Positions 1 to 64,000 of a DNA stretch of 64,000 nt are shown in pieces. The translations under genes were made by a program, and so were the position numbers. The notes beneath the pieces are model-generated. The model made no database searches, had not been told where the DNA came from, and saw nothing but the letters and a program-made list of their open reading frames with translations. Source of the stretch: Henriciella mobilis (lineage in GTDB: Bacteria > Pseudomonadota > Alphaproteobacteria > Caulobacterales > Hyphomonadaceae); contig NZ_QWFZ01000003.1 of the NCBI RefSeq assembly GCF_003576315.1, positions 248,001 to 312,000 on the forward strand, in the 5' to 3' direction. Numbering within the stretch: position 1 is the first letter of the stretch; each line of letters opens with the position of its first letter.

Positions 1-131
1 TCTTCGCCGAGAAGGATGGCACCCACCATTGGCGTTCGAACTTCATTTGCTCGATCGGCCATGGCGACGAAAGCACCATCTTCCCGCGCAGCCCGCGGCT
101 TTCCTTCGAAGACGCCTGCCAGATCATCTGA
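1..131 (+). CDS. Nitroreductase-family protein, C-terminal end (RutE/HadB-like)
   Basis: Only the last 42 codons lie in the window; the frame starts at base 3 and stops with TGA at 129-131. The end of the protein (key stretch [13 protein letters not shown], then [12 protein letters not shown]) resembles the C-terminus of the RutE/HadB branch of FMN-dependent nitroreductases, which reduce malonic semialdehyde in pyrimidine breakdown. The FMN-binding part lies outside, so the substrate is uncertain. tsaB begins 9 bases downstream on the same strand. Confidence 0.6.
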
Positions 132-140
132 TTTTTCATC

Positions 141-788
141 ATGCTGGTCCTATCCATCGATACATCGGGGCCAGCCTGCGATGTCGCCATCGTGGAAGAC
201 GAGGCCGTCCTGGCTGAGGCGAAGGATGAAATGGTGCGCGGACAGGATGCGCGCCTGCCGGGCCTCGTCGATGAGACTGTGCGCGCCGCTGGTGTGACTC
301 TGTCCGATATTGACCGTTTGGCCGTTGTCACCGGGCCGGGGAGCTTTACCGGCGTGCGTGTCGGCATTTCCTTCGCCCGGGGCCTCGCCCTGGCACTGGG
401 CAAACCCTGTATCGGCGTCACCAGTCTCGAAGCAGCCTTGCCCACCGGCCAACAGGGGTCGGCCATTGTACTCCTGCCAGCAAAGCGCCGTCCGCCGGAC
501 ATCAGTTACTGGGCGCAGCGATTCCGGTCCGGCGACGCGGTAACCGAACCTGAAGAGATTGGACTGGATGCCCTCGCAGCAGAACTGAAAGCGCATCCGC
601 ATTTCGTCTATGGCGACGGGCTGGTTGCACTGGAAGACGCCCTCGGCGGCGCCAATATCCATCCCGCCCGACCCACAGCCGCGCGCGCCGCAGCGATCGC
701 GCTCCGGGCCGACCCGGACAAGATGAAGGCCAGCCCTGTATATGTCCGCGCGCCGGATGCCGCCCTGCCCGGCGGAAAGCGCCCGTGA
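141..788 (+). CDS. tsaB: tRNA threonylcarbamoyladenosine biosynthesis protein TsaB
   Basis: TsaB is the inactive-kinase-fold partner that, with TsaD and TsaE, transfers threonylcarbamoyl to A37 of ANN-decoding tRNAs. The 215-residue protein opens with the ASKHA-type phosphate-loop strand (VLSIDTSGPACDVAI) and carries the family hallmark GPGSFTGVRVG at about residues 69-79. Length is normal. The stop overlaps the GTG start of rimI (GTGA), the usual tsaB-rimI coupling. Frame and family are clear. Confidence 0.95.
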   Translation: MLVLSIDTSGPACDVAIVEDEAVLAEAKDEMVRGQDARLPGLVDETVRAAGVTLSDIDRLAVVTGPGSFTGVRVGISFARGLALALGKPCIGVTSLEAALPTGQQGSAIVLLPAKRRPPDISYWAQRFRSGDAVTEPEEIGLDALAAELKAHPHFVYGDGLVALEDALGGANIHPARPTAARAAAIALRADPDKMKASPVYVRAPDAALPGGKRP

Positions 789-1267
789 CCCACTCTGTCA
801 GGCTCCTGACGCGCGAGGACGCCGCTGGCGTGCACGCGCTTCATGCCCGTTGCTTCCCGCCCGATGAGGCCTGGAGCGCCTGGTCCTTCCGGGACACGCT
901 TGCGCTGCCGACAACGATAGGGCTCGCAACAGAGGCGGGCGAGCGACTTTCCGGCATGATACTGGCCCAGAAGACTCCGCCTGACGCAGACATCCTGACC
1001 ATGTGCGTGGATCCGGATTATCGCCGCGCCGGCCTCGCGACCGACCTGCTCAATGGACTGGTCCGCCTGCTTGGTCCATATGGCGTCAACCGGCTCTGTC
1101 TCGACGTTGCCGCTGACAATGGCGCCGCGACAGCATTCTATGAAAGCAGCGGATTCCTCGCCGATGGCCGGCGCAGGAACTATTATGAACGCAGCGACGG
1201 GACACAGGTGGACGCCGTGCTCATGTCGCGCTCAATTGCTGGACAGGCTAATGAATCGGAGGCATGA
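785..1267 (+). CDS. rimI: Ribosomal-protein-alanine N-acetyltransferase RimI (GNAT)
   Basis: A 160-residue GNAT acetyltransferase. The acetyl-CoA-binding motif A is visible as VDPDYRRAGLATDLL (about residues 76-90), followed by the conserved LDVAADNGAATAFYESSGF block. RimI acetylates the N-terminal alanine of ribosomal protein S18, and this position between tsaB and fur is typical for the gene in alphaproteobacteria. It starts at GTG overlapping the tsaB stop, and its own stop overlaps the fur start (ATGA), so the three genes are translationally coupled. Confidence 0.9.
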   Translation: MTHSVRLLTREDAAGVHALHARCFPPDEAWSAWSFRDTLALPTTIGLATEAGERLSGMILAQKTPPDADILTMCVDPDYRRAGLATDLLNGLVRLLGPYGVNRLCLDVAADNGAATAFYESSGFLADGRRRNYYERSDGTQVDAVLMSRSIAGQANESEA

Positions 1268-1686
1268 AGGACGCTATGGATCGGCTTGAAAAACTTTGCG
1301 CCGAAAAAGGCCTCAGAATGACGGAGCAGCGCCGCGTCATCGCGCGCGTGCTGTCCGTCGCGGACGACCACCCGGATGCCGAGGAACTGCATCGGCGGGC
1401 GAACGAACTGGATAATTCCATCTCGCTCGCAACCGTGTACCGGACAGTGAAACTGTTCGAAGAGAGCGGCATCATCGAACGTCACGAATTCCGCGACGGG
1501 CGCGCCCGCTTCGAGGAAGTGCCAACCGAGCACCACGACCACCTGATCGATGTGAAGTCCGGCGACGTTGTCGAGTTCCACTCTGAAGAGATCGAACGTC
1601 TGCAGGTCGAGATCGCCGAGCGCCTCGGCTACAAGCTCGTCGACCACCGCCTTGAGCTTTACGGCGTACCGCTCAAGAAGGACTGA
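1264..1686 (+). CDS. fur: Fur-family metalloregulator (Fur/Mur type)
   Basis: A 140-residue Fur-superfamily repressor: N-terminal winged helix with RMTEQRRVIARVL and the recognition helix region SLATVYRTVKLF, then the metal-binding dimerisation domain with HHDHLID and an H/E-rich sensor segment. It has no CxxC structural-zinc motif after HHDHL; alphaproteobacterial Fur/Mur proteins commonly lack it, and in several species they respond to manganese or iron. A GGAGG-like Shine-Dalgarno sits 5 bases before the ATG, which overlaps the rimI stop. Whether it senses iron or manganese cannot be read from the sequence. Confidence 0.88.
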   Translation: MKDAMDRLEKLCAEKGLRMTEQRRVIARVLSVADDHPDAEELHRRANELDNSISLATVYRTVKLFEESGIIERHEFRDGRARFEEVPTEHHDHLIDVKSGDVVEFHSEEIERLQVEIAERLGYKLVDHRLELYGVPLKKD

Positions 1687-1741
1687 TGTCACTTACACCT
1701 GACTCTGGCCTGAAAGACGCTTTTGAGTCATAAGCGCGCGG

Positions 1742-3115
1742 ATGACCACCCAGACTTCGCGACCCGAGCCGAAGCGTCTTTTCATCAAGACGTATGGCTG
1801 CCAGATGAATGTGTATGACTCAGAGCGCATGCGCGATGTGCTGCGCCCGCTCGGCTACCAGCCGGTCGATACGGCCGACAATGCCGACCTCGTCGTGCTG
1901 AACACCTGTCATATCCGAGAAAAAGCGACGGAAAAGGTCTATTCCGAGCTTGGCCAGATCAAGAAGCTGAAAGAGGCCGCCGGCGGCAAGATGACAATCG
2001 CCGTGGCAGGTTGCGTCGCGCAGGCAGAAGGCGCCGAGATCATGCGCCGCCAGCCCGCGGTCGACCTCGTCCTCGGCCCGCAAGCCTATCACAAGCTGCC
2101 GGAAATGGTGGCGCGGGCGAGCCGCGCCGTGGGTGAGCGCCTGGAGACGGAATTCGAAACGCTGGAAAAGTTCGACGCCCTGCCAAAGGCGCGCGAAGCT
2201 GACGGCCCGACGGCTTTCCTGTCGGTGCAGGAAGGTTGTGACAAGTTCTGCACGTTCTGCGTCGTGCCCTATACGCGCGGCGCCGAGCTCTCCCGCCCCG
2301 TGGACGACATCACGCTCGAAGCCCGAAGCCTTGCTGCGCAAGGCGTGCGCGAAGTCACGCTGCTCGGCCAGAACGTCAATGCCTGGCACGGCGCCGCGCC
2401 AAAGCTTGAGGGCGGCGAAGAGTGGGGCCTTGGCAAGCTTGCCCGTCACCTTGCCAGGATTGGCGGCTTTGACCGGATCCGGTACACGACCAGCCACCCT
2501 CGCGACATGGATGATGACCTGATCGCGGCGCACGCTGAGGTACCGCAGCTGATGCCCTTCCTGCACCTGCCGGTCCAGTCGGGCTCGGATCGCATTCTCA
2601 AGGCGATGAACCGTGGCCACACGGCAGAGCACTATCTCGACATCATGCGGAAGATGCGCGATGCGCGGCCCGACATGGCACTCGCCAGCGATTTCATCGT
2701 CGGCTTTCCGGGCGAAAGCGACCAGGATTTCGAAGACACAATGAGTCTTGTGCGCGAAGTCGGCTACGCGATTGCCTATTCGTTCAAGTATTCAGCCCGT
2801 CCCGGAACACCGGCAGCCGATATGTTCGGCCATGTGCCCGAAGAGGTGAAGGACGAGCGTCTGCAACGCCTGCAGGCCTTGTTGCGCGACCAGCAGGCGA
2901 GTTTCAATGCGTCCAAGATTGGCGAGACCATCCCGGTCCTGGTGACCGGCAAAGGCCGCAATCCCGGCCAGCTGCATGGCCGCAGCCCCTGGATGCAGGC
3001 CGTTCACTTCGATGCGCCTGAATCCCTGATGGGGCAGATCGTCGATGTGAAGGTCGCCGGCGCGACGCTGAACTCGCTCGCTGGCGAATACGTGGCCGCG
3101 GTAGAGGTTGCCTGA
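1742..3115 (+). CDS. miaB: tRNA-2-methylthio-N6-dimethylallyladenosine synthase MiaB
   Basis: A radical-SAM methylthiotransferase that turns i6A37 into ms2i6A37 in tRNAs. The N-terminal UPF0004 domain shows [14 protein letters not shown] plus further conserved cysteines for the auxiliary 4Fe-4S cluster (NTCHIRE, AGCVAQ). The radical-SAM cluster motif is CDKFCTFC at about residues 166-173. A C-terminal TRAM domain ([14 protein letters not shown]) binds tRNA. The 457-residue length is standard. The phoH start is only 2 bases after the stop, so the genes are probably cotranscribed. Confidence 0.97.
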
Positions 3116-3117
3116 CC

Positions 3118-4077
3118 TTGAAAGGCACGATCACCCGCCTCTACACGCCCGAGAATCCGTCACAGCTCCCATCTATCTGCGGCCCTCAGCATCGCAACCT
3201 GATGAAGCTGGAAATGGCGCTGATCGATGGCAAGCTTGAAGCTGAAAGCCAGGGCGGCAGTATCAAGCTATCCGGCTCACCCGATGCTGTTGCGATGGCG
3301 GAAGCCACGCTTGCGGCCTTTGAACGCATGCTCAAGGCCAACCCGTCCGCTGGTGAAGATGCTTTCGAAGGTGCGATCGACCAGGCACGGGCGCCGGCAG
3401 AAAGCTATGGGTCGCTGTCCGGGCTGCGGGTGCCGATCATGCCGCAGACCAAGACCCAGGCTTCCTATATCGACAAGCTGACCCGTCCGGGCACTGACCT
3501 TGTCTTCGGTGTCGGCCCGGCTGGCACCGGCAAGACCTTCCTGGCCGTGGCGGCAGGCGCCGCAGAGCTTCGCAAGAAAACCAAGGAACGGCTGATCATC
3601 ACGCGCCCGGCCGTCGAGGCAGGCGAGAATCTCGGCTTCCTTCCGGGTGACCTTGAAGAGAAGGTCGAGCCCTATCTGCGTCCGATCTGGGATGCGCTAA
3701 ACGAAGTGCTCGGGCCCGACCAGGTCGACCGGATGCGCGAGAAGAAAATCATCGAAGTCGCCCCGCTCGCCTTCATGCGCGGGCGCACCTTGAAGAATGC
3801 CTTCGTCATCATGGATGAGGCGCAGAACGCCACGGTCGGCCAGACCAAGATGGTGCTGACGCGCCTTGGCCGCGATTCCCGCATGGTCGTTACCGGCGAC
3901 CCCGGACAGGTCGACCTGCCGCCCAAGACGCCTTCCGGCCTTGCCCATGCGCTGAAGATCCTGGACGGCGTCGAAGGCGTCGGCGTCGTCGAATTCTCAG
4001 CCAATGATGTGCGCCGTCACGCCCTCGTTTCGCGCATCATTCGCGCGTATGACAAGGACGCTGAAACAAGCCGATGA
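3118..4077 (+). CDS. phoH: PhoH-family ATPase
   Basis: A 319-residue PhoH protein. An N-terminal KH-like segment precedes the P-loop GVGPAGTGKTFLAV (about residues 132-145) and the Walker B-type DEAQNA (about 239-244). PhoH-family ATPases are thought to act in RNA metabolism and in alphaproteobacteria are encoded directly with ybeY, as here. Translation apparently starts at TTG 3118, two bases after the miaB stop; no ATG lies in a better position. The end overlaps ybeY by four bases (ATGA). Confidence 0.93.
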   Translation: MKGTITRLYTPENPSQLPSICGPQHRNLMKLEMALIDGKLEAESQGGSIKLSGSPDAVAMAEATLAAFERMLKANPSAGEDAFEGAIDQARAPAESYGSLSGLRVPIMPQTKTQASYIDKLTRPGTDLVFGVGPAGTGKTFLAVAAGAAELRKKTKERLIITRPAVEAGENLGFLPGDLEEKVEPYLRPIWDALNEVLGPDQVDRMREKKIIEVAPLAFMRGRTLKNAFVIMDEAQNATVGQTKMVLTRLGRDSRMVVTGDPGQVDLPPKTPSGLAHALKILDGVEGVGVVEFSANDVRRHALVSRIIRAYDKDAETSR

Positions 4078-4532
4078 GCGTCGTCCTGGATTTACGGATT
4101 GAAGCCGAAGGCTGGAGCCAGGCGGTGGGCGATGCCGCGAGCGTGTGCGATGCCGCGCTGTCGGCAGCCCACGCCCTCACAGGCCGGGCCGGTGAGATCG
4201 ACCTGCTGCTGACGGACGATACTGAAATGCACCAGCTCAATCGCGACTGGCGCGGCAAGGACAAACCGACCGATGTTCTGTCATTCCCGGCCGATCCGCT
4301 TGAAGCGCCATTTCTTGGAGATGTCGCGATTGGTCTCGGCGTTGCGAGCCGGGATGCACAGGCGCGCGGAATTTCGCTCAAAGATCATCTCAGCCATCTT
4401 GTTATTCACGGCTACCTCCACCTTATTGGCCATGATCACATTGAAGACACAGAGGCGCGTGAAATGGAGGCGCTCGAGATTCGCGCGCTTGCCACGCTCG
4501 GCATCGCTGATCCATACTCGGCGCAATCCTGA
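4074..4532 (+). CDS. ybeY: Endoribonuclease YbeY (16S rRNA 3'-end maturation)
   Basis: A 152-residue single-domain metalloendoribonuclease needed for 16S rRNA 3' processing and ribosome quality control. The zinc-binding signature is complete: HLVIHGYLHLIGHDH near residues 108-122, matching H-x3-H-x5-H. The preceding conserved TDVLSFP segment is also present. The start overlaps the phoH stop, and the corC-type gene follows 11 bases later. Confidence 0.95.
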   Translation: MSVVLDLRIEAEGWSQAVGDAASVCDAALSAAHALTGRAGEIDLLLTDDTEMHQLNRDWRGKDKPTDVLSFPADPLEAPFLGDVAIGLGVASRDAQARGISLKDHLSHLVIHGYLHLIGHDHIEDTEAREMEALEIRALATLGIADPYSAQS

Positions 4533-4543
4533 AGTGTAGGGAA

Positions 4544-5386
4544 ATGAACGACAGCACTGATCGAGAGAGACGGCGCCGTCCGCGGATATTCAGTTTCCGC
4601 AGGCGGCGCGATCCTGAGCCAGACGCGCCGTCGCCGGAGGCCCGGCCGCTGCGGCATACGTCCCAGCAGATGAGACTTCGCCTCGCCGAATTCGAACAGG
4701 GCCGCGTTGCCGACGTGATGGTACCGCGGGCGGAGATTGTCGGCGTCGAACTCAGCACAGACCTGCCGGCCCTGATCCAGCTTTATGCCGAGGAATCCCA
4801 TTCGCGCCTGCCCGTCTACCGGGAAACGCTCGACGATCCGATCGGCCTGGTTCACATCAAGGACGTGGTGGGGGAAATCGCACGTGGCGGCGACGGAATG
4901 GACCGTCCGCTGGAGCGGCTGCGGCGCGACATCCTTTTCGTGCCGCCATCGATGCGCCTGGCTGATCTTCTTGTGAAAATGCAGTCGAGCCGGATTCACA
5001 TGGCGCTCGTCGTGGACGAGTATGGCGGTACAGACGGCCTCGTCTCCCTCGAAGACCTCATGGAAGAGATCGTGGGTGACATCGAGGACGAACACGATGA
5101 AGAACCTGCCATGGTTGTGCGCCGTGGCCGCCACGCATGGGAAGCGGACGCCAGAATGGAGATTTCCGATTTCATGGAGAAGACGGGGGTCAATCTCGAC
5201 ATACCGGACCTTGATGTCGAAGTGGATACGCTGGGCGGGCTGGCCTTCGCCATTGCCGGCAAGATTCCGCTGCGCGGCGAAGTGCTGCGACACCCGTCGG
5301 GTGCCGACCTCGAAATTCTGGATGGCGACGCCCGCCGGGTCGAACGGCTGATCGTCAGGCACCTTCCGGCCGAGGGAACCGCGTGA
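4544..5386 (+). CDS. corC: CBS-domain protein of the CorC/hemolysin family
   Basis: A 280-residue soluble protein with an arginine-rich N-terminus (residues 8-25), a pair of CBS domains (about 55-180, starting VADVMVPRAEIVGV and ending VDEYGGTDGLVSLEDLMEEIVGDI) and a C-terminal CorC_HlyC domain (about 195-275). It has no transmembrane DUF21 domain. In E. coli the orthologue CorC (YbeX) lies in ybeZ-ybeY-corC-lnt and is linked to magnesium/cobalt efflux and ribosome assembly. The order here is the same; the precise role is inferred from that context. Confidence 0.88.
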   Translation: MNDSTDRERRRRPRIFSFRRRRDPEPDAPSPEARPLRHTSQQMRLRLAEFEQGRVADVMVPRAEIVGVELSTDLPALIQLYAEESHSRLPVYRETLDDPIGLVHIKDVVGEIARGGDGMDRPLERLRRDILFVPPSMRLADLLVKMQSSRIHMALVVDEYGGTDGLVSLEDLMEEIVGDIEDEHDEEPAMVVRRGRHAWEADARMEISDFMEKTGVNLDIPDLDVEVDTLGGLAFAIAGKIPLRGEVLRHPSGADLEILDGDARRVERLIVRHLPAEGTA

Positions 5387-7023
5387 GCAGCGCCATTCGC
5401 AGCCACGGCTTCACTGCCCTTGGCCCCCTGCACGAAGCGCTCGCCAAACTGATTGGCTGGCGTGCTCTGGGGTTTGCTGCCCTGCTGGGTGCATTTTCGG
5501 CGCTGGCCTTCGCGCCGTTCCACCTCACACCTGCCCTCATCGTTTCCGTAACCTGTCTCATCTGGATGATGGATGGCGCCCGCGGCATGATCCGCTGGGG
5601 CCGCGCCATGTTCATGCGGGGCTGGGCCTTCGGGTTCGGCTTTTTCCTGATTGGCATGCACTGGACCGCCTCACCCTTTCTCATCGAACCTGAGAAGCAT
5701 GCTGTCTTCCTATGGATGCCGCTGATCGCGCTACCGGGCGGCATGGCACTGATCTGGGGCGCTGGAGCGGCGCTGGCCGGGGCCTTCTGGTCTGCATCGC
5801 CCTCCCGTGTCTTCATCTTCTCGATATTTTTCGCACTCAGTGAACTGGCGCGCGGACACCTTTTTGGCGGCTTCCCGTGGAACATCTTTGGCACGACCTG
5901 GTCGCCCGGGGACGCGCTGTCACAGGCCGCCGCAATCGGCGGCGTATACTGGCTGACGCTTCTCACCCTGTTCATCAGCGCTGCGCCAGCCGCCATGGTC
6001 GACACGCGCGAATCGCGCGGCGTCATGGGCCGGGCGCTACCCGTCCTCATGGCCGTGATACTGATCGGCTTTGGCTGGGCTTGGGGTGCGCAGCGTATCG
6101 CCCAGCCATCCGCGATGAGCGAAGAAACCGTCGTGCTCATGGATGCCGGCATCCCTCAAGCGCAGAAGTATAATGGCCGTGGTGAAGCCGTGCTCGAACG
6201 CTATGGCGAATTCCTTCGCGACATTGAGAGCGACCCGAATGACATCGTCATCTGGCCGGAAGGCGCCCTGCCATTCGAGCTGCTGGCCAATAATTACGCG
6301 CTGGACGTCATCTCCGCCTATCTCGGCCAGCGCTCGCTCATTGTCGGCACGACGAGACGCAGCTTCGATGGCCGCGACGGTGTCTATCACAACAGCCTCG
6401 CCGTTCTGCAGACAGAAAGCGGGCGCGCCGAGCTTATCGCCCTTTATGACAAGCATCGCCTGGTGCCCTTTGGCGAACTGCCCGCCAGCCGGATCGTCCC
6501 GTTCGGCGAATATATGTCGGCTTTCCTGCCAAGCGCGATGCAGCAGCTCGCGACCAGCGGGTTCGAACCGGGCAGCGAACCGACAGTTCTTTTCCCGGCA
6601 AACCTGCCGCCTTTCGTCGCCCTCATCTGCTATGAGGGGCTGTTTCCCGAGATCACCCGGAACGCCGGTCCGCAGCGCGAAGAAGCAAGATGGATTGTCA
6701 CCATCTCGAACGATGCCTGGTTCGGGGCGGGCATGGGGCCAGCCCAGCATTATGCACAAAACCGCTATCGCGCGATCGAGAGCGGCCTGCCTATGGCCCG
6801 TGTGGCGAGCCGCGGCGCTACGGCGATGGTTGATGGCCTGGGACGGGAGACGGCGCGCGGCCAGCGCGTGACAGGCGATCCGGCCGGATGGGTATCGTCT
6901 GTCGTTCGCACGCCGCTTCCTGCCGCGATGCCCGTCACCCCCTATCAGAGATATGGTCCAGCCTTGTTCTGGCTGACCCTGACGGGCTTTGTTGTTCTGG
7001 CCTTTGTCTCATGGCGACGCTAG
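5383..7023 (+). CDS. lnt: Apolipoprotein N-acyltransferase Lnt
   Basis: Adds the third acyl chain to the N-terminal cysteine of lipoproteins in the inner membrane. The 546-residue protein has about six hydrophobic segments in its first 230 residues, then a carbon-nitrogen hydrolase domain. The catalytic triad is visible: Glu in WPEGALPFE, Lys in YDKHRLVPFGE and Cys in LICYEGLFPE. The GTG start overlaps the corC stop. The window's predicted lipoproteins (at 40.6, 56.6 and 59.3 kb) would be substrates. Confidence 0.95.
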   Translation: MSSAIRSHGFTALGPLHEALAKLIGWRALGFAALLGAFSALAFAPFHLTPALIVSVTCLIWMMDGARGMIRWGRAMFMRGWAFGFGFFLIGMHWTASPFLIEPEKHAVFLWMPLIALPGGMALIWGAGAALAGAFWSASPSRVFIFSIFFALSELARGHLFGGFPWNIFGTTWSPGDALSQAAAIGGVYWLTLLTLFISAAPAAMVDTRESRGVMGRALPVLMAVILIGFGWAWGAQRIAQPSAMSEETVVLMDAGIPQAQKYNGRGEAVLERYGEFLRDIESDPNDIVIWPEGALPFELLANNYALDVISAYLGQRSLIVGTTRRSFDGRDGVYHNSLAVLQTESGRAELIALYDKHRLVPFGELPASRIVPFGEYMSAFLPSAMQQLATSGFEPGSEPTVLFPANLPPFVALICYEGLFPEITRNAGPQREEARWIVTISNDAWFGAGMGPAQHYAQNRYRAIESGLPMARVASRGATAMVDGLGRETARGQRVTGDPAGWVSSVVRTPLPAAMPVTPYQRYGPALFWLTLTGFVVLAFVSWRR

Positions 7024-7061
7024 ACAGACCGTTGGTCGAGTAAAAGGCAGACATTTCAAGC

Positions 7062-7475
7062 ATGTCGGAAAGCAAACTTCCCAGCAAGATTGACCATCTG
7101 GTCGGCCAGCGCCTGCGCTGGCGGCGCAGGGAGTTGAAGCTGACCCAGGAACAGCTTGGCGAAAAGCTGGGTCTGACCTTTCAGCAGGTCCAGAAGTACG
7201 AGAAGGGCGTGAACCGAATTTCGGCAGGACGGCTTTACGAGATGTCGACCGTGCTCGATATCCCGATCCTGTACTTCTATGAGGGCGCTGAGGACTACCT
7301 CGCCTTGCCCGCAAATGTAAGGGAAGACAACGAGCCGGCCGGGCCCCTGCCGCAGCTTGATCAGGAAGCAATGGAGCTTCTGGCCGCATTCCAGCAGATT
7401 GCGGACGAGGAGCTTCGCAAGTCCCTTCTGTCGACTATTAAGGCAGCGGCCGCAGCCAGTGCACCAAATTCCTGA
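7062..7475 (+). CDS. XRE-family helix-turn-helix regulator
   Basis: A 137-residue protein with an N-terminal Cro/C1-type helix-turn-helix at about residues 12-68 (QRLRWRRRELKLTQEQLGEK, then GLTFQQVQKYEKGVNRIS). The C-terminal half is acidic and poorly conserved, ending in an Ala-rich helix. A regulator of this type commonly sits between lnt and metK in alphaproteobacteria, so it is part of the core block. Its targets cannot be inferred from the sequence. Confidence 0.85.
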   Translation: MSESKLPSKIDHLVGQRLRWRRRELKLTQEQLGEKLGLTFQQVQKYEKGVNRISAGRLYEMSTVLDIPILYFYEGAEDYLALPANVREDNEPAGPLPQLDQEAMELLAAFQQIADEELRKSLLSTIKAAAAASAPNS

Positions 7476-7482
7476 AGGAGCC

Positions 7483-7505
7483 TAGCCGGGGCCTCCCGAA
7501 GGCTA
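7483..7505 (+). promoter_or_regulatory. Hairpin in the metK leader
   Basis: Five-base-pair inverted repeat TAGCC/GGCTA enclosing a GC-rich 13-base loop, about 40 bases before the metK start. No match to the SAM-II or SAM/SAH riboswitch consensus was recognised by eye. It could be a leader structure or chance. Confidence 0.2.
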
Positions 7506-7546
7506 TAACAGGGCAAGATCACTCACTCTAACGAGCGGATACTATT

Positions 7547-8743
7547 TTGACCCCAGCAGATTTTCTTTTCACCAGTGAAAGTGTTTCTGAAGGCCATCCA
7601 GACAAGGTCTGTGACCGCGTCTCTGACGAAATCGTCGACCTCTATTTCCGGGAAGCGCTGAAGGCGGGTTACGATACCTCGCGCGTTCGCGTTGCCTGCG
7701 AAACCGCTGCAACGACCAACCAGGTCGCCCTGCTCGGCGAGATGCGCGGCCCCGACACGATCACGCACGAAATGATCGAAGACGTCGTTCGCAATGCCAT
7801 CAAGGATATCGGGTATCAGCAGAGCGGCTTCCACTGGCAGTATCTGAAGCTCCACAACTGGCTGCACGGCCAGTCCGAGGACATTGCTGCCGGCGTGGAC
7901 GAAGGCACCGGCACCTTTACCGACGAAGGCGCTGGCGACCAGGGCATCATGTTCGGCTATGCGAGCGACGAGACAGACGAGCTCATGCCCGCCCCGATTT
8001 CCTTCTCCCACCGCATTCTGAAGCGTATGGCCGAGCTTCGCCATTCCGGCGAACGCCCCGAGTTCGAACCGGACGCGAAAAGCCAGGTCACCATGGCCTA
8101 TCGCGATGGCAAGCCGATCGGAGTCGATGCCGTGGTCGTCTCGACCCAGCACCGCGACGGGCTGTCAGCTGGCGATGTCCGCGAACTCGTCCGCCCGATC
8201 ATCAAGGAAGTTCTTCCGGACGGCTGGCTGCCAAAGGAAGAGAAGCTTTACGTCAACCCGACCGGCAAGTTCGTCATCGGCGGCCCCGATGGCGACGCAG
8301 GGCTGACCGGCCGCAAGATCATCGTCGACACCTATGGCGGTTCTGCTCCGCATGGTGGCGGTGCGTTCTCCGGCAAGGACCCGACAAAGGTCGACCGGTC
8401 CGCCGCCTATGCCGCGCGCTATCTTGCAAAGAACGTGGTCGCCGCCGGGCTCGCCAAACGCTGCACGCTTCAGCTCTCCTACGCGATTGGTGTGTCACAG
8501 CCCCTGTCGATCAATGTGAACCTGCATGACACCGCCAATACGGACGAGCGAGCCCTGGAAAAGCGCCTGATGGAAATCATGGACCTCTCCCCGCGCGGGA
8601 TTCGCACGACGCTTGGCCTCAACAAGCCGATCTATGCGCGCACGGCCGCCTATGGCCACTTCGGCCGCCAGCCTGACAATGAGGGCGGATTCTCCTGGGA
8701 GAGAACCGATCTGGTCGACAGTCTGAAGGACCTTGTCAGCTAG
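7547..8743 (+). CDS. metK: S-adenosylmethionine synthetase MetK
   Basis: Makes S-adenosylmethionine from methionine and ATP, feeding the radical-SAM and methyltransferase genes nearby (miaB, trmB and the class I methyltransferase). Three-domain protein of 398 residues with the signatures [27 protein letters not shown] and [16 protein letters not shown]. The most upstream reasonable start is TTG at 7547; the N-terminus [13 protein letters not shown] lines up with the family. A strong terminator follows at 8791. Confidence 0.97.
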
Positions 8744-8790
8744 GCTTGCCGACAGGACCAGAGGGGCTCTCTGGCCAGCAAACAATACGA

Positions 8791-8822
8791 AGACGGGCCC
8801 TTCGCGGCCCGTCTTTTCTTTT
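8791..8822 (+). terminator. Rho-independent terminator after metK
   Basis: Nine-base-pair GC-rich stem AGACGGGCC/GGCCCGTCT with a six-base loop, followed by TTCTTTT. It ends the long tsaB-to-metK block and shows that the glycosyltransferase frame cannot really begin at the upstream ATG at 8746. Confidence 0.9.
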
Positions 8823-8916
8823 GGCCGACAAGGCCAGCAAGCCGGCAAACCGGCCATGCGTAACGGTTTTTCAAACACTGCCGAGTACCGTGCGGGCAAA
8901 CAAAGTCCGAAAAAGC

Positions 8917-9981
8917 GTGGTGAGTGTCGTGGCGTTCCGTAAACTGATCATTCAGATTCCGTGCTTCAACGAGGAGCAGACCCTCGCGATTGCGCTCAGC
9001 CACCTGCCGCGAGAGGTGCCCGGTTACGACACCGTCGAATGGCTGATCGTCGATGACGGTTCGACCGACGATACGGTCCGCGTTGCGCGTGAACACGGTG
9101 TCGATCACATCGTTTCCCTGCGTCACAATCAGGGGCTCGCCCGCGGCTTCATGGCGGGCATTGAAGCCTCGTTGAAGCTGGGCGCCGACACGATCGTCAA
9201 TACAGATGCCGACAACCAGTACGACGCGTCCTGCATTCCCGACCTCGTCGCTCCTATTGTCGAGGGTAAGGCAGAGATCGTCGTCGGTGCGCGCCCGATC
9301 AACGACACACCGCACTTCTCCGGCATCAAGAAGTTCCTGCAGCGGCTGGGCAGCTTCGCAGTCCGCGTGGCCAGCAATACGTCCATCCCGGATGCCCCCT
9401 CAGGCTTCCGCGCGATCCACCGCGAAGCCGCCATGCGGATGTTCGTTTTTTCCGAGTACACCTATACGCTCGAGACCATCATCCAGGCCGGCCGCAAGAA
9501 TATGCGAATTACGTCCGTGCCGGTCCGCACCAACGAGGATCTGCGCCCGTCGCGGCTGGTCAAGAGCATTGCAAGTTATGTCCAGCGTTCGCTGGTCACC
9601 ATCCTGCGCGTCTTCATCACCTACAAGCCGCTCCGGGCCTGCTTCACGGTCGGATCGGTCTTTGCGCTTGGCGCCGCCGCACTCGGCCTGCGCTTCCTGT
9701 GGGCCTTCATGACAGGAGACGGGGCTGGCAAGGTCCAGTCGCTGATCCTGCTCAGCGTGCTGGCCATGGCGTCGTTCGTATCCTTCGCCGTCGGCGTCAT
9801 CGCCGAGCTTCAGGCCGCCAATCGCAACCTGCTGGAAGACATTCGTTTGCGGCTGCTGCGAGCCGAACTGGCAAGTGAGGAGACGCGTTCGCAGCGCGCC
9901 CGCTTTGACCAGGTCCGCCAGGAGCTTGCTGAAACCGATCCCGCCCAGCGTCCCGCGGGCCTCCAGTCGCGAGCAGGATAA
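8917..9981 (+). CDS. Glycosyltransferase family 2 with C-terminal membrane segments (Dpm1-like)
   Basis: GT-A fold transferase, about 354 residues. It begins with the nucleotide-sugar site IIQIPCFNEEQTLAIAL, then DDGSTDDTV and the metal-binding stretch NTDADNQYD. Two membrane helices follow around residues 220-290, then a charged coiled-coil-like tail (ANRNLLEDIRLRLLRAEL). Such enzymes commonly transfer sugars to polyprenyl phosphate. The frame is open from 8746, but that part contains the metK terminator; I choose the GTG cluster at 8917-8929, just before the conserved N-terminus. First gene of a four-gene module ending at 13245. Confidence 0.82.
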   Translation: MVSVVAFRKLIIQIPCFNEEQTLAIALSHLPREVPGYDTVEWLIVDDGSTDDTVRVAREHGVDHIVSLRHNQGLARGFMAGIEASLKLGADTIVNTDADNQYDASCIPDLVAPIVEGKAEIVVGARPINDTPHFSGIKKFLQRLGSFAVRVASNTSIPDAPSGFRAIHREAAMRMFVFSEYTYTLETIIQAGRKNMRITSVPVRTNEDLRPSRLVKSIASYVQRSLVTILRVFITYKPLRACFTVGSVFALGAAALGLRFLWAFMTGDGAGKVQSLILLSVLAMASFVSFAVGVIAELQAANRNLLEDIRLRLLRAELASEETRSQRARFDQVRQELAETDPAQRPAGLQSRAG

Positions 9982-9986
9982 ACGCC

Positions 9987-10631
9987 ATGCCGCAGAGCCA
10001 GACATTCTCCAACACCCCCATCGCCGCCTACGACAATGTCGCTGGGAACCACTACGACAAGTACAATACGGGCAATCCAATTGCCCGTTGGCTTATGAAT
10101 GGATTTCTCAGCGCATTTGACACGCTCGCCGCCCAGTCGGGCGCGGCTGAAGCGTTCGAGGCCGGCTGCGGAGAAGGCCACTTGTCACTCCGTCTTGAGC
10201 GCGCAGGCCTGAACGTGCGCGGCGTCGACCTAGAAGAAAGCGCCATCGCCGAAGCCCGGGCCAATGCCAGCGACGAGGGCGCCGCCGCCCAATTCGATGT
10301 CGCCGATCTTTATACGCTCGACCCGGCCACCCATGGCGCGCCCCTTGTCGTCAGCTGTGAGGTGCTCGAACACGTGCCGGACCCAGATCGGGCGCTCGAT
10401 GTTCTGACGAAGCTTGCGCAACCCTGGCTGCTCGTTTCAGTGCCACGCGAACCGGTCTGGCGCGCGATGAACATGGCGCGCGGCAAGTATCTCGGCCAGC
10501 TCGGCAACACGCCCGGCCATATTCAGCATTGGTCGGCGTCCGGGTTTGAAGCCCTGGTCTCCCGGCACGCCCGCATTGTCGCAACCCGCCGACCCCTGCC
10601 TTGGACGATGCTGCTTTGCCGGTGCGACTGA
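9987..10631 (+). CDS. Class I SAM-dependent methyltransferase
   Basis: A 214-residue methyltransferase with motif I EAGCGEGHLSLRL (about residues 58-70), the acidic end of strand 2 (VRGVDLEESAIAEA) and a post-motif VVSCEVLEHVPDP. The pattern is that of Methyltransf_11/UbiG-like enzymes. It starts 5 bases after the glycosyltransferase stop, so it probably modifies the same glycoconjugate. The acceptor is unknown. Confidence 0.8.
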   Translation: MPQSQTFSNTPIAAYDNVAGNHYDKYNTGNPIARWLMNGFLSAFDTLAAQSGAAEAFEAGCGEGHLSLRLERAGLNVRGVDLEESAIAEARANASDEGAAAQFDVADLYTLDPATHGAPLVVSCEVLEHVPDPDRALDVLTKLAQPWLLVSVPREPVWRAMNMARGKYLGQLGNTPGHIQHWSASGFEALVSRHARIVATRRPLPWTMLLCRCD

Positions 10632-10645
10632 AGGCGCGCGACCAG

Positions 10646-11596
10646 ATGATCCGACAGGCCATATCCAGGCTGTTTCGCTGGGCCGGCATCGCCGCCGCGA
10701 GCGCGCTGACGGCGTGGTTTGTCTGGCGGCTGGTCTTGGCAGACTGGTCCTCCCTGCCAGCCGAACTACCGCCCATTCTGCTGGTTGCGGCTCCCGCACT
10801 GGCGCTGGTTTACGCGTGCCTCGGCCTGTTGCTCGCCTTTGCGTGGTCATGGCTGGCGGGTGCGTTCACGGGCGAGGACCATGGGCAGGTCCGCCTGCAC
10901 GCGACCACGCAGGTCATGAAATACCTTCCGGGAAACGTATTCCACCTCGCCGGCCGCCACGGTTTCGCGAAGCGCCAGGGGGCCTCGCACCGGGCGCTGG
11001 TCCTTGCCGCTCTAGCCGAGGCTGGGCTCCTCGTTTTTTCAGCCGGAATCGTCGCCATGCTGGCGCTGCCTTACCTGTCCGGGCTGATCGCCCTGCCGCC
11101 GGCAATCTGGATGACGGCCGGCGCATGCATGCTGACTGGCCTTGCACTTGTCCTTGCGTGGCAGCGTGACCGTGTCGGCGGAATACTGCGGAAGCTGAAA
11201 TCGGCCCGACAGCCGCTTATGGGTGCCGGGCTCGCTTACCTTGTCTTTTTCGCCGCGAGCGGACTCATTGGGTACGTCTTGTTTGCGCTTATCGCGGGCG
11301 ACAATGCCAGCGGATACCTTGCGGCCACCATGGGTGCCATGGCGCTGGCCTGGCTGGCCGGCTTCCTTACGCCGGGCGCGCCAGCGGGGCTTGGGGTTCG
11401 CGAAAGCGTTCTCCTGATCATTCTCGCTCCGGGCGCCGGTGAGGCTAGCATACTCGCCCTGGCCGCACTGTTCAGGATTGTCACCGTGCTGGGCGACGGC
11501 TTGCTCGCCCTCGGCGCTGCCGCGTTCGTCAAGCCCGCTGTGGGCAATGGTGATCGCTTGCATGGCCGGGCTTCAGGATTGGGGACGCCATCATGA
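10646..11596 (+). CDS. Multi-pass membrane protein, LPG-synthase transmembrane-domain family (UPF0104-like)
   Basis: About 316 residues with seven or eight hydrophobic segments. Hallmarks of the lysylphosphatidylglycerol synthase membrane domain are present: MKYLPGNVFHLAGRHGFAKR in the first third and TPGAPAGLGVRESVLL near the end. In glycosyltransferase clusters, members of this family are often proposed to move lipid-linked intermediates. GTG 10622 is an alternative start; ATG 10646 has GAAGG 11 bases upstream. The stop overlaps the next ATG. Confidence 0.7.
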   Translation: MIRQAISRLFRWAGIAAASALTAWFVWRLVLADWSSLPAELPPILLVAAPALALVYACLGLLLAFAWSWLAGAFTGEDHGQVRLHATTQVMKYLPGNVFHLAGRHGFAKRQGASHRALVLAALAEAGLLVFSAGIVAMLALPYLSGLIALPPAIWMTAGACMLTGLALVLAWQRDRVGGILRKLKSARQPLMGAGLAYLVFFAASGLIGYVLFALIAGDNASGYLAATMGAMALAWLAGFLTPGAPAGLGVRESVLLIILAPGAGEASILALAALFRIVTVLGDGLLALGAAAFVKPAVGNGDRLHGRASGLGTPS

Positions 11597-13245
11597 CGCT
11601 CACGCACACGATGAGCCGTGAAATCGGCCAGTCGCAGTCGCGCGCGGTGCCGATAGAGGCCTGGCTGGTCTGGGTCCTCGCCTTTGCGGCCTTTTCAGCC
11701 TTCCTGCCGCGCGATGTCAGCTATGATGTGGCCCACTACCAGATCCATAATGGCTGGGCGCTGCTCAACGACCGTATCCATCATGACTTCGCGCCGGCGG
11801 ACATGCACAGCTTCATCAACCCGCCCTACAACGCTTTTGTCTGGTGGCTGATCGAGCGCCTGCCCGGCCCGCTCGTTAGCGCCGTCCTCGCGCTCCCGCA
11901 GGCGCTTATCCTGCCCGGGCTGTTCTATCTGACCCGCGCCATATCGACAGCGCTGACCGGGTCGGCCACGCGCAATGTCTGTCTTTTCATCGCCGCTATC
12001 GGCTTCCTGGCAGATGGCCATTTCTCGCTCTTTGCATCCATCCGGAATGATGCCTGGGGGGCGGCTGCCTTTATCGGCGCGCTCGCGCTCTCCGTTCGTG
12101 AAGACGGCTCGCTGGCCGGCTGGAAACGCCTGGCCGTGGCCAGCCTGATCATGGGCGCCGTGCTCGGCATGAAGGGGACGAACCTGCCCTATACGCTTGC
12201 CTTTGCGAGCTTCGTCCTGATCCTCGCCGGGGGACATGGCGCGCGCCTGAACGCGGCGTTGATCTGCGCAGCTGGCGGTTTCATATCGGCTGCCCTATTG
12301 ACCGTTCCCTATGCGTGGATCCTCTGGACCGAGTTCGCGAACCCGGTCTTTCCGATGGCCAACGGACTGTTTGACAGTCCGCTGGGACCGGACGCCTATG
12401 ACGCCTATGCCCGCCGCAAGCCGGATGGCCTGCTCGGCCTGCTGGTCTTTCCATTCGTCTTTACATTCAATTCCGAGATCATTGGCTCGACCGATCTCGA
12501 CGATGTGCGCCTCCTCCTGGGATATGTCAGCGCCATCGCCCTGCTTGGCCTCCTTGCCCGCAACCGCTTGAACAAGTCCGCCAGACCCGGTGCACGGCTG
12601 GTCCTCGCGCTGGCCGCAGCCTTCCTCATTGGCCTCTTCGCCTGGATGCAGGCCTTCTCGGTGTTGCGCTACTACATTGCCGGCTGGATGCTTGGGCCCG
12701 TCCTCGTCTTCGCACTCGTCCTGTTTCTGACGCGCGAAGCGGTGGTCTCTCATCGCCTGCGCATGCTGGGCCTGGCCGCCGCCGTCCCGCTACTTGCCTT
12801 CACGGGGCCGATGGACCTTCGCCGCGCCGCCTGGAGCGACTTCGGCGAGCCTTATGTGTCGGCAGACATTCCAGGTCCGGAGCGGTTCGAAGACGCCTTC
12901 ATCCTGTTCACGGGTGACGATCCGAGCGCCTTCCTCGCCACCCAGTTCCCGGCCTCGGCCACTTTCGGCCATGCTGTCATGCAGGATTATTTCAGGCCGG
13001 CATTGGAAAACTACCGTCCGCTCCTGCGCGACGCGCTGTGGGCCTCGGACCGGCCGGTCTATGCCGTGATGTTCGAACGCAAGGGCGAAACCGGCCGCGA
13101 GCGGATGCTGAGCCGGCTCGCCATGCGCGAAAACCTGATCGGCCGGAGCGAAACCTGCGAGCGAATCCCGACGAATTTCGAGGCAAATGACGGCCTGTGG
13201 CTGGTCTGCCCCCTTGAGCGCGGAGACGAAGCCGCTAAGCCCTGA
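11593..13245 (+). CDS. Predicted polytopic membrane protein, GT-C-like
   Basis: A 550-residue protein with about ten hydrophobic segments. After the first helix comes an acidic/aromatic loop (SYDVAHYQIHNGWALLNDRI, then PPYNAFVWWLIERL) like the first periplasmic loop of GT-C transferases that use polyprenyl-phosphate sugars. A soluble C-terminal part (from about residue 415) has no motif I know. It overlaps the preceding gene by four bases. The GT-C assignment is inference from topology, loop residues and context; the donor and acceptor are unknown. Confidence 0.55.
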   Translation: MTLTHTMSREIGQSQSRAVPIEAWLVWVLAFAAFSAFLPRDVSYDVAHYQIHNGWALLNDRIHHDFAPADMHSFINPPYNAFVWWLIERLPGPLVSAVLALPQALILPGLFYLTRAISTALTGSATRNVCLFIAAIGFLADGHFSLFASIRNDAWGAAAFIGALALSVREDGSLAGWKRLAVASLIMGAVLGMKGTNLPYTLAFASFVLILAGGHGARLNAALICAAGGFISAALLTVPYAWILWTEFANPVFPMANGLFDSPLGPDAYDAYARRKPDGLLGLLVFPFVFTFNSEIIGSTDLDDVRLLLGYVSAIALLGLLARNRLNKSARPGARLVLALAAAFLIGLFAWMQAFSVLRYYIAGWMLGPVLVFALVLFLTREAVVSHRLRMLGLAAAVPLLAFTGPMDLRRAAWSDFGEPYVSADIPGPERFEDAFILFTGDDPSAFLATQFPASATFGHAVMQDYFRPALENYRPLLRDALWASDRPVYAVMFERKGETGRERMLSRLAMRENLIGRSETCERIPTNFEANDGLWLVCPLERGDEAAKP

Positions 13246-13272
13246 AGCCTGAACAGCTGACAGGAGGCGGCG

Positions 13273-13959
13273 CTGCCTGAGAACAAGGCTTCAATTCCGA
13301 TCCGGTCTTTCGGTCGCACAGGCGGACGGCCGCTTTCTGCACGCCAGCAGCGCCTGATTGATGAGCGCCTGCCGGCGCTGGCAATCCCGGAGACAGGTGA
13401 CCCGCTCGCCGCCTTTCCGGCGCGGCCCGATCGTCTCTGGCTGGAAATCGGCTTTGGCGGGGGTGAGCATGTTGCCGCGCAGGCAGAAGCCAACCCGGAT
13501 GTCGGCTACCTGGCGTGTGAAGTCTTTGTTGAAGGGGTTGCGAAGTGCCTGACGGCTGTAGAGGAAAAGGGCCTTTCAAATGTCCGCTTCTGGACCGAGG
13601 ATGCCCGCCAGCTCATCGATCGGCTGCCTGATAGCTGCCTCGACCGTGTCTTTATCCTTTTCCCGGACCCATGGCCGAAGAAAAAGCATCATAAGCGGCG
13701 CATCATCCAGCCAGACTTCCTCGACAGCCTCGCCCGCATCATGAAGCCAGGCGCACACCTCCGGTTTGCAACCGATGTTCGCTCCTATGCCGACGAGGCG
13801 CTGCAGAAGATCTTGGCTCACGGCCAGTTCGACTGGCTCGCCGAGAAAGCCGACGACTGGCGCCGCCCGCCGACAGACCATGTCCGCACGCGCTACGAGT
13901 CCAAGAATCTGGGCGACATCGCACCTGTGTTCTACGAGTTCTCGCTAAAATCTTCATAA
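13273..13959 (+). CDS. trmB: tRNA (guanine-N7-)-methyltransferase TrmB, apparent CTG start
   Basis: Methylates G46 in tRNA variable loops. The frame gives a complete 228-residue TrmB: FGRTGGRPLSARQQRLID at the N-terminus, SAM motif LEIGFGGGEHV, catalytic-region FPDPWPKKKHHKRRI, TDVRSYADEAL and C-terminal TRYESKNLGD. The reading frame contains no ATG, GTG or TTG from the upstream stop (13258-13260) until ATG 13741, which is inside the conserved domain. CTG 13273 is preceded by a perfect AGGAGG (13262-13267) at 5-base spacing and is the best start. ATT 13294 lacks such a site. Confidence 0.85.
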   Translation: MPENKASIPIRSFGRTGGRPLSARQQRLIDERLPALAIPETGDPLAAFPARPDRLWLEIGFGGGEHVAAQAEANPDVGYLACEVFVEGVAKCLTAVEEKGLSNVRFWTEDARQLIDRLPDSCLDRVFILFPDPWPKKKHHKRRIIQPDFLDSLARIMKPGAHLRFATDVRSYADEALQKILAHGQFDWLAEKADDWRRPPTDHVRTRYESKNLGDIAPVFYEFSLKSS

Positions 13960-14027
13960 ATCTTCGGTTGATCTGACGGGTGGTCCGGCTAAAGCACGCG
14001 TAGCCACACTCGTGACGGAGACAAGTT

Positions 14028-15206
14028 TTGAAGCGTTTTTTCGCCATCGTTGCCTGCCTGTTGGCCGCATCGTTGGCATCGGCCCAATCACTCTATGTCG
14101 ACAATGCAATCACGCGTCACCAGCGTGCCATGTCGGGAGGAACGGTGGCCGAGCGCGTTGCTGCCGCCAATGAACTCGGCCAGGCCATCATACAGAATGA
14201 CTGGCGTCCGGATGCCGTCCTCAGGGCTTATGAAGCTAGACAGACGCTTTGCGTTTATGCTGCGTGCCAAGGCGCGGGTCCGATAGCGAAGTTTGCGGCC
14301 GACCGTCCGGTGCCTCAAGACCTTCTCTCCACATCAGATGTCGGTTTGCTCAAAACATATTCCGATTGGATGAACTCGGGCACCCCACAGACCCGCGCGG
14401 CTTTGGACGAGGCTCTGACCGCGTCTGCAAGCGTACGCGCTACACCGCTTAGCGTTATCGCTTTCCAGACGCGCTACACAGAAGACTCCAATGCCGGCGA
14501 TTGGGCCGCCGCCGCCGTTTCTGCCGCTGAGGCCGCACAGCATTTTGCGCCCAACAGATCGGTTATCGGTGAACGTTGGAGCGATGCCGTTCTGGCCGCT
14601 ACGACAGCGCACTTCAACCACGCCCCCAACCCAGATGCCATTCTGAGGTTGGCCACCCACACAGTCGAGCTTGTCGAGCTCGAACGGACGTTGGGAACAC
14701 GCCCCGAATGGTTAGAGAAACACGCCTATACGACCCGGGCCTGGCAAGAGGCGATGTCGGCTTACTACCGGTCTGCATCCGCGTACAATGGGAACGGCAA
14801 CCGCTATGCAGTGTCCGGACCATCGGTCGACCAGATCGCCGAAGAGGCAGATGCCATTCTCGCCAATGCGGGCAAGTCCGATCTCGTTCCGGATTTCTGG
14901 GCCAGCGAAGATAGCAATGGCCTGCCCTTCTGCGATGGCAAACTGAGCGAAAATCCGGACATACGTTTCCCGCGAAACGCTGGCCGTGCCGGCACGTTCG
15001 GGTCGGTCATCATGCGGATTTCGATCGATGATCTCGACGTCACCGATGTTGAGGTCCTAGCGGCTGTACCCGCAGAAACGTTTGAGAAACCAGCCTTGAA
15101 GGCGGTCCGGAAAAAGAAATGGATTGTCGAGAACGGCACACCCGGCGTTACCTGCAGCACAAGCCAGAAAGACATGATGGCCGTCGTCTGGTTCTTGATC
15201 CGATAG
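14028..15206 (+). CDS. Exported protein with C-terminal TonB-like domain
   Basis: A 392-residue protein with a clear signal peptide (KRFFAIVACLLAASLASAQS) and no later membrane segment. Residues about 300-390 look like a TonB C-terminal domain: RFPRNAGRAGTFGSVIMRIS, then VTDVEVLAAVPAETFEKPAL and a KKKW end. The helical middle resembles nothing I know. The domain is probably periplasmic and not anchored like canonical TonB. TTG start with GGAG seven bases upstream; the TTG gives an intact signal peptide. It stands alone, with the csp promoter after it. Confidence 0.65.
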   Translation: MKRFFAIVACLLAASLASAQSLYVDNAITRHQRAMSGGTVAERVAAANELGQAIIQNDWRPDAVLRAYEARQTLCVYAACQGAGPIAKFAADRPVPQDLLSTSDVGLLKTYSDWMNSGTPQTRAALDEALTASASVRATPLSVIAFQTRYTEDSNAGDWAAAAVSAAEAAQHFAPNRSVIGERWSDAVLAATTAHFNHAPNPDAILRLATHTVELVELERTLGTRPEWLEKHAYTTRAWQEAMSAYYRSASAYNGNGNRYAVSGPSVDQIAEEADAILANAGKSDLVPDFWASEDSNGLPFCDGKLSENPDIRFPRNAGRAGTFGSVIMRISIDDLDVTDVEVLAAVPAETFEKPALKAVRKKKWIVENGTPGVTCSTSQKDMMAVVWFLIR

Positions 15207-15229
15207 AAGCAACCCGCCTGCAATCTCGA

Positions 15230-15258
15230 TTGCCGCAGCGTCCCGCTTCTGGCATAAT
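15230..15258 (+). promoter_or_regulatory. Predicted sigma-70-type promoter of the cold-shock gene
   Basis: TTGCCG (15230-15235), a 17-base spacer and CATAAT (15253-15258). This would start transcription near 15265 and give a leader of about 135 bases before the csp ATG. Long structured leaders are typical of cold-shock mRNAs; this one holds several GC-rich inverted repeats. Confidence 0.5.
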
Positions 15259-15399
15259 AGAATTTATCGAATACCGGTCGGTCTGAATGCAAGACCCCGT
15301 CGGACCGACGGACTGACTTCCTTCCCCCGTATTTCGAGACCCTTCGTGACCGTCCGCGCGGTGCGGGTCCGGCACGGGGAGAAGACTGGAGTAGCCACT

Positions 15400-15609
15400 A
15401 TGGCAACCGGAAAAGTGAAATGGTTCAACGACCAGAAGGGTTACGGGTTCATCCGTCCCGATGCTGGTGGTTCGGACGTGTTCGTACACATCTCGGCGGT
15501 TGAAAAGTCGGGCATGCGGACTCTGGCGGAAGATGCGCCGATCCAGTACGAGCTGCACACCGACGAACGCCGCGGCAAGACCTCGGCTGTGGACCTGAAA
15601 CTTCTCTAG
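15400..15609 (+). CDS. Cold-shock domain protein (CspA family)
   Basis: A 69-residue single cold-shock domain: KVKWFNDQKGYGFI contains RNP1, and VFVHISAVEKSG contains RNP2. It binds single-stranded RNA/DNA and acts as an RNA chaperone. The frame is open back to GTG 15346, but the ATG at 15400 matches the family N-terminus and has TGGAG upstream. It is preceded by its own promoter and followed by a GC-rich terminator-like hairpin. Confidence 0.93.
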   Translation: MATGKVKWFNDQKGYGFIRPDAGGSDVFVHISAVEKSGMRTLAEDAPIQYELHTDERRGKTSAVDLKLL

Positions 15610-15657
15610 ACATCGACGGCGTCTGATACTATCTAGGCGCCAAGTCGAAAAATATCG

Positions 15658-15694
15658 GCGGCGGGTCCGGCAACGGGTCCGCCGCTTTCTTTTG
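15658..15694 (+). terminator. Terminator/attenuator between csp and rimP
   Basis: Stem GCGGCGG/CCGCCGC around a 14-base loop, followed by CTTTCTTTT. It ends about 20 bases before the rimP TTG, so it either terminates the csp transcript or attenuates entry into the rimP-nusA-infB operon. Confidence 0.7.
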
Positions 15695-15713
15695 TCCCGG
15701 AGATTTCTCGGAA

Positions 15714-16313
15714 TTGATCGCGCTCACGCAGCAGGAAAAGACCATTCTCTCCCTGATCGAGCCCGTTGCAGACGGTCTCGGCATGGAGATCGTGCGCGTA
15801 CGCCTGATGGGCGGCCGGCGTCCGACCCTGCAGGTCATGGCCGAGAAAGCGGGCGGTGCGCCGACCGATGTGGAGGACTGCGCCGACCTTTCGAAAGCGA
15901 TTTCCCCGGTGCTGGAAGCTGCTGATCCGATCAGTGACCCCTACCGGCTCGAAGTGTCGACGCCGGGTATCGACCGCCCGCTGACACGCGAAGGCGATTT
16001 CGGCCGCTGGGCCGGCCACCTTGCCAAAATCGAGCTGGCCATGCCGATCGAGGGCCGACGCCGCTTCCAGGGTGTGATACAGAGAGAAGACGAAAACGGC
16101 GTTGCGATCGAGCTGGATGATGAAAGCGAACTGGTCGCCAGGGTCGATGAGATGTCCAAGGCGAGCCTTGTGCTCACGGACGCGCTGATCGATGCCGCAA
16201 AAGCCAGCGGCGGCCTGCCGCCGCAGCCGGACGACGAAAATTTCTCCGGTCTCGAAATCGATGAGACCGAAGACGATGACAATAATGAAGAAGAAAGTGG
16301 AGCAACGAGATGA
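15714..16313 (+). CDS. rimP: Ribosome maturation factor RimP
   Basis: Needed for 30S subunit maturation. The 199-residue protein has the RimP N-domain (GMEIVRVRLMGGRRPTLQV), the conserved SDPYRLEVSTPGIDRPLT signature at about residues 75-92, and the SH3-like C-domain (FQGVIQREDENGVAIELD). It ends in an acidic tail, longer than in E. coli but usual in this group. The TTG start aligns with the family. It overlaps nusA by four bases. Confidence 0.95.
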   Translation: MIALTQQEKTILSLIEPVADGLGMEIVRVRLMGGRRPTLQVMAEKAGGAPTDVEDCADLSKAISPVLEAADPISDPYRLEVSTPGIDRPLTREGDFGRWAGHLAKIELAMPIEGRRRFQGVIQREDENGVAIELDDESELVARVDEMSKASLVLTDALIDAAKASGGLPPQPDDENFSGLEIDETEDDDNNEEESGATR

Positions 16314-18094
16314 GTGCAGTCGGCGTATCAGCCAACCGGCTGGAAATCCTGCAGATTGCCAAGGCGGTTGCCGAGGAAAAGGCGATTGATCGAAAGATCG
16401 TCATCGAAGCCATGCAGGAAGCCATCGAGAAGGCCGCCAAGTCGCGCTATGGCCAGGAGCATGACATCCGTGCCCTGATCGATGCCGACACTGGCGAGCA
16501 GACGCTGTGGCGCATCCAGACTGTCGTTGCGGACGAAGACATCGAGGATCCGGCCCAGCAGGTCACCCTGACCGATGCCAAGAAGATCGATCCGAACCTC
16601 GAAATCGGCGACGAGATCAAGGAAGAGCTCCCGCCCTTCGATTTCGGCCGCGTGGCCGCGCAGACGGCCAAGCAGGTCATCATGCAGAAGGTGCGCGATG
16701 CCGAGCGCGAGCGCCAGTACAACGAGTACAAGGACCGTGTCGGCGAGATCATCAACGGCATCGTCAAGCGCGTCGAGTACGGCCATGTGATCGTCGATCT
16801 CGGCCGCGCCGAGGGTATTATCCGCCGCAATGACGGCATCCCTCGCGAAAACTTCCAGCCGAATGACCGCGTTCGCGCCTATCTCTACAAGGTTTCCCGC
16901 GAGACCAAGGGGCCGCAGATCTTCCTGTCGCGCGCCCATCCCGACTTCATGGTCAAGCTGTTCGCGCAGGAAGTCCCGGAAGTCTATGATGGCGTAATCG
17001 AGATCCGCGCCTGTGCCCGCGACCCGGGTTCGCGCGCCAAGATCGGCGTGATTTCCAATGACAGCTCGATCGATCCGGTCGGCGCCTGTGTCGGTATGCG
17101 CGGTGCGCGCGTGCAGGCCGTTGTCGGCGAACTCTCGGGTGAGAAGATCGATATCATTCCGTGGAACTATGATGCGGCGACCTTTATCGTGAATGCGCTG
17201 CAGCCGGCCGAGGTTTCCAAGGTCGTGCTCGACGAGGATGAGCAACGGGTCGAGGTTGTCGTGGCCGACGACCAGTTCCCGCTCGCCATTGGCCGCCGCG
17301 GCCAAAACGTCCGTCTCGCCTCGCAGCTGACGGGCTGGCAGATCGACCTCGTCACCGAGACGGCCGATTCCGAGCGTTACCAGAAGGACTTCCAGGCCCG
17401 TACAGAGCTCTTCATGCAGGCGCTCGACGCCGACGAGACGCTCGCCCAGCTGCTCGCTTCTGAAGGCTTCGAGAGCGTCGAGGAAATCGCCTATGTCGCG
17501 CCTGAGGACTTTATCTCGATCGAAGGCTTCGACCTTGAAGTCGCTAACGAGATCCAGGAGCGTGCCCGCGAATACCTCGAGAAACTGGCCGCTGAACAGG
17601 ATGCCCGCCGCAAGGAACTGGGTGTCGAGGACAGCGTGCTTGAGCTCGAAGGCATGAATGTCGGTTTCGCCGTCAAGTTCGGCGAGAATGACGTGCTGAG
17701 CGTCGAGGATGTTGCTGGCCTGGTGCCGGACGATATTACCGGCTGGCGCGAGCCGGGCCCTGATGGCAAGCCAGTCTTCCAGCCGGGCATCCTGAAGAAG
17801 GGTGAGATGCGCAAGGATGAGGCACAGCTTCTGATCATGCGCGCCCGGGTTGCTGCTGGCTGGATCGAGCCGGAAACGCTCGAACAGCTGGAAGCCGAAA
17901 TGGCCGCTGAAGCGGCTGGCGAAGCGCCAGACCTGTCGGAAGAAGAACGAGCCCTGATGGCGCTCGGCGAAATCGGCAAGGCCAGCGAAGAGCAGGAAGA
18001 GCTTGCCGAGGAAGAACTGATCTTCGACCTCGATGCTCTGGCCGCTGAAGACGTTTCTTCAGAGGACGGCGATGATGCCGACTCGAAAGAATGA
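16310..18094 (+). CDS. nusA: Transcription termination/antitermination factor NusA
   Basis: A 594-residue NusA: N-terminal RNA-polymerase-binding domain (1-130), S1 domain (about 135-200), two KH domains (about 205-350; [16 protein letters not shown] and [15 protein letters not shown]), then a helix-hairpin-helix-rich C-terminal region and a very acidic end. It couples pausing, termination and antitermination. It lies in rimP-nusA-ylxR-infB; the 3' end overlaps ylxR. Confidence 0.97.
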
Positions 18095-18746
18095 GCCTGC
18101 CCAGCGCCTGACGGCGCGCAAGGAAAGGACCACTGGCGATGGCCCCCATCGCCAGTGCGTCGTTACGCGTGAAAGCCTCCCGCAGGACGCGCTGATCCGT
18201 TTCGTCCGGTCTCCGGACGGGATCGCGGTGCCAGATGTGTCGGGAAAACTTCCCGGCCGTGGCGCATGGGTCACAGCCCGGCGCGACACCATCGCCGAAG
18301 CGGTAAAAAAGGGCGCCTTTTCGCGCGCCTTTAAGATGAGGACTGAACCGGCCGACGATCTCGCCGGCCTGATTGAGCGCCAGCTCGCCAAACGCTGTAT
18401 CGGCCTTTTGGGCATGGCAAAGAAGGCCGGTGAAGCGATCATTGGATTCGACCAGGTTCGTGACTATTTAAGGAAAGAAGCGCCCGGTTACCTCATTGAG
18501 GCAGCCGATGGCAGCGAAGATGGCCGCAACAAGGTTCATTTTCTCGCCAAGGCGCTGTATGACACTCCCAGAACAGCAGGCGCGCTGACGTCTGCTGAAT
18601 TGGGCATGGCCTTTGGCAGGGAGCGTGTGATACATGCCCTGCTTCAGGAAGGCCCGCTGTCGGACTCGTTTGATGCAGCCTACAAGAGGCTGACAGGCTT
18701 TCGGGCAGCACCGGAACGTGACTGGTTCTCCGGTCGGATTGGGTAA
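18072..18746 (+). CDS. ylxR: YlxR-family RNA-binding protein fused to an L7Ae-like domain
   Basis: About 224 residues. The N-terminal DUF448/YlxR domain (about 25-105) shows HRQCVVTRESLPQDALIRFV and GRGAWVTAR. The C-terminal part (about 115-200; RCIGLLGMAKKAGEAIIGFD) resembles the L7Ae/L30e fold. The two-domain form between nusA and infB is the usual alphaproteobacterial version. ATG 18072 or 18075 inside the nusA 3' end is the likely start. Confidence 0.88.
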   Translation: MMPTRKNEPAQRLTARKERTTGDGPHRQCVVTRESLPQDALIRFVRSPDGIAVPDVSGKLPGRGAWVTARRDTIAEAVKKGAFSRAFKMRTEPADDLAGLIERQLAKRCIGLLGMAKKAGEAIIGFDQVRDYLRKEAPGYLIEAADGSEDGRNKVHFLAKALYDTPRTAGALTSAELGMAFGRERVIHALLQEGPLSDSFDAAYKRLTGFRAAPERDWFSGRIG

Positions 18747-18800
18747 GAAAAACGGTAGGGGATGGCCCCTGCCGGCAAAAACGCAGATATACGGAGTCGC

Positions 18801-21365
18801 ATGAGCGATACGAAAGACAAAGGCAATACGGGCGGGCGCAAGCCTCTCACGGTCTCCCGCGGGTCGAGCGGCACGGTGAAGCAAAGCTTCAGCCATGGCC
18901 GGTCGAAGCAGGTGATTGTGCAGACGAAGAAGCGCCGTGTCGTCGGCCCCGGCGGCGCCGGGCAGACCGGTGGCAACAAGCCGCCGGCCTCTGGATCCGG
19001 TGCGTCCTCTTCCGGCGGCAAACAGCCATCGAAGCTTGCCGAAGCCGCCAAGAAGCTTGGCATCACGGAAGAAGAACTGATTGCGCGGCAGAAAGTGCTG
19101 CTGCAACGCCGTGAAGCCGAACAGCAGCGCGAAGCCGAGAAAAAGCGCCAGGAAGCTGCGCGCGAACGCCTCTTGTCCGAACAGGAACGCAAGGTCCAGG
19201 AAGACAAGGAGCGCGAAGAGGCCGAGGCTCGCCGCAAGGCTGAGGAAGAAGAACGCAAGGCCAAGGAAGAGGCCGAAGCCAAGAAGAAGACTGAGCGCCC
19301 CCGCGATGATCGCGGTGGTCGCGCCGCCCCGGCACCGGCCGGCGCCCCGGACATTCCCCTGCCCGACCCGAGCCAGGCTCGCGGCGGCAGCAAGAAGTCC
19401 CGCAAGGGCCGCCAGAATGATCGCGATTTCGATGATGGCGGTTCCGGCGGCAAAGGCGGCGGCAACAAGCGTCGCAAGGGCAAGCTGACCATTGCCAGCG
19501 CCCTCGGCGATGACGGCGATCGTCAGCGTTCCCTCGCATCCGTGAAGCGCGCCCGTGAACGTGAGCGTGAGCGCCGTCAGGGCGGCGAACAGCAGGAGAA
19601 GGTCTCCCGCGAAGTTACGCTGCCGGAATCGATCACGCTTCAGGATCTTGCCCAGCGCATGAACGAGCGCGTTGCGGACGTCGTGAAGTACATGATGCGC
19701 CAAGGCGAGATGATGCGCGCCAATGACATCATCGATGCCGATACGGCTGAACTGATTGCCGAGGAATTCGGCCATACGGTGAAACGCGTTTCGGAATCCG
19801 ATGTCGAAATCGGCCTCGAAGGCGATGAGGATGATCCGAAGGACATGAAGCCGCGGGCACCGATCGTGACCGTCATGGGCCATGTCGACCACGGCAAGAC
19901 CTCGCTGCTTGACGCGCTGCGCTCGACTGATGTTGTTGCCGGCGAAGCCGGCGGGATTACCCAGCATATCGGCGCCTATCAGGTGCAGCTGGAATCGGGC
20001 GACAAGATCACCTTCCTCGACACGCCTGGCCACGCCGCCTTCTCGGCGATGCGGGCGCGCGGCGCCAATGTCACCGATATCGTGATCCTCGTGGTTGCGG
20101 CCGATGACGGTGTGATGCCGCAGACGATCGAGGCGATCAAACATGCCAAGGCGGCCGAAGTGCCGATCATCGTGGCGGTCAACAAGTGTGACAAGCCCGA
20201 TGCCGATCCGGACAAGGTCCTGACCGAACTGCTGCAGCACGACATCCAGGTAGAGGCCATGGGCGGTGAAGTGCAGGCCGTGAAGGTTTCTGCGACTGCC
20301 CGCACCGGCCTCGACGAGCTGACCGAAGCCATTTCGCTTCAGGCCGAGCTCCTCGAGCTCAAGGCCAATCCGGATCGTCCGGCCGACGGTATCGTTGTCG
20401 AATCGCAGCTCGACAAGGGCCGCGGGCCTGTTGCCACCGTGCTGATCAATCGCGGTACGCTGCAGCGCGGCGAGATCGTGGTTGCCGGCAAGCAGTGGGG
20501 CAAGGTTCGCGCGCTGATCAATGAGCGCGGCCAGCAGCTGAAGGATGCCGGACCGGCCGTTCCGGTCGAGATCCTCGGCCTCGACGGAGCACCCGAGCCC
20601 GGCGACATGTTCAATGTCGTCGACAGCGAAGCGCGCGCCCGCGAGATCACCGACTACCGCAACCGGATGGAACGCCAGAAGACCGGCGTCGCCTCCGCCC
20701 GCGCCTCGCTCGAGTCGCTCATGAACTCGATGAAGGATGACAAGGAAGTCTCCGAACTGCCGCTGGTGGTGAAGGCAGACGTCCAGGGCTCCGTCGAGGC
20801 GATCAAGCAGTCGGTCGAGGGCATTTCGACCGACGAAGTCCGCGCGAACGTCATCTACGGCGCTGCCGGCGGTATTTCGGAAAGCGACATCCTGCTCGCC
20901 AAGTCCTCGAACGCACCGGTCTTTGCCTTCAACGTCCGCGCCAACAAGCAGGCGCGCGAACTGGCTGAGAAGGAAGGCGTGGAGATCCGTTATTACTCGG
21001 TGATCTACAATCTCATTGACGATGTGAAAGACACGCTTTCGGGCATGCTCGCACCGGAGAAGCGCGAGAGCTTCATCGGCTATGCGGATATCCTCGAAGT
21101 CTTCAACATCACCAAGGTCGGTAAGGTTGCGGGCTGTAAGGTCACCGAAGGCGTGGTCAAGCGCGGCTGCGGTGTGCGCCTGCTGCGCGACGATGTGGTG
21201 ATCCACGAGGGCAAGCTGAAAACGCTGAAGCGCTTCAAGGACGAAGTGCCGGAAGTGACCTCCGGCATGGAGTGCGGCATGGCCTTCGAGAAGTACGAAG
21301 ACATCCGCGAAGGCGACAAGATCGAGTGCTTCGAGGTCGAGATTGTCGAGCGCAAGCTGGACTAA
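18801..21365 (+). CDS. infB: Translation initiation factor IF-2
   Basis: Delivers initiator tRNA to the 30S subunit. About 854 residues: a charged, low-complexity N-terminal region (to about 340, with a Glu/Lys/Arg coiled coil), an IF2_N motif ([21 protein letters not shown]), then the GTPase domain with G1 [15 protein letters not shown]3 DTPGHAAF and G4 NKCDKPDA, and domains II-IV. The frame opens at 18762, but ATG 18801 (GGAG upstream, MSDTKDKG start) matches the family. A terminator follows. Confidence 0.96.
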
Positions 21366-21398
21366 GGCACCTCTACCCAAACGAGAAAAAAATGCAGA

Positions 21399-21425
21399 AA
21401 GCCGGGAGTTTTCCCGGCTTTTTTC
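21399..21425 (+). terminator. Rho-independent terminator after infB
   Basis: Stem AGCCGGGA/TCCCGGCT with a GTTT loop followed by a run of Ts. It separates rimP-infB from the small membrane-protein gene and rbfA. Confidence 0.92.
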
Positions 21426-21465
21426 GTCTGCGGTTAAACTTCTGTTGCGATGGTCCTTTCCAGCC

Positions 21466-22068
21466 ATGCAACCCTTCATGCCCAAACCCGTCGCAGCTAA
21501 TGATACCGCGCCGGTCTACCGCGTGAGCGGGCGGCTGCGCGAGAAGGATACCAAGCGCCTTGTCAGCGAAACCCGCTCATCGCGGATCGGCCCGACCGCG
21601 CTTTACTATGCCGGTGTCACGGCGCCGGTGATCTCGGCCGGGATGGCGCTGGTGGCGCGCAACACGCTCGATTCCACGCCGGTGAGCGACTACTGGGTCT
21701 GGTTCGGCTCCTCCCTGATGGCCGCGATGGCGGGGATTGTGTGGTACCTCATCTTCATGCGCTGGTCCTACCGCCACCGCTCAGGCCGGGCGGGCGAGAC
21801 CAGCGCTGAAACAGAGATTGACCTGACCCCGGAAGGCCTGCACATCATCAGGGGCGCGGTCGACACCCGCATCGCCTGGTCGGCCGTGAAAACCGTGCGC
21901 ACCCGCCGCAGCTACACGCTGATCCTGTTTGAGGGTGCCAATCCGCTGATCGTGCCGGACACCTGGTTCGGCAAGGACAGGAACGCGGCGCGCGCATTCA
22001 AGATGCGGCTGAAGCAAGGAGCCTCCCATGGCGCGCAATCGACGGAAACCGGACCCGGCCAGCCTTGA
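21466..22068 (+). CDS. Membrane protein with YcxB-like C-terminal domain
   Basis: About 200 residues. Two closely spaced hydrophobic segments (around residues 45-65 and 75-100) precede a cytoplasmic domain with the YcxB pattern: LTPEGLHIIRG, IAWSAVKTVRT and LIVPDTWF. The function of YcxB-like proteins is unknown. The frame extends upstream through the terminator, so ATG 21466 (or 21478) is used. The last 41 bases overlap rbfA in another frame, suggesting coupled translation. Confidence 0.65.
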   Translation: MQPFMPKPVAANDTAPVYRVSGRLREKDTKRLVSETRSSRIGPTALYYAGVTAPVISAGMALVARNTLDSTPVSDYWVWFGSSLMAAMAGIVWYLIFMRWSYRHRSGRAGETSAETEIDLTPEGLHIIRGAVDTRIAWSAVKTVRTRRSYTLILFEGANPLIVPDTWFGKDRNAARAFKMRLKQGASHGAQSTETGPGQP

Positions 22069-22438
22069 GCCGTCCCAGCGCCAGCTGCGCGCGGGCGAAC
22101 TGGTCCGCCACGCCCTCACCGAAATCTTCATGCGCGAGGAATTCCGCGACCCCGCCCTTCAGGGCGTGAACGTCACGATCGGCGAAGTGCGCACCTCGCC
22201 GGACCTGAAGCACGCCCATGTCTTCTGCTCCCCGCTCGGCGAGACCGATCCGGCCGCCCAGGACGAGCTGGCCAAGGCGCTGAACCGGGCCGCGCCCTAT
22301 ATTCGCGGCCAGCTCGGCAAGCGGATCGACATGAAGTTCACCCCGCAGCTGCACTTCATCGCCGACCATTCCTATGATGACGGCGCCTATATGGACGCCA
22401 TCTTCAACCGCCCGGAAGTCCGCCGCGACCTGGACTGA
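22028..22438 (+). CDS. rbfA: Ribosome-binding factor A
   Basis: A 136-residue KH-type factor for late 30S maturation. Conserved features: SQRQLRAGELVRHALTEIF, the VNVTIGEVRTSPDLKHAHVF strand region and LGKRIDMKFTPQLHFIAD. In related genomes truB usually follows directly; here an accessory interval of about 5 kb separates them. It overlaps the preceding membrane-protein gene. Confidence 0.95.
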   Translation: MARNRRKPDPASLEPSQRQLRAGELVRHALTEIFMREEFRDPALQGVNVTIGEVRTSPDLKHAHVFCSPLGETDPAAQDELAKALNRAAPYIRGQLGKRIDMKFTPQLHFIADHSYDDGAYMDAIFNRPEVRRDLD

Positions 22439-22490
22439 AGCAGCGCGCACGCCGACGCGCCCGCGCCCACGCGTGCAGGCCGGATAGTGT

Positions 22491-23237
22491 CTAGGCCGGT
22501 TGGAAGAGGCCGGGCCCCGCCCGGGCCCAGGCCAGCTCGCGGACCATATCGCCCAGTTCGCTCGCCCGGCTCCCATCGGGATCGTCCTCACGGCGAAGGC
22601 CCGGCGGATAACCGGGCCGAAGATTGTGCAGGCGCGGGCGTTTCGAGCGCGATAGCTTGTCCAGCCAGCGGGCGAGCCGCCGCGCCGCCCGGCGCCGGTT
22701 CTTCATCACCCCGTGCAGCGCCACGATCCGCCGCACAAGCTTCAGGGATGAAGGCGGCCGGGGCCCTGCGCTCGCGCCCCATCCTGCCTTGTTTGCAGCA
22801 GGGGGCGGCAGTTCCGTGCCGCCATCGAGCGGCGGGATATATTCGAACAGGCTGAAGCCCGGCATGCGAGGCTTTCTGGTTTGATCCCCGCTTCGCGATG
22901 GATCGCGCTCAAAGAGTGTGTGCTTTTGATCCCCGCTTCGCGATGGATCGCGCTCAGGGCTGCAGCCCGGCCCATGTGAGACCGAAGGTCGAGACGGGGC
23001 CAGTTCAAACGCCATCACGCCGAGCAGGCGGCGGGTGAGGGCTTCGGCTGTCTGGACGAGGCGCAGCACCTCGCCCCGGAACGGGGCCGGAAAGAGTCCA
23101 ATGGCGGTATGAAAAGAGTCTGATTCCAGTCTGGCGAGCAGGCCGGTCAGGCCCGGCAGCAGGGCCAGCAGCTGCGCCACCCGCGCCCAGCCCCGCTCAA
23201 GGACGGCCTTGCTGCTCTGATCGGACACCTCGGTCAT
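22491..23237 (-). CDS. Conserved hypothetical protein carrying two in-frame palindromic repeat inserts
   Basis: A 248-residue protein of unknown function. The N-terminal part is helical (LERGWARVAQLLALLPG); the C-terminal part is very basic (KNRRRAARRLARWLDKLSR), followed by an RLHNLRPGYPPGLRRE stretch. Residues about 94-118 contain ERDPSRSGDQ twice, encoded by two copies of a palindromic DNA repeat that also occurs outside genes at 47.4 kb. The frame is kept across both copies, so the insert is apparently tolerated. Opposite strand to rbfA; 52 bases separate the gene ends. Confidence 0.6.
   Translation of the reverse strand: MTEVSDQSSKAVLERGWARVAQLLALLPGLTGLLARLESDSFHTAIGLFPAPFRGEVLRLVQTAEALTRRLLGVMAFELAPSRPSVSHGPGCSPERDPSRSGDQKHTLFERDPSRSGDQTRKPRMPGFSLFEYIPPLDGGTELPPPAANKAGWGASAGPRPPSSLKLVRRIVALHGVMKNRRRAARRLARWLDKLSRSKRPRLHNLRPGYPPGLRREDDPDGSRASELGDMVRELAWARAGPGLFQPA
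22881..22956. repeat. Tandem pair of palindromic dispersed elements inside a coding sequence
   Basis: Two almost identical 31-base units at 22881-22911 and 22926-22956, each holding the inverted repeat CGCGAT/ATCGCG, separated by about 14 bases. A variant copy lies at 47369-47413. In the gene they encode ERDPSRSGDQ in frame. This is like the palindromic elements of Rickettsia that insert in coding regions. Confidence 0.8.
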
Positions 23238-23295
23238 GGGCGGGGATTATGGGGATGGTTGGAAGGGTGTGGGAAAATCGAACGAAAATCCCACC

Positions 23296-23322
23296 GTCAT
23301 CCCGGACGCAAAGCGATCCGGG
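23296..23322. repeat. REP-like palindrome, copy 1
   Basis: GTCAT, then an imperfect hairpin CCCGGA...TCCGGG with a central GACGC/GCGATC segment. The same unit appears in reverse orientation at 24621-24650. The pair brackets the low-GC segment holding the DUF6471 remnant and the hypothetical membrane protein. Confidence 0.7.
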
Positions 23323-23377
23323 ACCCAGCGCCAAACTTGCTGGACTTTTATAGCTAGGCCGCCGCTTGCGCGGGTGA

Positions 23378-23593
23378 CAGAAGCCCGCAGCCTCTCGCGA
23401 GACCGAACTGAAGTTGAAGAGAATCACCTATAATGACCTAGGCGACAGGCTGGCGGAGATAGGTGTTGATGAAAAAGAGGCGAACATTCGCAACAAGCTC
23501 AGCCTGGGCAAGTTCACAGCGGCGTTCCTGTTGCAATGTCTAGAGGCCGTTGGCTCATCCTCATTGTTATTGGATGCGTGGTTTGTTTCCTGA
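23378..23593 (+). pseudogene. DUF6471-like small gene, N-terminally truncated
   Basis: A frame open from the stop at 23375-23377 to TGA 23591. From TTG 23414 it encodes 59 residues with the DUF6471 core as I recall it: ITYNDLGDRLAEIGV, then ANIRNKLSLGKFTAAFLLQC and LEAVGSSSLLLD. About ten N-terminal residues of the usual domain are missing, replaced by repeat-derived sequence. It could be a remnant or a short gene with a TTG start. The final 58 bases overlap the next gene in another frame. Base composition is less GC-rich than in neighbours. Confidence 0.45.
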
Positions 23594-24495
23594 TCGCATC
23601 GAAATATCTGCCGCTACTGGACAGTCCAATTCCCGATCACGGGCAAGCCGAAAGTCAGCAGGCAAATCAAAAAGCTACCCCGAAGGACGAGCGCCCCGCG
23701 GATACCTTCACGGCGTTGGAAGGCTCTCGCGCAAAATACGGCCCAAGCAACACCGAGAAGAACAGCGATACCCAATCGAATGATCATCTCTTTCTTGGCG
23801 ATGGTTGGGCGCAATGGGCCATGGTTGGGGTCAGCCTCGCCGCTCTGATAGTGAGCGTTTGGGCTGTGTACCTGTTGCAGAGAACCCTCAAGGCCACCCG
23901 CCAGACAATCACCAAGGCTGATGACGCAAATCGTGCAGCTCAAGACGCGGTCGCCGTTACTCGTGAGATCGGGCAGGCTCAGATTCGGCCTTACCTCACT
24001 TACGAATTGGGCGAACTCGTAACCACTGAAGGGAACAGCAAGCTCGAACTTGTTCTGACCGTAGAGAATTGCGGGCAAAGCCCAGCCCGCTTTTTTTGCG
24101 CTAAAAAAGTTGCGGTCTTGGTGGCCTCGCTTGGTGAGACTGTCGAGCACTTCTGGCATACCAGCGCCGCAGATCACCACTGGGTTTTGATGCCTGGGCT
24201 TAAGGCGGGTGGGGAAAAGCTCATTTCCATAAATCTTAGGCTTCAACCCAAAGAGGTTGCAAAAATCGCTGAGTGGAAGCGTTCCGGCAAAAATTTTATG
24301 GTGAATGTCTCCGGCATTTTCACTTGGAAAACACCGTTTGGAGAAGATTCCCAACCGTTCACATTCAACCAAGTGGGAAAAGGGTCTAAGGGTAACTTCA
24401 TCTACGACATGATCACTGTAGACCACGTTGAATCTATGTGGCGAGCTTCCGCCAACAACTACGGAATAAACCGAGACAGCCAGCGCAACGACTAG
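23536..24495 (+). CDS. Hypothetical protein with two membrane segments
   Basis: 319 residues. Helix 1 is at the N-terminus (WLILIVIGCVVCFLIASKYL); after a polar loop, helix 2 is around residues 94-116 (MVGVSLAALIVSVWAVYLLQ), followed by a coiled-coil-like stretch (TRQTITKADDANRAAQDAVA) and a beta-rich cytoplasmic or periplasmic domain. This layout is common among uncharacterised accessory membrane proteins. GC is visibly lower than in the flanking genes and codon use differs, suggesting transfer. The start lies inside the DUF6471 frame. Confidence 0.65.
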   Translation: MSRGRWLILIVIGCVVCFLIASKYLPLLDSPIPDHGQAESQQANQKATPKDERPADTFTALEGSRAKYGPSNTEKNSDTQSNDHLFLGDGWAQWAMVGVSLAALIVSVWAVYLLQRTLKATRQTITKADDANRAAQDAVAVTREIGQAQIRPYLTYELGELVTTEGNSKLELVLTVENCGQSPARFFCAKKVAVLVASLGETVEHFWHTSAADHHWVLMPGLKAGGEKLISINLRLQPKEVAKIAEWKRSGKNFMVNVSGIFTWKTPFGEDSQPFTFNQVGKGSKGNFIYDMITVDHVESMWRASANNYGINRDSQRND

Positions 24496-24620
24496 CCCCG
24501 AATCACGGGGGCCACCCGGCACCGATGGTGCGCTTGCTACATCAGTCCGAAATTCTGCAGGAATTCCCGCCGTCGATCCGGCTGGCCGCAGGTCAGGCCG
24601 GGACTCAGCCTACACTTTTT

Positions 24621-24650
24621 GGATCCCGGATCGCTGCGCGTCCGGGATGA
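24621..24650. repeat. REP-like palindrome, copy 2 (inverted relative to copy 1)
   Basis: Inverted counterpart of the unit at 23296-23322 with the same CCCGGATCGC core and GTCCGGGATGA end. The rest of 24496-24678 shows no gene, apart from the short near-palindrome AATTCTGCAGGAATT at about 24552. Confidence 0.7.
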
Positions 24651-24678
24651 AGTTGACCGGGCCGAGAAAAACGCGACG

Positions 24679-25161
24679 CTACCCCACCCGGACAGCCACG
24701 CCGTCCATGCGGACCACGGCTGGCGAGATGATCAGGTCTTCTACGCTCACCATGCAATAGCGCACGGGGCTGCGGCCCGGGGCGCCGAGGAGCTGGCAGA
24801 GTTCGAAGGCTTGCGGGCGCAGCAGGTGTGCGGCGAGCAGCGGGTCGGCCTCGATCAGCGCATCGAGTTCAAGCGCACCGAGATGGTGCCAGTAGGCTTC
24901 GGCGCTGCCGGGCCGTGGCCCGTCTTCGGCAAGGTCTGCGAGCGCTTCCTCGCGCCAGCTGGCGAACCAGTCACCTGTCAGGCGAAGGAATACCGGTGTG
25001 TGCATGGCGCAGGAATAGAAGAGCGGCACGTGCCCCTCACCTTCCCAATGCTGCATCTGGCCGAAATTCATGTCCGGCGGCGCAATGGCCGCGCGCGGCA
25101 CGGGGATCATGTCCTCCCCGTCGACAATCACGAATTCCGGACCTCCCCCTTCAGAACACAT
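24679..25161 (-). CDS. Conserved hypothetical protein
   Basis: About 160 residues, acidic, no signal peptide or membrane segment. Visible blocks: PEFVIVDGEDMIPVPRAAIA at the start and YWHHLGALELDALIEADPLL in the middle. I do not recognise the family. The frame is open from ATG 25182; ATG 25161 is a second candidate start. Codon use matches the genome. Confidence 0.5.
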   Translation of the reverse strand: MCSEGGGPEFVIVDGEDMIPVPRAAIAPPDMNFGQMQHWEGEGHVPLFYSCAMHTPVFLRLTGDWFASWREEALADLAEDGPRPGSAEAYWHHLGALELDALIEADPLLAAHLLRPQAFELCQLLGAPGRSPVRYCMVSVEDLIISPAVVRMDGVAVRVG

Positions 25162-25274
25162 AGTCGTCCCCTCCCGCCTCAAGTGAATGCGTCAAGGGCG
25201 GTTCGCGTCAAGCGGGAAACGCAGTTTTCTGTTAACAATCTGCAGTAGCTATTGCAGCCCTCGCCTTCGCCGGA

Positions 25275-26624
25275 TCATTCCACCGGGCGGCGGGAATCGA
25301 GCAGGTCCTTTTCACCGGTCTGGGCGCGCTCTTCCTCGACCTTTTCAGAGATGTGCTCGTCGGGCCGCACATCGAGAACCTCGCCTTCGGCCGCCTTGTC
25401 GGGCACGGGCACCGGTTTCGGGCGGGCCGGGGGCTCGGCCGGCTTGCCGGGCAGGCTGACAGGCGCCCCGCCCTGGTCGAAGCGGAGGCGGTAGATCGGC
25501 TCCGGCAGGGTGAAGCCTGCGGTTTCCAGCGCGTCCTTGGCGGCCCGGATGGCGAGCGAGCGGGCCTTCATGAACTCGCTCTCGGTCTGGTCCACCCAGG
25601 CGAAGAAGCGCAGCACGATATTGCTGTCGCCGACCGTCTCGATGATGGCATCGGGCTTCGGGTCACTGAGCACGAAGTCGAGCGCGCTGATCGCGGCGAT
25701 CCCGGTCGCCATGGCGGCAATCGGGTCGTCTCCGGCATCGACGCCGAGGGCGAAATCGAAGCGGCGCTCGGGATTGCGGGTGTAGTTGAGGATGATCGCC
25801 TTGAAGACGGTGGCATTGGGAATGCGCAGATGGTTGCCATCGAGCGTCATCAGGATCGTGGCGCGGGATGTCAGGCGCACGACTTTGCCTTCATGCTCGT
25901 TGATCAGGACATGGTCATTGGCGCGGAAGGGCTGTCGCAGGCTGAGCATGATGGAGGAGATGTAGTTCTCCACCGTGTCCCGGACCGCGAAACCGATGGC
26001 AAGGCCAATGACGCCCGCACCGCCGAGGATGGCGCCCATCAGCGCGGTCGCGCCGACCAGGTTCAGCGCGGTGACGAGGCCGACCACGATCGCGACAAAG
26101 CGGAAGGCCTGGGCGACGATCTCGGCGAGGAAGGGGTTCGGCGTCATCCGCCGCCAGAGGCCCGACCAGGCGGCGAGGAGGTGGCCGATAAAGGCGATGA
26201 CGAGGAAGACCGCAATGGCGAGCCCGACCAGCGGCAAGGCTTCCCAGCCGCGCTGCACGCTCGTTTCCAGGCTCTCGATGGCCGGGGACAGCGAGGTGTC
26301 GATGGACAGGTCGCGGGTGATGCGCTCCTGCACGGTGACGACGCCTTCCAGCCGCTCGGCTATGGCGGCGGCGCGGGCAGCATCGGCCTGGCTGGTGACG
26401 GTGCCGGACAGCGTGACGACGCCCTGCTCGACGCTCGCCTCTATGCCGGACAGCCCGTCGATCTGGTCGTAGATGCCGGAAAGGCGCGCCTCGATGGCGG
26501 CGTCATTGGCGGACTCTGTGACGATGGGCGCCTCGTCTGCGGGCGCTGGGGCCTCCTGCGCATGCACGAGGCCGGCCGCCAGGGCAGAGAAACATAAAAG
26601 GGCGGCAAGGAGCATCCGGACCAT
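25275..26624 (-). CDS. Mechanosensitive channel of the MscS family with an N-terminal BON domain
   Basis: About 449 residues. Signal peptide (LLAALLCFSALAAGLVHAQ), then a BON domain at about residues 45-105 (IEASVEQGVVTLSGTVTS), three membrane helices and the MscS core: pore helix GAILGGAGVIGLAIGFAVRD, then the beta domain (DHVLINEHEGKVVRLTSRAT). It ends in a Pro/Glu-rich tail. It releases solutes on hypo-osmotic shock; BON domains probably attach to envelope or lipid. The frame opens at 26711, but ATG 26624 gives the signal peptide. Divergent from mntP. Confidence 0.88.
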   Translation of the reverse strand: MVRMLLAALLCFSALAAGLVHAQEAPAPADEAPIVTESANDAAIEARLSGIYDQIDGLSGIEASVEQGVVTLSGTVTSQADAARAAAIAERLEGVVTVQERITRDLSIDTSLSPAIESLETSVQRGWEALPLVGLAIAVFLVIAFIGHLLAAWSGLWRRMTPNPFLAEIVAQAFRFVAIVVGLVTALNLVGATALMGAILGGAGVIGLAIGFAVRDTVENYISSIMLSLRQPFRANDHVLINEHEGKVVRLTSRATILMTLDGNHLRIPNATVFKAIILNYTRNPERRFDFALGVDAGDDPIAAMATGIAAISALDFVLSDPKPDAIIETVGDSNIVLRFFAWVDQTESEFMKARSLAIRAAKDALETAGFTLPEPIYRLRFDQGGAPVSLPGKPAEPPARPKPVPVPDKAAEGEVLDVRPDEHISEKVEEERAQTGEKDLLDSRRPVE

Positions 26625-26720
26625 GACGAGCCCATAACACGTCCGGAAGCGTTCGTGTTCCCCCTTCTTGCGAAACGTGGGCCTTGCGACTCGCCGTCCG
26701 TCAGGCCACAAGGCTCGGCC

Positions 26721-27323
26721 ATGAGCGGATTACTCACCCTGATTGCCCTCGGCTTCTCGCTGTCGGTCGATGCCTTCGCCGCCGCCCTCGCCAAGGGCGC
26801 GTCGATGAAGCGCGTCACGGCGGGCGATGCGCTGCGCATCGGCGCGGTGTTTGGCGGCATGGAAGCGCTGATGCCGGTCATCGGCTTCCTTGTCGGCCTC
26901 GCCATGGCGAGCCTCGTCGCGCCGGTCGATCACTGGATCGCCTTCGTGCTGCTGCTCGGGGTCGGCCTGCACATGCTGTACGAAGCCGCCAGCGGCAGCG
27001 TCGAAACGCATGAGGAGAATGTCGAGATCGCCGCGCCGGGCCTTGGCAGCGAGGGGCCGGCCTGGATCCGGCTGGTGCTGGCGGCGCTCGCGACCAGTAT
27101 CGATGCGCTGGTGGTCGGGGTCTCGCTCGCCATGATGGGCGTGAACATCATCACCGCCGTGATCGTGATCGGTGTTGTGACCACCCTCATGGCGGCTCTC
27201 GGCGCGCTGATCGGCAAGCAGGCGGGTGTCTGGCTCGGGCGCTATGCCGAAGCGGTGGGCGGTGTGGTGCTGATCACCATTGGCGCGCTGATCCTCTGGC
27301 AGCACCTGTCGAACGGGATTTGA
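26721..27323 (+). CDS. mntP: Manganese efflux pump MntP
   Basis: A 200-residue protein with six membrane helices. Two repeats each carry a membrane aspartate: SLSVDAFAAALAKG near the N-terminus and ALATSIDALVVGVSLAMMG in the second half, the MntP/DUF204 signature. It exports Mn(II). Start at ATG 26721, divergent from the MscS gene with about 96 bases between starts. No yybP-ykoY riboswitch was recognised upstream; control by the Mur-type Fur is possible but not seen. Confidence 0.9.
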   Translation: MSGLLTLIALGFSLSVDAFAAALAKGASMKRVTAGDALRIGAVFGGMEALMPVIGFLVGLAMASLVAPVDHWIAFVLLLGVGLHMLYEAASGSVETHEENVEIAAPGLGSEGPAWIRLVLAALATSIDALVVGVSLAMMGVNIITAVIVIGVVTTLMAALGALIGKQAGVWLGRYAEAVGGVVLITIGALILWQHLSNGI

Positions 27324-27423
27324 CGGTTGACGCTGCACCCGCGCGCCACTAGCTCCGGCGCCTGATCTTTCTCATCCGCTTCGCCCGGCGTTCGATCCGC
27401 CGGCGGCAGCAAAGGAGGCCAGC

Positions 27424-28362
27424 TTGGCACGCAATCGCAAGAAGAAGGGCCTGCCCGTTCATGGCTGGCTGAATGTCGACAAGCCCGTGGACGTGACCTC
27501 GACCCAGGTGGTCGGCATCCTGAAGCGGCTGTTCAACGCCCAGAAGGCCGGTCATGGCGGCACGCTGGATCCGCTGGCGGACGGTATCCTGCCGATTGCC
27601 TTCGGCGAGGCGACCAAGACCGTGCAGTGGGCGATGGACGCCGACAAGGAATATGTCTTCACCATCGAATGGGGCCGCTCGACCGATACGCTGGACGGCG
27701 AGGGCGAGGTGATCTCGACCTCCGATACCCGCCCCGAGCGCGCGGCCATCGAGCAGGCGCTGGAGCGTTTCGAGGGCGAGATCGCGCAGATCCCGCCGAA
27801 ATATTCCGCCATAAAGGTCGATGGCGAGCGCGCCTATGATCTCGCCCGCGACGGGGAGAGTTTCGAGATCCCGTCCCGCCAGGTCGTCGTGCATGAGGCG
27901 CGCCTGATCGAGATGCCGGACGCCGACCATGCCGTCTTCCATATCCGGTCCGGCAAGGGCTTCTATGTCCGCGCGCTGGCCCGCGACCTTGCCGCCGCGC
28001 TCGGCTGCGACGGCCACGTCTCGAAGCTGCGCCGCATCCGGGTCGGCGTGATGCATGAGGATGAGGCGATTGCGCTGGACGCGCTGGAGGCGATGGACCG
28101 CGAGGCCTTGCTTGAGCTGCTGCTGCCGGTTGAGGAAGTGCTCGAGGATGTGCCGGATGTCGAGATTTCAGACGAGGACGCTGCCGCCATCCGCCAGGGC
28201 CGCGAGGTGATGCTGATGCCGCATGTCGTCGAGCGCTGGCGGGCGGAGAAGAACCCCGATCCGGAGGACCGGCTCGCCCTCGCCATGGCCGGGGAGACCG
28301 CCGTCGCCATGGGCGAAATCCGCGCCGGCCGCTTCCAGCCGGTCAGGGTTTTCCAGCTTTAG
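27424..28362 (+). CDS. truB: tRNA pseudouridine-55 synthase TruB
   Basis: Makes pseudouridine at U55 in the T loop of tRNAs. The catalytic-aspartate motif is AGHGGTLDPLADGILPIAFG at about residues 40-59. Further family blocks are QIPPKYSAIKVDGERAYDLAR and GFYVRALARDLAAALG, with a C-terminal PUA-like part. The TTG start is supported by AGGAGG at 27413-27418. A bidirectional terminator follows at 28391. Confidence 0.95.
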   Translation: MARNRKKKGLPVHGWLNVDKPVDVTSTQVVGILKRLFNAQKAGHGGTLDPLADGILPIAFGEATKTVQWAMDADKEYVFTIEWGRSTDTLDGEGEVISTSDTRPERAAIEQALERFEGEIAQIPPKYSAIKVDGERAYDLARDGESFEIPSRQVVVHEARLIEMPDADHAVFHIRSGKGFYVRALARDLAAALGCDGHVSKLRRIRVGVMHEDEAIALDALEAMDREALLELLLPVEEVLEDVPDVEISDEDAAAIRQGREVMLMPHVVERWRAEKNPDPEDRLALAMAGETAVAMGEIRAGRFQPVRVFQL

Positions 28363-28390
28363 GCCGCAGGCGCGCGCTCGCAACGCAACA

Positions 28391-28426
28391 AAAAAGGCTG
28401 CCCCTTCTCACGTGGGCAGCCTTTTC
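28391..28426. terminator. Bidirectional terminator between truB and the small minus-strand gene
   Basis: Eleven-base-pair stem AAAGGCTGCCC/GGGCAGCCTTT with a ten-base loop, flanked by an A run on the left and TTTT on the right. It can therefore end both truB and the convergent YRG-motif gene. Confidence 0.9.
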
Positions 28427-28480
28427 CGTGTCAGGGCTATCTGATGGGGTCGAGGATAGCCTCGGGTTTTCGCCATGGGC

Positions 28481-28663
28481 TCAGGCGAAACGGTGTCCGC
28501 GGTAGACGAGATGGCGGGTGCCGGTCTCGATCTCCACAGGGTGCGTGCCGTCATGGGCGACACCGCGGTATACAAGGTGCGGCTTGCGCATCTGGTCTGC
28601 CAGCGTCTGGCGGGCCTGAGGGGCGTCTTTCACTACATGGCCGCGATAGATCAGCTTGGTCAT
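28481..28663 (-). CDS. Small protein with three YRG motifs (DUF4278-like)
   Basis: A 60-residue protein in which the motif Leu-x-Tyr-Arg-Gly recurs three times: KLIYRGHVV at the start, HLVYRGVAHDG in the middle and HLVYRGHRFA at the end. This L-x-YRG pattern is the hallmark of DUF4278, known mainly from small cyanobacterial proteins of unknown function. ATG 28663 has AAGGAGAG six bases upstream. It is divergent from the RHH-P-II gene and shares its AT-rich promoter region, so coregulation is plausible. The family link is from motif only. Confidence 0.6.
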   Translation of the reverse strand: MTKLIYRGHVVKDAPQARQTLADQMRKPHLVYRGVAHDGTHPVEIETGTRHLVYRGHRFA

Positions 28664-28730
28664 CTTCACTCTCCTTCGGCTTTTTTGCCGGCCTTTCGGG
28701 GCCGGTTCGCCTCGTCTGTTACGCTGAAGA

Positions 28731-28781
28731 TATGTAAGATGTGTAAGTTTGTCAACATGTATATTTTACGCATTTGCGTAA
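28731..28781. promoter_or_regulatory. Candidate operator in the divergent YRG / RHH-P-II promoter region
   Basis: AT-rich island in a GC-rich genome. It contains the perfect palindrome TTACGCATTTGCGTAA (28766-28781) and two direct 9-base repeats, TATGTAAGA and TGTGTAAGT (28731-28748). RHH proteins typically bind short repeated or palindromic half-sites, so the neighbouring RHH-P-II protein may bind here. That link is inference. Confidence 0.45.
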
Positions 28782-28894
28782 CTTGCGATTCTGTGGGATT
28801 GAGAGGGCTCCAGGCGCCCAGATTTGCCGCGCCCGGCAGGGCCATCCCCCGGCCCGGACAAGCGTAAAAGCGTAGACAAGAAGAGACCGTCCCG

Positions 28895-29392
28895 ATGGAA
28901 AAACTCGACCAGCGAATCCAGCTTGTCGCCTCCAGTGAATTCTCGAAAACCGTCGATGAGTGGCGCCGCGGCCAGTCGGACCTGCCATCGCGTTCAGAAG
29001 CCATCCGCCGCCTGGTCGATCTCGGCCTGCGCTATGAAAGGGAACACCCGATGCACATGATCACCGCCGTCATCCGCCCGCACAAATATGACGACCTGCG
29101 CGAGGCGCTGCTGCAGCTGGGCGTCGAGGGCATCACGGTGACACAGGTGAAGGGCTTCGGCCGCCAGCGCGGCCAGACCGAATTCTATCGCGGGGCAGAG
29201 TACACCACGACGGAAGTGCCGAAGCTGCGGCTCGAAATCGCCGTCTCCAGCGCGATCATGAACCAGGTGATCGACACCATCCAGTCGGTCGCCTCGACCG
29301 GCAAGGTCGGCGACGGCAAGCTGTTCGTCCACACGCTCGACCAGGTTGTGCGCATTCGCACCGGCGAGAAGGACGAACTGGCAATCGGGTAG
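28895..29392 (+). CDS. P-II signal protein with an N-terminal ribbon-helix-helix DNA-binding domain
   Basis: 165 residues in one frame. Residues 1-48 read as a ribbon-helix-helix domain: strand DQRIQLVAS, helix A SEFSKTVDEWRRGQ, helix B PSRSEAIRRLVDLGLRY. Residues 53-165 are a full P-II (GlnB/GlnK) protein with T-loop GFGRQRGQTEFYRGAEY (both Tyr positions kept), B-loop TGKVGDGKLFV and C-loop RIRTGE. P-II proteins bind ATP/ADP/2-oxoglutarate and normally act on protein partners. No amtB follows. ATG 29051, with AGGGA upstream, could also give a separate P-II from internal initiation. Confidence 0.85.
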   Translation: MEKLDQRIQLVASSEFSKTVDEWRRGQSDLPSRSEAIRRLVDLGLRYEREHPMHMITAVIRPHKYDDLREALLQLGVEGITVTQVKGFGRQRGQTEFYRGAEYTTTEVPKLRLEIAVSSAIMNQVIDTIQSVASTGKVGDGKLFVHTLDQVVRIRTGEKDELAIG

Positions 29393-29398
29393 GCTGGC

Positions 29399-29493
29399 TC
29401 CACCCCGACCCTCCCCAGCGGGGAGGGGGATGAGGTTGCACCCGGCTGAGCTGTCTGCACCCCCTCCCGCCTGGGGAGGGTCGGGGTGGGGCT
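29399..29493. repeat. BIME-like repeat pair 1
   Basis: Two inverted REP units. Each has a hairpin CCCTCCCC/GGGGAGGG with a short loop and an outer arm CCCCACCCCGA (or its complement). They are separated by about 30 bases. The pair fills the gap between the RHH-P-II stop and the end of the minus-strand gene. Confidence 0.9.
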
Positions 29494-30201
29494 CTATGTG
29501 CGCGCCAGATAGACGGTCTGGGTGAAGGGCTTGTCCTGCAGCGGATTGTGGAAGGTGACCGGCTCGCTCCAGGCGTTGCTAAAAACCTTCGCCATGCGGG
29601 CCACGAAAGCCTCGTCCGCACGCGCATCGGACCACAGACCCATCAGGCCGCCGGGCTTCAGGTGGCGGGCGAGGCGCGCAAAGCCCTCTTCAGAGTAGAA
29701 ACTGCCGCTGCGCTGATCGAGCAGCCAGTCCGGCGTGTGGTCGATGTCGATCAGGATCGCATCCTGCGGCCCGCCGAAGCCTTCATCAGAGGCGGCCAGC
29801 GCAAAGAAGTCGCCTTCAACGACGCGGCACCTCCTGTCGGCGGCGAGCGGCGGATCGAGCGGAACGAGGCGTTTCTCGTGCCACTCGATGACAGGGGCGA
29901 GCAGCTCGACCACCTGCAGCCGACCAACGCGCGCATCCTCCAGCACGGTGGCTGCGGTATAGCCAAGGCCGAGCCCGCCAACCACGACATCCCAGCCCTC
30001 TGCCGGCGCCTCGCCTAGCGCCGCAAGACCGAGCTGCGCCAGCGCCACCTCGGACGCGGTAAACAGGCTCGACATCAGATGCTCGTCACCGAGCAGGACT
30101 TCCCAGACATCCTTATCGAGCGACAGGATGCGCCGCCGGCGCAGGCTGACGGCCCCTATATCGGTGACCTGATAGTCGAGTTCTTCGAAAAGTTTGGACA
30201 T
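29494..30201 (-). CDS. Spermidine-synthase-like Rossmann methyltransferase-fold protein
   Basis: About 235 residues with the spermidine synthase/methyltransferase fold: VVVGGLGLGYTAATVLED as the nucleotide-binding motif, VVELLAPVIEWHEKRLV after strand 2, and AILIDIDHTPDWLL at the active-site loop. The short N-terminal strand domain is present (SKLFEELDYQVTDIG). It is shorter than true SpeE, and the substrate is not clear. The upstream part of the frame (to 30300) is encoded by repeat DNA, so ATG 30201 is used. Confidence 0.7.
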   Translation of the reverse strand: MSKLFEELDYQVTDIGAVSLRRRRILSLDKDVWEVLLGDEHLMSSLFTASEVALAQLGLAALGEAPAEGWDVVVGGLGLGYTAATVLEDARVGRLQVVELLAPVIEWHEKRLVPLDPPLAADRRCRVVEGDFFALAASDEGFGGPQDAILIDIDHTPDWLLDQRSGSFYSEEGFARLARHLKPGGLMGLWSDARADEAFVARMAKVFSNAWSEPVTFHNPLQDKPFTQTVYLART

Positions 30202-30253
30202 TGTGCGGGTGTAAAGGGATTTCGGCGCGAACGGAAACCGTGTGTCCAGACAT

Positions 30254-30361
30254 CGCCCCCTCCCTGACCCTCCCCCGAGGGGAGGGAACGCTGACGGCAA
30301 CCTCGCGCGATGATTGCTGCCTGCGCACCCTCCCCGCTTGCGGGGAGGGCTGGGGTGGGGT
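30254..30361. repeat. BIME-like repeat pair 2
   Basis: Same REP family as pair 1, somewhat diverged: a left unit at 30254-30287 and a right unit at 30327-30361 with the hairpin CCTCCCCG/CGGGGAGG and the GGGGTGGGG arm. It lies just upstream of the minus-strand gene start and before rpsO. Confidence 0.85.
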
Positions 30362-30579
30362 GAAGCCTGGTCTGGACCACACCTTTCACCACACCCTGCC
30401 CCTTCCCTTTTGGGGCATTCTGTGCGATGTGCGCCCCCTTGAGGCGAGCGTTCCGCTCTCTAGCCCGGCTGGACGACATCCCGGCCCTGGCTGAATGGCG
30501 CAACCCGTCTCACGAAACCCCGCCCATCACAGGCGAGACAGTGCAACCCGCCGCAAGGCGAAAACGAAAGTAATTGACG

Positions 30580-30849
30580 ATGTCGATCACGGCAGAAAAG
30601 AAAACTGAACTGATCAAGAAATTCGCCCAGACCGAAGGCGATACCGGGTCTCCGGAAGTGCAGGTTGCGATCCTCACTGAGCGGATCAACAACCTCACCA
30701 ACCACTTCCAGACCAACAAGAAAGACCACCATTCGCGCCGCGGCCTGCTCAACCTGGTCGCCACGCGCCGGAAACTCCTCGACTATCTCAAGAGGAAGAA
30801 CGAGAGCCGCTATCAGGCGCTCATTGAAGAGCTGGGGATCCGCCGCTAG
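30580..30849 (+). CDS. rpsO: 30S ribosomal protein S15
   Basis: An 89-residue S15: [40 protein letters not shown] and the rRNA-binding [22 protein letters not shown] are all standard. The ATG at 30580 fits the family; TTG 30574 is only a frame extension. It is followed by a stem-loop and pnp, the conserved rpsO-pnp pair. Confidence 0.97.
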
Positions 30850-30865
30850 GCGCCCTGCCAATCTC

Positions 30866-30898
30866 AAGCCCGCCGGACATGGGGTCCTGGCGGGCTTT
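30866..30898 (+). promoter_or_regulatory. Stem-loop between rpsO and pnp
   Basis: Stem AAGCCCGCC/GGCGGGCTT extended by GGAC/GTCC across one bulged T. Only three Ts follow, so termination would be weak. In enterobacteria the rpsO-pnp spacer is an RNase III processing and autoregulation site; this element is in the same place. Confidence 0.6.
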
Positions 30899-30921
30899 AC
30901 GTATGAAGAGAAAGAAGACTT

Positions 30922-33060
30922 ATGTTTGACAAGCAAACCGTGTCGCTGGAATGGGCCGGCCGCACGTTGACGATCGAGACGGGCCGTGTCGCTCGTCAGG
31001 CTGACGGGGCCGTCCTCGTCACTTATGGGGACACCACCGTCCTCGCGACAGCCACCTTCCGCAAGGAAGCCAAGCCGGGGCAGGATTTCTTCCCGCTCAC
31101 GGTCAACTATCAGGAAAAATACTACGCATCGGGCCGCATCCCAGGCGGCTACTTCAAGCGTGAAGGCCGCCCGACCGAGAAAGAGACGCTGACGTCTCGC
31201 CTCATCGACCGCCCGATCCGCCCGCTTTTCGTCGATGGCTTCAAGAATGAAGTCCAGGTCGTTATCACGGCGATCTCCTACGACATGGAAAACGATCCGG
31301 ACATTATCGGCATGATCGGCGCATCCGCCGCCCTCGTCCTGTCCGGGGCCCCGTTCATGGGCCCGATCGGCGCGGCCCGCGTCGGCTACAAGGACGGCCA
31401 GTACCTGATCAACCCGACCGAGCAGGACCTTGAAGAGTCAGAGCTGGACCTCGTCGTCGCCGGCACCAACGATGCCGTGATGATGGTCGAGTCCGAAGCC
31501 AAGGAGCTTCCGGAAGACGTGATGCTCGGCGCCGTCATGGCCGGCCATGAAGCGATGCAGCCGGTGATGGACGCCATCATCAAGCTCGCCGAGAAGGCCG
31601 CGAAGGAACCGTTCGAGTTTGACGCCGAAGACCTGTCGGGCGAACTCAAGCAGATTCAGGACCTTGTCGGTGCAGACCTCTCTGCCGCCTACAAGATCAC
31701 CGAGAAGCTGGCCCGCCAGGAAGCTGTCGGCGCGGCCCGCGAGAAGGCTGCTGAAGCTCTCGTGGCGACGGAAGAGAAGCCCGACGGCATGGACGAGTCT
31801 GTGTTCAAGGCTGCCTTCAAGAAGGCCGAAGCCAAGGTTGTCCGCGGCGACATCATCAAGACCGGCAAGCGTATCGATGGCCGTTCGCTCGACCAGGTCC
31901 GCCCGATCGTTGCCGAAGCCGGCTTCCTGCCGCGCACGCATGGCTCTGCCCTGTTCACGCGCGGCGAGACGCAGGCCATCTGCGTTGCCACGCTCGGCAC
32001 CTCCGACGATGAGCAGTTCATCGACGGCCTCGGTGGCACGCGGAAGGAAAAATTCCTCCTGCACTACAACTTCCCGCCCTATTCCGTCGGTGAGACCGGC
32101 CGCATGGGTGGCGCAGGCCGCCGCGAGATCGGCCACGGCAAGCTTGCCTGGCGTGCGCTGAGCGCCGTCCTGCCGGAAGCCGATCAGTTCCCCTACACCA
32201 TCCGCCTTGTTTCGGAGATCACCGAGTCGAACGGCTCGTCCTCCATGGCGACGGTGTGCGGCTGCTCGCTGGCGATGATGGATGCAGGCGTGCCGATTTC
32301 GCGCCCGGTGTCTGGTATCGCAATGGGCCTGATCAAGGATGATGAAGGCGTTGCCGTCCTCTCCGACATCCTCGGTGACGAGGACCATCTCGGCGACATG
32401 GACTTCAAGGTCGCCGGGACCGAGAAAGGTGTCACCTCGCTGCAGATGGACATCAAGATCGCCGGCATCACCAAGGAGATCATGGAAACCGCTCTCGATC
32501 AGGCGAAAGGTGGCCGTGCCCATATCCTCAGTGAGATGAACAAGGCGCTGGCCGCTTCGCGCGGCGAGCTCTCGGCCAACGCACCGCAAATGGAAATCGT
32601 GAACATCCCGGTCGACAAGATCCGCGACGTGATCGGTTCCGGCGGCAAAACGATCCGCGACATCGTCGACACGACGGGCGCCAAGCTCAACGTGGAAGAC
32701 GACGGCACGATCCAGATTTCGGCCCTCGACCGCGAATCCATCGATGCCGCCAAGAAGCGCATCCGCGAACTTACCGCTGAGCCGGAAGTCGGCGAGATCT
32801 ATGAAGGCAAGATCGTCTCCATCAAGGATTTCGGCGCCTTCGTGAACTTCTTCGGTCCGAAGGACGGCCTGGTGCACGTCTCGCAGATGGCGGACGAGCG
32901 CGTCGGCCATCCCAAGGACATCGTCAAGGAAGGCGACACCGTGTGGGTCAAGCTGATGGGCTTCGACGATCGCGGCAAGGTCCGCCTGTCGATGAAGGCC
33001 GTCGACCAGGAGACCGGCAAGGACAAGGAAGCCGAAACGGCTGACGCGGACGCCGAATAG
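30922..33060 (+). CDS. pnp: Polyribonucleotide nucleotidyltransferase (PNPase)
   Basis: Phosphorolytic 3'-5' exoribonuclease and degradosome component. The 712-residue protein has two RNase PH domains (the first with [20 protein letters not shown], the second with [14 protein letters not shown] and the catalytic-region [20 protein letters not shown]), a KH domain ([17 protein letters not shown]) and a C-terminal S1 domain ([20 protein letters not shown]). Length and order are canonical. A strong terminator follows. Confidence 0.98.
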
Positions 33061-33088
33061 GCTCCACCTTCCACAAACACCGTCACGA

Positions 33089-33119
33089 AAGGGCCGCACA
33101 TGCTGCGGCTCTTTTTTTT
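33089..33119 (+). terminator. Rho-independent terminator after pnp
   Basis: Nine-base-pair stem AGGGCCGCA/TGCGGCTCT (one G-T wobble) with a CATGC loop, followed by eight or nine Ts. Confidence 0.93.
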
Positions 33120-33274
33120 GTGGCCGCGAACGAGCTTCGAAGCCCCGTCAGCACACGGATTCAGCCAGAAATTTCATTTCGCATCCGGAACGGGAATTCG
33201 CCGGATCCCCAATAGTGGTGGACTCGCTCCGTATACGCATGAAAAATATGCTGCGCTGCAGCGCAAGATTTTAG

Positions 33275-33304
33275 TTGACACATAACTGTCACATTTCAAA
33301 TGAT
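33275..33304 (+). promoter_or_regulatory. Possible promoter giving a leaderless CAP-protein mRNA
   Basis: TTGACA at 33275-33280, an 18-base spacer and AATGAT at 33299-33304, seven bases before ATG 33311. Transcription would start at or next to the start codon, and no Shine-Dalgarno is visible. The -35 region overlaps the inverted repeat TGACA/TGTCA, a possible regulator site. Confidence 0.35.
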
Positions 33305-33310
33305 GCAGTT

Positions 33311-34138
33311 ATGTTACAGAAATATGACACTCTTCGCGCCTCGACGCTGCTGGCCATTGCGGTAGCAGGCGGCGCTTTCATGGCCGCGCCCGCCGCCGCC
33401 GAAACCCGCTGCGATCTCTCTGACGGATATGGCGACGACGTTGTCTCCTATGTCGAAGAAGTCCAGGCCTGCCTCGGCGCATCAGACGCCTTTTCCGCTG
33501 ACCGCGAAACGGCCGTCTTCGAGAAGACCAATGCTGCCCGCGCCAAAGCCGGCCTCGAGCCGCTCGAACGCCGCGCCTCGCTGGACCAGGCTGCCCGCGC
33601 TCACGCCCTGGACATGGCAGCGCGCAACTATGCCGGCCACAGCGACCTTGAAGGCCGCGGCCATGTCTACCGGATGCGCGCGCTCGACCGTCAGGTCCTT
33701 GCCAGCGCAACCGGCGCGAATGTCGTCGTGCTGGGTGCCGATGCCAGCGCCGAGCACATCTATGAGGCGATCCGCTCCGACAAGGCCAACCGGGAAAACC
33801 TGACCCGCGAGCGTTTCAACGCAACCGGCCTCGGCGTCGCCGAGGGCAATGACCGCGTCTATGTCGTGCAGATGCTGACAACCGTCGATGGTGAGCTGGA
33901 AACGCCGCTCCCTTTGCAGATCGCGGGCGCAACCAGCTTCCAGCCCCGCATGAGTGAGGACTATTTCCGCACCGCCGGCTGGAACCTCACCGACGATGCC
34001 GGCAACCGGCTCGCCGGTGGCCAGATGATGCGCTTGACGGCTGAGAGCGTCGACCAGCCGGGCAATGCCTATCTGGACATCCTCGTCGAGCTGAACACCG
34101 ACACCTACGTGCTGCGCGGCCCGATCGTCAGCCGCTAG
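33311..34138 (+). CDS. Exported CAP/SCP-domain protein (YkwD-like)
   Basis: 275 residues from ATG 33311. Signal peptide LLAIAVAGGAFMAAPAAAE, then a CAP domain at about residues 65-190: EKTNAARAKAGLEPLERRAS, LDQAARAHALDMAARNYAGH, SDLEGRGHVYRM and a later LTRERFNATGLGVAEGND. The CAP His/Glu-type cavity residues look partly kept. A C-terminal beta-rich extension (from about residue 200) has no motif I know. Substrate or role is unknown in bacteria. TTG 33275 is an alternative start but would spoil the signal peptide. Confidence 0.75.
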   Translation: MLQKYDTLRASTLLAIAVAGGAFMAAPAAAETRCDLSDGYGDDVVSYVEEVQACLGASDAFSADRETAVFEKTNAARAKAGLEPLERRASLDQAARAHALDMAARNYAGHSDLEGRGHVYRMRALDRQVLASATGANVVVLGADASAEHIYEAIRSDKANRENLTRERFNATGLGVAEGNDRVYVVQMLTTVDGELETPLPLQIAGATSFQPRMSEDYFRTAGWNLTDDAGNRLAGGQMMRLTAESVDQPGNAYLDILVELNTDTYVLRGPIVSR

Positions 34139-34180
34139 GCCAGAAGACCCCGAGACGGGAGGAGGCTCCCGTCCACGAGC

Positions 34181-34219
34181 AAGGGGCGCTTTCCTGATGG
34201 AGAGCGCCCTTTGTTTTGT
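34181..34219 (+). terminator. Rho-independent terminator after the CAP-protein gene
   Basis: Stem AAGGGGCGCTTTCC against GGAGAGCGCCCTT (one bulge, one wobble) with a TGAT loop and a tail TTTGTTTTGTTT. A second small hairpin GACGGGAG/CTCCCGTC lies just before it. Confidence 0.85.
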
Positions 34220-34235
34220 TTGATCCCCGGATCAG

Positions 34236-34385
34236 GCCCCACCCCGACCCTCCCCAGAGGGGAGGGGGATGAGGTTATGCCCGGTACAACTGTCGGGACG
34301 CATGGTGAGCGAAGTCGAACCATGGGCCGGCGAGAAAGGCTGCGTCTAGCGCCCCCTCCCCTCTGGGGAGGGTCGGGGTGGGGCT
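34236..34385. repeat. BIME-like repeat pair 3 with central palindrome
   Basis: Left REP 34236-34269 and right REP 34351-34385, inverted to each other, with outer arms CCCCACCCCGA. Between them, at 34301-34324, lies a second palindrome with ends CATGGT/ACCATG; its reverse complement is the centre of pair 5. The right REP ends about 35 bases before the DUF559 start. Confidence 0.92.
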
Positions 34386-34419
34386 TTACAAAGGAAAAAT
34401 GTTCTGTTTTTGTTCTTTA

Positions 34420-34809
34420 ATGGCTTCTCGCTCCCAGATTCTCAGGGCCCGCCAACTCCGGCGCGATATGACGCCCGCAGAACGGCTGCTCTGGTCCATT
34501 CTGCGGACCGAACGCTTCAAGCCGTTTCATCTCCGGCGGCAAGCCCCTGTTGATCGCTGGATCGTTGATTTCCTCTCCCATCGCGCGCAGCTTGTGATCG
34601 AGATCGACGGCGAAACCCATAGCCATGAACAAGACGCAAGACGTGATCGCGCGCTCAAGGCGCTGGGCTTTGATACGTTGAGGTTTTTCAACGGTGACGT
34701 CTGGCAGAATGCGAGTGGCGTTGCAGACCGGATTTATGACGAACTGTCGTGGCGATACTCGCCCCACCCTGACCCTCCCCGCGAGCGGGGAGGGGACGCA
34801 TACGGGTAG
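34420..34809 (+). CDS. DUF559-family (restriction-endonuclease-like) protein
   Basis: About 129 residues. The DUF559 domain, related to very-short-patch-repair-type nucleases, is complete: RARQLRRDMTPAERLLWSIL, HLRRQAPVDRWIVDFLSH, the catalytic-type LVIEIDGETHSHEQDARRD and LGFDTLRFFNGDVWQN. The last residues (YSPHPDPPRERGGDAYG) are encoded by the REP unit of pair 4, and pair 3 ends just upstream, so the gene is boxed in by repeats. ATG 34399, with AAAGGA upstream, is an alternative start. Confidence 0.85.
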   Translation: MASRSQILRARQLRRDMTPAERLLWSILRTERFKPFHLRRQAPVDRWIVDFLSHRAQLVIEIDGETHSHEQDARRDRALKALGFDTLRFFNGDVWQNASGVADRIYDELSWRYSPHPDPPRERGGDAYG

Positions 34810-34864
34810 GTTCGACTCGACTTCGCAGCCTCATCCCCTCCCCTCTGGGGAGGGTCGGGGTGGA
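34761..34864. repeat. BIME-like repeat pair 4
   Basis: Left REP 34761-34796 overlaps the 3' end of the DUF559 gene; right REP 34835-34864. The spacer holds GGTTCGACTCGACTTCGC, a diverged relative of the palindrome in pairs 3 and 5. Confidence 0.9.
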
Positions 34865-34927
34865 GCGAGCGGCCCGCATCTGCGGGGATGGGTTCCCTGC
34901 CGGGCGGGTTCCGGCTACATCCGGCGC

Positions 34928-35614
34928 ATGACCAGCTCAACCTTCCTCATTGCCATGTCGGGTGGCTCGGGTTCCGGCAAGTCGACGCTTGCCGATGCCC
35001 TGATCGAGCGCCTCGGCGCGGACAAGGCCGTCATCTTCCATGAGGATGGCTATTACTGGCCGATGCGCCATTACGGCCCCTGCGACACGCCCGAGCAGCG
35101 CGCCGCGATCATCGCGCAGGCCAATTATGACGATCCGGCCTCAAAGGATAACCGCCACCTCGTCAATGACATCAAGGCGCTGAAATCCGGCCAGTATATC
35201 GAGCAGCCCGTCTATGATTTCGACCGGCATGACCGCGACACGACGCGGACCTTTCGTATCGATCCGAAACCGGTCCTGATCCTGGAAGGCATCCACGCCC
35301 TTTCCGTGCCCGAGCTGTTCCCGCTGATCGACCTGTCAATCTATGTCGACACGCCGGACGATCTGCGCCTGGCGCGCCGCATCCGCCGCGACGTGCTGGA
35401 GCGCGGACGAACCGTGCAGAACGTGCTGGAGCACTATCTGACAACGGTGCGCGCGGCGCATTACCGCTTCACCCATCCGGCCAAGTTCGAGGCCGACCTT
35501 GTCATCGCCGATGAGGGCCTGCCGGCCTATGGCGATGTCATTCCGGGCGCCGAAGCAATCGACCGGATGCTCGCCCCTGTCATCTCCCGCCTGCAGGGCG
35601 CCGGCGTGATCTGA
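34928..35614 (+). CDS. udk: Uridine kinase-family protein
   Basis: A 228-residue P-loop nucleoside kinase of the PRK/URK family. Walker A is AMSGGSGSGKSTLADAL (residues about 8-24); DGYYWPM and ILEGIHALSVPEL match the uridine kinase lid/substrate regions, with DTPDDLRLARRIRRDVLERG after them. It would phosphorylate uridine/cytidine to UMP/CMP. The frame upstream of ATG 34928 is repeat-derived. Other PRK-family substrates cannot be excluded. Confidence 0.82.
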   Translation: MTSSTFLIAMSGGSGSGKSTLADALIERLGADKAVIFHEDGYYWPMRHYGPCDTPEQRAAIIAQANYDDPASKDNRHLVNDIKALKSGQYIEQPVYDFDRHDRDTTRTFRIDPKPVLILEGIHALSVPELFPLIDLSIYVDTPDDLRLARRIRRDVLERGRTVQNVLEHYLTTVRAAHYRFTHPAKFEADLVIADEGLPAYGDVIPGAEAIDRMLAPVISRLQGAGVI

Positions 35615-35617
35615 CCG

Positions 35618-36298
35618 TCAGAGAAAATCCGCAATATCGCTGAGCGGCTTCTTCTTGAGCGCGTGCTTCGGCACCATGGCACCCTCTGCCGGATGCCCGG
35701 CAACGAGAATCAGGAAGGGTTTCTCCGTCGCGGGGCGCCCGCAAATCCCGTTCAGGAAATTCATCGGATTCGGCGTATGCACCAGCGTCGCCAGCCCCGC
35801 TTCATGGCAGGCCGCGATGAGCAGGCCGGTCGCGATACCGACGCTCTCATGGATGTAGTAATTCTTCCGGTCCTCACCGGCCTCGGCCCCGCCGCGGCGC
35901 TGCGCGAAGATACAGATGAGCCAGGGCGCGGTCTCCATATAGGGCTTGTCCGCATCGGTCCCGATGGGCGTCAGTGCGTCCAGCCATTCCATGCCCGCCT
36001 TGCCGGCATAGAAGGCGCGCTCCTCGGCTTCTGCGGCCTCCCGGATCTCGCGCTTTTTCTCCGGCGAGCCGACGCAGGCGAAGAACCAGGGCTGGTGATT
36101 GGCCCCCGATGGCGCTGTCCCGGCCGCCCGGACACAGGCCTCGATCAACCCTTGCGGCACGGGCCTGACTGAAAAGGCACGCACCGAGCGGCGGGTGCGC
36201 ATGGTCTCATGGAAGGCGAGCGCACGCTGGCGCATCTCCGCTTCCGGCAACAGCCGGTAGCCCTCCAGCGGGAGATGGGTTTCTGGTGAGGTCCTCAT
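35618..36298 (-). CDS. Nitroreductase-family flavoprotein
   Basis: A 226-residue FMN-dependent nitroreductase: phosphate-binding [14 protein letters not shown] at about residues 34-47, [13 protein letters not shown] and a C-terminal FLILVAGHP block. It is distinct from the nitroreductase at the left edge. The pattern resembles the iodotyrosine-dehalogenase/BluB-like branch, but the substrate is unknown. Convergent with the uridine kinase (three bases between stops) and in a run of redox genes. Confidence 0.82.
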
Positions 36299-36334
36299 GC
36301 AACCGGTCTGGCGCAGCCCGCGCGAACGGGCAAA

Positions 36335-36934
36335 TCACGCTTTCGCCAGCTTGCGCGCCATGGCCGCGCCGCGCTTTGACGCCTTGGCGAGCCAGGTGTC
36401 GATCCCGGCCTGGGGCGTGCCCTTGACCGGGCCGAACTGGAAGGTGCGGAAGGGCTTGATGCCTGCAAAGTTGAAGACGGGCCGTTCGACCTGGTTCTTG
36501 GCGGCGCGGCGATAGGATAGCGCATCCCAGAAGACCGGCGCATCAGACGTCATGAACACATCGGCTGACCGGCCAGCCAGCAGCCTGTCCCACCAGGGCC
36601 CTTTCTCGTGATAGGCCATGGCAAAGCCAGGCAGGAAGCAGCGGTCGATAACGCCTTTCATCTTGGCGGGCATGCCGCCCCACCATTGGGGATAGGCCCA
36701 GACAAGATGGTTCGCCCACATGATATTCTCGCGCCATTCTTCCAGGCACGGCTCCAGCGTCTTGCGGGCATGATAGCCTTCGGTCAGGTCCGGATCGAAG
36801 TCCATCTCGTGCAAATTCATGCGGCGGGTCTCGGCGCCTTCGGCTTCGGCGGCCTTCTGGTAGGCATCGGCCATTCCATGCGAGAGCGAGGTATCGCGCG
36901 GATGTCCGACCCAGATGAAGATACGTGCGGCCAT
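36335..36934 (-). CDS. NAD(P)H-dependent oxidoreductase, flavodoxin-2 fold
   Basis: About 199 residues. Flavodoxin-like start ARIFIWVGHPRDTSLSHGMA, then the family signature WAYPQWWGGMPAKMKGVIDR at about residues 80-99, as in MdaB/NQO1-type quinone reductases, and GFAMAYHEKG after it. It likely reduces quinones or related electrophiles by two electrons. ATG 36934 is favoured over the upstream ATG at 36958. Confidence 0.82.
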   Translation of the reverse strand: MAARIFIWVGHPRDTSLSHGMADAYQKAAEAEGAETRRMNLHEMDFDPDLTEGYHARKTLEPCLEEWRENIMWANHLVWAYPQWWGGMPAKMKGVIDRCFLPGFAMAYHEKGPWWDRLLAGRSADVFMTSDAPVFWDALSYRRAAKNQVERPVFNFAGIKPFRTFQFGPVKGTPQAGIDTWLAKASKRGAAMARKLAKA

Positions 36935-37078
36935 GCCAGCCCCTTTCTCAGTAAACATTGAATGAATTCATAATTGTTCAGCGCATGAATCGCAAGCAGT
37001 TTCTTCGAAGCGGTACTGGCGGCGCAGCCGCAAGGCCGTTTCGCGGCGCGGTCTGGTCGCGTGGAGAGATCTCGGGGG

Positions 37079-37735
37079 TCAGTCCCGCCTGAGGCTCGCC
37101 ACCGCCTCGGCGACCGGCACATCCCCATCGGTCAGCTCGAAAATCTCCCGGCGGATCGATGGCGTGTCGATGAGCTCTGCAATGAAGGCGGCGACATTAC
37201 CCCGCGCGACATTGCCATAGGGGATGGCGTGACCGGCGCGGACCCGGCCGTCGCCCGCCTCGCTCTGAAGCGTGCCAGGGCGGATGATGACATAGTCGAG
37301 CTCGCTGCCAGCCAGCGCGGCGTCCGCGCGCTTCTTCTCGGCCATATAGTGCTCGAAGCCGTCGCGGCGCTCGCGGCTGCGCCCCGCATCGGGGAAGACG
37401 GAAACGAGGTAGACACGTTTGACGCCCGTCTTGCGGGCCGCCTCGATCAGCTTGACCGGGCCGTCGCCGTCGATGGCGGTTGTCCGGTCGAGCCCGCTGC
37501 CTGCCGCCCCGGCGGAGAAGACGACAGCATCCGAGCCCTGCACCATCATTTCCAGGTCGCTGGCGGAGATCTCCATCAGGTCGGCCTCGACCGGCATGGC
37601 ACCGGCCGCACGCAGGGCCTCGGCCTGCTCGGGCTTGCGATGCAGGCCCGTGACGGCATGGCCGCGCGCGATGAGGTCTGGCACCAGCCGGCTGCCGACC
37701 CCGCCTGTCGCGCCGATCAGGAAGATGTTGGCCAT
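37079..37735 (-). CDS. NAD(P)-binding oxidoreductase, atypical SDR (YwnB-like)
   Basis: About 218 residues; Rossmann start NIFLIGATGGVGSRLVPDLI with GxxGxxG, then VVFSAGAAGSGLDRTTAIDG and VKRVYLVSVFPDAG. Lacks the classic YxxxK site and matches the NAD(P)H-binding (PF13460-type) group of atypical SDRs. Divergent from the classical SDR at 37877, sharing about 140 bases of upstream DNA. Confidence 0.78.
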   Translation of the reverse strand: MANIFLIGATGGVGSRLVPDLIARGHAVTGLHRKPEQAEALRAAGAMPVEADLMEISASDLEMMVQGSDAVVFSAGAAGSGLDRTTAIDGDGPVKLIEAARKTGVKRVYLVSVFPDAGRSRERRDGFEHYMAEKKRADAALAGSELDYVIIRPGTLQSEAGDGRVRAGHAIPYGNVARGNVAAFIAELIDTPSIRREIFELTDGDVPVAEAVASLRRD

Positions 37736-37876
37736 GGCTGAGATCCTTTCCGTTGTGCTGCCTGTCCATAACATGGCACGGCGGCGCGTGTTCCAGACAG
37801 TTTCCTCGCGGTCATGCCTGTGCGGCGGCCAATCGCGGGATTACGCTTCCGGCAACTATAAAACCGGGAGGAAAGA

Positions 37877-38779
37877 ATGAAGGATTTCAGCGGGAAGATC
37901 GCCGTTGTCACTGGCGGCGGAGCCGGCATGGGCCGGGAGATGACCAAACAGCTCGCCGAGGCCGGCTGCAGCGTCGCGATCTGCGACATCTCCGAAGAGG
38001 ATATGGCCGGCACGGTGTCGGCTGCCGAGGCGCTCGCGCCGCAGGGGGTGAGGATCACCGCCTTCCGCGCGGATGTCGGCAAGGAAGACCAGGTCCAGGC
38101 CTTTGCAGACCATGTCCGCACCGCGCACGAGACCGACCATATCCACCTGCTGATCAACAATGCCGGCATTGGCGGCGGCGGCAGCTTCGTCAGCGATCCG
38201 CGCGAAAGCTGGGAACGGACTTTCAATGTCTGCTGGTACGGCGTCTACTACAATGCTCGCGCCTTCATGCCGATGCTGATCGCCGCCGATGAAGGCCACA
38301 TCGTGAATGTGAGCTCGGTCAACGGCTTCTGGGCGAGCCTCGGGCCGGAAACACCGCATACGGCCTATTCGACCGCCAAGTTCGCCGTGAAGGGGTTCAC
38401 CGAAGCGCTGATCACGGATCTTCGCATCAACGCCCCGCATGTGACGGCGTCGGTCGTCATGCCCGGCCATATCGGCACCCAGATCGCGCTCAACACGCTG
38501 CGGGAGTTCGGCGACAATTCCGCGATTGGCGGGGGCAATGAAGAGTATGAAGCCGCAAAGGCGCGCGGCGAGATGTTTCGCGACAATGCCATCACCAGCG
38601 CACCCGACGCGGCAAAGGTCATCCTCGACGGCGTGCGCGCGGGCCAGTGGCGCATCCTGATCGGCCCGGACGCCGCCGCTCTCGACGAAGCGGTCCGGGC
38701 CACACCCGAAGCCGCCTATGAGGGCGACTTCGGGATGGACGTTTTCGCGTCGCTGAGAGAGGCGGTCCGGCCAGCCTAG
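37877..38779 (+). CDS. Short-chain dehydrogenase/reductase
   Basis: A 300-residue classical SDR: cofactor motif VVTGGGAGMGREMTKQLA, NNAGIGGGG, and active site S-Y-K in IVNVSSVNGFWAS and TAYSTAKFAVKGF. The Asp after strand 2 (AICDISEED) suggests NAD(H) preference. A GGAGG lies just before the ATG. Substrate unknown. The stop overlaps the convergent YjhX gene by four bases. Confidence 0.85.
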   Translation: MKDFSGKIAVVTGGGAGMGREMTKQLAEAGCSVAICDISEEDMAGTVSAAEALAPQGVRITAFRADVGKEDQVQAFADHVRTAHETDHIHLLINNAGIGGGGSFVSDPRESWERTFNVCWYGVYYNARAFMPMLIAADEGHIVNVSSVNGFWASLGPETPHTAYSTAKFAVKGFTEALITDLRINAPHVTASVVMPGHIGTQIALNTLREFGDNSAIGGGNEEYEAAKARGEMFRDNAITSAPDAAKVILDGVRAGQWRILIGPDAAALDEAVRATPEAAYEGDFGMDVFASLREAVRPA

Positions 38780-39030
38780 CGGTTGTCCAGTTCGGCCCTG
38801 ACCAGTTCCAGTCCCCGCCGCGTGATGCGATAGGGCGCACCGCCCCTCGAGGCGATGGCGCGCTTGCGCTTCAGCTTGCGGAAAAGATGCTCGTCGAGGC
38901 CGGCAAACCGCCAGCCATCGCGCGAGTAGCAGTGCAGCTCGGCGAGCTTCTTTCCCTGGCGGATGGTTTCAATGCGCCCGCCCTGGGCGAGCAGGTGAAG
39001 GATGCGCTGTTCGGCGCGGGAGATATCCAT
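38776..39030 (-). CDS. yjhX: YjhX-family protein (UPF0386)
   Basis: 84 residues with the YjhX pattern throughout: ISRAEQRILHLLAQGGRIE, ELHCYSRDGW, LFRKLKRKRAI and PYRITRRGLELVRAELDNR at the end. E. coli YjhX is described as the toxin of a pair with the acetyltransferase YjhQ; no such partner is next to this gene, so a toxin role here is doubtful. ATG 39030 gives the normal length. Confidence 0.82.
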   Translation of the reverse strand: MDISRAEQRILHLLAQGGRIETIRQGKKLAELHCYSRDGWRFAGLDEHLFRKLKRKRAIASRGGAPYRITRRGLELVRAELDNR

Positions 39031-39246
39031 GTGTCTGTAGTCCGGAAGGTGTGCGCGGCCCGCTTTAAAGGGCGCACGCATGACAAGTCCTCGGCCTCTC
39101 AGCTTTGAGAGACCGGCATTCGCTTGTCGGCCTGCCTCGCCGGTTACGGCGCTCGCGGCAGGCCCCTTAGCGGGACTCAGACAGGTTGCGTGTCATCAAC
39201 ACTCCATTGGAGCGCTGTATTTGGGGCAAGTCACACGTGAGCGCAA

Positions 39247-39402
39247 GCCCCACCCCGACCCTCCCCAGAGGGGAGGGGAAGGCTGTCTCTAATGTTGCAA
39301 AGCCCGCGCATGGTTCGACTTCGCTCACCATGCGGGCGTGCGCGCTAACGTCTTGGCATGGCGCAACGTTCCCCCTCCCCTCTGGGGAGGGTCGGGGTGG
39401 GG
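39247..39402. repeat. BIME-like repeat pair 5 with central palindrome
   Basis: Left REP 39247-39280 and right REP 39370-39402, inverted. The centre at 39309-39332 is the reverse complement of the palindrome in pair 3 (ends CATGGT/ACCATG). The gene-free stretch 39031-39405 otherwise holds only the YjhX upstream region. Confidence 0.92.
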
Positions 39403-39405
39403 TCG

Positions 39406-39855
39406 TCAGCTTTCCTCGCCGCGCAATTCCAGCGACGGCTTTTTCGCGGCCTGCGTCGAGGTCACGTGCTGCACATCCTCGCCGAGAATCTCGATCCAGG
39501 CATGTTTGCGGTCCTCGAAGACCGAGTGCTTCGGGGCGGGAAAGTCGAGATCGGTGAAATTGCCGACGGGAATGGCGGTCACGCCGGGCCAACCCTCGAT
39601 GATATAGGCCATGGTCGAGCCGCAATGCGGGCAGAAGCGATAGGTCGCCTTGTTGCCGCTGTCTGCCGTGCGCACCCAGGTCTTCGTCTCGCCCTCAATG
39701 CTGATCTGCTCGTCCGGCCAGCGCGCCTACACCGCGAAGGCGCTGCCCGAGCGCTGCTGGCAGGCAAAGCAGTGGCAGACGGAGACGCGGACCGGCTCGC
39801 CCGTGCAGGTGACGGTCAGCTGGCCACAGCGGCAGGAGGCGGTTCGGGTGGTCAT
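39406..39855 (-). pseudogene. GFA/CENP-V-domain gene broken by one in-frame amber codon
   Basis: Glutathione-dependent formaldehyde-activating (GFA) family protein. The N-terminal part TTRTASCRCGQLTVTCTGEP ... VCHCFACQQRSGSAFAV is followed by TAG (39727-39729) and then, in the same frame, ARWPDEQ ... RFCPHCGSTMAYIIEGWPG to the end. All zinc-ligand cysteine motifs (CRC, CHCFAC, CPHC) are present. Relatives usually have Gln after the Val, so a single CAG-to-TAG change explains it. It is either a recent pseudogene, a read-through case or a sequencing error. Confidence 0.85.
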
Positions 39856-39862
39856 GACGGCC

Positions 39863-40633
39863 TCAATAGGACGTTGCCCAGGCGAGGAAGCCGTGGGTGG
39901 CGGTCTTGGAGATGCAGGGCACTGACATCTGGCGCACGGTCTCGCCGCGCTTGCGGATTTCGCCGACCCAGAAATTGCCATCGGGCGGGCAGTACCAGCC
40001 CTCGCCGGCCCGGTCGCCAAGCTTCAGTGTCAGCGGTGTTCTGATGAAGTCGGGCTCGGCGGCAAAGCACGGGTCATTCATCCAGGCTTCGATGATCGCG
40101 GTGCTCGCAGCGGTGTAGAGATAGCCCTCGCGGCGCAGCTCTTCTTCCGCGCGTTCGGCCGCTTCCTTGCGGGCCTGCTCCTTGGCACGGGCGGCTTCAT
40201 ATTTGGCCAGTTGGTCGGGGTCTTCAGGCGGAGGGGGCGGCGGCGGTGGCGGCGGTACCGGGCCGTAGGCGGTGCCGGATGACGTCCTGTAGCCCCGCCA
40301 CTCCTGACGCTCCGCGCTATACCAGATCGTGGTCCGCACAGTCGGGTAAGAGGCCTGGTAGGCAAGGATCAGCGTCTCGGCATCTTTCGCCACTTCGGGA
40401 ACATGCTGATCGGCGAGAATATTGGTGACCCGGTCTGACGCCTTCTGCCAGTCCTCTTCGCTCATCCGCTCCCGGATTTCGGCGAGGTCGAAATTGCGGA
40501 AGCCCTGGCATTTTGAAAGATCGAAGGCAGGCGCGTCATCTGCGGCATGCGTGCCCGGTTCGTGCGTCGCGCACCCCGGCAGGGTGAGCGAAAGCGCAAT
40601 GATCGGGGCAAGCGCGGCGCGGAGGGGTTTCAT
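39863..40633 (-). CDS. Hypothetical lipoprotein with proline-rich linker
   Basis: About 256 residues. Lipoprotein signal ending in lipobox LPGC (ALSLTLPGCATHEP). A conserved-looking N-domain follows (KCQGFRNFDLAEIRERMSEE), then ten consecutive prolines, an Ala/Glu/Lys-rich helix and a C-terminal domain with four cysteines. I do not know the family. It begins one base after the fabI stop, so it is probably cotranscribed with fabA-fabI. Confidence 0.65.
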   Translation of the reverse strand: MKPLRAALAPIIALSLTLPGCATHEPGTHAADDAPAFDLSKCQGFRNFDLAEIRERMSEEDWQKASDRVTNILADQHVPEVAKDAETLILAYQASYPTVRTTIWYSAERQEWRGYRTSSGTAYGPVPPPPPPPPPPEDPDQLAKYEAARAKEQARKEAAERAEEELRREGYLYTAASTAIIEAWMNDPCFAAEPDFIRTPLTLKLGDRAGEGWYCPPDGNFWVGEIRKRGETVRQMSVPCISKTATHGFLAWATSY

Positions 40634-40634
40634 C

Positions 40635-41450
40635 CTATTCGTCCGGAAGGTCCGGGACACCGACAACGTGGAAGCCCGCATCGACGTGCATGACTTCGCC
40701 GGCGATGGACTGGCCGAGATCGGACAGGAGGTAGAGCGCAGCGCCGGCGACGCCTTCCATCTTCGTGTCTTCCTTCAGCAGCGACCAGTCGCGGCCGGTG
40801 CCCATCAGCGACTTGCCGCCGCGAATACCGGCCAGCGACAGGGTGCGCATCGCGCCCGCCGAGATGGCGTTGACGCGGATGCCTTGCGCACCGAGGTCCC
40901 GCGCCGCGTAACGGGTGGCCGCTTCAAGCGCCGCCTTGGCGACGCCCATGACGTTGTAGGACGGAACGGTGCGTTCAGCACCGAGATAGGTCATGCAGAT
41001 CATTGCGCCGCCATCTGGCATCAGCTCGGCCCCGCGCCGGGCGCAATCGATGAAGGAGTAGACCGAAATGTCCATGGCGCGGCGGAAGCCCTCACGCGTC
41101 GTATTGGCGACCATCGAGCCCTGCAGCTCCTCCTTGCCGGCAAAGGCGATGGAGTGAACGAGGAAGTCGATCTTGCCCCATTTTTCCTTGATGGCCGCGA
41201 AGGCAGCATCCATGCTCGCATCATCGGTCACGTCGGCCGGGATCATCGCGTCCATGCCGATGGATTCCACCAGCGGCCGGACCCGGCGCTCGAGGCTTTC
41301 GCCTTGATAGGTGAAGGCGATTTCGGCGCCTTGGGCAGCCAGCTGTTTCGAGATGCCCCAGGCAATCGAATTCTGGTTGGCAACGCCCATGACGACGCCG
41401 CGCTTGCCCTTCATCAGCTCGCCTGACGGCATGTTCCAGTCGTCCGACAT
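40635..41450 (-). CDS. fabI: Enoyl-[acyl-carrier-protein] reductase (NADH) FabI
   Basis: A 271-residue SDR-type enoyl-ACP reductase, the last step of each fatty-acid elongation cycle. Features: GVANQNSIAWGISKQLAAQG cofactor loop, HSIAFAG, and the catalytic Tyr-x6-Lys in PSYNVMGVAKAALEA; substrate loop SAGAMRTLSLAGI. It lies downstream of fabA on the same strand. fabB, which often sits between them in alphaproteobacteria, is absent here. Confidence 0.96.
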   Translation of the reverse strand: MSDDWNMPSGELMKGKRGVVMGVANQNSIAWGISKQLAAQGAEIAFTYQGESLERRVRPLVESIGMDAMIPADVTDDASMDAAFAAIKEKWGKIDFLVHSIAFAGKEELQGSMVANTTREGFRRAMDISVYSFIDCARRGAELMPDGGAMICMTYLGAERTVPSYNVMGVAKAALEAATRYAARDLGAQGIRVNAISAGAMRTLSLAGIRGGKSLMGTGRDWSLLKEDTKMEGVAGAALYLLSDLGQSIAGEVMHVDAGFHVVGVPDLPDE

Positions 41451-41516
41451 GATCGCTCACTCCCTGACGGTGAATATGTTTTCCAGCCTTCGGGCTAGGC
41501 GCGCGCGCCGGATGCG

Positions 41517-42071
41517 TCAAGCGCCCGGCATGCTCGCATTGCCATCAAGGACGTTCTTCAGGCCGACCTTCATGTCGAGCGCGGTGTAGACATGTTCACC
41601 ATCGACATAGACCCGGCCATCGGCAATGCCGAGGACGAGCCGGCCGCGGCGGGCCCGCTTGATGTCGATCTCATAGCGCACGAGCTTCTTGTCCGGTGTG
41701 ATCTCGCCGGTGAACTTCACCTCGCCGACCCCGAGCGCGCGGCCCTTGCCCGGCGAGCCGGACCAGCCGAGCCAGTAGCCGACCGCCTGCCACATCGCAT
41801 CAAGGCCGAGGCAGCCCGGCATCACAGGGTCGCCCGGGAAGTGGCACTGGAAGAACCAGAGATCCGGCTGGATGTCGTACTCGCCGATTACATGCCCCTT
41901 GCCGAACTGGCCGCCATCCAGGCTGATCTCCGTGATCCGGTCCATCATCAGCATCGGCGGCATGGGCAGCTGCGCATTGCCCGGCCCGAAAAGCTGGCCC
42001 TGGCCCGAGATGAGGAGGTCTTCCTTGGTGTAGGAGGACTTGGGGGTATGGAAGTCGTGCGGTCCGCTCAT
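41517..42071 (-). CDS. fabA: 3-hydroxydecanoyl-ACP dehydratase/isomerase FabA
   Basis: A 184-residue hot-dog-fold enzyme that dehydrates 3-hydroxydecanoyl-ACP and isomerises it to the cis-3 product, starting unsaturated fatty acids. Key residues are visible: the catalytic His in [20 protein letters not shown] and Asp in the [14 protein letters not shown] helix. It is about 12 residues longer than E. coli FabA at the N-terminus. First gene of a fabA-fabI-lipoprotein unit. Confidence 0.96.
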
Positions 42072-42175
42072 GAGGGGACTCCTGCTGATCAGAACAAGAA
42101 AACGCGCATGAGCCTGCCTGAGGCTGGATTGTCAAGCAATGACAACGAGACGCTGGGTTGCAGGAATGGGTGACG

Positions 42176-42691
42176 TCAGAGCCCGTCCGTATGCGTCTCA
42201 ATGCCCCAGAGCGAGGCCTGCTCGACCCAGCCCTTGAAGCCGTCGGCCTTGATTCGGCACCAGCCATCCTCGCACTGTTCGAGCTCGGCAATGACGCCCT
42301 TCTGGATGGACGCCATGCCGCGTGAGAGCTCATTGGGCTTGCGCCGCATGATCGCCTTGGTCAGCAGGACAACGTTGCGGCGATCGTTCAGCATCCGCGC
42401 CTGCACCCAGGTCTCGTCGCCGTCGGCATCGCGGATCTGGCGCCAGTCGCGGGTTTCCTTGACCACGAGTACCGGCATGCCCTGGCGCTCATACCGCCAG
42501 ACGATTTCGTGGTCCTTGGATGGCCCGCGCCGGCCATGAACCGCCGAGTAGCGCAGTGATTCGAATCGCGGCACCGGCTTGCCGGAAAACTGGCTGATGC
42601 GCACCGGCTCGGGCTCTGCAACGGCAGTTGCATAACTGGCGGCGTTCAGGATAAGGCAAACAGCAAAGACAAGACGTGCAGGCAGTTTCAT
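42176..42691 (-). CDS. Exported SH3-domain protein
   Basis: About 171 residues with a signal peptide (RLVFAVCLILNAASYATAVAE) and two bacterial SH3-like modules: RFESLRYSAVHGRRGPSKDH to TWVQARML, and SRGMASIQKGVIAELEQC to IKADGFKGWVEQASLWG. This matches the SH3b1/YgiM-like exported proteins common in alphaproteobacteria, presumably peptidoglycan-interacting. The long upstream frame extension to 43135 is a shadow; ATG 42691 is the start. Confidence 0.78.
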   Translation of the reverse strand: MKLPARLVFAVCLILNAASYATAVAEPEPVRISQFSGKPVPRFESLRYSAVHGRRGPSKDHEIVWRYERQGMPVLVVKETRDWRQIRDADGDETWVQARMLNDRRNVVLLTKAIMRRKPNELSRGMASIQKGVIAELEQCEDGWCRIKADGFKGWVEQASLWGIETHTDGL

Positions 42692-42797
42692 GAGGCCTTT
42701 ATCGCGCGCGCCGGTGAATCGGCGGTAAAGCCGCAGGGCTGCGCATTGGCGATCGGCAAATGCTCTGCTATGCGCAGAAGCAGGAAAGGAAACGTTC

Positions 42798-43784
42798 ATG
42801 ACCGCAAAGCGGCTGAAGGTCATCGTCACGCGGCGCCTGCCGGATCCCGTCGAGATCCGGCTGAAGGAGCTTTTCGACACGGAACTCAACGAAACTGACG
42901 TCCCGTTTTCCGACGCGCAGATGATAGATGCCGTGAAGCGTGCCGACGTTCTCGTGCCGACCGTGACCGACCGAATCGATGGGCGCCTGCTTGCCCAGGC
43001 CGGGCCGCAGCTGCGCCACATCGCCCAGTTCGGCGCCGGGGTCGACAATCTCGACATTGAGAGCGCCGTCCAGCGCGGCATCACCGTGACCAATACGCCC
43101 GGCGTGCTGACCGACGACACCGCCGATGTCACCATGGCGCTGATCCTGTCCGTGCCGCGCCGCCTCTATGAAGGCGTGAAGCTGCTGGAAGCGGGCAAGT
43201 TCGATGGCTGGGCGCCAACCTGGATGCTGGGCCGCCGCCTCGCCGGCAAGCGTCTTGGCATTATCGGCATGGGCCGCATCGGCCAGGCCGTCGCCCGCCG
43301 GGCCACGGCGTTCGGCCTGCAAATCCATTATCACAACCGCAAGCCATTGAACCGCCAGGTCACTGACGAGCTGGAGGCCACATACTGGGAGAGCCTCGAC
43401 CAGATGCTGGCGCGGATGGACGTCATCTCAGTCAACTGCCCGCACACGCCGGCGACCTTCCACCTGCTGAATGCGCGCCGGATCGACCTGCTCAAGCCCG
43501 ACGCTTTCGTGGTCAACACCGCGCGCGGCGAGGTGATCGACGAGGCCGCCCTCGCCCGGGCGCTGAAGGCAGGACGGATTGGCGGCGCCGGCCTCGACGT
43601 GTTCGAACGCGAGCCGGTGGTCAACCCTGAACTGGTCGGCCTGCCGAATGTCGTGCTGCTGCCGCATATGGGCTCGGCCACGGTCGAGGGCCGGATCGAG
43701 ATGGGCGAAAAGGTCATCATCAACATCAAGACCTTCGCCGACGGCCACAAGCCCCCGGACCGCGTCATCCCGGCGATCCTCTAG
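42798..43784 (+). CDS. D-2-hydroxyacid dehydrogenase (glyoxylate/hydroxypyruvate reductase type)
   Basis: A 328-residue D-isomer-specific dehydrogenase. NAD-binding GMGRIGQAVARRATAFG at about residues 155-171, catalytic Arg in NCPHTPATFHLL/INTARGEVIDEAAL region, and the Glu-His pair in DVFEREPVVNPEL and LLPHMGSAT. The closest visible resemblance is to GyaR-type glyoxylate reductases. AGGAAAG precedes the ATG. Divergent from the SH3-protein gene. Confidence 0.88.
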   Translation: MTAKRLKVIVTRRLPDPVEIRLKELFDTELNETDVPFSDAQMIDAVKRADVLVPTVTDRIDGRLLAQAGPQLRHIAQFGAGVDNLDIESAVQRGITVTNTPGVLTDDTADVTMALILSVPRRLYEGVKLLEAGKFDGWAPTWMLGRRLAGKRLGIIGMGRIGQAVARRATAFGLQIHYHNRKPLNRQVTDELEATYWESLDQMLARMDVISVNCPHTPATFHLLNARRIDLLKPDAFVVNTARGEVIDEAALARALKAGRIGGAGLDVFEREPVVNPELVGLPNVVLLPHMGSATVEGRIEMGEKVIINIKTFADGHKPPDRVIPAIL

Positions 43785-43879
43785 ACCCGCCTGAGTCAAT
43801 CACAGGCTGTGCGGCTTTCCCCTTGACGGGACAGGCTGGAAATCCATTAATTCCCTGTAGGGTCGACAAGGAGTAATCG

Positions 43880-46009
43880 ATGAATTTGACGGCGAAGTCC
43901 GGGCTTCTGGCTGCGGCAAGCCTGCTGCTTTCGTTTGCGGCGAGCGCACAGGACGCAAACGGAGATTCCGAGCGCAGGCTCGATACCGTTTACACGATCG
44001 GAAACAACATCCCCACAATCGAGGAGATCGTTGCCGAGCCGACATTCTTCAGCGGCGAGCTGTCGCCATCCGGCCGCTATATGGCAGGCGTGCGGCGGGA
44101 CGGGCTGGACTATTTCCTCGTCGTCACAGACCTCGAAGATGCGGAGCTGAAATTTGCCGGCACCAAGTTCGAGGATCTCCGCATTACCGAAGTTCACTGG
44201 GCAACTGAGGACCGCCTGATCGTCGAGGCGTATGCGGTATTTAACCGCAACACCAACAGCCTGATGAACAAAGCGGACTGGTTCGATCCAGATGCCCGTG
44301 GGTATCGCGTCGATGCGCTGTATGGCATCGACCGCGACGGCGGAAACCTCGTCCGGTTCTTCGAGGGCGACCGCGACATGGACAACATCTACACCCAGGT
44401 GAACCTGATCGATGTCGTTCCGTCCGACCCCGAGCACATGCTGGTTTCGCGGCGCGCGCCGGACTATGGCAACAAGAAGAGCGACAACATTACGCTTGGC
44501 GGTGCCGACGTATACCGGGTCAATGTCAACTCCGGCGACTTCGAAGAGTTCGTACGCGGCAATGACCGCACCACGCAATACCAGACCGATGCGGACGGTA
44601 ACCTGATTTACCGGATCGACGAAAACTCCACCGGCACGCGAAACATCTTCTACGTTCTGACAAAGAAGGAAAACGGCAAGCTTTCATGGGAGCGCGGCGC
44701 GTCAATCAAGATTAACGACCTGGTCGACGAGCTCGAAACACCGTTCAAATTCCAGATCCTGCAGCCAGCCGAAGAAGCGCCGCTATTTTATGTCCGCGAT
44801 GTTCCCGGCACGCAGGACAGACATGCAATCTATCTCTACAACCTCGCTACGGGTGAGCATGTCGAGAAGATTGCCGAACATCCCGACTATGACATGGAGG
44901 GCGGCATCTTCGACCCCAATACCAATGAACTGATCGGCGTTCGCTGGGAAGGCAAGAAGCCAGGCATGCTGCTGTTTGATCCGGCGCAGCAACAATATGT
45001 CGATGCGCTGGAAAACTATCTCGGCGACCAGCAGACCTTCGAATTTGTCGACATGAGCAATGATGGCCGCAAGTGGTTGATCGCCGCGACGGGCCCCGGC
45101 AATCCCGGCACATACCTGACCTTCGACCTCGATGAGGTAAAGATCAGGGAAGTCGCCGTGCGCCGGGCACCAATGGCGGGCAAGGCAACCGCCGAGGTGA
45201 AGGTCGTCGATTACAAGTCAAGGGACGGTAAGGACCTTTTCGGTTACCTGACCCTGCCACCCGGAATCGAGGCGGCCGACTCCCTGCCACTCGTCATGTA
45301 TCCGCATGGCGGGCCGCAAGCGCGCGACTTTTTCGTTTATGATGGCATGGCGCAATTGCTGGCCTCGCGCGGCTATGCCGTCTTTCAGCCGCAGTTCCGC
45401 GGTTCTGCCGGCATGGGCAAGACGTTTGCGCAATCTGGCTATCGTGAGTGGGGCGGCATCATGCAGACGGATGTCGAAGATGCTCTGACCCACCTTGTCT
45501 CTGAAGGCATGGTGGATCCGGACCGAGCTTGCATCATGGGCTATTCCTATGGCGCCTACGCTGCCATGCAGGCCGCCGTGGCCACGCCCGACGCCTATCG
45601 TTGCGTTCTGGCTGGCGGCGGCGTGTACGACCTTCGTGAAATGCAGAAATGGTCCCAGGCCGAACGCGGCAGCAATTCGTCAACGTACGAATACTGGCTG
45701 ACGCAGCTCGGCGATCCGGTCAACGATTACGACGACCTGATCGCTCGCTCTCCCGCCCGGCACGTCGAAAGACTCAAGGCGCCGGTGTTCCTGTTCCATG
45801 GCCGAGAAGACAATATCGTGCCGATCGAGCAGGCTGAGCTGCTTCGCAGCCGACTGGACAGTGCGAACAAGACGTTTGAGTACGTCGTGATGGACAAGTC
45901 CGGGCACTCTTACGGCGCCTACCGTACCGACGAGCCAGAGACGATCCGTCGCGACATCCTGGAGTTCCTGTCGCGGTACAACCCGACCAATAGGAATCCT
46001 GGCTACTAA
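43880..46009 (+). CDS. Exported S9-family prolyl oligopeptidase-like peptidase
   Basis: 709 residues: signal peptide (SGLLAAASLLLSFAASAQD), an N-terminal beta-propeller region (about 40-430) and an alpha/beta-hydrolase domain. The catalytic serine lies in MGYSYGAYAAMQAAV (the usual final Gly of GxSxGG is Tyr here), Asp in FLFHGREDNIVPIEQAE and His in DKSGHSYGAYR. It resembles dipeptidyl-peptidase IV/acylaminoacyl-peptidase types. Own terminator at 46028; monocistronic. Confidence 0.88.
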   Translation: MNLTAKSGLLAAASLLLSFAASAQDANGDSERRLDTVYTIGNNIPTIEEIVAEPTFFSGELSPSGRYMAGVRRDGLDYFLVVTDLEDAELKFAGTKFEDLRITEVHWATEDRLIVEAYAVFNRNTNSLMNKADWFDPDARGYRVDALYGIDRDGGNLVRFFEGDRDMDNIYTQVNLIDVVPSDPEHMLVSRRAPDYGNKKSDNITLGGADVYRVNVNSGDFEEFVRGNDRTTQYQTDADGNLIYRIDENSTGTRNIFYVLTKKENGKLSWERGASIKINDLVDELETPFKFQILQPAEEAPLFYVRDVPGTQDRHAIYLYNLATGEHVEKIAEHPDYDMEGGIFDPNTNELIGVRWEGKKPGMLLFDPAQQQYVDALENYLGDQQTFEFVDMSNDGRKWLIAATGPGNPGTYLTFDLDEVKIREVAVRRAPMAGKATAEVKVVDYKSRDGKDLFGYLTLPPGIEAADSLPLVMYPHGGPQARDFFVYDGMAQLLASRGYAVFQPQFRGSAGMGKTFAQSGYREWGGIMQTDVEDALTHLVSEGMVDPDRACIMGYSYGAYAAMQAAVATPDAYRCVLAGGGVYDLREMQKWSQAERGSNSSTYEYWLTQLGDPVNDYDDLIARSPARHVERLKAPVFLFHGREDNIVPIEQAELLRSRLDSANKTFEYVVMDKSGHSYGAYRTDEPETIRRDILEFLSRYNPTNRNPGY

Positions 46010-46027
46010 AGCGAGGCCAATTGACAA

Positions 46028-46057
46028 AAAAAGCCCGGCATCTCTGCCGGGCTTTTT
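46028..46057. terminator. Bidirectional terminator between the S9 peptidase and DUF1150 genes
   Basis: Thirteen-base-pair stem AAAAAGCCCGGCA/TGCCGGGCTTTTT with a TCTC loop; A and T runs on both sides suit both convergent genes. Confidence 0.93.
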
Positions 46058-46087
46058 CATGCTTTCAATCTCTTGCCGAGGGCGTCT

Positions 46088-46333
46088 CTAGTGGACGCTG
46101 ACCGGGCGCATCTCGTGTGCGCGGGCGGCGGCAAAGGCAGCTTCGCGGCCTTCGACGATCGCCAGTTGCTGGCCGTCACCATTGGCGAGCACGAACAGTG
46201 CGTCACGGTCGGCAACGGTGTCGAGCGCCTCAGGCGGCAGGCCATCGAGCTCTTTTTCGGCGATCCGGCGGATATAAACCAGATCCTTCGCCGAAAACAG
46301 CTTGGCGGCTTGATGTTGAAGGTCTGTCGTCAT
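46088..46333 (-). CDS. DUF1150-family protein
   Basis: 81 residues with the DUF1150 layout: LVYIRRIAEKEL, then ALFVLANGDGQQLAIVEGRE and the C-terminal AFAAARAHEMRPVSVH. The family is nearly confined to alphaproteobacteria and often sits next to small heat-shock protein genes; no Hsp20 gene is adjacent here. Role unknown. The 217 bases upstream contain a long GC hairpin (GCCCGGCG at 46375, CGCCGGGC at 46414) and no gene. Confidence 0.78.
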   Translation of the reverse strand: MTTDLQHQAAKLFSAKDLVYIRRIAEKELDGLPPEALDTVADRDALFVLANGDGQQLAIVEGREAAFAAARAHEMRPVSVH

Positions 46334-46499
46334 GGCATGCTCCTTCCTTCAAAGACAGGACCACGACACATGATGCCCGGCGAGAAGCCCCATTTGGCGG
46401 CAGCTCCTCTCGCCGCCGGGCTCGGGTGTCATGGTGAATCTGGTGTCGCATAATGCCCGGTTCAAGCCGGAAAGGCGGCAAGATGTGGGCATTTGCTCA

Positions 46500-46545
46500 C
46501 TTTTTTAGCTGACGCTGAATGGCCATTCAGATTCAGCTAAAAAAG
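46500..46545. terminator. Cruciform-like terminator downstream of the flavoprotein reductase
   Basis: Outer stem TTTTTTAGCTGA/TCAGCTAAAAAA and, nested inside, the perfect palindrome CTGAATGGCCATTCAG. For the minus-strand reductase gene it reads as a stem followed by Ts. A partial copy of the motif (TTTTTTGAGCTGACGCT) occurs at about 47474. Confidence 0.8.
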
Positions 46546-46550
46546 CCGGA

Positions 46551-47222
46551 TCAGTCGAATTCCTCGGTGATGATATCGTCTTCAGGCACGCCGATTTCCA
46601 GAAGCGCCGCCGAGATGTCATCCAGCATCGCATCCGGTCCGCAAACATAGCATTTGCCTTGTCCAGGCTCGATCCGGCGAGCCAGCAGCTCCTTGTCGAT
46701 CATGCCTTTGGGCAGGTCCGTATCGGACTGGTGGCTGACCGTGAAATAGGTGGTGAGACCCGGCATGTCCTCGAACATCTTGCGATGGATGATGTCGTCT
46801 TCGGTCTTGTTGGAGAAGATCAACTCGCAGCCATCCAGCGTGCCATTCTTCTCCAGCCGCTCGCGAAGGATCGCGATGAAGGGCGTCACGCCGGCACCGC
46901 CTGCGATGAACCAGCCCTTGCCTTCGTCCTGGATGGCGCCCCAGGGCTCATCGGCCAGGACCGTGTCGCCGGGTTTCAGCGTGGCGAGACGCTTGGTCAT
47001 GCCGTCATGCTCCGGATAGGTCTTGATGGTGAATTCGAGATTGCCTTCCTGCGGCAGGCTGGTCGGCGTGAAGGGATGCCCGTCATCGCGCCAGCCTTCG
47101 CGGTCAAGGGCGAGATCAATGGCCTGGCCGGGCGTGTAGGTGAGGTCTGCCGGCTTGTCGAAGACATACCGGTTGACGTCATGGGTGACGGCTTCGACAG
47201 CCTGTAGCGTCAGCGTATGCAT
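46551..47222 (-). CDS. FAD-binding oxidoreductase (ferredoxin-NADP reductase-like)
   Basis: A 223-residue two-domain flavoprotein. FAD domain with YTPGQAIDLALDREGWRDDG and the flavin-pocket region HPFTPTS in place of RxYS; NAD(P) domain with FIAGGAGVTPFIAILRERL, and CYVCGPDAMLDDI near the end. No 2Fe-2S domain. It may pass electrons to an unknown partner. Followed by a strong cruciform terminator; the 281 bases upstream hold only a repeat. Confidence 0.82.
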   Translation of the reverse strand: MHTLTLQAVEAVTHDVNRYVFDKPADLTYTPGQAIDLALDREGWRDDGHPFTPTSLPQEGNLEFTIKTYPEHDGMTKRLATLKPGDTVLADEPWGAIQDEGKGWFIAGGAGVTPFIAILRERLEKNGTLDGCELIFSNKTEDDIIHRKMFEDMPGLTTYFTVSHQSDTDLPKGMIDKELLARRIEPGQGKCYVCGPDAMLDDISAALLEIGVPEDDIITEEFD

Positions 47223-47368
47223 ATTTTTCTCCGTTTTTTATCAGCTTGCCGGAGAAACGTGTCTGGAGATGGCGGCGTTCCCGTGCCGCTCGTCTGAAAT
47301 TTTCTATGGCTGGTATAGAGAGGCCGCTGCGCCACCCTTGGACCAGCCACAATGGCTGCCGCTGACGC

Positions 47369-47413
47369 GCAGCCCTGAGCGCGATCCATCGCGGAGCGAA
47401 GCGTAGCGGGGAT
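47369..47413. repeat. Dispersed palindromic element, extended copy
   Basis: Variant of the units at 22881-22956, with TGAGCGCGATCCATCGCG at one end and AGCGGGGAT at the other and about 14 extra bases between. Here it is intergenic. The remaining sequence of 47223-47503 shows no gene. Confidence 0.75.
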
Positions 47414-47503
47414 AATACAAAAAAGGCGGCTGCCGCCGCATTCGCCAGCCTAAAATCAGTCCCCCGGACTGATTTTTTGAGCTGACGCTCAATCGGCAGC
47501 GAA

Positions 47504-47579
47504 TGGTGGAGCCTAGCGGGATCGAACCGCTGACCTCCTGCATGCCATGCAGGCGCTCTCCCAGCTGAGCTAAGGCCCC
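47504..47579 (-). tRNA. tRNA-Ala (anticodon GGC)
   Basis: 76 bases on the minus strand including encoded CCA. Acceptor stem GGGGCCT/AGGCTCC, D-arm AGCTCAGCTGGGAGAGC, anticodon stem-loop CCTGC-ATGGCAT-GCAGG with GGC at positions 34-36, and T-arm with GGTTCGATC. It decodes GCC, an abundant Ala codon in this genome. Its place between the FYDLN gene and the reductase is typical of the aroA region. Confidence 0.97.
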
Positions 47580-47634
47580 ATTTCTCTGGAGCGCGTGAGT
47601 TATAGTCTCACGCGCTCCTGATCAAGTCCATTTA

Positions 47635-48246
47635 TCAGGACTTTTCGTCTTCGTCCTCACCGGACGCATCATCATCCTCGTCGTCGTCATCATCGTCGTC
47701 GTCGAGGGTCAGATCGTCTTCGTCGCCGAGGTCGATATCGTCGTCTTCGAGGTCGAAATCATCTTCGTCCTCGTCGAGGTCGATGTCGTCGTCATCATCG
47801 TCATCGTCGATGCCGTCCTCGTTGAAGCCGCTTGGCACCTTGCCGGGCGCAGCCTCATCGTCTTCTTCCTCGTCGCCGCCTTCCAGGACTACTTCATCGG
47901 CATCCGAGCCGAGTTCGCGGGACGCTTCGTCCTCGTCGTCATCCTCGTCTTCATCTTCCTCGATGTCGTCGTCATCATCATCGCCGTCATCGTCGTCATC
48001 GCTGACGGCCTTCTTCTTGCGGCGCTTGTTCTCTTCCTCTTCGAGATCGTCCTCGTCCTCATCCTTCGGCACAGCGCTCTTGGCGCGCTTCGCTTTCAGC
48101 TTGGCGCTGGTCGTGCGGACCTCGTCATCGTCGGGATCGAATTCGGTCTTGCACTTCGGGCAAACGGCCGGGCGCTTGTTCAGGTCGTAGAACTTCGCTT
48201 CGCAGCTGGGGCAAATCTGTTTGATACCAAGATCTGGATCGGCCAT
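47635..48246 (-). CDS. FYDLN-acid protein (TIGR02300 family)
   Basis: 203 residues. The N-terminal zinc-ribbon-like part has two CxxC motifs (QICPSCEAKFYDLNKRPAVC and PKCKTEF) and the diagnostic FYDLN. The rest is extremely acidic, with long Asp/Glu runs and one basic patch (KRRKKK). The family is alphaproteobacterial, lies next to aroA, and has no known function. The Asp runs are encoded by near-repeats of GAC/GAT, so length variation by slippage is likely. Confidence 0.93.
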   Translation of the reverse strand: MADPDLGIKQICPSCEAKFYDLNKRPAVCPKCKTEFDPDDDEVRTTSAKLKAKRAKSAVPKDEDEDDLEEEENKRRKKKAVSDDDDDGDDDDDDIEEDEDEDDDEDEASRELGSDADEVVLEGGDEEEDDEAAPGKVPSGFNEDGIDDDDDDDDIDLDEDEDDFDLEDDDIDLGDEDDLTLDDDDDDDDEDDDASGEDEDEKS

Positions 48247-48345
48247 CGGTCTTTGGTCTCCGCACCTGGGATGAAATGATGGGGGGGCGCTTGCCAGAAA
48301 GGCGCGCCCCTGTCAAAGCGCTTTTCGCGTGCTTGTGCAGAGGAG

Positions 48346-49674
48346 ATGCGTTTGGCCTGGACTTCATACCCCGTTCCCCGGTTTCAGGGCGCCATCCGGG
48401 CGCCGGGCGACAAGTCCTGCTCGCACCGTGCCCTGATGTTTGCGGGCCTCGCGGATGGCACCTCCGAGATATCCGGCCTGCTGGAAGGCGAAGACGTCAT
48501 AAACACAGCAAAAGCCATGGCCGCGCTCGGCGCCAGCGTCGAGCAGACCGGCCCGGGAAAATGGACGGTCAAGGGTGTTGGCAAGGCGGGCCTCAGCTCG
48601 CCGGCTCAGGATATCGATTTCGGTAATTCGGGCACCGGCTCGCGCCTGATGATGGGGCTGATGGCCGGCTATCCGATCACAGCGCGTCTCGTGGGCGATG
48701 CCAGCCTCTCGAAGCGGCCAATGAACCGCGTGATCAAGCCGCTGGAGCAGATGGGCGCACGCTTCGAGCATGACGGACGCGGCATGCTGCCGATCACGCT
48801 GCACGGGTCCGACGCGCTGACGCCCATCGACTTCGAGCCGGAACAGGCCTCCGCGCAGGTCAAGTCCTGCGTCCTGCTGGCAGGCCTCAATGCCCGTGGC
48901 ACGACAAGCGTCACCGAATCCCGTCCGACGCGCGACCATACAGAGAAAATGCTGCGCGGCTTCGGCGTGAAGATATCGACGCGGCCCGCTGGCGGCGTTC
49001 GCCAGTGTGTGAGCATCGAGGGCGGCCAGACGCTCCAGCCGGTCGATACATCCATTCCAGGAGACCCCTCCTCGGCCGCCTTCCTGATTGCCGGGGCGCT
49101 GATCTCGCCATCGGGCGGGGTCGTCGTCGAGGGCGTGATGTCGAACGAGACGCGCGACGGCTTCTTCCAGGCCGCCGCCATGATGGGCGCGGGGCTCGGC
49201 GCCGAGGAAATGGGCGATGCAGCCGGTGAACGGCTGGTGGACCTGCAGGCCGCCACAGCCAGCCTCAGGGGCCGGTCCATTCCGGAAACCCTGGTTGCTT
49301 CAATGATTGACGAATTCCCGATCCTGTCAGTCATCGCCGCCTTTGCCGAGGGTGAAACCGTCGTCTCTGGCGCAGAGGAGTTGCGCGTGAAGGAAAGCGA
49401 CCGGATCGCTGCGACGGTCGCCATGCTGAGGGTAAACGGTGTCGAGGTGGAAGAACGCGCCGACGGCTTTGTCGTGCAGGGCTGCGGCGGCCCGCCGCCG
49501 GGCGGCGGCCTTGTCGAGACCCATCATGACCACCGCATCGCGATGAGCGCGCTGGTCATGGGTACGGCCGCGCAAAAGCCGGTCTCCATCGATGATCCGG
49601 GCATGATCGCGACGTCCTATCCCGACTTCATGGCCCATATGGCCGAGCTCGGCGCGGACATCCGGGAGGGTTGA
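48346..49674 (+). CDS. aroA: 3-phosphoshikimate 1-carboxyvinyltransferase (EPSP synthase)
   Basis: Shikimate-pathway enzyme joining shikimate-3-phosphate and PEP. The 442-residue protein has RAPGDKSCSHRALMFAGLAD (PEP/S3P site), FGNSGTGSRLMMGLMAG, the RPMNRVIKPLEQMGA signature and ELRVKESDRIAATVAML. Gly at the position after LFLGNAGT-type residues reads NSGTGSR, resembling class II (glyphosate-tolerant type) enzymes; that class call is tentative. Divergent from the FYDLN gene. Confidence 0.96.
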   Translation: MRLAWTSYPVPRFQGAIRAPGDKSCSHRALMFAGLADGTSEISGLLEGEDVINTAKAMAALGASVEQTGPGKWTVKGVGKAGLSSPAQDIDFGNSGTGSRLMMGLMAGYPITARLVGDASLSKRPMNRVIKPLEQMGARFEHDGRGMLPITLHGSDALTPIDFEPEQASAQVKSCVLLAGLNARGTTSVTESRPTRDHTEKMLRGFGVKISTRPAGGVRQCVSIEGGQTLQPVDTSIPGDPSSAAFLIAGALISPSGGVVVEGVMSNETRDGFFQAAAMMGAGLGAEEMGDAAGERLVDLQAATASLRGRSIPETLVASMIDEFPILSVIAAFAEGETVVSGAEELRVKESDRIAATVAMLRVNGVEVEERADGFVVQGCGGPPPGGGLVETHHDHRIAMSALVMGTAAQKPVSIDDPGMIATSYPDFMAHMAELGADIREG

Positions 49675-49683
49675 ACCGGGTGA

Positions 49684-50376
49684 TCAGGCGCTGGCTGCCC
49701 CAGCATGAGCGCGAGCTGACTCCGAGGCACAGCTCACAATCGCCGGCGCCTTCTGGATGAGCGCATCATTGGTCAGCGCATCGACCATGAACAGCGCAAA
49801 ATCCACGCGGCGGGTCCGATTGCTCTCCAGCACCGGATCGCCGACATGTTCGGCCCAGACGGGCAGGCCCTCGCTTTCGCCTTCTTCAAGGTTGCTGCCA
49901 CGCACGACTGTCCATTGCCGGTCGCTTTCGAAGACCCGCCGGCAGGCTTCGACCTGGTCGTCGATGTCGACCAAACGAAACAGCCGGCCAATGAAGCCGA
50001 ATACGGCCAAGAGGGCTTTCAGCTGCCAGCTATACTTGTCCTTGCCGTCCCGCGTGATGTGCCAGCCGCAGGAGAAGATCAGACGGGCATCCTCGGGGGC
50101 AAGATCGAGTACCGCCTGGGCCGTCTTGGTCGCATAGCCCGTAACGCCCCATGGCACGAGAACCGTCAGAACGCCGTCGCAGTCCTTGACCGCCTGGCGG
50201 ATGACATCGCGGTCATCCGTTGCCCCCGGGAATACGGTGATCTCATCCTTCAGCGCGTCGAGCTTTTCCACGCTCTGTTCCCGGCAGACCCCGACGACTT
50301 CGTATCCCCGCGCGAGCGCGTGACGGGCCATGTACTGGCCAAGCTTGCCTGATATGCCGATGATGCAGACTTTCAT
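49684..50376 (-). CDS. NAD(P)-binding protein (NmrA-like/atypical SDR)
   Basis: About 230 residues with a Rossmann start KVCIIGISGKLGQYMARHAL (GxxGxxG) and GATDDRDVIRQAVKDCDGVL. No YxxxK active site is evident. It resembles the NAD(P)H-binding NmrA group. One of three accessory genes between aroA and cmk. ATG 50379 just upstream is equally possible; AAGGG lies before both. Confidence 0.7.
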   Translation of the reverse strand: MKVCIIGISGKLGQYMARHALARGYEVVGVCREQSVEKLDALKDEITVFPGATDDRDVIRQAVKDCDGVLTVLVPWGVTGYATKTAQAVLDLAPEDARLIFSCGWHITRDGKDKYSWQLKALLAVFGFIGRLFRLVDIDDQVEACRRVFESDRQWTVVRGSNLEEGESEGLPVWAEHVGDPVLESNRTRRVDFALFMVDALTNDALIQKAPAIVSCASESARAHAGAASA

Positions 50377-50430
50377 CATCCGCCCCCTTCCCTTCATGCC
50401 GCCAGCCATGATGGGATAAACTCTTCAGCG

Positions 50431-50943
50431 ATGCCAGAGACTGCAGTCATGATCTCTCTTCACCACGGCAACATTCTCGACATTACCTGCGATGTGATCG
50501 TCAACGCGGCCAATTCCTCGCTGATGGGGGGCGGCGGGGTCGACGGGGCGATCCACCGCGCGGCCGGTCCGGAGCTGAAAGAGGCGTGCAAACCACTCGC
50601 ACCCTGCCCGACCGGCGAGGTTCGCGTGACCGATGGCTTCAGGATCGAAGGCCGCCTCATCTTTCATACGGTCGGCCCCATATGGCGCGGCGGGCAGGAG
50701 GGGGAGGCCGAGCTTCTGGCGGCGTGTTACCGCCATTGCCTCGACGAACTCGTGGCACGGGAGCTGAGGTCCATCGCCTTCCCCGCCATCTCGACCGGGG
50801 CCTATGGGTTTCCGGTGAACGAGGCCGCAGGCATTGCCGTGCGCGCGTGCCGCGCCATGGCCGAGCGCCACCCGGTTTCGATCACCCTCACCGCCTTCGA
50901 CGCGGCGAATGCAAACGCACTCGCCGCAGCGCTCGAAGCCTGA
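50431..50943 (+). CDS. Macro-domain protein (O-acetyl-ADP-ribose deacetylase type)
   Basis: A 170-residue single macro domain of the MacroD/YmdB type: HGNILDITCDVIVNAANSSL, the loop MGGGGVDGAIHRAAGPEL that binds the distal ribose, and AFPAISTGAYGFPVNEAAGI for the diphosphate. It would remove ADP-ribose from proteins or hydrolyse O-acetyl-ADP-ribose. ATG 50449 (MISLHHGN) is an alternative start closer to typical family ends. It is divergent from the NmrA-like gene and convergent with the PLP enzyme. Confidence 0.9.
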   Translation: MPETAVMISLHHGNILDITCDVIVNAANSSLMGGGGVDGAIHRAAGPELKEACKPLAPCPTGEVRVTDGFRIEGRLIFHTVGPIWRGGQEGEAELLAACYRHCLDELVARELRSIAFPAISTGAYGFPVNEAAGIAVRACRAMAERHPVSITLTAFDAANANALAAALEA

Positions 50944-50946
50944 CCC

Positions 50947-52014
50947 TCAGGCCGTCAGGCGGGCGATGGTTTCCAGGTGGGGCGCGAGGTCGAGGCCCTG
51001 CGCCTCCAGCCAGCCAGGATTGTAATAGGTGTCGAGATAGCGCTCGCCGCCATCGCAGATCAGTGTCGCGACGCTGCCGGCCCGTCCGGCCTCCCGCATT
51101 TCCGCCATCAGGTGCAGCGCCGCCCAGACATTCGTCCCGGTCGACCCGCCGCACTTGCGCCCCAGCATGCCTTCCAGCCAGTGGATCGTGGCAAGCGAGG
51201 CGGCATCCGGCACCTGCATCATCCGGTCGATGACGCGTGGCTGGAAGGAGGCCTCGACACGGGGGCGGCCAATCCCCTCGATACGCGAGCGCCCCTTGAT
51301 CCTGAGATCGGGGTCGCGCGTGACATAGTGATCGTAGAAGACGGAGTTTTCCGGATCGGCGACGCAAAGCTGCGTTTTCGACGACAGGTCTCCGCGATAG
51401 CGGATGAAGCGGCCGATGGTGGCCGACGTCCCGCCCGTGCCCGCACTCATCACGACCCAGTCCGGGATGGCGTGTTCTTCAAGCGAGAGCTGCGCGAACA
51501 GGCTCTCGGCAATATTGTTGTTGCCGCGCCAGTCCGTCGCCCGCTCGGCGAAAGTGAACTGGTCCATGTAATGCCCGCCAAGCTCTGAGGCGATGCGCTC
51601 GGCCTCGGCATAGATGTCCGGGGCCGGGACGGCGCGGGTCTCGGCGCCGTAGAAACGGATCTGGTCGATTTTCTTCTGCGCCGTGCCCTCCGGCAGGACG
51701 GCGATGAAGCGCAGGCCGAGCAGCCGGGCGAAATAGGCTTCCGACACGGCCGTCGAGCCTGAGGAGCTTTCGACCACGACCGTGTCCGGTCCGATCATTC
51801 CGTTGCACAGGCCATAAAGGTAAAGCGAGCGGGCCAGCCGGTGCTTCAGGCTGCCGGATGGATGGATCGACTCGTCTTTCAGGTAGAGGGCCTGGTCATC
51901 AAAGCCGGGCAGGTCGACCCGGATAAGATGCGTATCGGCCGAGCGGTTGAAGTCGGCATTGATGCGCTGCATGGCCTCGCAGACCCACTGCCGCTCGCCG
52001 CAAAGATCCTGCAT
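50947..52014 (-). CDS. PLP-dependent cysteine-synthase-family enzyme
   Basis: About 355 residues, fold-type II PLP enzyme. PLP lysine in [20 protein letters not shown], substrate loop [20 protein letters not shown], phosphate-binding [14 protein letters not shown] and [17 protein letters not shown] near the end. It belongs to the broader cysteine synthase/cystathionine beta-synthase family rather than classic CysK. The frame is open to 52176, overlapping cmk, but ATG 52014 has AGGAGG upstream and fits the family N-terminus ([20 protein letters not shown]). Confidence 0.8.
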
Positions 52015-52123
52015 CCCGGACAGCCTCCTGATTGCATCCAAGGTCCGCGCTTGATGACAGGCTGCATCATGGCTTGGCAAGTCCGGTTGACGCTCGCCGC
52101 GCCATGACGCATCTGTCCGCGCC

Positions 52124-52756
52124 ATGATTATCGCCATCGACGGAACACTGGCCTCAGGCAAGGGGACGATCGCCACGCGACTCGCGGCCCACTATGGCCT
52201 GCCGCATATGGATACCGGCCGTCTATACCGCGCGACCGGTGTCGCCGCGATGCGGGCGGGCGTCGCGCTCGACGATGCCGACGCCATCGCCGCCCTCGCC
52301 GCCCGGCTCGATCCGGGCCTTTACGAGGAAGCTGAATTGCGCACGGCAGAGGCCGGTGTGGCGGCTTCAAAGGTCGCCGTGATACCGGAAGTGCGAACAG
52401 CCCTCCTGCAGCTGCAGCGCGACTTCGCGCACCAGCCGACCGGCGCGGTACTCGATGGCCGGGATATCGGCACGGTGGTTTGCCCCGACGCCGATGTGAA
52501 GCTCTGGGTCGATGCCGACCTCGATGCCCGCGCCCGGCGCCGTCATGCCGAGCTGACAGCCTCCGGCGCAACCATCTCTCTCGACGATCTGATCCGCCAG
52601 TTGCGCGAGCGCGACGAGCGCGACCGTTCGCGCAAAGATGCGCCGATGAAAATGGCCGCAGACGCGGTCTTGATCGATACCACTCATCTGACTATAGACG
52701 CGGCTGTGGAAAAGGCGCGGGCGGCCGTGGATGCGGTCATGGCCCGTCAGGAGTAG
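52124..52756 (+). CDS. cmk: Cytidylate kinase
   Basis: Phosphorylates CMP/dCMP. 210 residues with P-loop [54 protein letters not shown] and the lid region [20 protein letters not shown]. The cmk-rpsA order is widely conserved. It begins about 110 bases from the divergent PLP-enzyme start. Confidence 0.96.
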
Positions 52757-52891
52757 CAGGCTCTGGAGCAAACTGGCTCCAAATCCAAAAGCCTGGCCTC
52801 CGCCCTTCCAGAATAAAGACTGACAGCGTGTACGCGCCAGCAATCCCGCTCGGCGCCGTGAACCGCGTTGATCAGACCCTTTGGAGAAAAA
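52757..52891 (+). promoter_or_regulatory. rpsA leader with nested stem-loops
   Basis: 135-base leader. An outer stem CAGGCT (52757) / AGCCTG (52790) encloses TGGAGC (52764) / GCTCCA (52776); a second GC-rich region follows before GGAGAAAAA and the ATG. S1 autoregulates its own mRNA in E. coli; a similar role is possible here. Confidence 0.4.
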
Positions 52892-54784
52892 ATGTCTGCA
52901 ACTGAAACCATGAATCCGAGCACCGACGACTTTGCCGCGATGTTCGAAGAGTCCACCGGTGCAACGACCCTGCAGGAAGGCCGCGTGGTCCCTGCCACTG
53001 TCGTCGCGATCAACGGTGACCAGCTGATCCTGGACGTCGGCCTGAAGGTCGAAGGCCGGGTGCCAATGAAAGAATTCCTCCTCGAGGAAGAAAAGCCCAA
53101 GGTCGGCGACATCGTCGAGGTCTTCCTCGACCGCATCGAGAACCTGATGGGCGAAGCCGTTCTCTCGCGCGACAAGGCTCGCCGTGAAGAGAGCTGGATC
53201 AAGCTCGAGGACAGCTACAACAAGGACGAGCCGGTCAAGGGCGCGATCTCCGGCCGCGTCAAAGGCGGCTTCACGGTCGACCTCGGCGGCGTCAATGCCT
53301 TCCTTCCGGGCTCGCAAGTCGACATCCGTCCGGTGCGCGACGTGTCCCCGCTGATGGGCGAAGTCCAGCCGTTCCAGATCCTCAAGCTCGACCGCGCACG
53401 CGGCAACATCGTTGTCTCGCGCCGTGCGATCCTTGAAGAGAGCCGCGCCGAACAGCGCGCCGAAATCGTCGAAGCCATGACCGAAGGCGATGTCCGCGAG
53501 GGCGTCGTGAAGAACATCACCGATTACGGTGCGTTCGTGGATCTTGGCGGCATCGACGGCCTGCTGCACGTCACCGACATGAGCTGGAAGCGGATCAACC
53601 ATCCGAGCCAGGTCGTGAATGTCGGCGACACGGTGAAAGTCCAGATCATCAAGATCAACCAGGACACCCAGCGCATCTCGCTCGGCATGAAGCAGCTCGA
53701 AGCCGATCCGTGGGAAGGCGTCGAGAGCAAGTACATGGTCGGCACGCGCCTGCCGGGTACTGTCACCAACATCACCGATTACGGTGCGTTCGTGGAACTG
53801 GAAGACGGCGTCGAAGGCCTGATCCACGTTTCCGAAATGAGCTGGACGAAAAAGAACGTCCATCCGGGCAAGATCGTCTCCACCTCGCAGGAAGTCATGG
53901 TCGAAGTGCTCGATGTCGACGCCGAGAAGCGCCGCATCTCCCTCGGCCTGAAGCAGACCCAGGACAATCCGTGGTCGGCCTTCATGGCAGAGCATCCGGC
54001 AGGTACCGAAGTCGAAGGCGAAGTTCGTGGCATCACGGAATTCGGCCTGTTCATCGGTCTCGGCCCGGAACTCGACGGCATGGTCCACATCAACGACATT
54101 TCGTGGGATGTGCCGGGCGAGCAGGCGATTGCCAACTTCAACAAGGGCGACGTCGTCCGTGCGAAGGTGCTGGATGTGGATGTCGAGAAAGAGCGTATTT
54201 CGCTCGGCATCAAGCAACTGGCCGGCGATCCGATGTCCGACATGGAAGTCCGCCGCAACGACACGGTCACCTGCACCGTCACCGAGGTCACCTCGGGCGG
54301 TATCGAGGTCCAGTTCGGCGAACCGGCCATGACGGCCTTTATCCGCCGCTCCGACCTGTCGCGTGACCGCTCCGAGCAGCGCCCCGAGCGCTTCTCTGTC
54401 GGTGACAAGGTCGACGCCAAGGTCACCCAGATCGACAAGGCGGCCCGCCGCGTGTCGGTCTCGATCAAGGCGCTGGAGATCTCCGAAGAGCAGGAAGCCG
54501 TGAAGCAGTATGGCTCCGCAGACAGCGGTGCTTCGCTTGGCGACATTCTGGGTGCGGCCCTCGCCACCAAGGGCGATACGCCGGACGAGGAAGACGACGC
54601 TCCGAAGGCCAAGAAGGCTGCAGCCAAGAAAGCCGAGGAGGCCGACGAGGCTGACGAAGCCAAGGCTGAAGCCGACGAGGCCGACGCTGAGGAGAAGCCG
54701 AAAAAGGCTACTGCCAAGAAGGCGTCCAAAGCCAAGAAATCGACCGCAAAGTCGAAGGCGAAATCGGACGAAGACGGCGAGTAA
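52892..54784 (+). CDS. rpsA: 30S ribosomal protein S1
   Basis: A 630-residue S1 with six S1 repeats, e.g. [20 protein letters not shown] and [20 protein letters not shown]. It binds mRNA and brings it to the 30S subunit. The C-terminus has an extra tail of about 65 residues made almost only of Ala, Lys, Glu and Asp, which explains the length above the E. coli protein's. ATG 52892 (GGAG at -9) is chosen over TTG/ATG frame extensions at 52868. Confidence 0.96.
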
Positions 54785-54836
54785 AACCGTCTGGGCGGGT
54801 GCTAAATCCGCTTTATGACAAAAAAACAAGGTAATG

Positions 54837-54868
54837 TTTGGGGCGGAGCCACTGGTTTCCGCCCCAAA
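54837..54868 (+). terminator. Stem-loop between rpsA and ihfB
   Basis: Eleven-base-pair stem TTTGGGGCGGA/TCCGCCCCAAA with a ten-base loop, followed by TTTCGTTT. It probably terminates rpsA; the ihfB ATG lies only 21 bases further on, so it could also control ihfB. Confidence 0.75.
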
Positions 54869-54888
54869 TTTCGTTTACATTCAAAGTC

Positions 54889-55188
54889 ATGCTCAGGTCA
54901 GAACTCATAGCCAAGCTTGCCGAGGAATATAGCCACCTCAAGCAAGATGATCTCGAGAAGATCGTTTCGATCATTCTTGAGGAGATTGCCCAGGCGCTTG
55001 CCGAGGGTAACCGGGTCGAACTTCGCGGCTTCGGCGCGTTCTCCGTGCGCGAACGAAAGCCGAGGATCGGGCGCAATCCCCGTACCGGCGAAAAGGTCCA
55101 TGTCGAAGCCAAGTCGGTGCCTTTCTTCAGGCCGGGCAAGGATTTGAGGGCGCGTGTGAACGGCGGAACCGACCCCGAAGCGCGCTAG
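54889..55188 (+). CDS. ihfB: Integration host factor subunit beta
   Basis: 99 residues, HU/IHF fold: [40 protein letters not shown] and the DNA-minor-groove arm [23 protein letters not shown] bends DNA at specific sites. The rpsA-ihfB order is conserved in proteobacteria. ATG 54889 is the family start; an upstream in-frame ATG at 54838 lies inside the terminator stem. Confidence 0.95.
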
Positions 55189-55286
55189 GCCCCGGCGGGT
55201 CCAGATCCCTTCCATATTGACGCTGCGGCAGAACGCGCCGAAAGTTTGCCGATCTTAAATCGGGCAAACCCAGTCAGGAGGGACGA

Positions 55287-55703
55287 ATGCTCAAGGAATT
55301 CAAAGAGTTCGCCATGAAGGGGAACCTGGTCGACATGGCTGTCGGCTTCGTGATGGGCGGCGCCTTCGCGACCGTCGTCACCGCGTTTATCCAGGGGGTC
55401 TTCCTGCCAATTCTGGCGCCAATCATGGGCGGGATCGACCTGTCATCCATCGCCTTCACCATCTCTCCGGCCGAGGTCGGCGCCGATGGCGAGGTCATCA
55501 AGGAAGCTGCCATTGTCGAACTCGGCAATTTCATCGCGGCCTGTATTTCCTTCATCATCGTGGCCTTCGTCATGTTCCTGATCATCAAGGGCATGAACCG
55601 GATGAAGGCCAAGGAAGAGGCAGCCCCGGCGGAACCGCCAGCGCCGCCGCGCCAGGAAGTGCTTCTGGAAGAAATTCGCAATCTGCTGGCCAAGCAGTCG
55701 TAA
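55287..55703 (+). CDS. mscL: Large-conductance mechanosensitive channel MscL
   Basis: 138 residues, two membrane helices. TM1 with the pore-lining NLVDMAVGFVMGGAFATVVTA (about residues 13-33) and TM2 IAACISFIIVAFVMFLIIKG. The C-terminal cytoplasmic helix is conserved (EVLLEEIRNLLAKQ). It opens on membrane tension during osmotic downshock. CAGGAGG before the ATG. The window also encodes an MscS-type channel. Confidence 0.96.
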   Translation: MLKEFKEFAMKGNLVDMAVGFVMGGAFATVVTAFIQGVFLPILAPIMGGIDLSSIAFTISPAEVGADGEVIKEAAIVELGNFIAACISFIIVAFVMFLIIKGMNRMKAKEEAAPAEPPAPPRQEVLLEEIRNLLAKQS

Positions 55704-55755
55704 ACTCTTAACCAGTTTCCGACACAAACGCTCGCAGTAGAGTTTGTAGCGTTTT

Positions 55756-55786
55756 GAAGGGCGTCGCCTTATTGGTGGCGCCCTTC
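55756..55786. terminator. Hairpin downstream of mscL
   Basis: Thirteen-position stem from GAAGGGCG to CGCCCTTC with two G-T wobbles and a TTATT loop. Followed only by TCTCAATTTC, so termination strength on the plus strand is moderate. Confidence 0.55.
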
Positions 55787-55850
55787 TCAATTTCGCGGCG
55801 CTGTAATGGCCTTTACACGCGGGGGCGATCGGCCCGCGCGCCGGTCCGGC

Positions 55851-56609
55851 CTAGTATTCGTAGATTTCCCAGCCCGTCATCTCGATCGTATAGGCCGCGT
55901 CGGCGAGGTCGGATTTCTGCGTTTCAGTGCGCAAGGTGCCCTCGATCCAGACCGCCTGGGAGAGGTCCTTCAGCTTGATCGGCTTGTCGGTTTTGACGAA
56001 CACGGTCTGATTCGGCGGTGGCGGCGGGGCGTGCAGGCAGGCCCCGTAATACGGCACGAGCAGGAATTCGCTGATCTGTGCATCCTTGCCGTACTCGAAG
56101 GGCACCGTGTAGCCAGGCAGGCGAATCTTCATCCCGTCCGCGGGCTGGCCAAGAATTTCCTCGACCCGGTTGAATGTGCCGATCTGGATCGCCTGGTCAG
56201 CCGCCGAGCCTTCCGCGACACCGCCGCCCGGCCCGCCATAGAGCCGAGCCATTTGCGCCTGATACATTTCGGCGATGCGCTCTTCCTCGCCTTCGGGCAT
56301 CAGTTCTTCCCAGCCGATCTCGGTCACGCCGCGGGCGGCCACCGCATCGGCACGGGCTTTTTCCGCAGCCGATGCCGACGCAATCGAGCTGCCGGAGGAT
56401 TTGCGCTCATCCGGCTCGGGCACGCGTTCGCCGATCTCCGGCCCGCTATCGGCGGTTTCCGCCCGCGCCAGCTGGACATCCGGGGAACCGGTTGCATCGC
56501 CAGCCGCATCGGATTGCGGCGCGCTGGCCGGTGGTTCACTTGCCTCGCTGCAGGCCGTCAGGCCGGAGACCAGGACAAGGGCGGAAGCGGCGAGCAGGAT
56601 CTGTTTCAT
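55851..56609 (-). CDS. DUF3299 lipoprotein (zinc-module partner)
   Basis: About 252 residues. Lipoprotein signal with lipobox LTAC (ALVLVSGLTACSEAS), an Ala/Asp/Glu-rich linker and a DUF3299 domain at about residues 155-250: IRLPGYTVPFEY, then SEFLLVPYYGACLHAPPPPP and NQTVFVKTDKP. DUF3299 proteins are repeatedly encoded with ZrgA-like proteins and a LolCDE-like ABC transporter, as here. Its His/Cys near the PPPPPN loop may bind metal. Last gene of the minus-strand operon. Confidence 0.8.
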   Translation of the reverse strand: MKQILLAASALVLVSGLTACSEASEPPASAPQSDAAGDATGSPDVQLARAETADSGPEIGERVPEPDERKSSGSSIASASAAEKARADAVAARGVTEIGWEELMPEGEEERIAEMYQAQMARLYGGPGGGVAEGSAADQAIQIGTFNRVEEILGQPADGMKIRLPGYTVPFEYGKDAQISEFLLVPYYGACLHAPPPPPNQTVFVKTDKPIKLKDLSQAVWIEGTLRTETQKSDLADAAYTIEMTGWEIYEY

Positions 56610-56672
56610 GTACATCAATCTAGGAACAATGATTTCGATCATCCATAGGGGAAAGCACTGGGTGGCTGCGAC

Positions 56673-57944
56673 CTAAAGCTTCACGGTAAGCCCGTCGGCA
56701 AGCGAACGGCGCAAGGCGGTGATGGCGGGAATCATGCCGATGACAAGCGCCGCGCCGGTCACGGCCAGCACCGTCCAGAGATCGGTGAACGAGACGCCGA
56801 GGCCCTGCAACTGCACGCCATAGGTCTGGCTGAGGACGGGGCCGAGCAGGACCAGGCCAAGCTGCACCAGGGCGACGCCCAGCACAGCGCCGATGAAACC
56901 GAGCAGGCCGGCTTCGGCCACCATCAGAAAGAAGATATGGCCCGGCCGCGCGCCCGTCGCCCGCAAGATCGACATCTCCCGGCGCCGCTCATTCAGGCTG
57001 GTCAGGATGCTCGTCAGGACAGACACCAGCCCCACTGCGATGACGAAGACGGACACGGCGATCAGCGCGCGTTCGACGACGCCGGTCACCTGCCAGAGCT
57101 CACCGAGCGCGACACCCGGAATGATGGCCAGCAGGGGTTCACCGGGACGTGTGTTGATGGCCCGCTGTGTCGATAGAATCGTCCCGCGCCGCTCCAGCCC
57201 GACAAAGATGGCGGTGATCGAGCGCGGTGTCAGGTCGAAGCTGCGGATCATTTCCTCGGTGATCGTGTCGGCCATCGGGTTCTTCGTGCCGCTCTCCCAG
57301 CCGACATGGATCGCCGTCATGCCCTCGAGCGGGATATGGATGGTCTGGTCGACCGGCGTGCCGGTCGGCGCGAGGATGCCGGCGACGATGAAGGGCCGGT
57401 TGTCGTGATCGGTCAGCCCGCCAGCGCCAAGGCCGTGGGTCAGCACGATCTCGCCGCCAATCTCGTAGCCCAGCTCGCGCGCGACACCGGCGCCGATCAC
57501 CGCCTGGTAGATGTCACCGAAGCGCTCACCTTCAGACAGCCTCAACGGCTGGCCGTCGCCGTATTTGTAGTGTTCGAAATAGGACTGGTCGGTCCCCATG
57601 ACGCGAAACCCGCGATGGCTGTCGCCCAGCGAGACAGGAATGGTCCAGGCAATGTCACCCCGCGCCGCAACCTGCTGGTATGTGTCCCAGCTGACTTCTG
57701 CCGTCGCATTGCCGAGCCGGAACACCGAATAGAGCAGCAAATTGATCTGGCCCGTCGGCGCACCGACGATGAGGTCCGTGCCGGAAATCGTGTTGTCGAA
57801 GCCCGCGCGGGCGCCATTGCGCGCCTTGTCGACGCCGAGGAAGAGTGCGACTGAAAGCGCCACGGCGAGGATGGTCAGCAGCGCGGAGCCGCGCCGGTTC
57901 ATCAGGCTACGCCAGGCAAGGCCGAGGATAGACGTTCCCATCAT
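56673..57944 (-). CDS. ABC transporter permease, FtsX/MacB type
   Basis: 423 residues: N-terminal membrane helix (LAWRSLMNRRGSALLTILAV), a large periplasmic domain and three C-terminal helices with the FtsX signature (LTSLNERRREMSILRATGAR). LolE/MacB-like topology; together with the ATPase next to it and the ZrgA-like and DUF3299 lipoproteins it probably moves a substrate, or zinc-loaded protein, across the envelope rather than importing zinc directly. The ATPase gene overlaps by four bases. Confidence 0.82.
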   Translation of the reverse strand: MMGTSILGLAWRSLMNRRGSALLTILAVALSVALFLGVDKARNGARAGFDNTISGTDLIVGAPTGQINLLLYSVFRLGNATAEVSWDTYQQVAARGDIAWTIPVSLGDSHRGFRVMGTDQSYFEHYKYGDGQPLRLSEGERFGDIYQAVIGAGVARELGYEIGGEIVLTHGLGAGGLTDHDNRPFIVAGILAPTGTPVDQTIHIPLEGMTAIHVGWESGTKNPMADTITEEMIRSFDLTPRSITAIFVGLERRGTILSTQRAINTRPGEPLLAIIPGVALGELWQVTGVVERALIAVSVFVIAVGLVSVLTSILTSLNERRREMSILRATGARPGHIFFLMVAEAGLLGFIGAVLGVALVQLGLVLLGPVLSQTYGVQLQGLGVSFTDLWTVLAVTGAALVIGMIPAITALRRSLADGLTVKL

Positions 57945-58639
57945 GCCGTAGCCCTCGCCCGGTTGATTTCGGCGAGGTCGACACTGCGGTCGAAATGGCT
58001 CGCAAGACTGCCATCATGGCTGACGAAAAGCAGCGCTGCGCCGGAGCCCGAGGCTTCCTCAGTCAGCAATTCGATGAAGCGGTCGCGAGCATCGGCATCG
58101 AGCGCCGACGTCGGCTCATCAGCAATCAGCAGCTGCGGCCCGCCGATCAGCGCGCGCGCCACGGCGACGCGTTGCTGCTGGCCGACAGACAGGTCCGTGA
58201 CGGGCCGGGCCAGCAGCTTCTCGTCGCTGAGGCCAAGCCGGGCCAGCAGGCGCCGCGCCTCGCCAGCAAGGTCGTCACCGGCGGCCTTCCGGCGCGCGGC
58301 CGAGAAGCGGCACGGCAACATCACATTCTGCACCACCGACAGGTAAGGCACGAGATTGAACATCTGGAAGATCACGCCCATCCGGTCAGCCCGCAACCGG
58401 TCACGCTTCGAACCCGCCAGCCCGGTCATATTCTCACCAAGCACCTCTATGGTGCCCGATTGCGGCTCCAGAACGCCGGCAACCAGGCCTAGAAGTGTCG
58501 ATTTCCCCGACCCGCTCGGCCCCCGGAGAAACAGCTTCTCGCCGCGCGCGAGGTCAAAGCCGGCAATGTCGAGCAGCGGCGGGCTCTGCGGCCAGGCAAA
58601 ACCGAGATCACGAATCTTGATGGCAGGCGTATCTGTCAC
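57941..58639 (-). CDS. ABC transporter ATP-binding protein (LolD-like)
   Basis: 232 residues: Walker A LRGPSGSGKSTLLGLVAG, Q-loop GVIFQMFNLVPYLSVVQNV, signature DLSVGQQQRVAVARALIG, Walker B LLIADEPTSALDA and the switch His in LLFVSHDG. This is the MacB/LolD subclass that pairs with FtsX-type permeases, here the next gene. Confidence 0.9.
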   Translation of the reverse strand: MTDTPAIKIRDLGFAWPQSPPLLDIAGFDLARGEKLFLRGPSGSGKSTLLGLVAGVLEPQSGTIEVLGENMTGLAGSKRDRLRADRMGVIFQMFNLVPYLSVVQNVMLPCRFSAARRKAAGDDLAGEARRLLARLGLSDEKLLARPVTDLSVGQQQRVAVARALIGGPQLLIADEPTSALDADARDRFIELLTEEASGSGAALLFVSHDGSLASHFDRSVDLAEINRARATA

Positions 58640-58643
58640 GAGG

Positions 58644-59270
58644 TTAGCGAACCTTCAGGGCCGGGCTGCCGGGGCGTAGCTCACCCGCTGACTGGCGCGT
58701 GCCAGACAGGAAGATGGCATCGATGCTCTCCAGCTGCGGATAGCGGTCCATCAGGAGGAATTCGATGGAGTCGATACGATCCGCAGATTCGCATGTGTAA
58801 ACATGTTCGACCTCCAGCGCGCCGTGACCGCCGCCAAAGTGCGTGCCCGATGTTGTCATCAGCGGCAGGCAGCCAGCGGATGGATTTACCGCGACCATGC
58901 TGCCCGGCACGACGAACACATCTTTCAGCGTGTTGAGCGCCTCGGTCTGCGCGTCTGTTTCGGGCGCATGCTCAAAGCCGACCAGCGACGCGAGCGGGGC
59001 CTCGAAGGAGAAGGTCAGCTCGTTGCCATCGACCGCAGCGGCGAGCGTCGCCCGGCCATGTTCATGCGCTTCCAGCCGGCCGCCTGTCTCTTCATGGTCA
59101 TGCTCTGCCAGTGCTTCGGCCATCTGGGGCTCAGGCGCAGGCGCCCGGCCCGGCTCAACCGTTCCGCCCGGCGCTGCCATATCCTTGTTCGCCGGATCGG
59201 GGGGGCCGTCACAGGCGACCGCCAGAAGCATCGCACAGATGAGGGCGGGAACAGCTCGGGTCGCACGCAT
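58644..59270 (-). CDS. ZrgA-like (DUF2796) zinc-binding lipoprotein
   Basis: 208 residues. Lipoprotein signal with LAVAC, then a His/Glu-rich segment (EHDHEETGGRLEAHEHGRAT) and the DUF2796 core GNELTFSFEAPLASLVGFEH and APETDAQTEALNTLK. The family includes ZrgA of the Vibrio zinc-uptake system ZrgABCDE. First gene of the minus-strand operon, about 60 bases from a Zur-box-like palindrome, which supports a zinc-starvation role. Assignment to the family is by pattern. Confidence 0.85.
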   Translation of the reverse strand: MRATRAVPALICAMLLAVACDGPPDPANKDMAAPGGTVEPGRAPAPEPQMAEALAEHDHEETGGRLEAHEHGRATLAAAVDGNELTFSFEAPLASLVGFEHAPETDAQTEALNTLKDVFVVPGSMVAVNPSAGCLPLMTTSGTHFGGGHGALEVEHVYTCESADRIDSIEFLLMDRYPQLESIDAIFLSGTRQSAGELRPGSPALKVR

Positions 59271-59330
59271 TCTTGGGCCTTTCTGAACTTCACTCAGCCG
59301 TCACGGAAAAAGCGTTCGCAATTCGAAAAC

Positions 59331-59345
59331 TGCTATACTATAACG
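59331..59345. promoter_or_regulatory. Zur-box-like palindrome between two divergent zinc operons
   Basis: TGCTATACTATAACG: inverted GCTATA/TATAAC around a central C, near the alphaproteobacterial Zur consensus core TGTTATAATATAACA (three differences). It lies 61 bases from the ZrgA-like start and 81 bases from the ZIP start, a sensible place to repress both. No zur gene is in the window. Confidence 0.6.
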
Positions 59346-59425
59346 TTCGCAGCGGGACAACGCGTCCGCGTCCCCTCTGGCTGCTCTTTATCTGGCAGCG
59401 CAACCTTCGCAAGGCAAACCGGTAA

Positions 59426-60250
59426 ATGTGGGATTCGTTGCAGGCTCCGTTGTTCTTCGGAATCATCGCCGCATTCTGCACGACGGTCGGGCTGATCTTC
59501 GTGGCGCAGCGTGCGCCCTGGAGCGAGCGAAATGCCGCCCTATTCGGCCTTGCCGCGGCCGGCATGCTGACGACGCTGGCCTTCCTGCACATTATCCCCG
59601 AAGCCTTTTCGCTGTCCCGCATGGCGCCGGTCTGGCTAGCGGTCGGCTTCTTTGCGGGCCTCGTCCTGAACAATCTGGTGAAGATCTTCTTCCCGCAAGC
59701 AACGGGAAAAGTCGGCCGGCACGAAGCGGTGACGCCCATCCTCGCCATCGCCGTCCATTCCTTCATCGACGGGGTGATCTATGCCGTCACCTTCGCCGCG
59801 AGCTTCACCTCCGGCGTCTATGCCGCGGTGGGCCTGACCCTGCATGAATTTCCCGAAGGCGTTATCGCTTTCGCAATCCTGCGCCGATACGGTGTGCGGA
59901 ATGTCACTGCGTTCTGGTTCGCCTTCCTTGCTGCTGCCGCAACGACGCCGCTTGGCGTCATCGTGGCCGGCCCGTTCATGTACGGGCTCGACACAGAAGC
60001 GATCGGGTCGCTGTTCGCGGTTTCGGCCGGGCTGCTCATCTTCGTGGCGACGGGACCGCTCATGTCCCCGCTGAAGGAAATGACCCCCGTGCGTGGCCTC
60101 GGCGCTGTGGCAGCGGGTGCGACAGCAGCAATCCTGCTCGTGATGGCACCCATTCGCACACATGACCATTCCGGCCATGATGACGATCTTGCGCCGGGTT
60201 CGTTTCTTCCGGGACAGGGGATGCATGATGATGAGACACATCGCCTCTGA
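59426..60250 (+). CDS. ZIP-family metal transporter
   Basis: 274 residues, about eight hydrophobic segments. The ZIP metal-site signatures are clear: VHSFIDGVIYAVTF in the fourth segment and LTLHEFPEGVIAFAI in the fifth. A His/Asp-rich C-terminus (HDHSGHDDDLAPG) follows. It likely imports Zn(II). Divergent from the ZrgA-like operon across a Zur-box-like site. It overlaps the next gene by 26 bases. Confidence 0.88.
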   Translation: MWDSLQAPLFFGIIAAFCTTVGLIFVAQRAPWSERNAALFGLAAAGMLTTLAFLHIIPEAFSLSRMAPVWLAVGFFAGLVLNNLVKIFFPQATGKVGRHEAVTPILAIAVHSFIDGVIYAVTFAASFTSGVYAAVGLTLHEFPEGVIAFAILRRYGVRNVTAFWFAFLAAAATTPLGVIVAGPFMYGLDTEAIGSLFAVSAGLLIFVATGPLMSPLKEMTPVRGLGAVAAGATAAILLVMAPIRTHDHSGHDDDLAPGSFLPGQGMHDDETHRL

Positions 60251-60932
60251 GCCTTGCCGGGCCATCCATCCAGCCCGCCAGGCTGTCGCTCTTTTCCTGA
60301 TCGCTGCCGCGGCAATCTTCGCCGCGCCTGACGCTGCCGCCGCCACGACTGCTGGCGCGAATGGTTTTGGCGGTTTCCTGCCGGCGGGTATCCGGGTGGT
60401 GCTGCCGGGCGGCAATGAACAGATCCTCTTCCTGATCGCCATCTTCCTGGCCAGCCCGCGCACCGATGCGCTGATCGTGCAATTTATCGCCTGGGTCCCA
60501 GGCCACTCGCTCACCCTCTGGCTGGTTGGCCTCGGCGCGCTCAAGGTGCCAGCCGATACGATCGCCTGGCTGGTTCCGCTGACCGTCGCGCTGGTCGCCG
60601 CCGAAAACCTCCTCTTTGGGCGCAAGACGAAGTTCAAGACCGGCCTCGTCTTCGTTTACGGCCTTATCCACGGGATGAGCTTCGCCCAGACCTATCACGC
60701 GATCCCGGTCAGCGGCGATTCCGGCGTCATGACGCTGGTCGGCTTCAATCTCGGCCTGGAAGTCGCCCACGCCGCCGTCCTCGGCCTGGCCTTTGCCGCC
60801 TCGCTCTATTTCCGGGGTGTGCTGAAACAGGCCTCCCGCATGGATCTCTACCGGCCGATGATCGTCGTTCCGGTCTCACTGGCGATCCTCGTGACCGCCG
60901 CTATCTGGACGATCCGCGCCTTTACCGGCTGA
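60225..60932 (+). CDS. HupE/UreJ-2-family membrane protein
   Basis: About 235 residues; signal-like first helix, then six more. Family features: GGNEQILFLIAIFLASPR, AWVPGHSLTLWLVGLGAL, VYGLIHGMSFAQ and GFNLGLEVAHAAVLGLA, with conserved His residues in the HGMSFAQ and EVAH helices. HupE/UreJ proteins are nickel-transport-related; in Zur-type operons they may handle zinc or cobalt. CAGGGG precedes three tandem ATGs at 60225-60231 within the ZIP 3' end. Confidence 0.8.
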   Translation: MMMRHIASEPCRAIHPARQAVALFLIAAAAIFAAPDAAAATTAGANGFGGFLPAGIRVVLPGGNEQILFLIAIFLASPRTDALIVQFIAWVPGHSLTLWLVGLGALKVPADTIAWLVPLTVALVAAENLLFGRKTKFKTGLVFVYGLIHGMSFAQTYHAIPVSGDSGVMTLVGFNLGLEVAHAAVLGLAFAASLYFRGVLKQASRMDLYRPMIVVPVSLAILVTAAIWTIRAFTG

Positions 60933-61001
60933 GCCCGGCCCGATCCGGCACCGCGCTTGCAACCTGCCTGGTTATCAAAAGGTAACCAGCGGGAATGAAA
61001 C

Positions 61002-61862
61002 ATGCGCAAACGCCTGCTTCGCTATCTCGGCGCGCTGCTCGTCTCGATGATTTGCGCTTATTCCGGCGCCCAGCGCTATGCCGCCGCCGAGCCGGGCGGC
61101 TCGTGCACACTGTCTGATGTCGCAGCCTGGCATGCCGCGCTGGACGACCCGCAGGAAGAAGCCACCCCGCTTTACCGCCAGACCGTCACGGAAGCCTTCC
61201 TCAGCCGCTGCCCGGACCGCCCCGAAGCGCCAGGCGCCCACCAGGTTGCAGGCATCGCCGCCGCATGGGTTGGCGACATTGAAGCCGCCGCCGCCCATTT
61301 CGACCGGGCCGGCTATGTCACAGACAGCGAAACCCTGCTGATGCATGCCGCCGTGCGCTTTGCAAAGGGCGAGGCGGACCGCGCCCGGGCCCTTCGCGAT
61401 GAGGCGCTGGAACACTGGATCGCCCGGCTGGAGCGGCAGGCGCTGGCCGACATCGAAATCGAGGAAACCCTCGCTGGCGAGCTGATCAGCGTGCGCTTCC
61501 GCCAGACCGATCCCGAAACGCAGGTCTCGCATCTCTGGATCGCGCGGCCGGAAGCGGCGGCCTGGCCGGCGGCGCTGTCCGTGACGTCCGAGCGCCAGCT
61601 GAACGCCTTGTTCCGCCTTCGCGCGGGTGAAGAGGCCAAGGCGCTGCGCCATGTCCGGCTCTACCGGTGCCGGGCACGAAAAGTTCTGGCCCGCACCAAC
61701 GAGCCGATTGGCGATGGAGACATGAATGCAGCGGCGCGGGAGAGCCTTATCGCCTATATGGCCGATCCCGATGTCCCGGCGCCCGGAGAAGTCGAGGCCT
61801 GCCTGTTCGATGGGCGCATCCTGCCCAAGGTCAGCAGAGCCCGCAGCATTCCGCTGCAATAG
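61002..61862 (+). CDS. Exported hypothetical protein
   Basis: 286 residues with a signal-peptide-like N-terminus (LRYLGALLVSMICAYSGAQR). The rest is helical and Ala/Arg/Glu-rich (LMHAAVRFAKGEADRARALR), with repeat-like helical pairs that could be TPR-like, plus four cysteines. I do not recognise the family. Downstream of the HupE-like gene by 69 bases on the same strand, so it may belong to that operon, but nothing proves it. Confidence 0.5.
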   Translation: MRKRLLRYLGALLVSMICAYSGAQRYAAAEPGGSCTLSDVAAWHAALDDPQEEATPLYRQTVTEAFLSRCPDRPEAPGAHQVAGIAAAWVGDIEAAAAHFDRAGYVTDSETLLMHAAVRFAKGEADRARALRDEALEHWIARLERQALADIEIEETLAGELISVRFRQTDPETQVSHLWIARPEAAAWPAALSVTSERQLNALFRLRAGEEAKALRHVRLYRCRARKVLARTNEPIGDGDMNAAARESLIAYMADPDVPAPGEVEACLFDGRILPKVSRARSIPLQ

Positions 61863-61887
61863 CTTCACATTCAGCCAGACTGAATAG

Positions 61888-62196
61888 ATGGAGCTTTTCC
61901 CGCTGCCACGCGTCGGTATGGTGATGACGATGGTGCGCGATCTGCTTCTTTATATTGGTGCGGTGCTGCTCTGCGCGCCGCTCCTGATCTACCTGCTCGA
62001 TTCCATAATCGGTCTCGGCCGGCTGGATCCTCTGACCCTGTCGACAACCATGGGCGGGATTGGCGCATGCCTCTGCGCGCTCAGCCAGGGTCAGCATTGG
62101 GGCCGGTTCGCGATCGCGCTGATTATCGGGCTCGCCCTGCTCGCGCTGCAGGTCTACGGGATCGCCTTCCTCGTCCTTCAGACGAGAGGTCTCTGA
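61888..62196 (+). CDS. Small membrane protein of unknown function
   Basis: 102 residues with three hydrophobic segments (LLLYIGAVLLCAPLLIYLL; LSTTMGGIGACLCALSQGQ; IALIIGLALLALQVYGIAFL). No family recognised. ATG 61921 (MVMTMVRD) or 61927 are possible shorter starts. Twenty-five bases after the preceding gene, same strand. Confidence 0.45.
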   Translation: MELFPLPRVGMVMTMVRDLLLYIGAVLLCAPLLIYLLDSIIGLGRLDPLTLSTTMGGIGACLCALSQGQHWGRFAIALIIGLALLALQVYGIAFLVLQTRGL

Positions 62197-62250
62197 AGTT
62201 TTTTGCGCAAGTATCCGTTCGCAAGCGATTCCGTCTGCCCCGAACTTGCT

Positions 62251-62622
62251 CTACGGCCTGAACGCAAAGCGGCCATAGCCGGCGAACGACACCAGCATAC
62301 AGCAGCCTGTCGAGATCGCCGTGGCGAGAATGGGCGGACAGGCCGGAACGAGAAACAGGATGGCGGCAAAGAGCCCGTAATTCAGCGCTGCCACGCCCAG
62401 CGCGACGAGAGCGTAGCGCCCGGCTTCTTGCAGCTGGCTGCCAGTGCTCTGGCCAAAGGTGATCGCGCGGTTGAGCCGCCAGGTGACGAACATGGCCAGG
62501 GCAATCGAAACGGCCCGGGCCGTAAACGGGCTCGCCCCCAAGTGTATCAACAGGGTCAGCATGCCGGCATCGACGATGAAGCCGAGCCCCCCGATCAGTG
62601 CGAAACGGAGAAACCTGCTCAT
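62251..62622 (-). CDS. GtrA-like membrane protein
   Basis: About 123 residues with four membrane helices. GtrA pattern: RFALIGGLGFIVDAGMLTLL, then the cytoplasmic TWRLNRAITFG motif and a C-terminal SFAGYGRFAF. GtrA-like proteins are thought to flip or assist polyprenyl-linked sugars and are usually paired with a Dpm1-like transferase, which is the upstream gene here (14 bases between). Confidence 0.85.
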   Translation of the reverse strand: MSRFLRFALIGGLGFIVDAGMLTLLIHLGASPFTARAVSIALAMFVTWRLNRAITFGQSTGSQLQEAGRYALVALGVAALNYGLFAAILFLVPACPPILATAISTGCCMLVSFAGYGRFAFRP

Positions 62623-62636
62623 CGGGACGGGCGGTC

Positions 62637-63617
62637 TCACGCCTGCCAGTCTCCGGGCGGGTAGCTGAGGAAAACCGAGCGCTTGGCCTCGACGCGCGCC
62701 CGCGCAAGGCTGTCGAGGACAAGGCCGCAAACGGCGGTCACCGTCCCGATGATGATCAGGCCGGTCGCCAGAATGGCCGTCGGCACGCGCGGGACGAGGC
62801 CGGTTTCGAAATAGGTGATGAAGAGCGGCACCGAAAGGCCGAGCGCCAGCAGCGCCAGCACGATGCCGATGGCACCGAAGAAGGCGGCCGGGCGGGTTTC
62901 CTTCGCCAGCGTCATGAACAGGCCGAGAATACGCAGGCCATCCCGGAACGTCCGCAGCTTCGAGGCCGAATCCTCGTGCCGGACACCATAGGGCGTCGGA
63001 CGCTCAAGTGTCGGCACGCCGATCTGGCAGGCATGGACCGACATTTCCGTCTCGATCTCGAAGCCGCTGGAAACGGCCGGGAAGGACTTGGCGAACCGGC
63101 GCGAGAAGACGCGGTAGCCGGAGAAGATGTCGGTGAACTGGCGCCCGAACATCGTGTTGAACAGGATGTTGAAGACGCGGTTGCCAAAGGCGTGCCCGCC
63201 GCGTCCGGCATCGCGGGTCACATTGGCCCGCGTACCCACGACCATGTCGACATGGTTGCGCTTCATCAGTTCGATCAGCGTTGGCGCCATGGACGCGTCA
63301 TAGGTCCCGTCACCGTCGGCCATGACATAGATGTCGGCTTCGACATCCGCGAAGATGCGCTGCACGACATAGCCCTTGCCCTGCCGGGTTTCGGTTCGCA
63401 CACGCGCGCCTGCCCGGCGGGCGATATCGGCCGTGCCATCGGTGGAGTTGTTGTCGAAGACGTAGATCTCGGCTTCGGGGAGGGCTTTCCGGAAAGCTTC
63501 GATGACAGACGCGATCGTCGCCGCCTCATTGTAACAGGGCAGCGTGACCGCCACGCGGGGGGTGGCGGTGTCGACCTGCGGCGACGGTGCGCGCGTACTT
63601 GCTGTCACGCCACTCAT
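62637..63617 (-). CDS. Polyprenyl-phosphate glycosyltransferase (GT2, Dpm1-like) with C-terminal membrane helices
   Basis: About 326 residues. GT-A domain: VAVTLPCYNEAATIASVIEA, DNNSTDGTADIARR and the metal site YVMADGDGTYDASM, with IFSGYRVFSRRFAKSFP later. Two C-terminal helices (AIGIVLALLALGLSVPLFIT and ILATGLIIIGTVTAVCGLVL). Most likely makes polyprenyl-phosphate-sugar, to be flipped with GtrA and used by a GT-C enzyme. ATG 63617 is preferred; the frame extends to 63656. Confidence 0.85.
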   Translation of the reverse strand: MSGVTASTRAPSPQVDTATPRVAVTLPCYNEAATIASVIEAFRKALPEAEIYVFDNNSTDGTADIARRAGARVRTETRQGKGYVVQRIFADVEADIYVMADGDGTYDASMAPTLIELMKRNHVDMVVGTRANVTRDAGRGGHAFGNRVFNILFNTMFGRQFTDIFSGYRVFSRRFAKSFPAVSSGFEIETEMSVHACQIGVPTLERPTPYGVRHEDSASKLRTFRDGLRILGLFMTLAKETRPAAFFGAIGIVLALLALGLSVPLFITYFETGLVPRVPTAILATGLIIIGTVTAVCGLVLDSLARARVEAKRSVFLSYPPGDWQA

Positions 63618-63682
63618 CCAGTCAGCCTTTCCGTAACCACATTCGTTGCATAACAAGGCCTGGTGAACACCTCGTTACGAAG

Positions 63683-64000
63683 ATGACACGAACAAGAAGC
63701 GCGCCCATGACACCTGCCGATCCGACCCGTCAGACACCGGTCTGGCCTATTGTGGTGTTTATCCTGGTTGCGCTCGCCTATGGCCTTTCGCAGGCCGGAC
63801 CCGCCCTTGGCGGGGATCTTCGCGGCAGTGACGACATGATGCGCATGCAGCAGGTTCGCGACCTCATCGCAGGCCAGAGCTGGAGCGATGTCGACCAGTC
63901 GCGCCTCATGACCCAGGAAGGCGGAGCGATGCACTGGTCGCGCCTGCCCGACCTGTTCCTCGCCGCTATCGTCCTGCTCGCCCAGCCGCTGACCGGGCGC
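63683..64000 (+). CDS. Membrane protein, N-terminal part (truncated by the window edge)
   Basis: The frame runs from ATG 63683 (or 63707) to the end. The first hydrophobic helix is PVWPIVVFILVALAYGLSQA, then an acidic loop LGGDLRGSDDMMRMQQVRDL and SRLMTQEGGAMHWSRLPDLF, then a second helix. An Asp pair in the first periplasmic loop plus HWSR downstream fits GT-C-type transferases and would complete a GT2-GtrA-GT-C set, but the rest is missing, so this is inference. Confidence 0.55.
   Translation, partial: MTRTRSAPMTPADPTRQTPVWPIVVFILVALAYGLSQAGPALGGDLRGSDDMMRMQQVRDLIAGQSWSDVDQSRLMTQEGGAMHWSRLPDLFLAAIVLLAQPLTGR

Follow-up and report, generated by a model that had tools for sequence, protein, structure and literature searches.

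To our knowledge, P-II proteins reach genes only via partners (NtrB, PipX-NtcA, TnrA and the like). A gene of Henriciella mobilis raises the question of whether a P-II protein can act on DNA through a domain of its own. It lies in a stretch of 64,000 nucleotides, here called the window (contig NZ_QWFZ01000003.1, positions 248,001 to 312,000), and was read in a preliminary description as one uninterrupted frame in which a ribbon-helix-helix (RHH) N-terminus precedes a complete P-II domain, with the proposal that the product could couple nitrogen and energy sensing directly to DNA binding.

The fusion gene and its distribution

The features of the gene, in window coordinates, are:

28895..29392, plus strand: RHH-P-II fusion gene, 165 aa and stop, an open frame from ATG to stop
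28895..29050, plus strand: RHH domain, residues 1-52 (weak RHH_1 match, AlphaFold2, invariant columns)
29051..29389, plus strand: complete P-II domain, residues 53-165 (PF00543, matches to solved P-II proteins, alignment)
29051..29053, plus strand: internal ATG (M53), invariant in 29/29 fusions, from which a P-II lacking the RHH domain might be translated

Residues 53-158 match the Pfam P-II family (PF00543) over profile positions 1-102 of 102 (93.6 bits, cut-off 25), solved P-II proteins match residues 53-161 (best E 2.5e-37), and the T-, B- and C-loop motifs are YRGAEY, TGKVGDG and RIRTG, respectively. The match of RHH_1 (PF01402) to residues 1-52 alone is weak (13.8 bits, cut-off 20.5), and the full-length protein leaves this family unmatched, PF00543 being the sole Pfam family reported. 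Among the 27 members of the RHH-domain family, 22 match RHH_1 at E<=1 (best 1e-4), and a sequence search of the RHH alignment against solved structures returned only two matches with E of about 1, taken as chance. The AlphaFold2 monomer model predicts an extended strand with DQRIQLVAS followed by helix A (residues 14-25) and helix B (33-50); as the first P-II strand would start at residue 53, the linker would be two residues long. The full-length model, also a monomer, has pLDDT <50 over residues 1-9.

The 52-aa RHH domain was used as a query against 101 related genomes, H. mobilis included, and matched 27 (E<=0.01). Strong matches (E<=1.7e-18, 69–100% identity) occurred in 21, all within the family of the window, and weak ones (31–46% identity) in six. 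The frame continued into P-II in 21/21 of the strongly matching genomes. A lack of homologues keeping the N-terminal domain, raised in the preliminary description as an objection, is therefore contradicted by 21 of the 101 relatives, and this in-frame conservation rules out a chance read-through into the upstream frame. Together with the open frame and the PF00543 match, it confirms, as far as sequence comparison goes, that the fusion of an RHH domain to a complete P-II domain is real. In Hyphomonas sp. ih12 (G061; loci L045 and L089), the fusion is frameshifted in the last third of P-II, reflecting either a sequencing error or a pseudogene.

Public genome contigs, in a set that partly overlaps the 101 relatives, provided 67 loci with the RHH domain. 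A motif scan found 45 fusions contained on one contig (including the frameshifted L089), and L105 and L125 are the two ends of one more, bringing the number of public genomes with a fusion to 46; another 20 loci encode stand-alone RHH proteins. Judged by their titles, the carriers are Hyphomonadaceae (Henriciella, Hyphomonas, Ponticaulis), Parvibaculum, Neomegalonema, Filomicrobium and others, mostly MAGs. In a class-wide sample, at least 27 of 385 genomes match the RHH domain at E<=0.001 and at least six have the fusion, both counts among the matches listed: G000, G420 and four genomes of a small-genome family, f54. Up to 17 candidates per genome were scored in this sample, for the RHH domain and for YRG genes (described below) alike, which makes absences in it weak evidence. 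One locus of this sample (L134) has the RHH domain within a 169-aa frame where the P-II motif is absent. The domain pair, for which a search across alphaproteobacteria had been suggested, is present in all three collections. A literature search limited to CC-licensed PMC papers, by title and start of abstract, found no paper on a P-II/RHH fusion; the pair may already be listed in protein databases.

In an alignment of 29 fusion sequences, 27/52 columns of the N-terminal domain are invariant, compared with 33/113 in the remainder, so the RHH half is more conserved than the P-II half, and the strand residues RIQLV are kept by all 29. The P-II domain shares with GlnB/GlnK the whole PF00543 profile and the three loop motifs, T-loop YRGAEY included, but differs in the added N-terminal RHH domain and in having an acidic residue, Glu107 in >=90% of the 29 rows, ahead of the VPK/IPK/TPK motif. 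When 43 distinct fused P-II domains and 41 canonical ones were placed in one tree, a branch with support of 98/98 puts 43/43 fused domains on one side, apart from the canonical ones, and by this tree the fused P-IIs are one clade. Two genomes carry divergent further P-II-like matches beside canonical and fused ones (L237 in G420, 54.8 bits; L238 in G061, 37.1 bits).

Flanking genes differ among seven fused loci inspected by eye, and the fusion locus is therefore not fixed in place. The gene had been placed in an insertion inside truB-rpsO-pnp; this stands for truB, which lies upstream of the fusion, and is provisional for rpsO and pnp, recognised by eye only. The reported lack of an adjacent amtB agrees with our inspection, by eye, of the ORFs of 22-36 kb, among which none was recognised. 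In Henriciella sp. MO_005.B12, a gene for a caspase-domain (PF00656) protein lies just 3' of the fusion (L061:6509-8692, minus strand).

Several positions of the P-II half are ones that we take to be P-II contacts with ATP and 2-oxoglutarate: G87 F88 G89 R90, Q91, K110, G136 K137 G139 D140 G141, K142 and R153 R155. All of these, and the T-loop tyrosine, are present in the window protein. Across the 29 fusions, G87 F88 G89 R90, K110, G136 K137 G139 D140 G141, R153 R155 and Y103 are invariant, and Q91 is kept by >=90% of rows. In 3/29 (L067, L070 and L093, of a Neomegalonema-Rhodobacteraceae group), V or T stands in place of the GDGK lysine (K142), which presumably corresponds to K90 of GlnB, an ATP contact. 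Because most of these residues are kept, it is plausible that ATP/ADP and 2-oxoglutarate control the protein and that Tyr103 is modified.

A divergent YRG gene and its putative operator

The DNA-binding side of the proposed coupling is supported comparatively, since a candidate operator and a candidate target can be named for it. These are the stronger part of the story and are absent from the preliminary description. Upstream of the fusion, and divergent to it, are:

28484..28663, minus strand: YRG gene, 60 aa with three YRG repeats, DUF4278-like (stop at 28481-28483)
28727..28755, minus strand: YRG promoter TTGACA-17-TATCTT, the sole promoter-like site in 28450-29450
28731..28747, minus strand: putative operator, situated in the spacer of the promoter and reaching two bases into the -10 box

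The YRG protein of the window falls just under the threshold for DUF4278 (PF14105; 22.1 bits, cut-off 25.3), and 11/11 aligned members of its family match PF14105 at E<=1 (best 2e-9). It and the 16 relatives collected (L156-L172) have three YRG motifs each and lengths of 56-75 aa; in the alignment (n=11), hardly anything is kept outside the repeats. A PirA-like identity was considered and is not claimed; the passages of the PirA paper that were retrieved gave no 'DUF'. A tblastn search of plasmids for the YRG protein gave no match at E<=5, and no Rfam element, riboswitch or other, was matched at the gathering threshold in 28300-30700.

A YRG gene is divergent to the fusion at 25/51 parsed fused loci, a count from which L083, L086 and L100, flagged as YRG and by eye encoding receiver proteins, were excluded, and which L133 lies outside. 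In other Hyphomonadaceae, including Ponticaulis, that have no adjacent YRG gene, the divergent gene is often receiver-like by eye, and the receiver domain (PF00072) was confirmed in two (L100:4899-5927 and L072:4898-5929, both on the minus strand). Within f54, two YRG genes (L133) or one (L132) lie upstream of the fusion on the same strand; in L130 and L131, no YRG gene was observed in its vicinity.

The putative operator consists of two direct repeats, CTTACACA and CTTACATA, 9 bp apart, and fills the 17-bp spacer of the sigma-70-type YRG promoter. The sequence TGTGTAA[GC]TT, whose opposite strand occupies this spacer in the window, is conserved upstream of fused genes, and in two AT-rich genomes of f54 it precedes each set of YRG genes (L132 and L133). 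The pattern RTGTGTAASTTK is matched at 12/12 positions upstream of 38 of 52 fused loci and at >=11/12 in 45, with weaker matches of 10/12 in L077, L104 and L132 and of 9/12 in L071, L106, L131 and L133. By comparison, 0/920 control stretches, drawn from L061-L106 (46 fused loci) with the upstream region avoided, reached >=11/12, the best having 10. A set of 36 YRG promoters was gathered by a pattern including TTACACA, which part is conserved by construction; 33/36 share one register, TTGAC-AA-TTACACA, and the three from L067, L070 and L093 read TTGC[AC]A instead and stand one base out of register in the column table. The column counts of the 36 give CTTACACA and CTTRCRYA, nine bases apart.

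The genome of H. mobilis has one perfect operator site, and eight further sites with 2-3 mismatches do not exceed the control (nine in total versus 21 for the reversed pattern). Across the 101 genomes, TTGACAAASTTACACA (<=1 mismatch) occurs at 21 sites, of which 19 fall in 13/21 fusion genomes and two in 2/80 others, compared with nine scattered single sites for reversed TTGACAAASTTACACA. At 18/19 of the sites in fusion genomes, a YRG or YRG-like gene follows 40-108 nt downstream; in L191, L192 and L199 this gene is degenerate by eye (YRT, FRR, DRG etc. for YRG) and retains the operator. No YRG gene follows the site in L194, which has one mismatch. The association extends to unlinked genes: in genus g3 (the Ponticaulis group), whose YRG genes lie away from the fusion, 9/11 that were read have the operator, L162 and L168 being without it.

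YRG genes were detected in 12/101 relatives (E<=0.01), although absences are not firm, since the YRG model missed both genes of G368. The fusion is present in 11/11 genomes with a strong YRG match (hypergeometric 2e-9, relatedness uncorrected), and is absent from G035, where the match is weak (E 0.009). The four YRG genomes of genus g1 are the same four that have the fusion. Among the matches listed for the class sample, those at E<=1e-3 (G000, G420 and G444) all come with the fusion, and G169 has a YRG match at E 0.0078, with one stop, and the fusion unmatched.

Nine fusion genomes have no YRG match. Four of these contain a single copy of the short site GCAASTTACACA, in every case at a distance of 44-58 bp upstream of the fusion; the other 5/9 lack it at zero mismatches, and it was found in 0/8 fusion-free genomes. 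As reversed GCAASTTACACA gave eight sites in the same 17 genomes, the evidence lies in the position of the sites and not in their number. It suggests that the fusion may regulate itself in genomes where no YRG gene was detected.

Stand-alone RHH relatives

In its predicted strand and helices, the RHH half of the fusion resembles RHH/CopG/Arc-type repressors of a family marked by the motif DLPSRSEAIRRLV, whose stand-alone members, unlike the fusion, have no P-II motif. Aligned stand-alone relatives (n=18) are 51–77% identical to the domain of the window. Within 250 bp upstream of genomic stand-alone loci, two or more matches to the operator unit were found in 11/20, compared with 3/539 control stretches; here and in the unit counts below, overlapping matches of AACTTACA and TTACACA were scored as two units, for loci and controls equally. 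The unit follows the strand sequence: >=2 upstream units accompany 12/15 stand-alone proteins with the strand R-x-[QN]-x-V and 1/41 with other strands (Fisher 1e-8, with relatedness uncorrected and the grouping chosen after part of the data had been seen). From 72 loci entered, 56 distinct domains were scored, the other 16 being duplicates or without the search motif. This covariation of strand and operator is the best indirect sign that the RHH domain of the fusion may still read operator DNA.

RHH relatives are common in viral contigs (43 loci). The operator consensus TTGACAAASTTACACAYVTTRC was not found in viral contigs, and 52 viral loci encoding stand-alone RHH proteins gave no P-II motif; operator units are modestly enriched at viral stand-alone loci (7/44 versus 14/1088). 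In Asaia (L107:4682-6960), a stand-alone RHH gene lies between a phage antirepressor gene (Bro-N/ANT), divergently oriented and no more than about 0.6 kb away, and a downstream gene for a phage lysozyme, a layout resembling an Arc-type immunity region. Another (L118) lies near a tail-collar gene. The RHH half of the fusion looks like a prophage-type repressor domain.

Proposed function and alternatives

The sequences show the fusion itself, its single clade, a conserved operator with sites at YRG promoters both linked and unlinked to the fusion, and the co-occurrence of fusion and YRG genes; DNA binding, repression, ligand gating and assembly are what we infer from them. The fusion is probably a one-component, P-II-gated repressor that acts at YRG promoters through its RHH domain. 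This domain would bind the 9-bp direct repeats (CTTACACA / CTTRCRYA), which in many lineages sit in the -35/-10 spacer of promoters of small triple-YRG, DUF4278-like genes; several genomes in which no YRG gene was detected have a copy a short way upstream of the fusion. The likely sign is repression because the putative operator occupies the spacer between -35 and -10, where a bound protein would block RNA polymerase. The P-II trimer would carry the RHH domain on its two-residue linker. A bound ligand (ATP, ADP or 2-oxoglutarate) or a modified T-loop Tyr103 would shift the pairing of RHH subunits, and this changed pairing would decide whether DNA is held.

P-II proteins are trimers and RHH proteins are dimers. 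The assembly could consist of two trimers joined through three shared RHH dimers; alternatively, a short P-II made from M53 could dilute the RHH arms. In the latter case, the long RHH-P-II and the short P-II would both be made, and mixed trimers with one or two arms would fix the symmetry mismatch, a rather unlikely possibility, and one compatible with a P-II-gated repressor. The invariance of M53 favors it, as does the Shine-Dalgarno-like energy upstream of this codon (mean -5.6 over 51 loci, versus -3.1 for other Met codons and -2.6 for all codons); however, the signal is weak in most Parvibaculum sequences (-2.1 to -2.7), and it may merely reflect Glu codons or an ancestral start. Translation from the ATG at 29051 only would leave the conservation of the RHH domain unexplained.

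The RHH domain might also bind DNA and repress the YRG gene with P-II serving as an oligomerisation platform or titration partner, its ligands not gating anything. An RHH domain and an operator would suffice for the conserved sites, the promoter columns and the association of strand with operator, and the replacement of K142 in three of the fusions fits as well, but a scaffold need not keep the ligand residues that are invariant in 29 fusions while the rest varies, and we regard it as unlikely. That the RHH domain serves as a tail for protein interaction or targeting, with the operator belonging to another regulator and the fusion contacting partners like any P-II, gains something from the indirect nature of the case for DNA binding and from RHH domains that also bind partner proteins, as in antitoxins, but is highly improbable given operator sites before YRG genes that track the presence of the fusion across genomes, self-sites at the fusion, and a unit that follows strand sequence in stand-alone proteins, all of which leave a second regulator unneeded.

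Among known systems, the design of a P-II-gated repressor would be comparable to that of NikR, in which an N-terminal RHH domain is joined to a ferredoxin-like (ACT-type) nickel-sensing domain in a tetramer. The sensing half of the fusion is instead P-II, for which a trimer is expected, and membership of the NikR family was rejected, the C-terminal domain being P-II and not ACT-like and nickel-binding.

For the target, the compared system is cyanobacterial DUF4278 and IF17 (PMC6316151, PMC11288750), and the DUF4278 literature found was cyanobacterial only. According to the passages available from PMC6316151, DUF4278 covers the N-terminal part of IF17, a glutamine synthetase inactivating factor, and glutamine-riboswitch aptamers in cyanobacteria are mainly associated with DUF4278 genes. 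The YRG gene resembles these in its product, which matches PF14105 (the window member below cut-off), and, if the proposal holds, in nitrogen-linked expression, as far as those passages describe it. It differs in the control proposed, by a DNA-binding P-II protein, in the lack of an Rfam match around the locus and in its short triple-YRG product.

The YRG repeats, of which the first two mostly read YRGxx[YHF], look like the T-loop apex (YRGAEY), as IYRGTEY in L064 illustrates. The likeness comprises three identical residues and an aromatic residue or His, and is a lead, not a result. It would allow a more speculative reading, which we think rather doubtful, of a scattered alphaproteobacterial module in which an RHH repressor of phage type, once captured by P-II, controls a triple-YRG effector that mimics the T-loop apex and is released in one nitrogen state, as a three-tip decoy competing with P-II trimers for partners such as the ammonium channel, uridylyltransferase or kinase. 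If true, a P-II protein would transcriptionally control its own mimic.

For the P-II-gated repressor itself, a P-II protein that carries a DNA-binding domain, together with candidates for both operator and target, would form a minimal two-gene nitrogen circuit, one that is testable in a single reporter strain. DUF4278/YRG proteins would gain a second, independent link to nitrogen sensing, beside the glutamine riboswitches of cyanobacteria described in the available passages of PMC6316151. The fusion also shows a metabolic sensor joined to what appears to be a prophage-type repressor domain.
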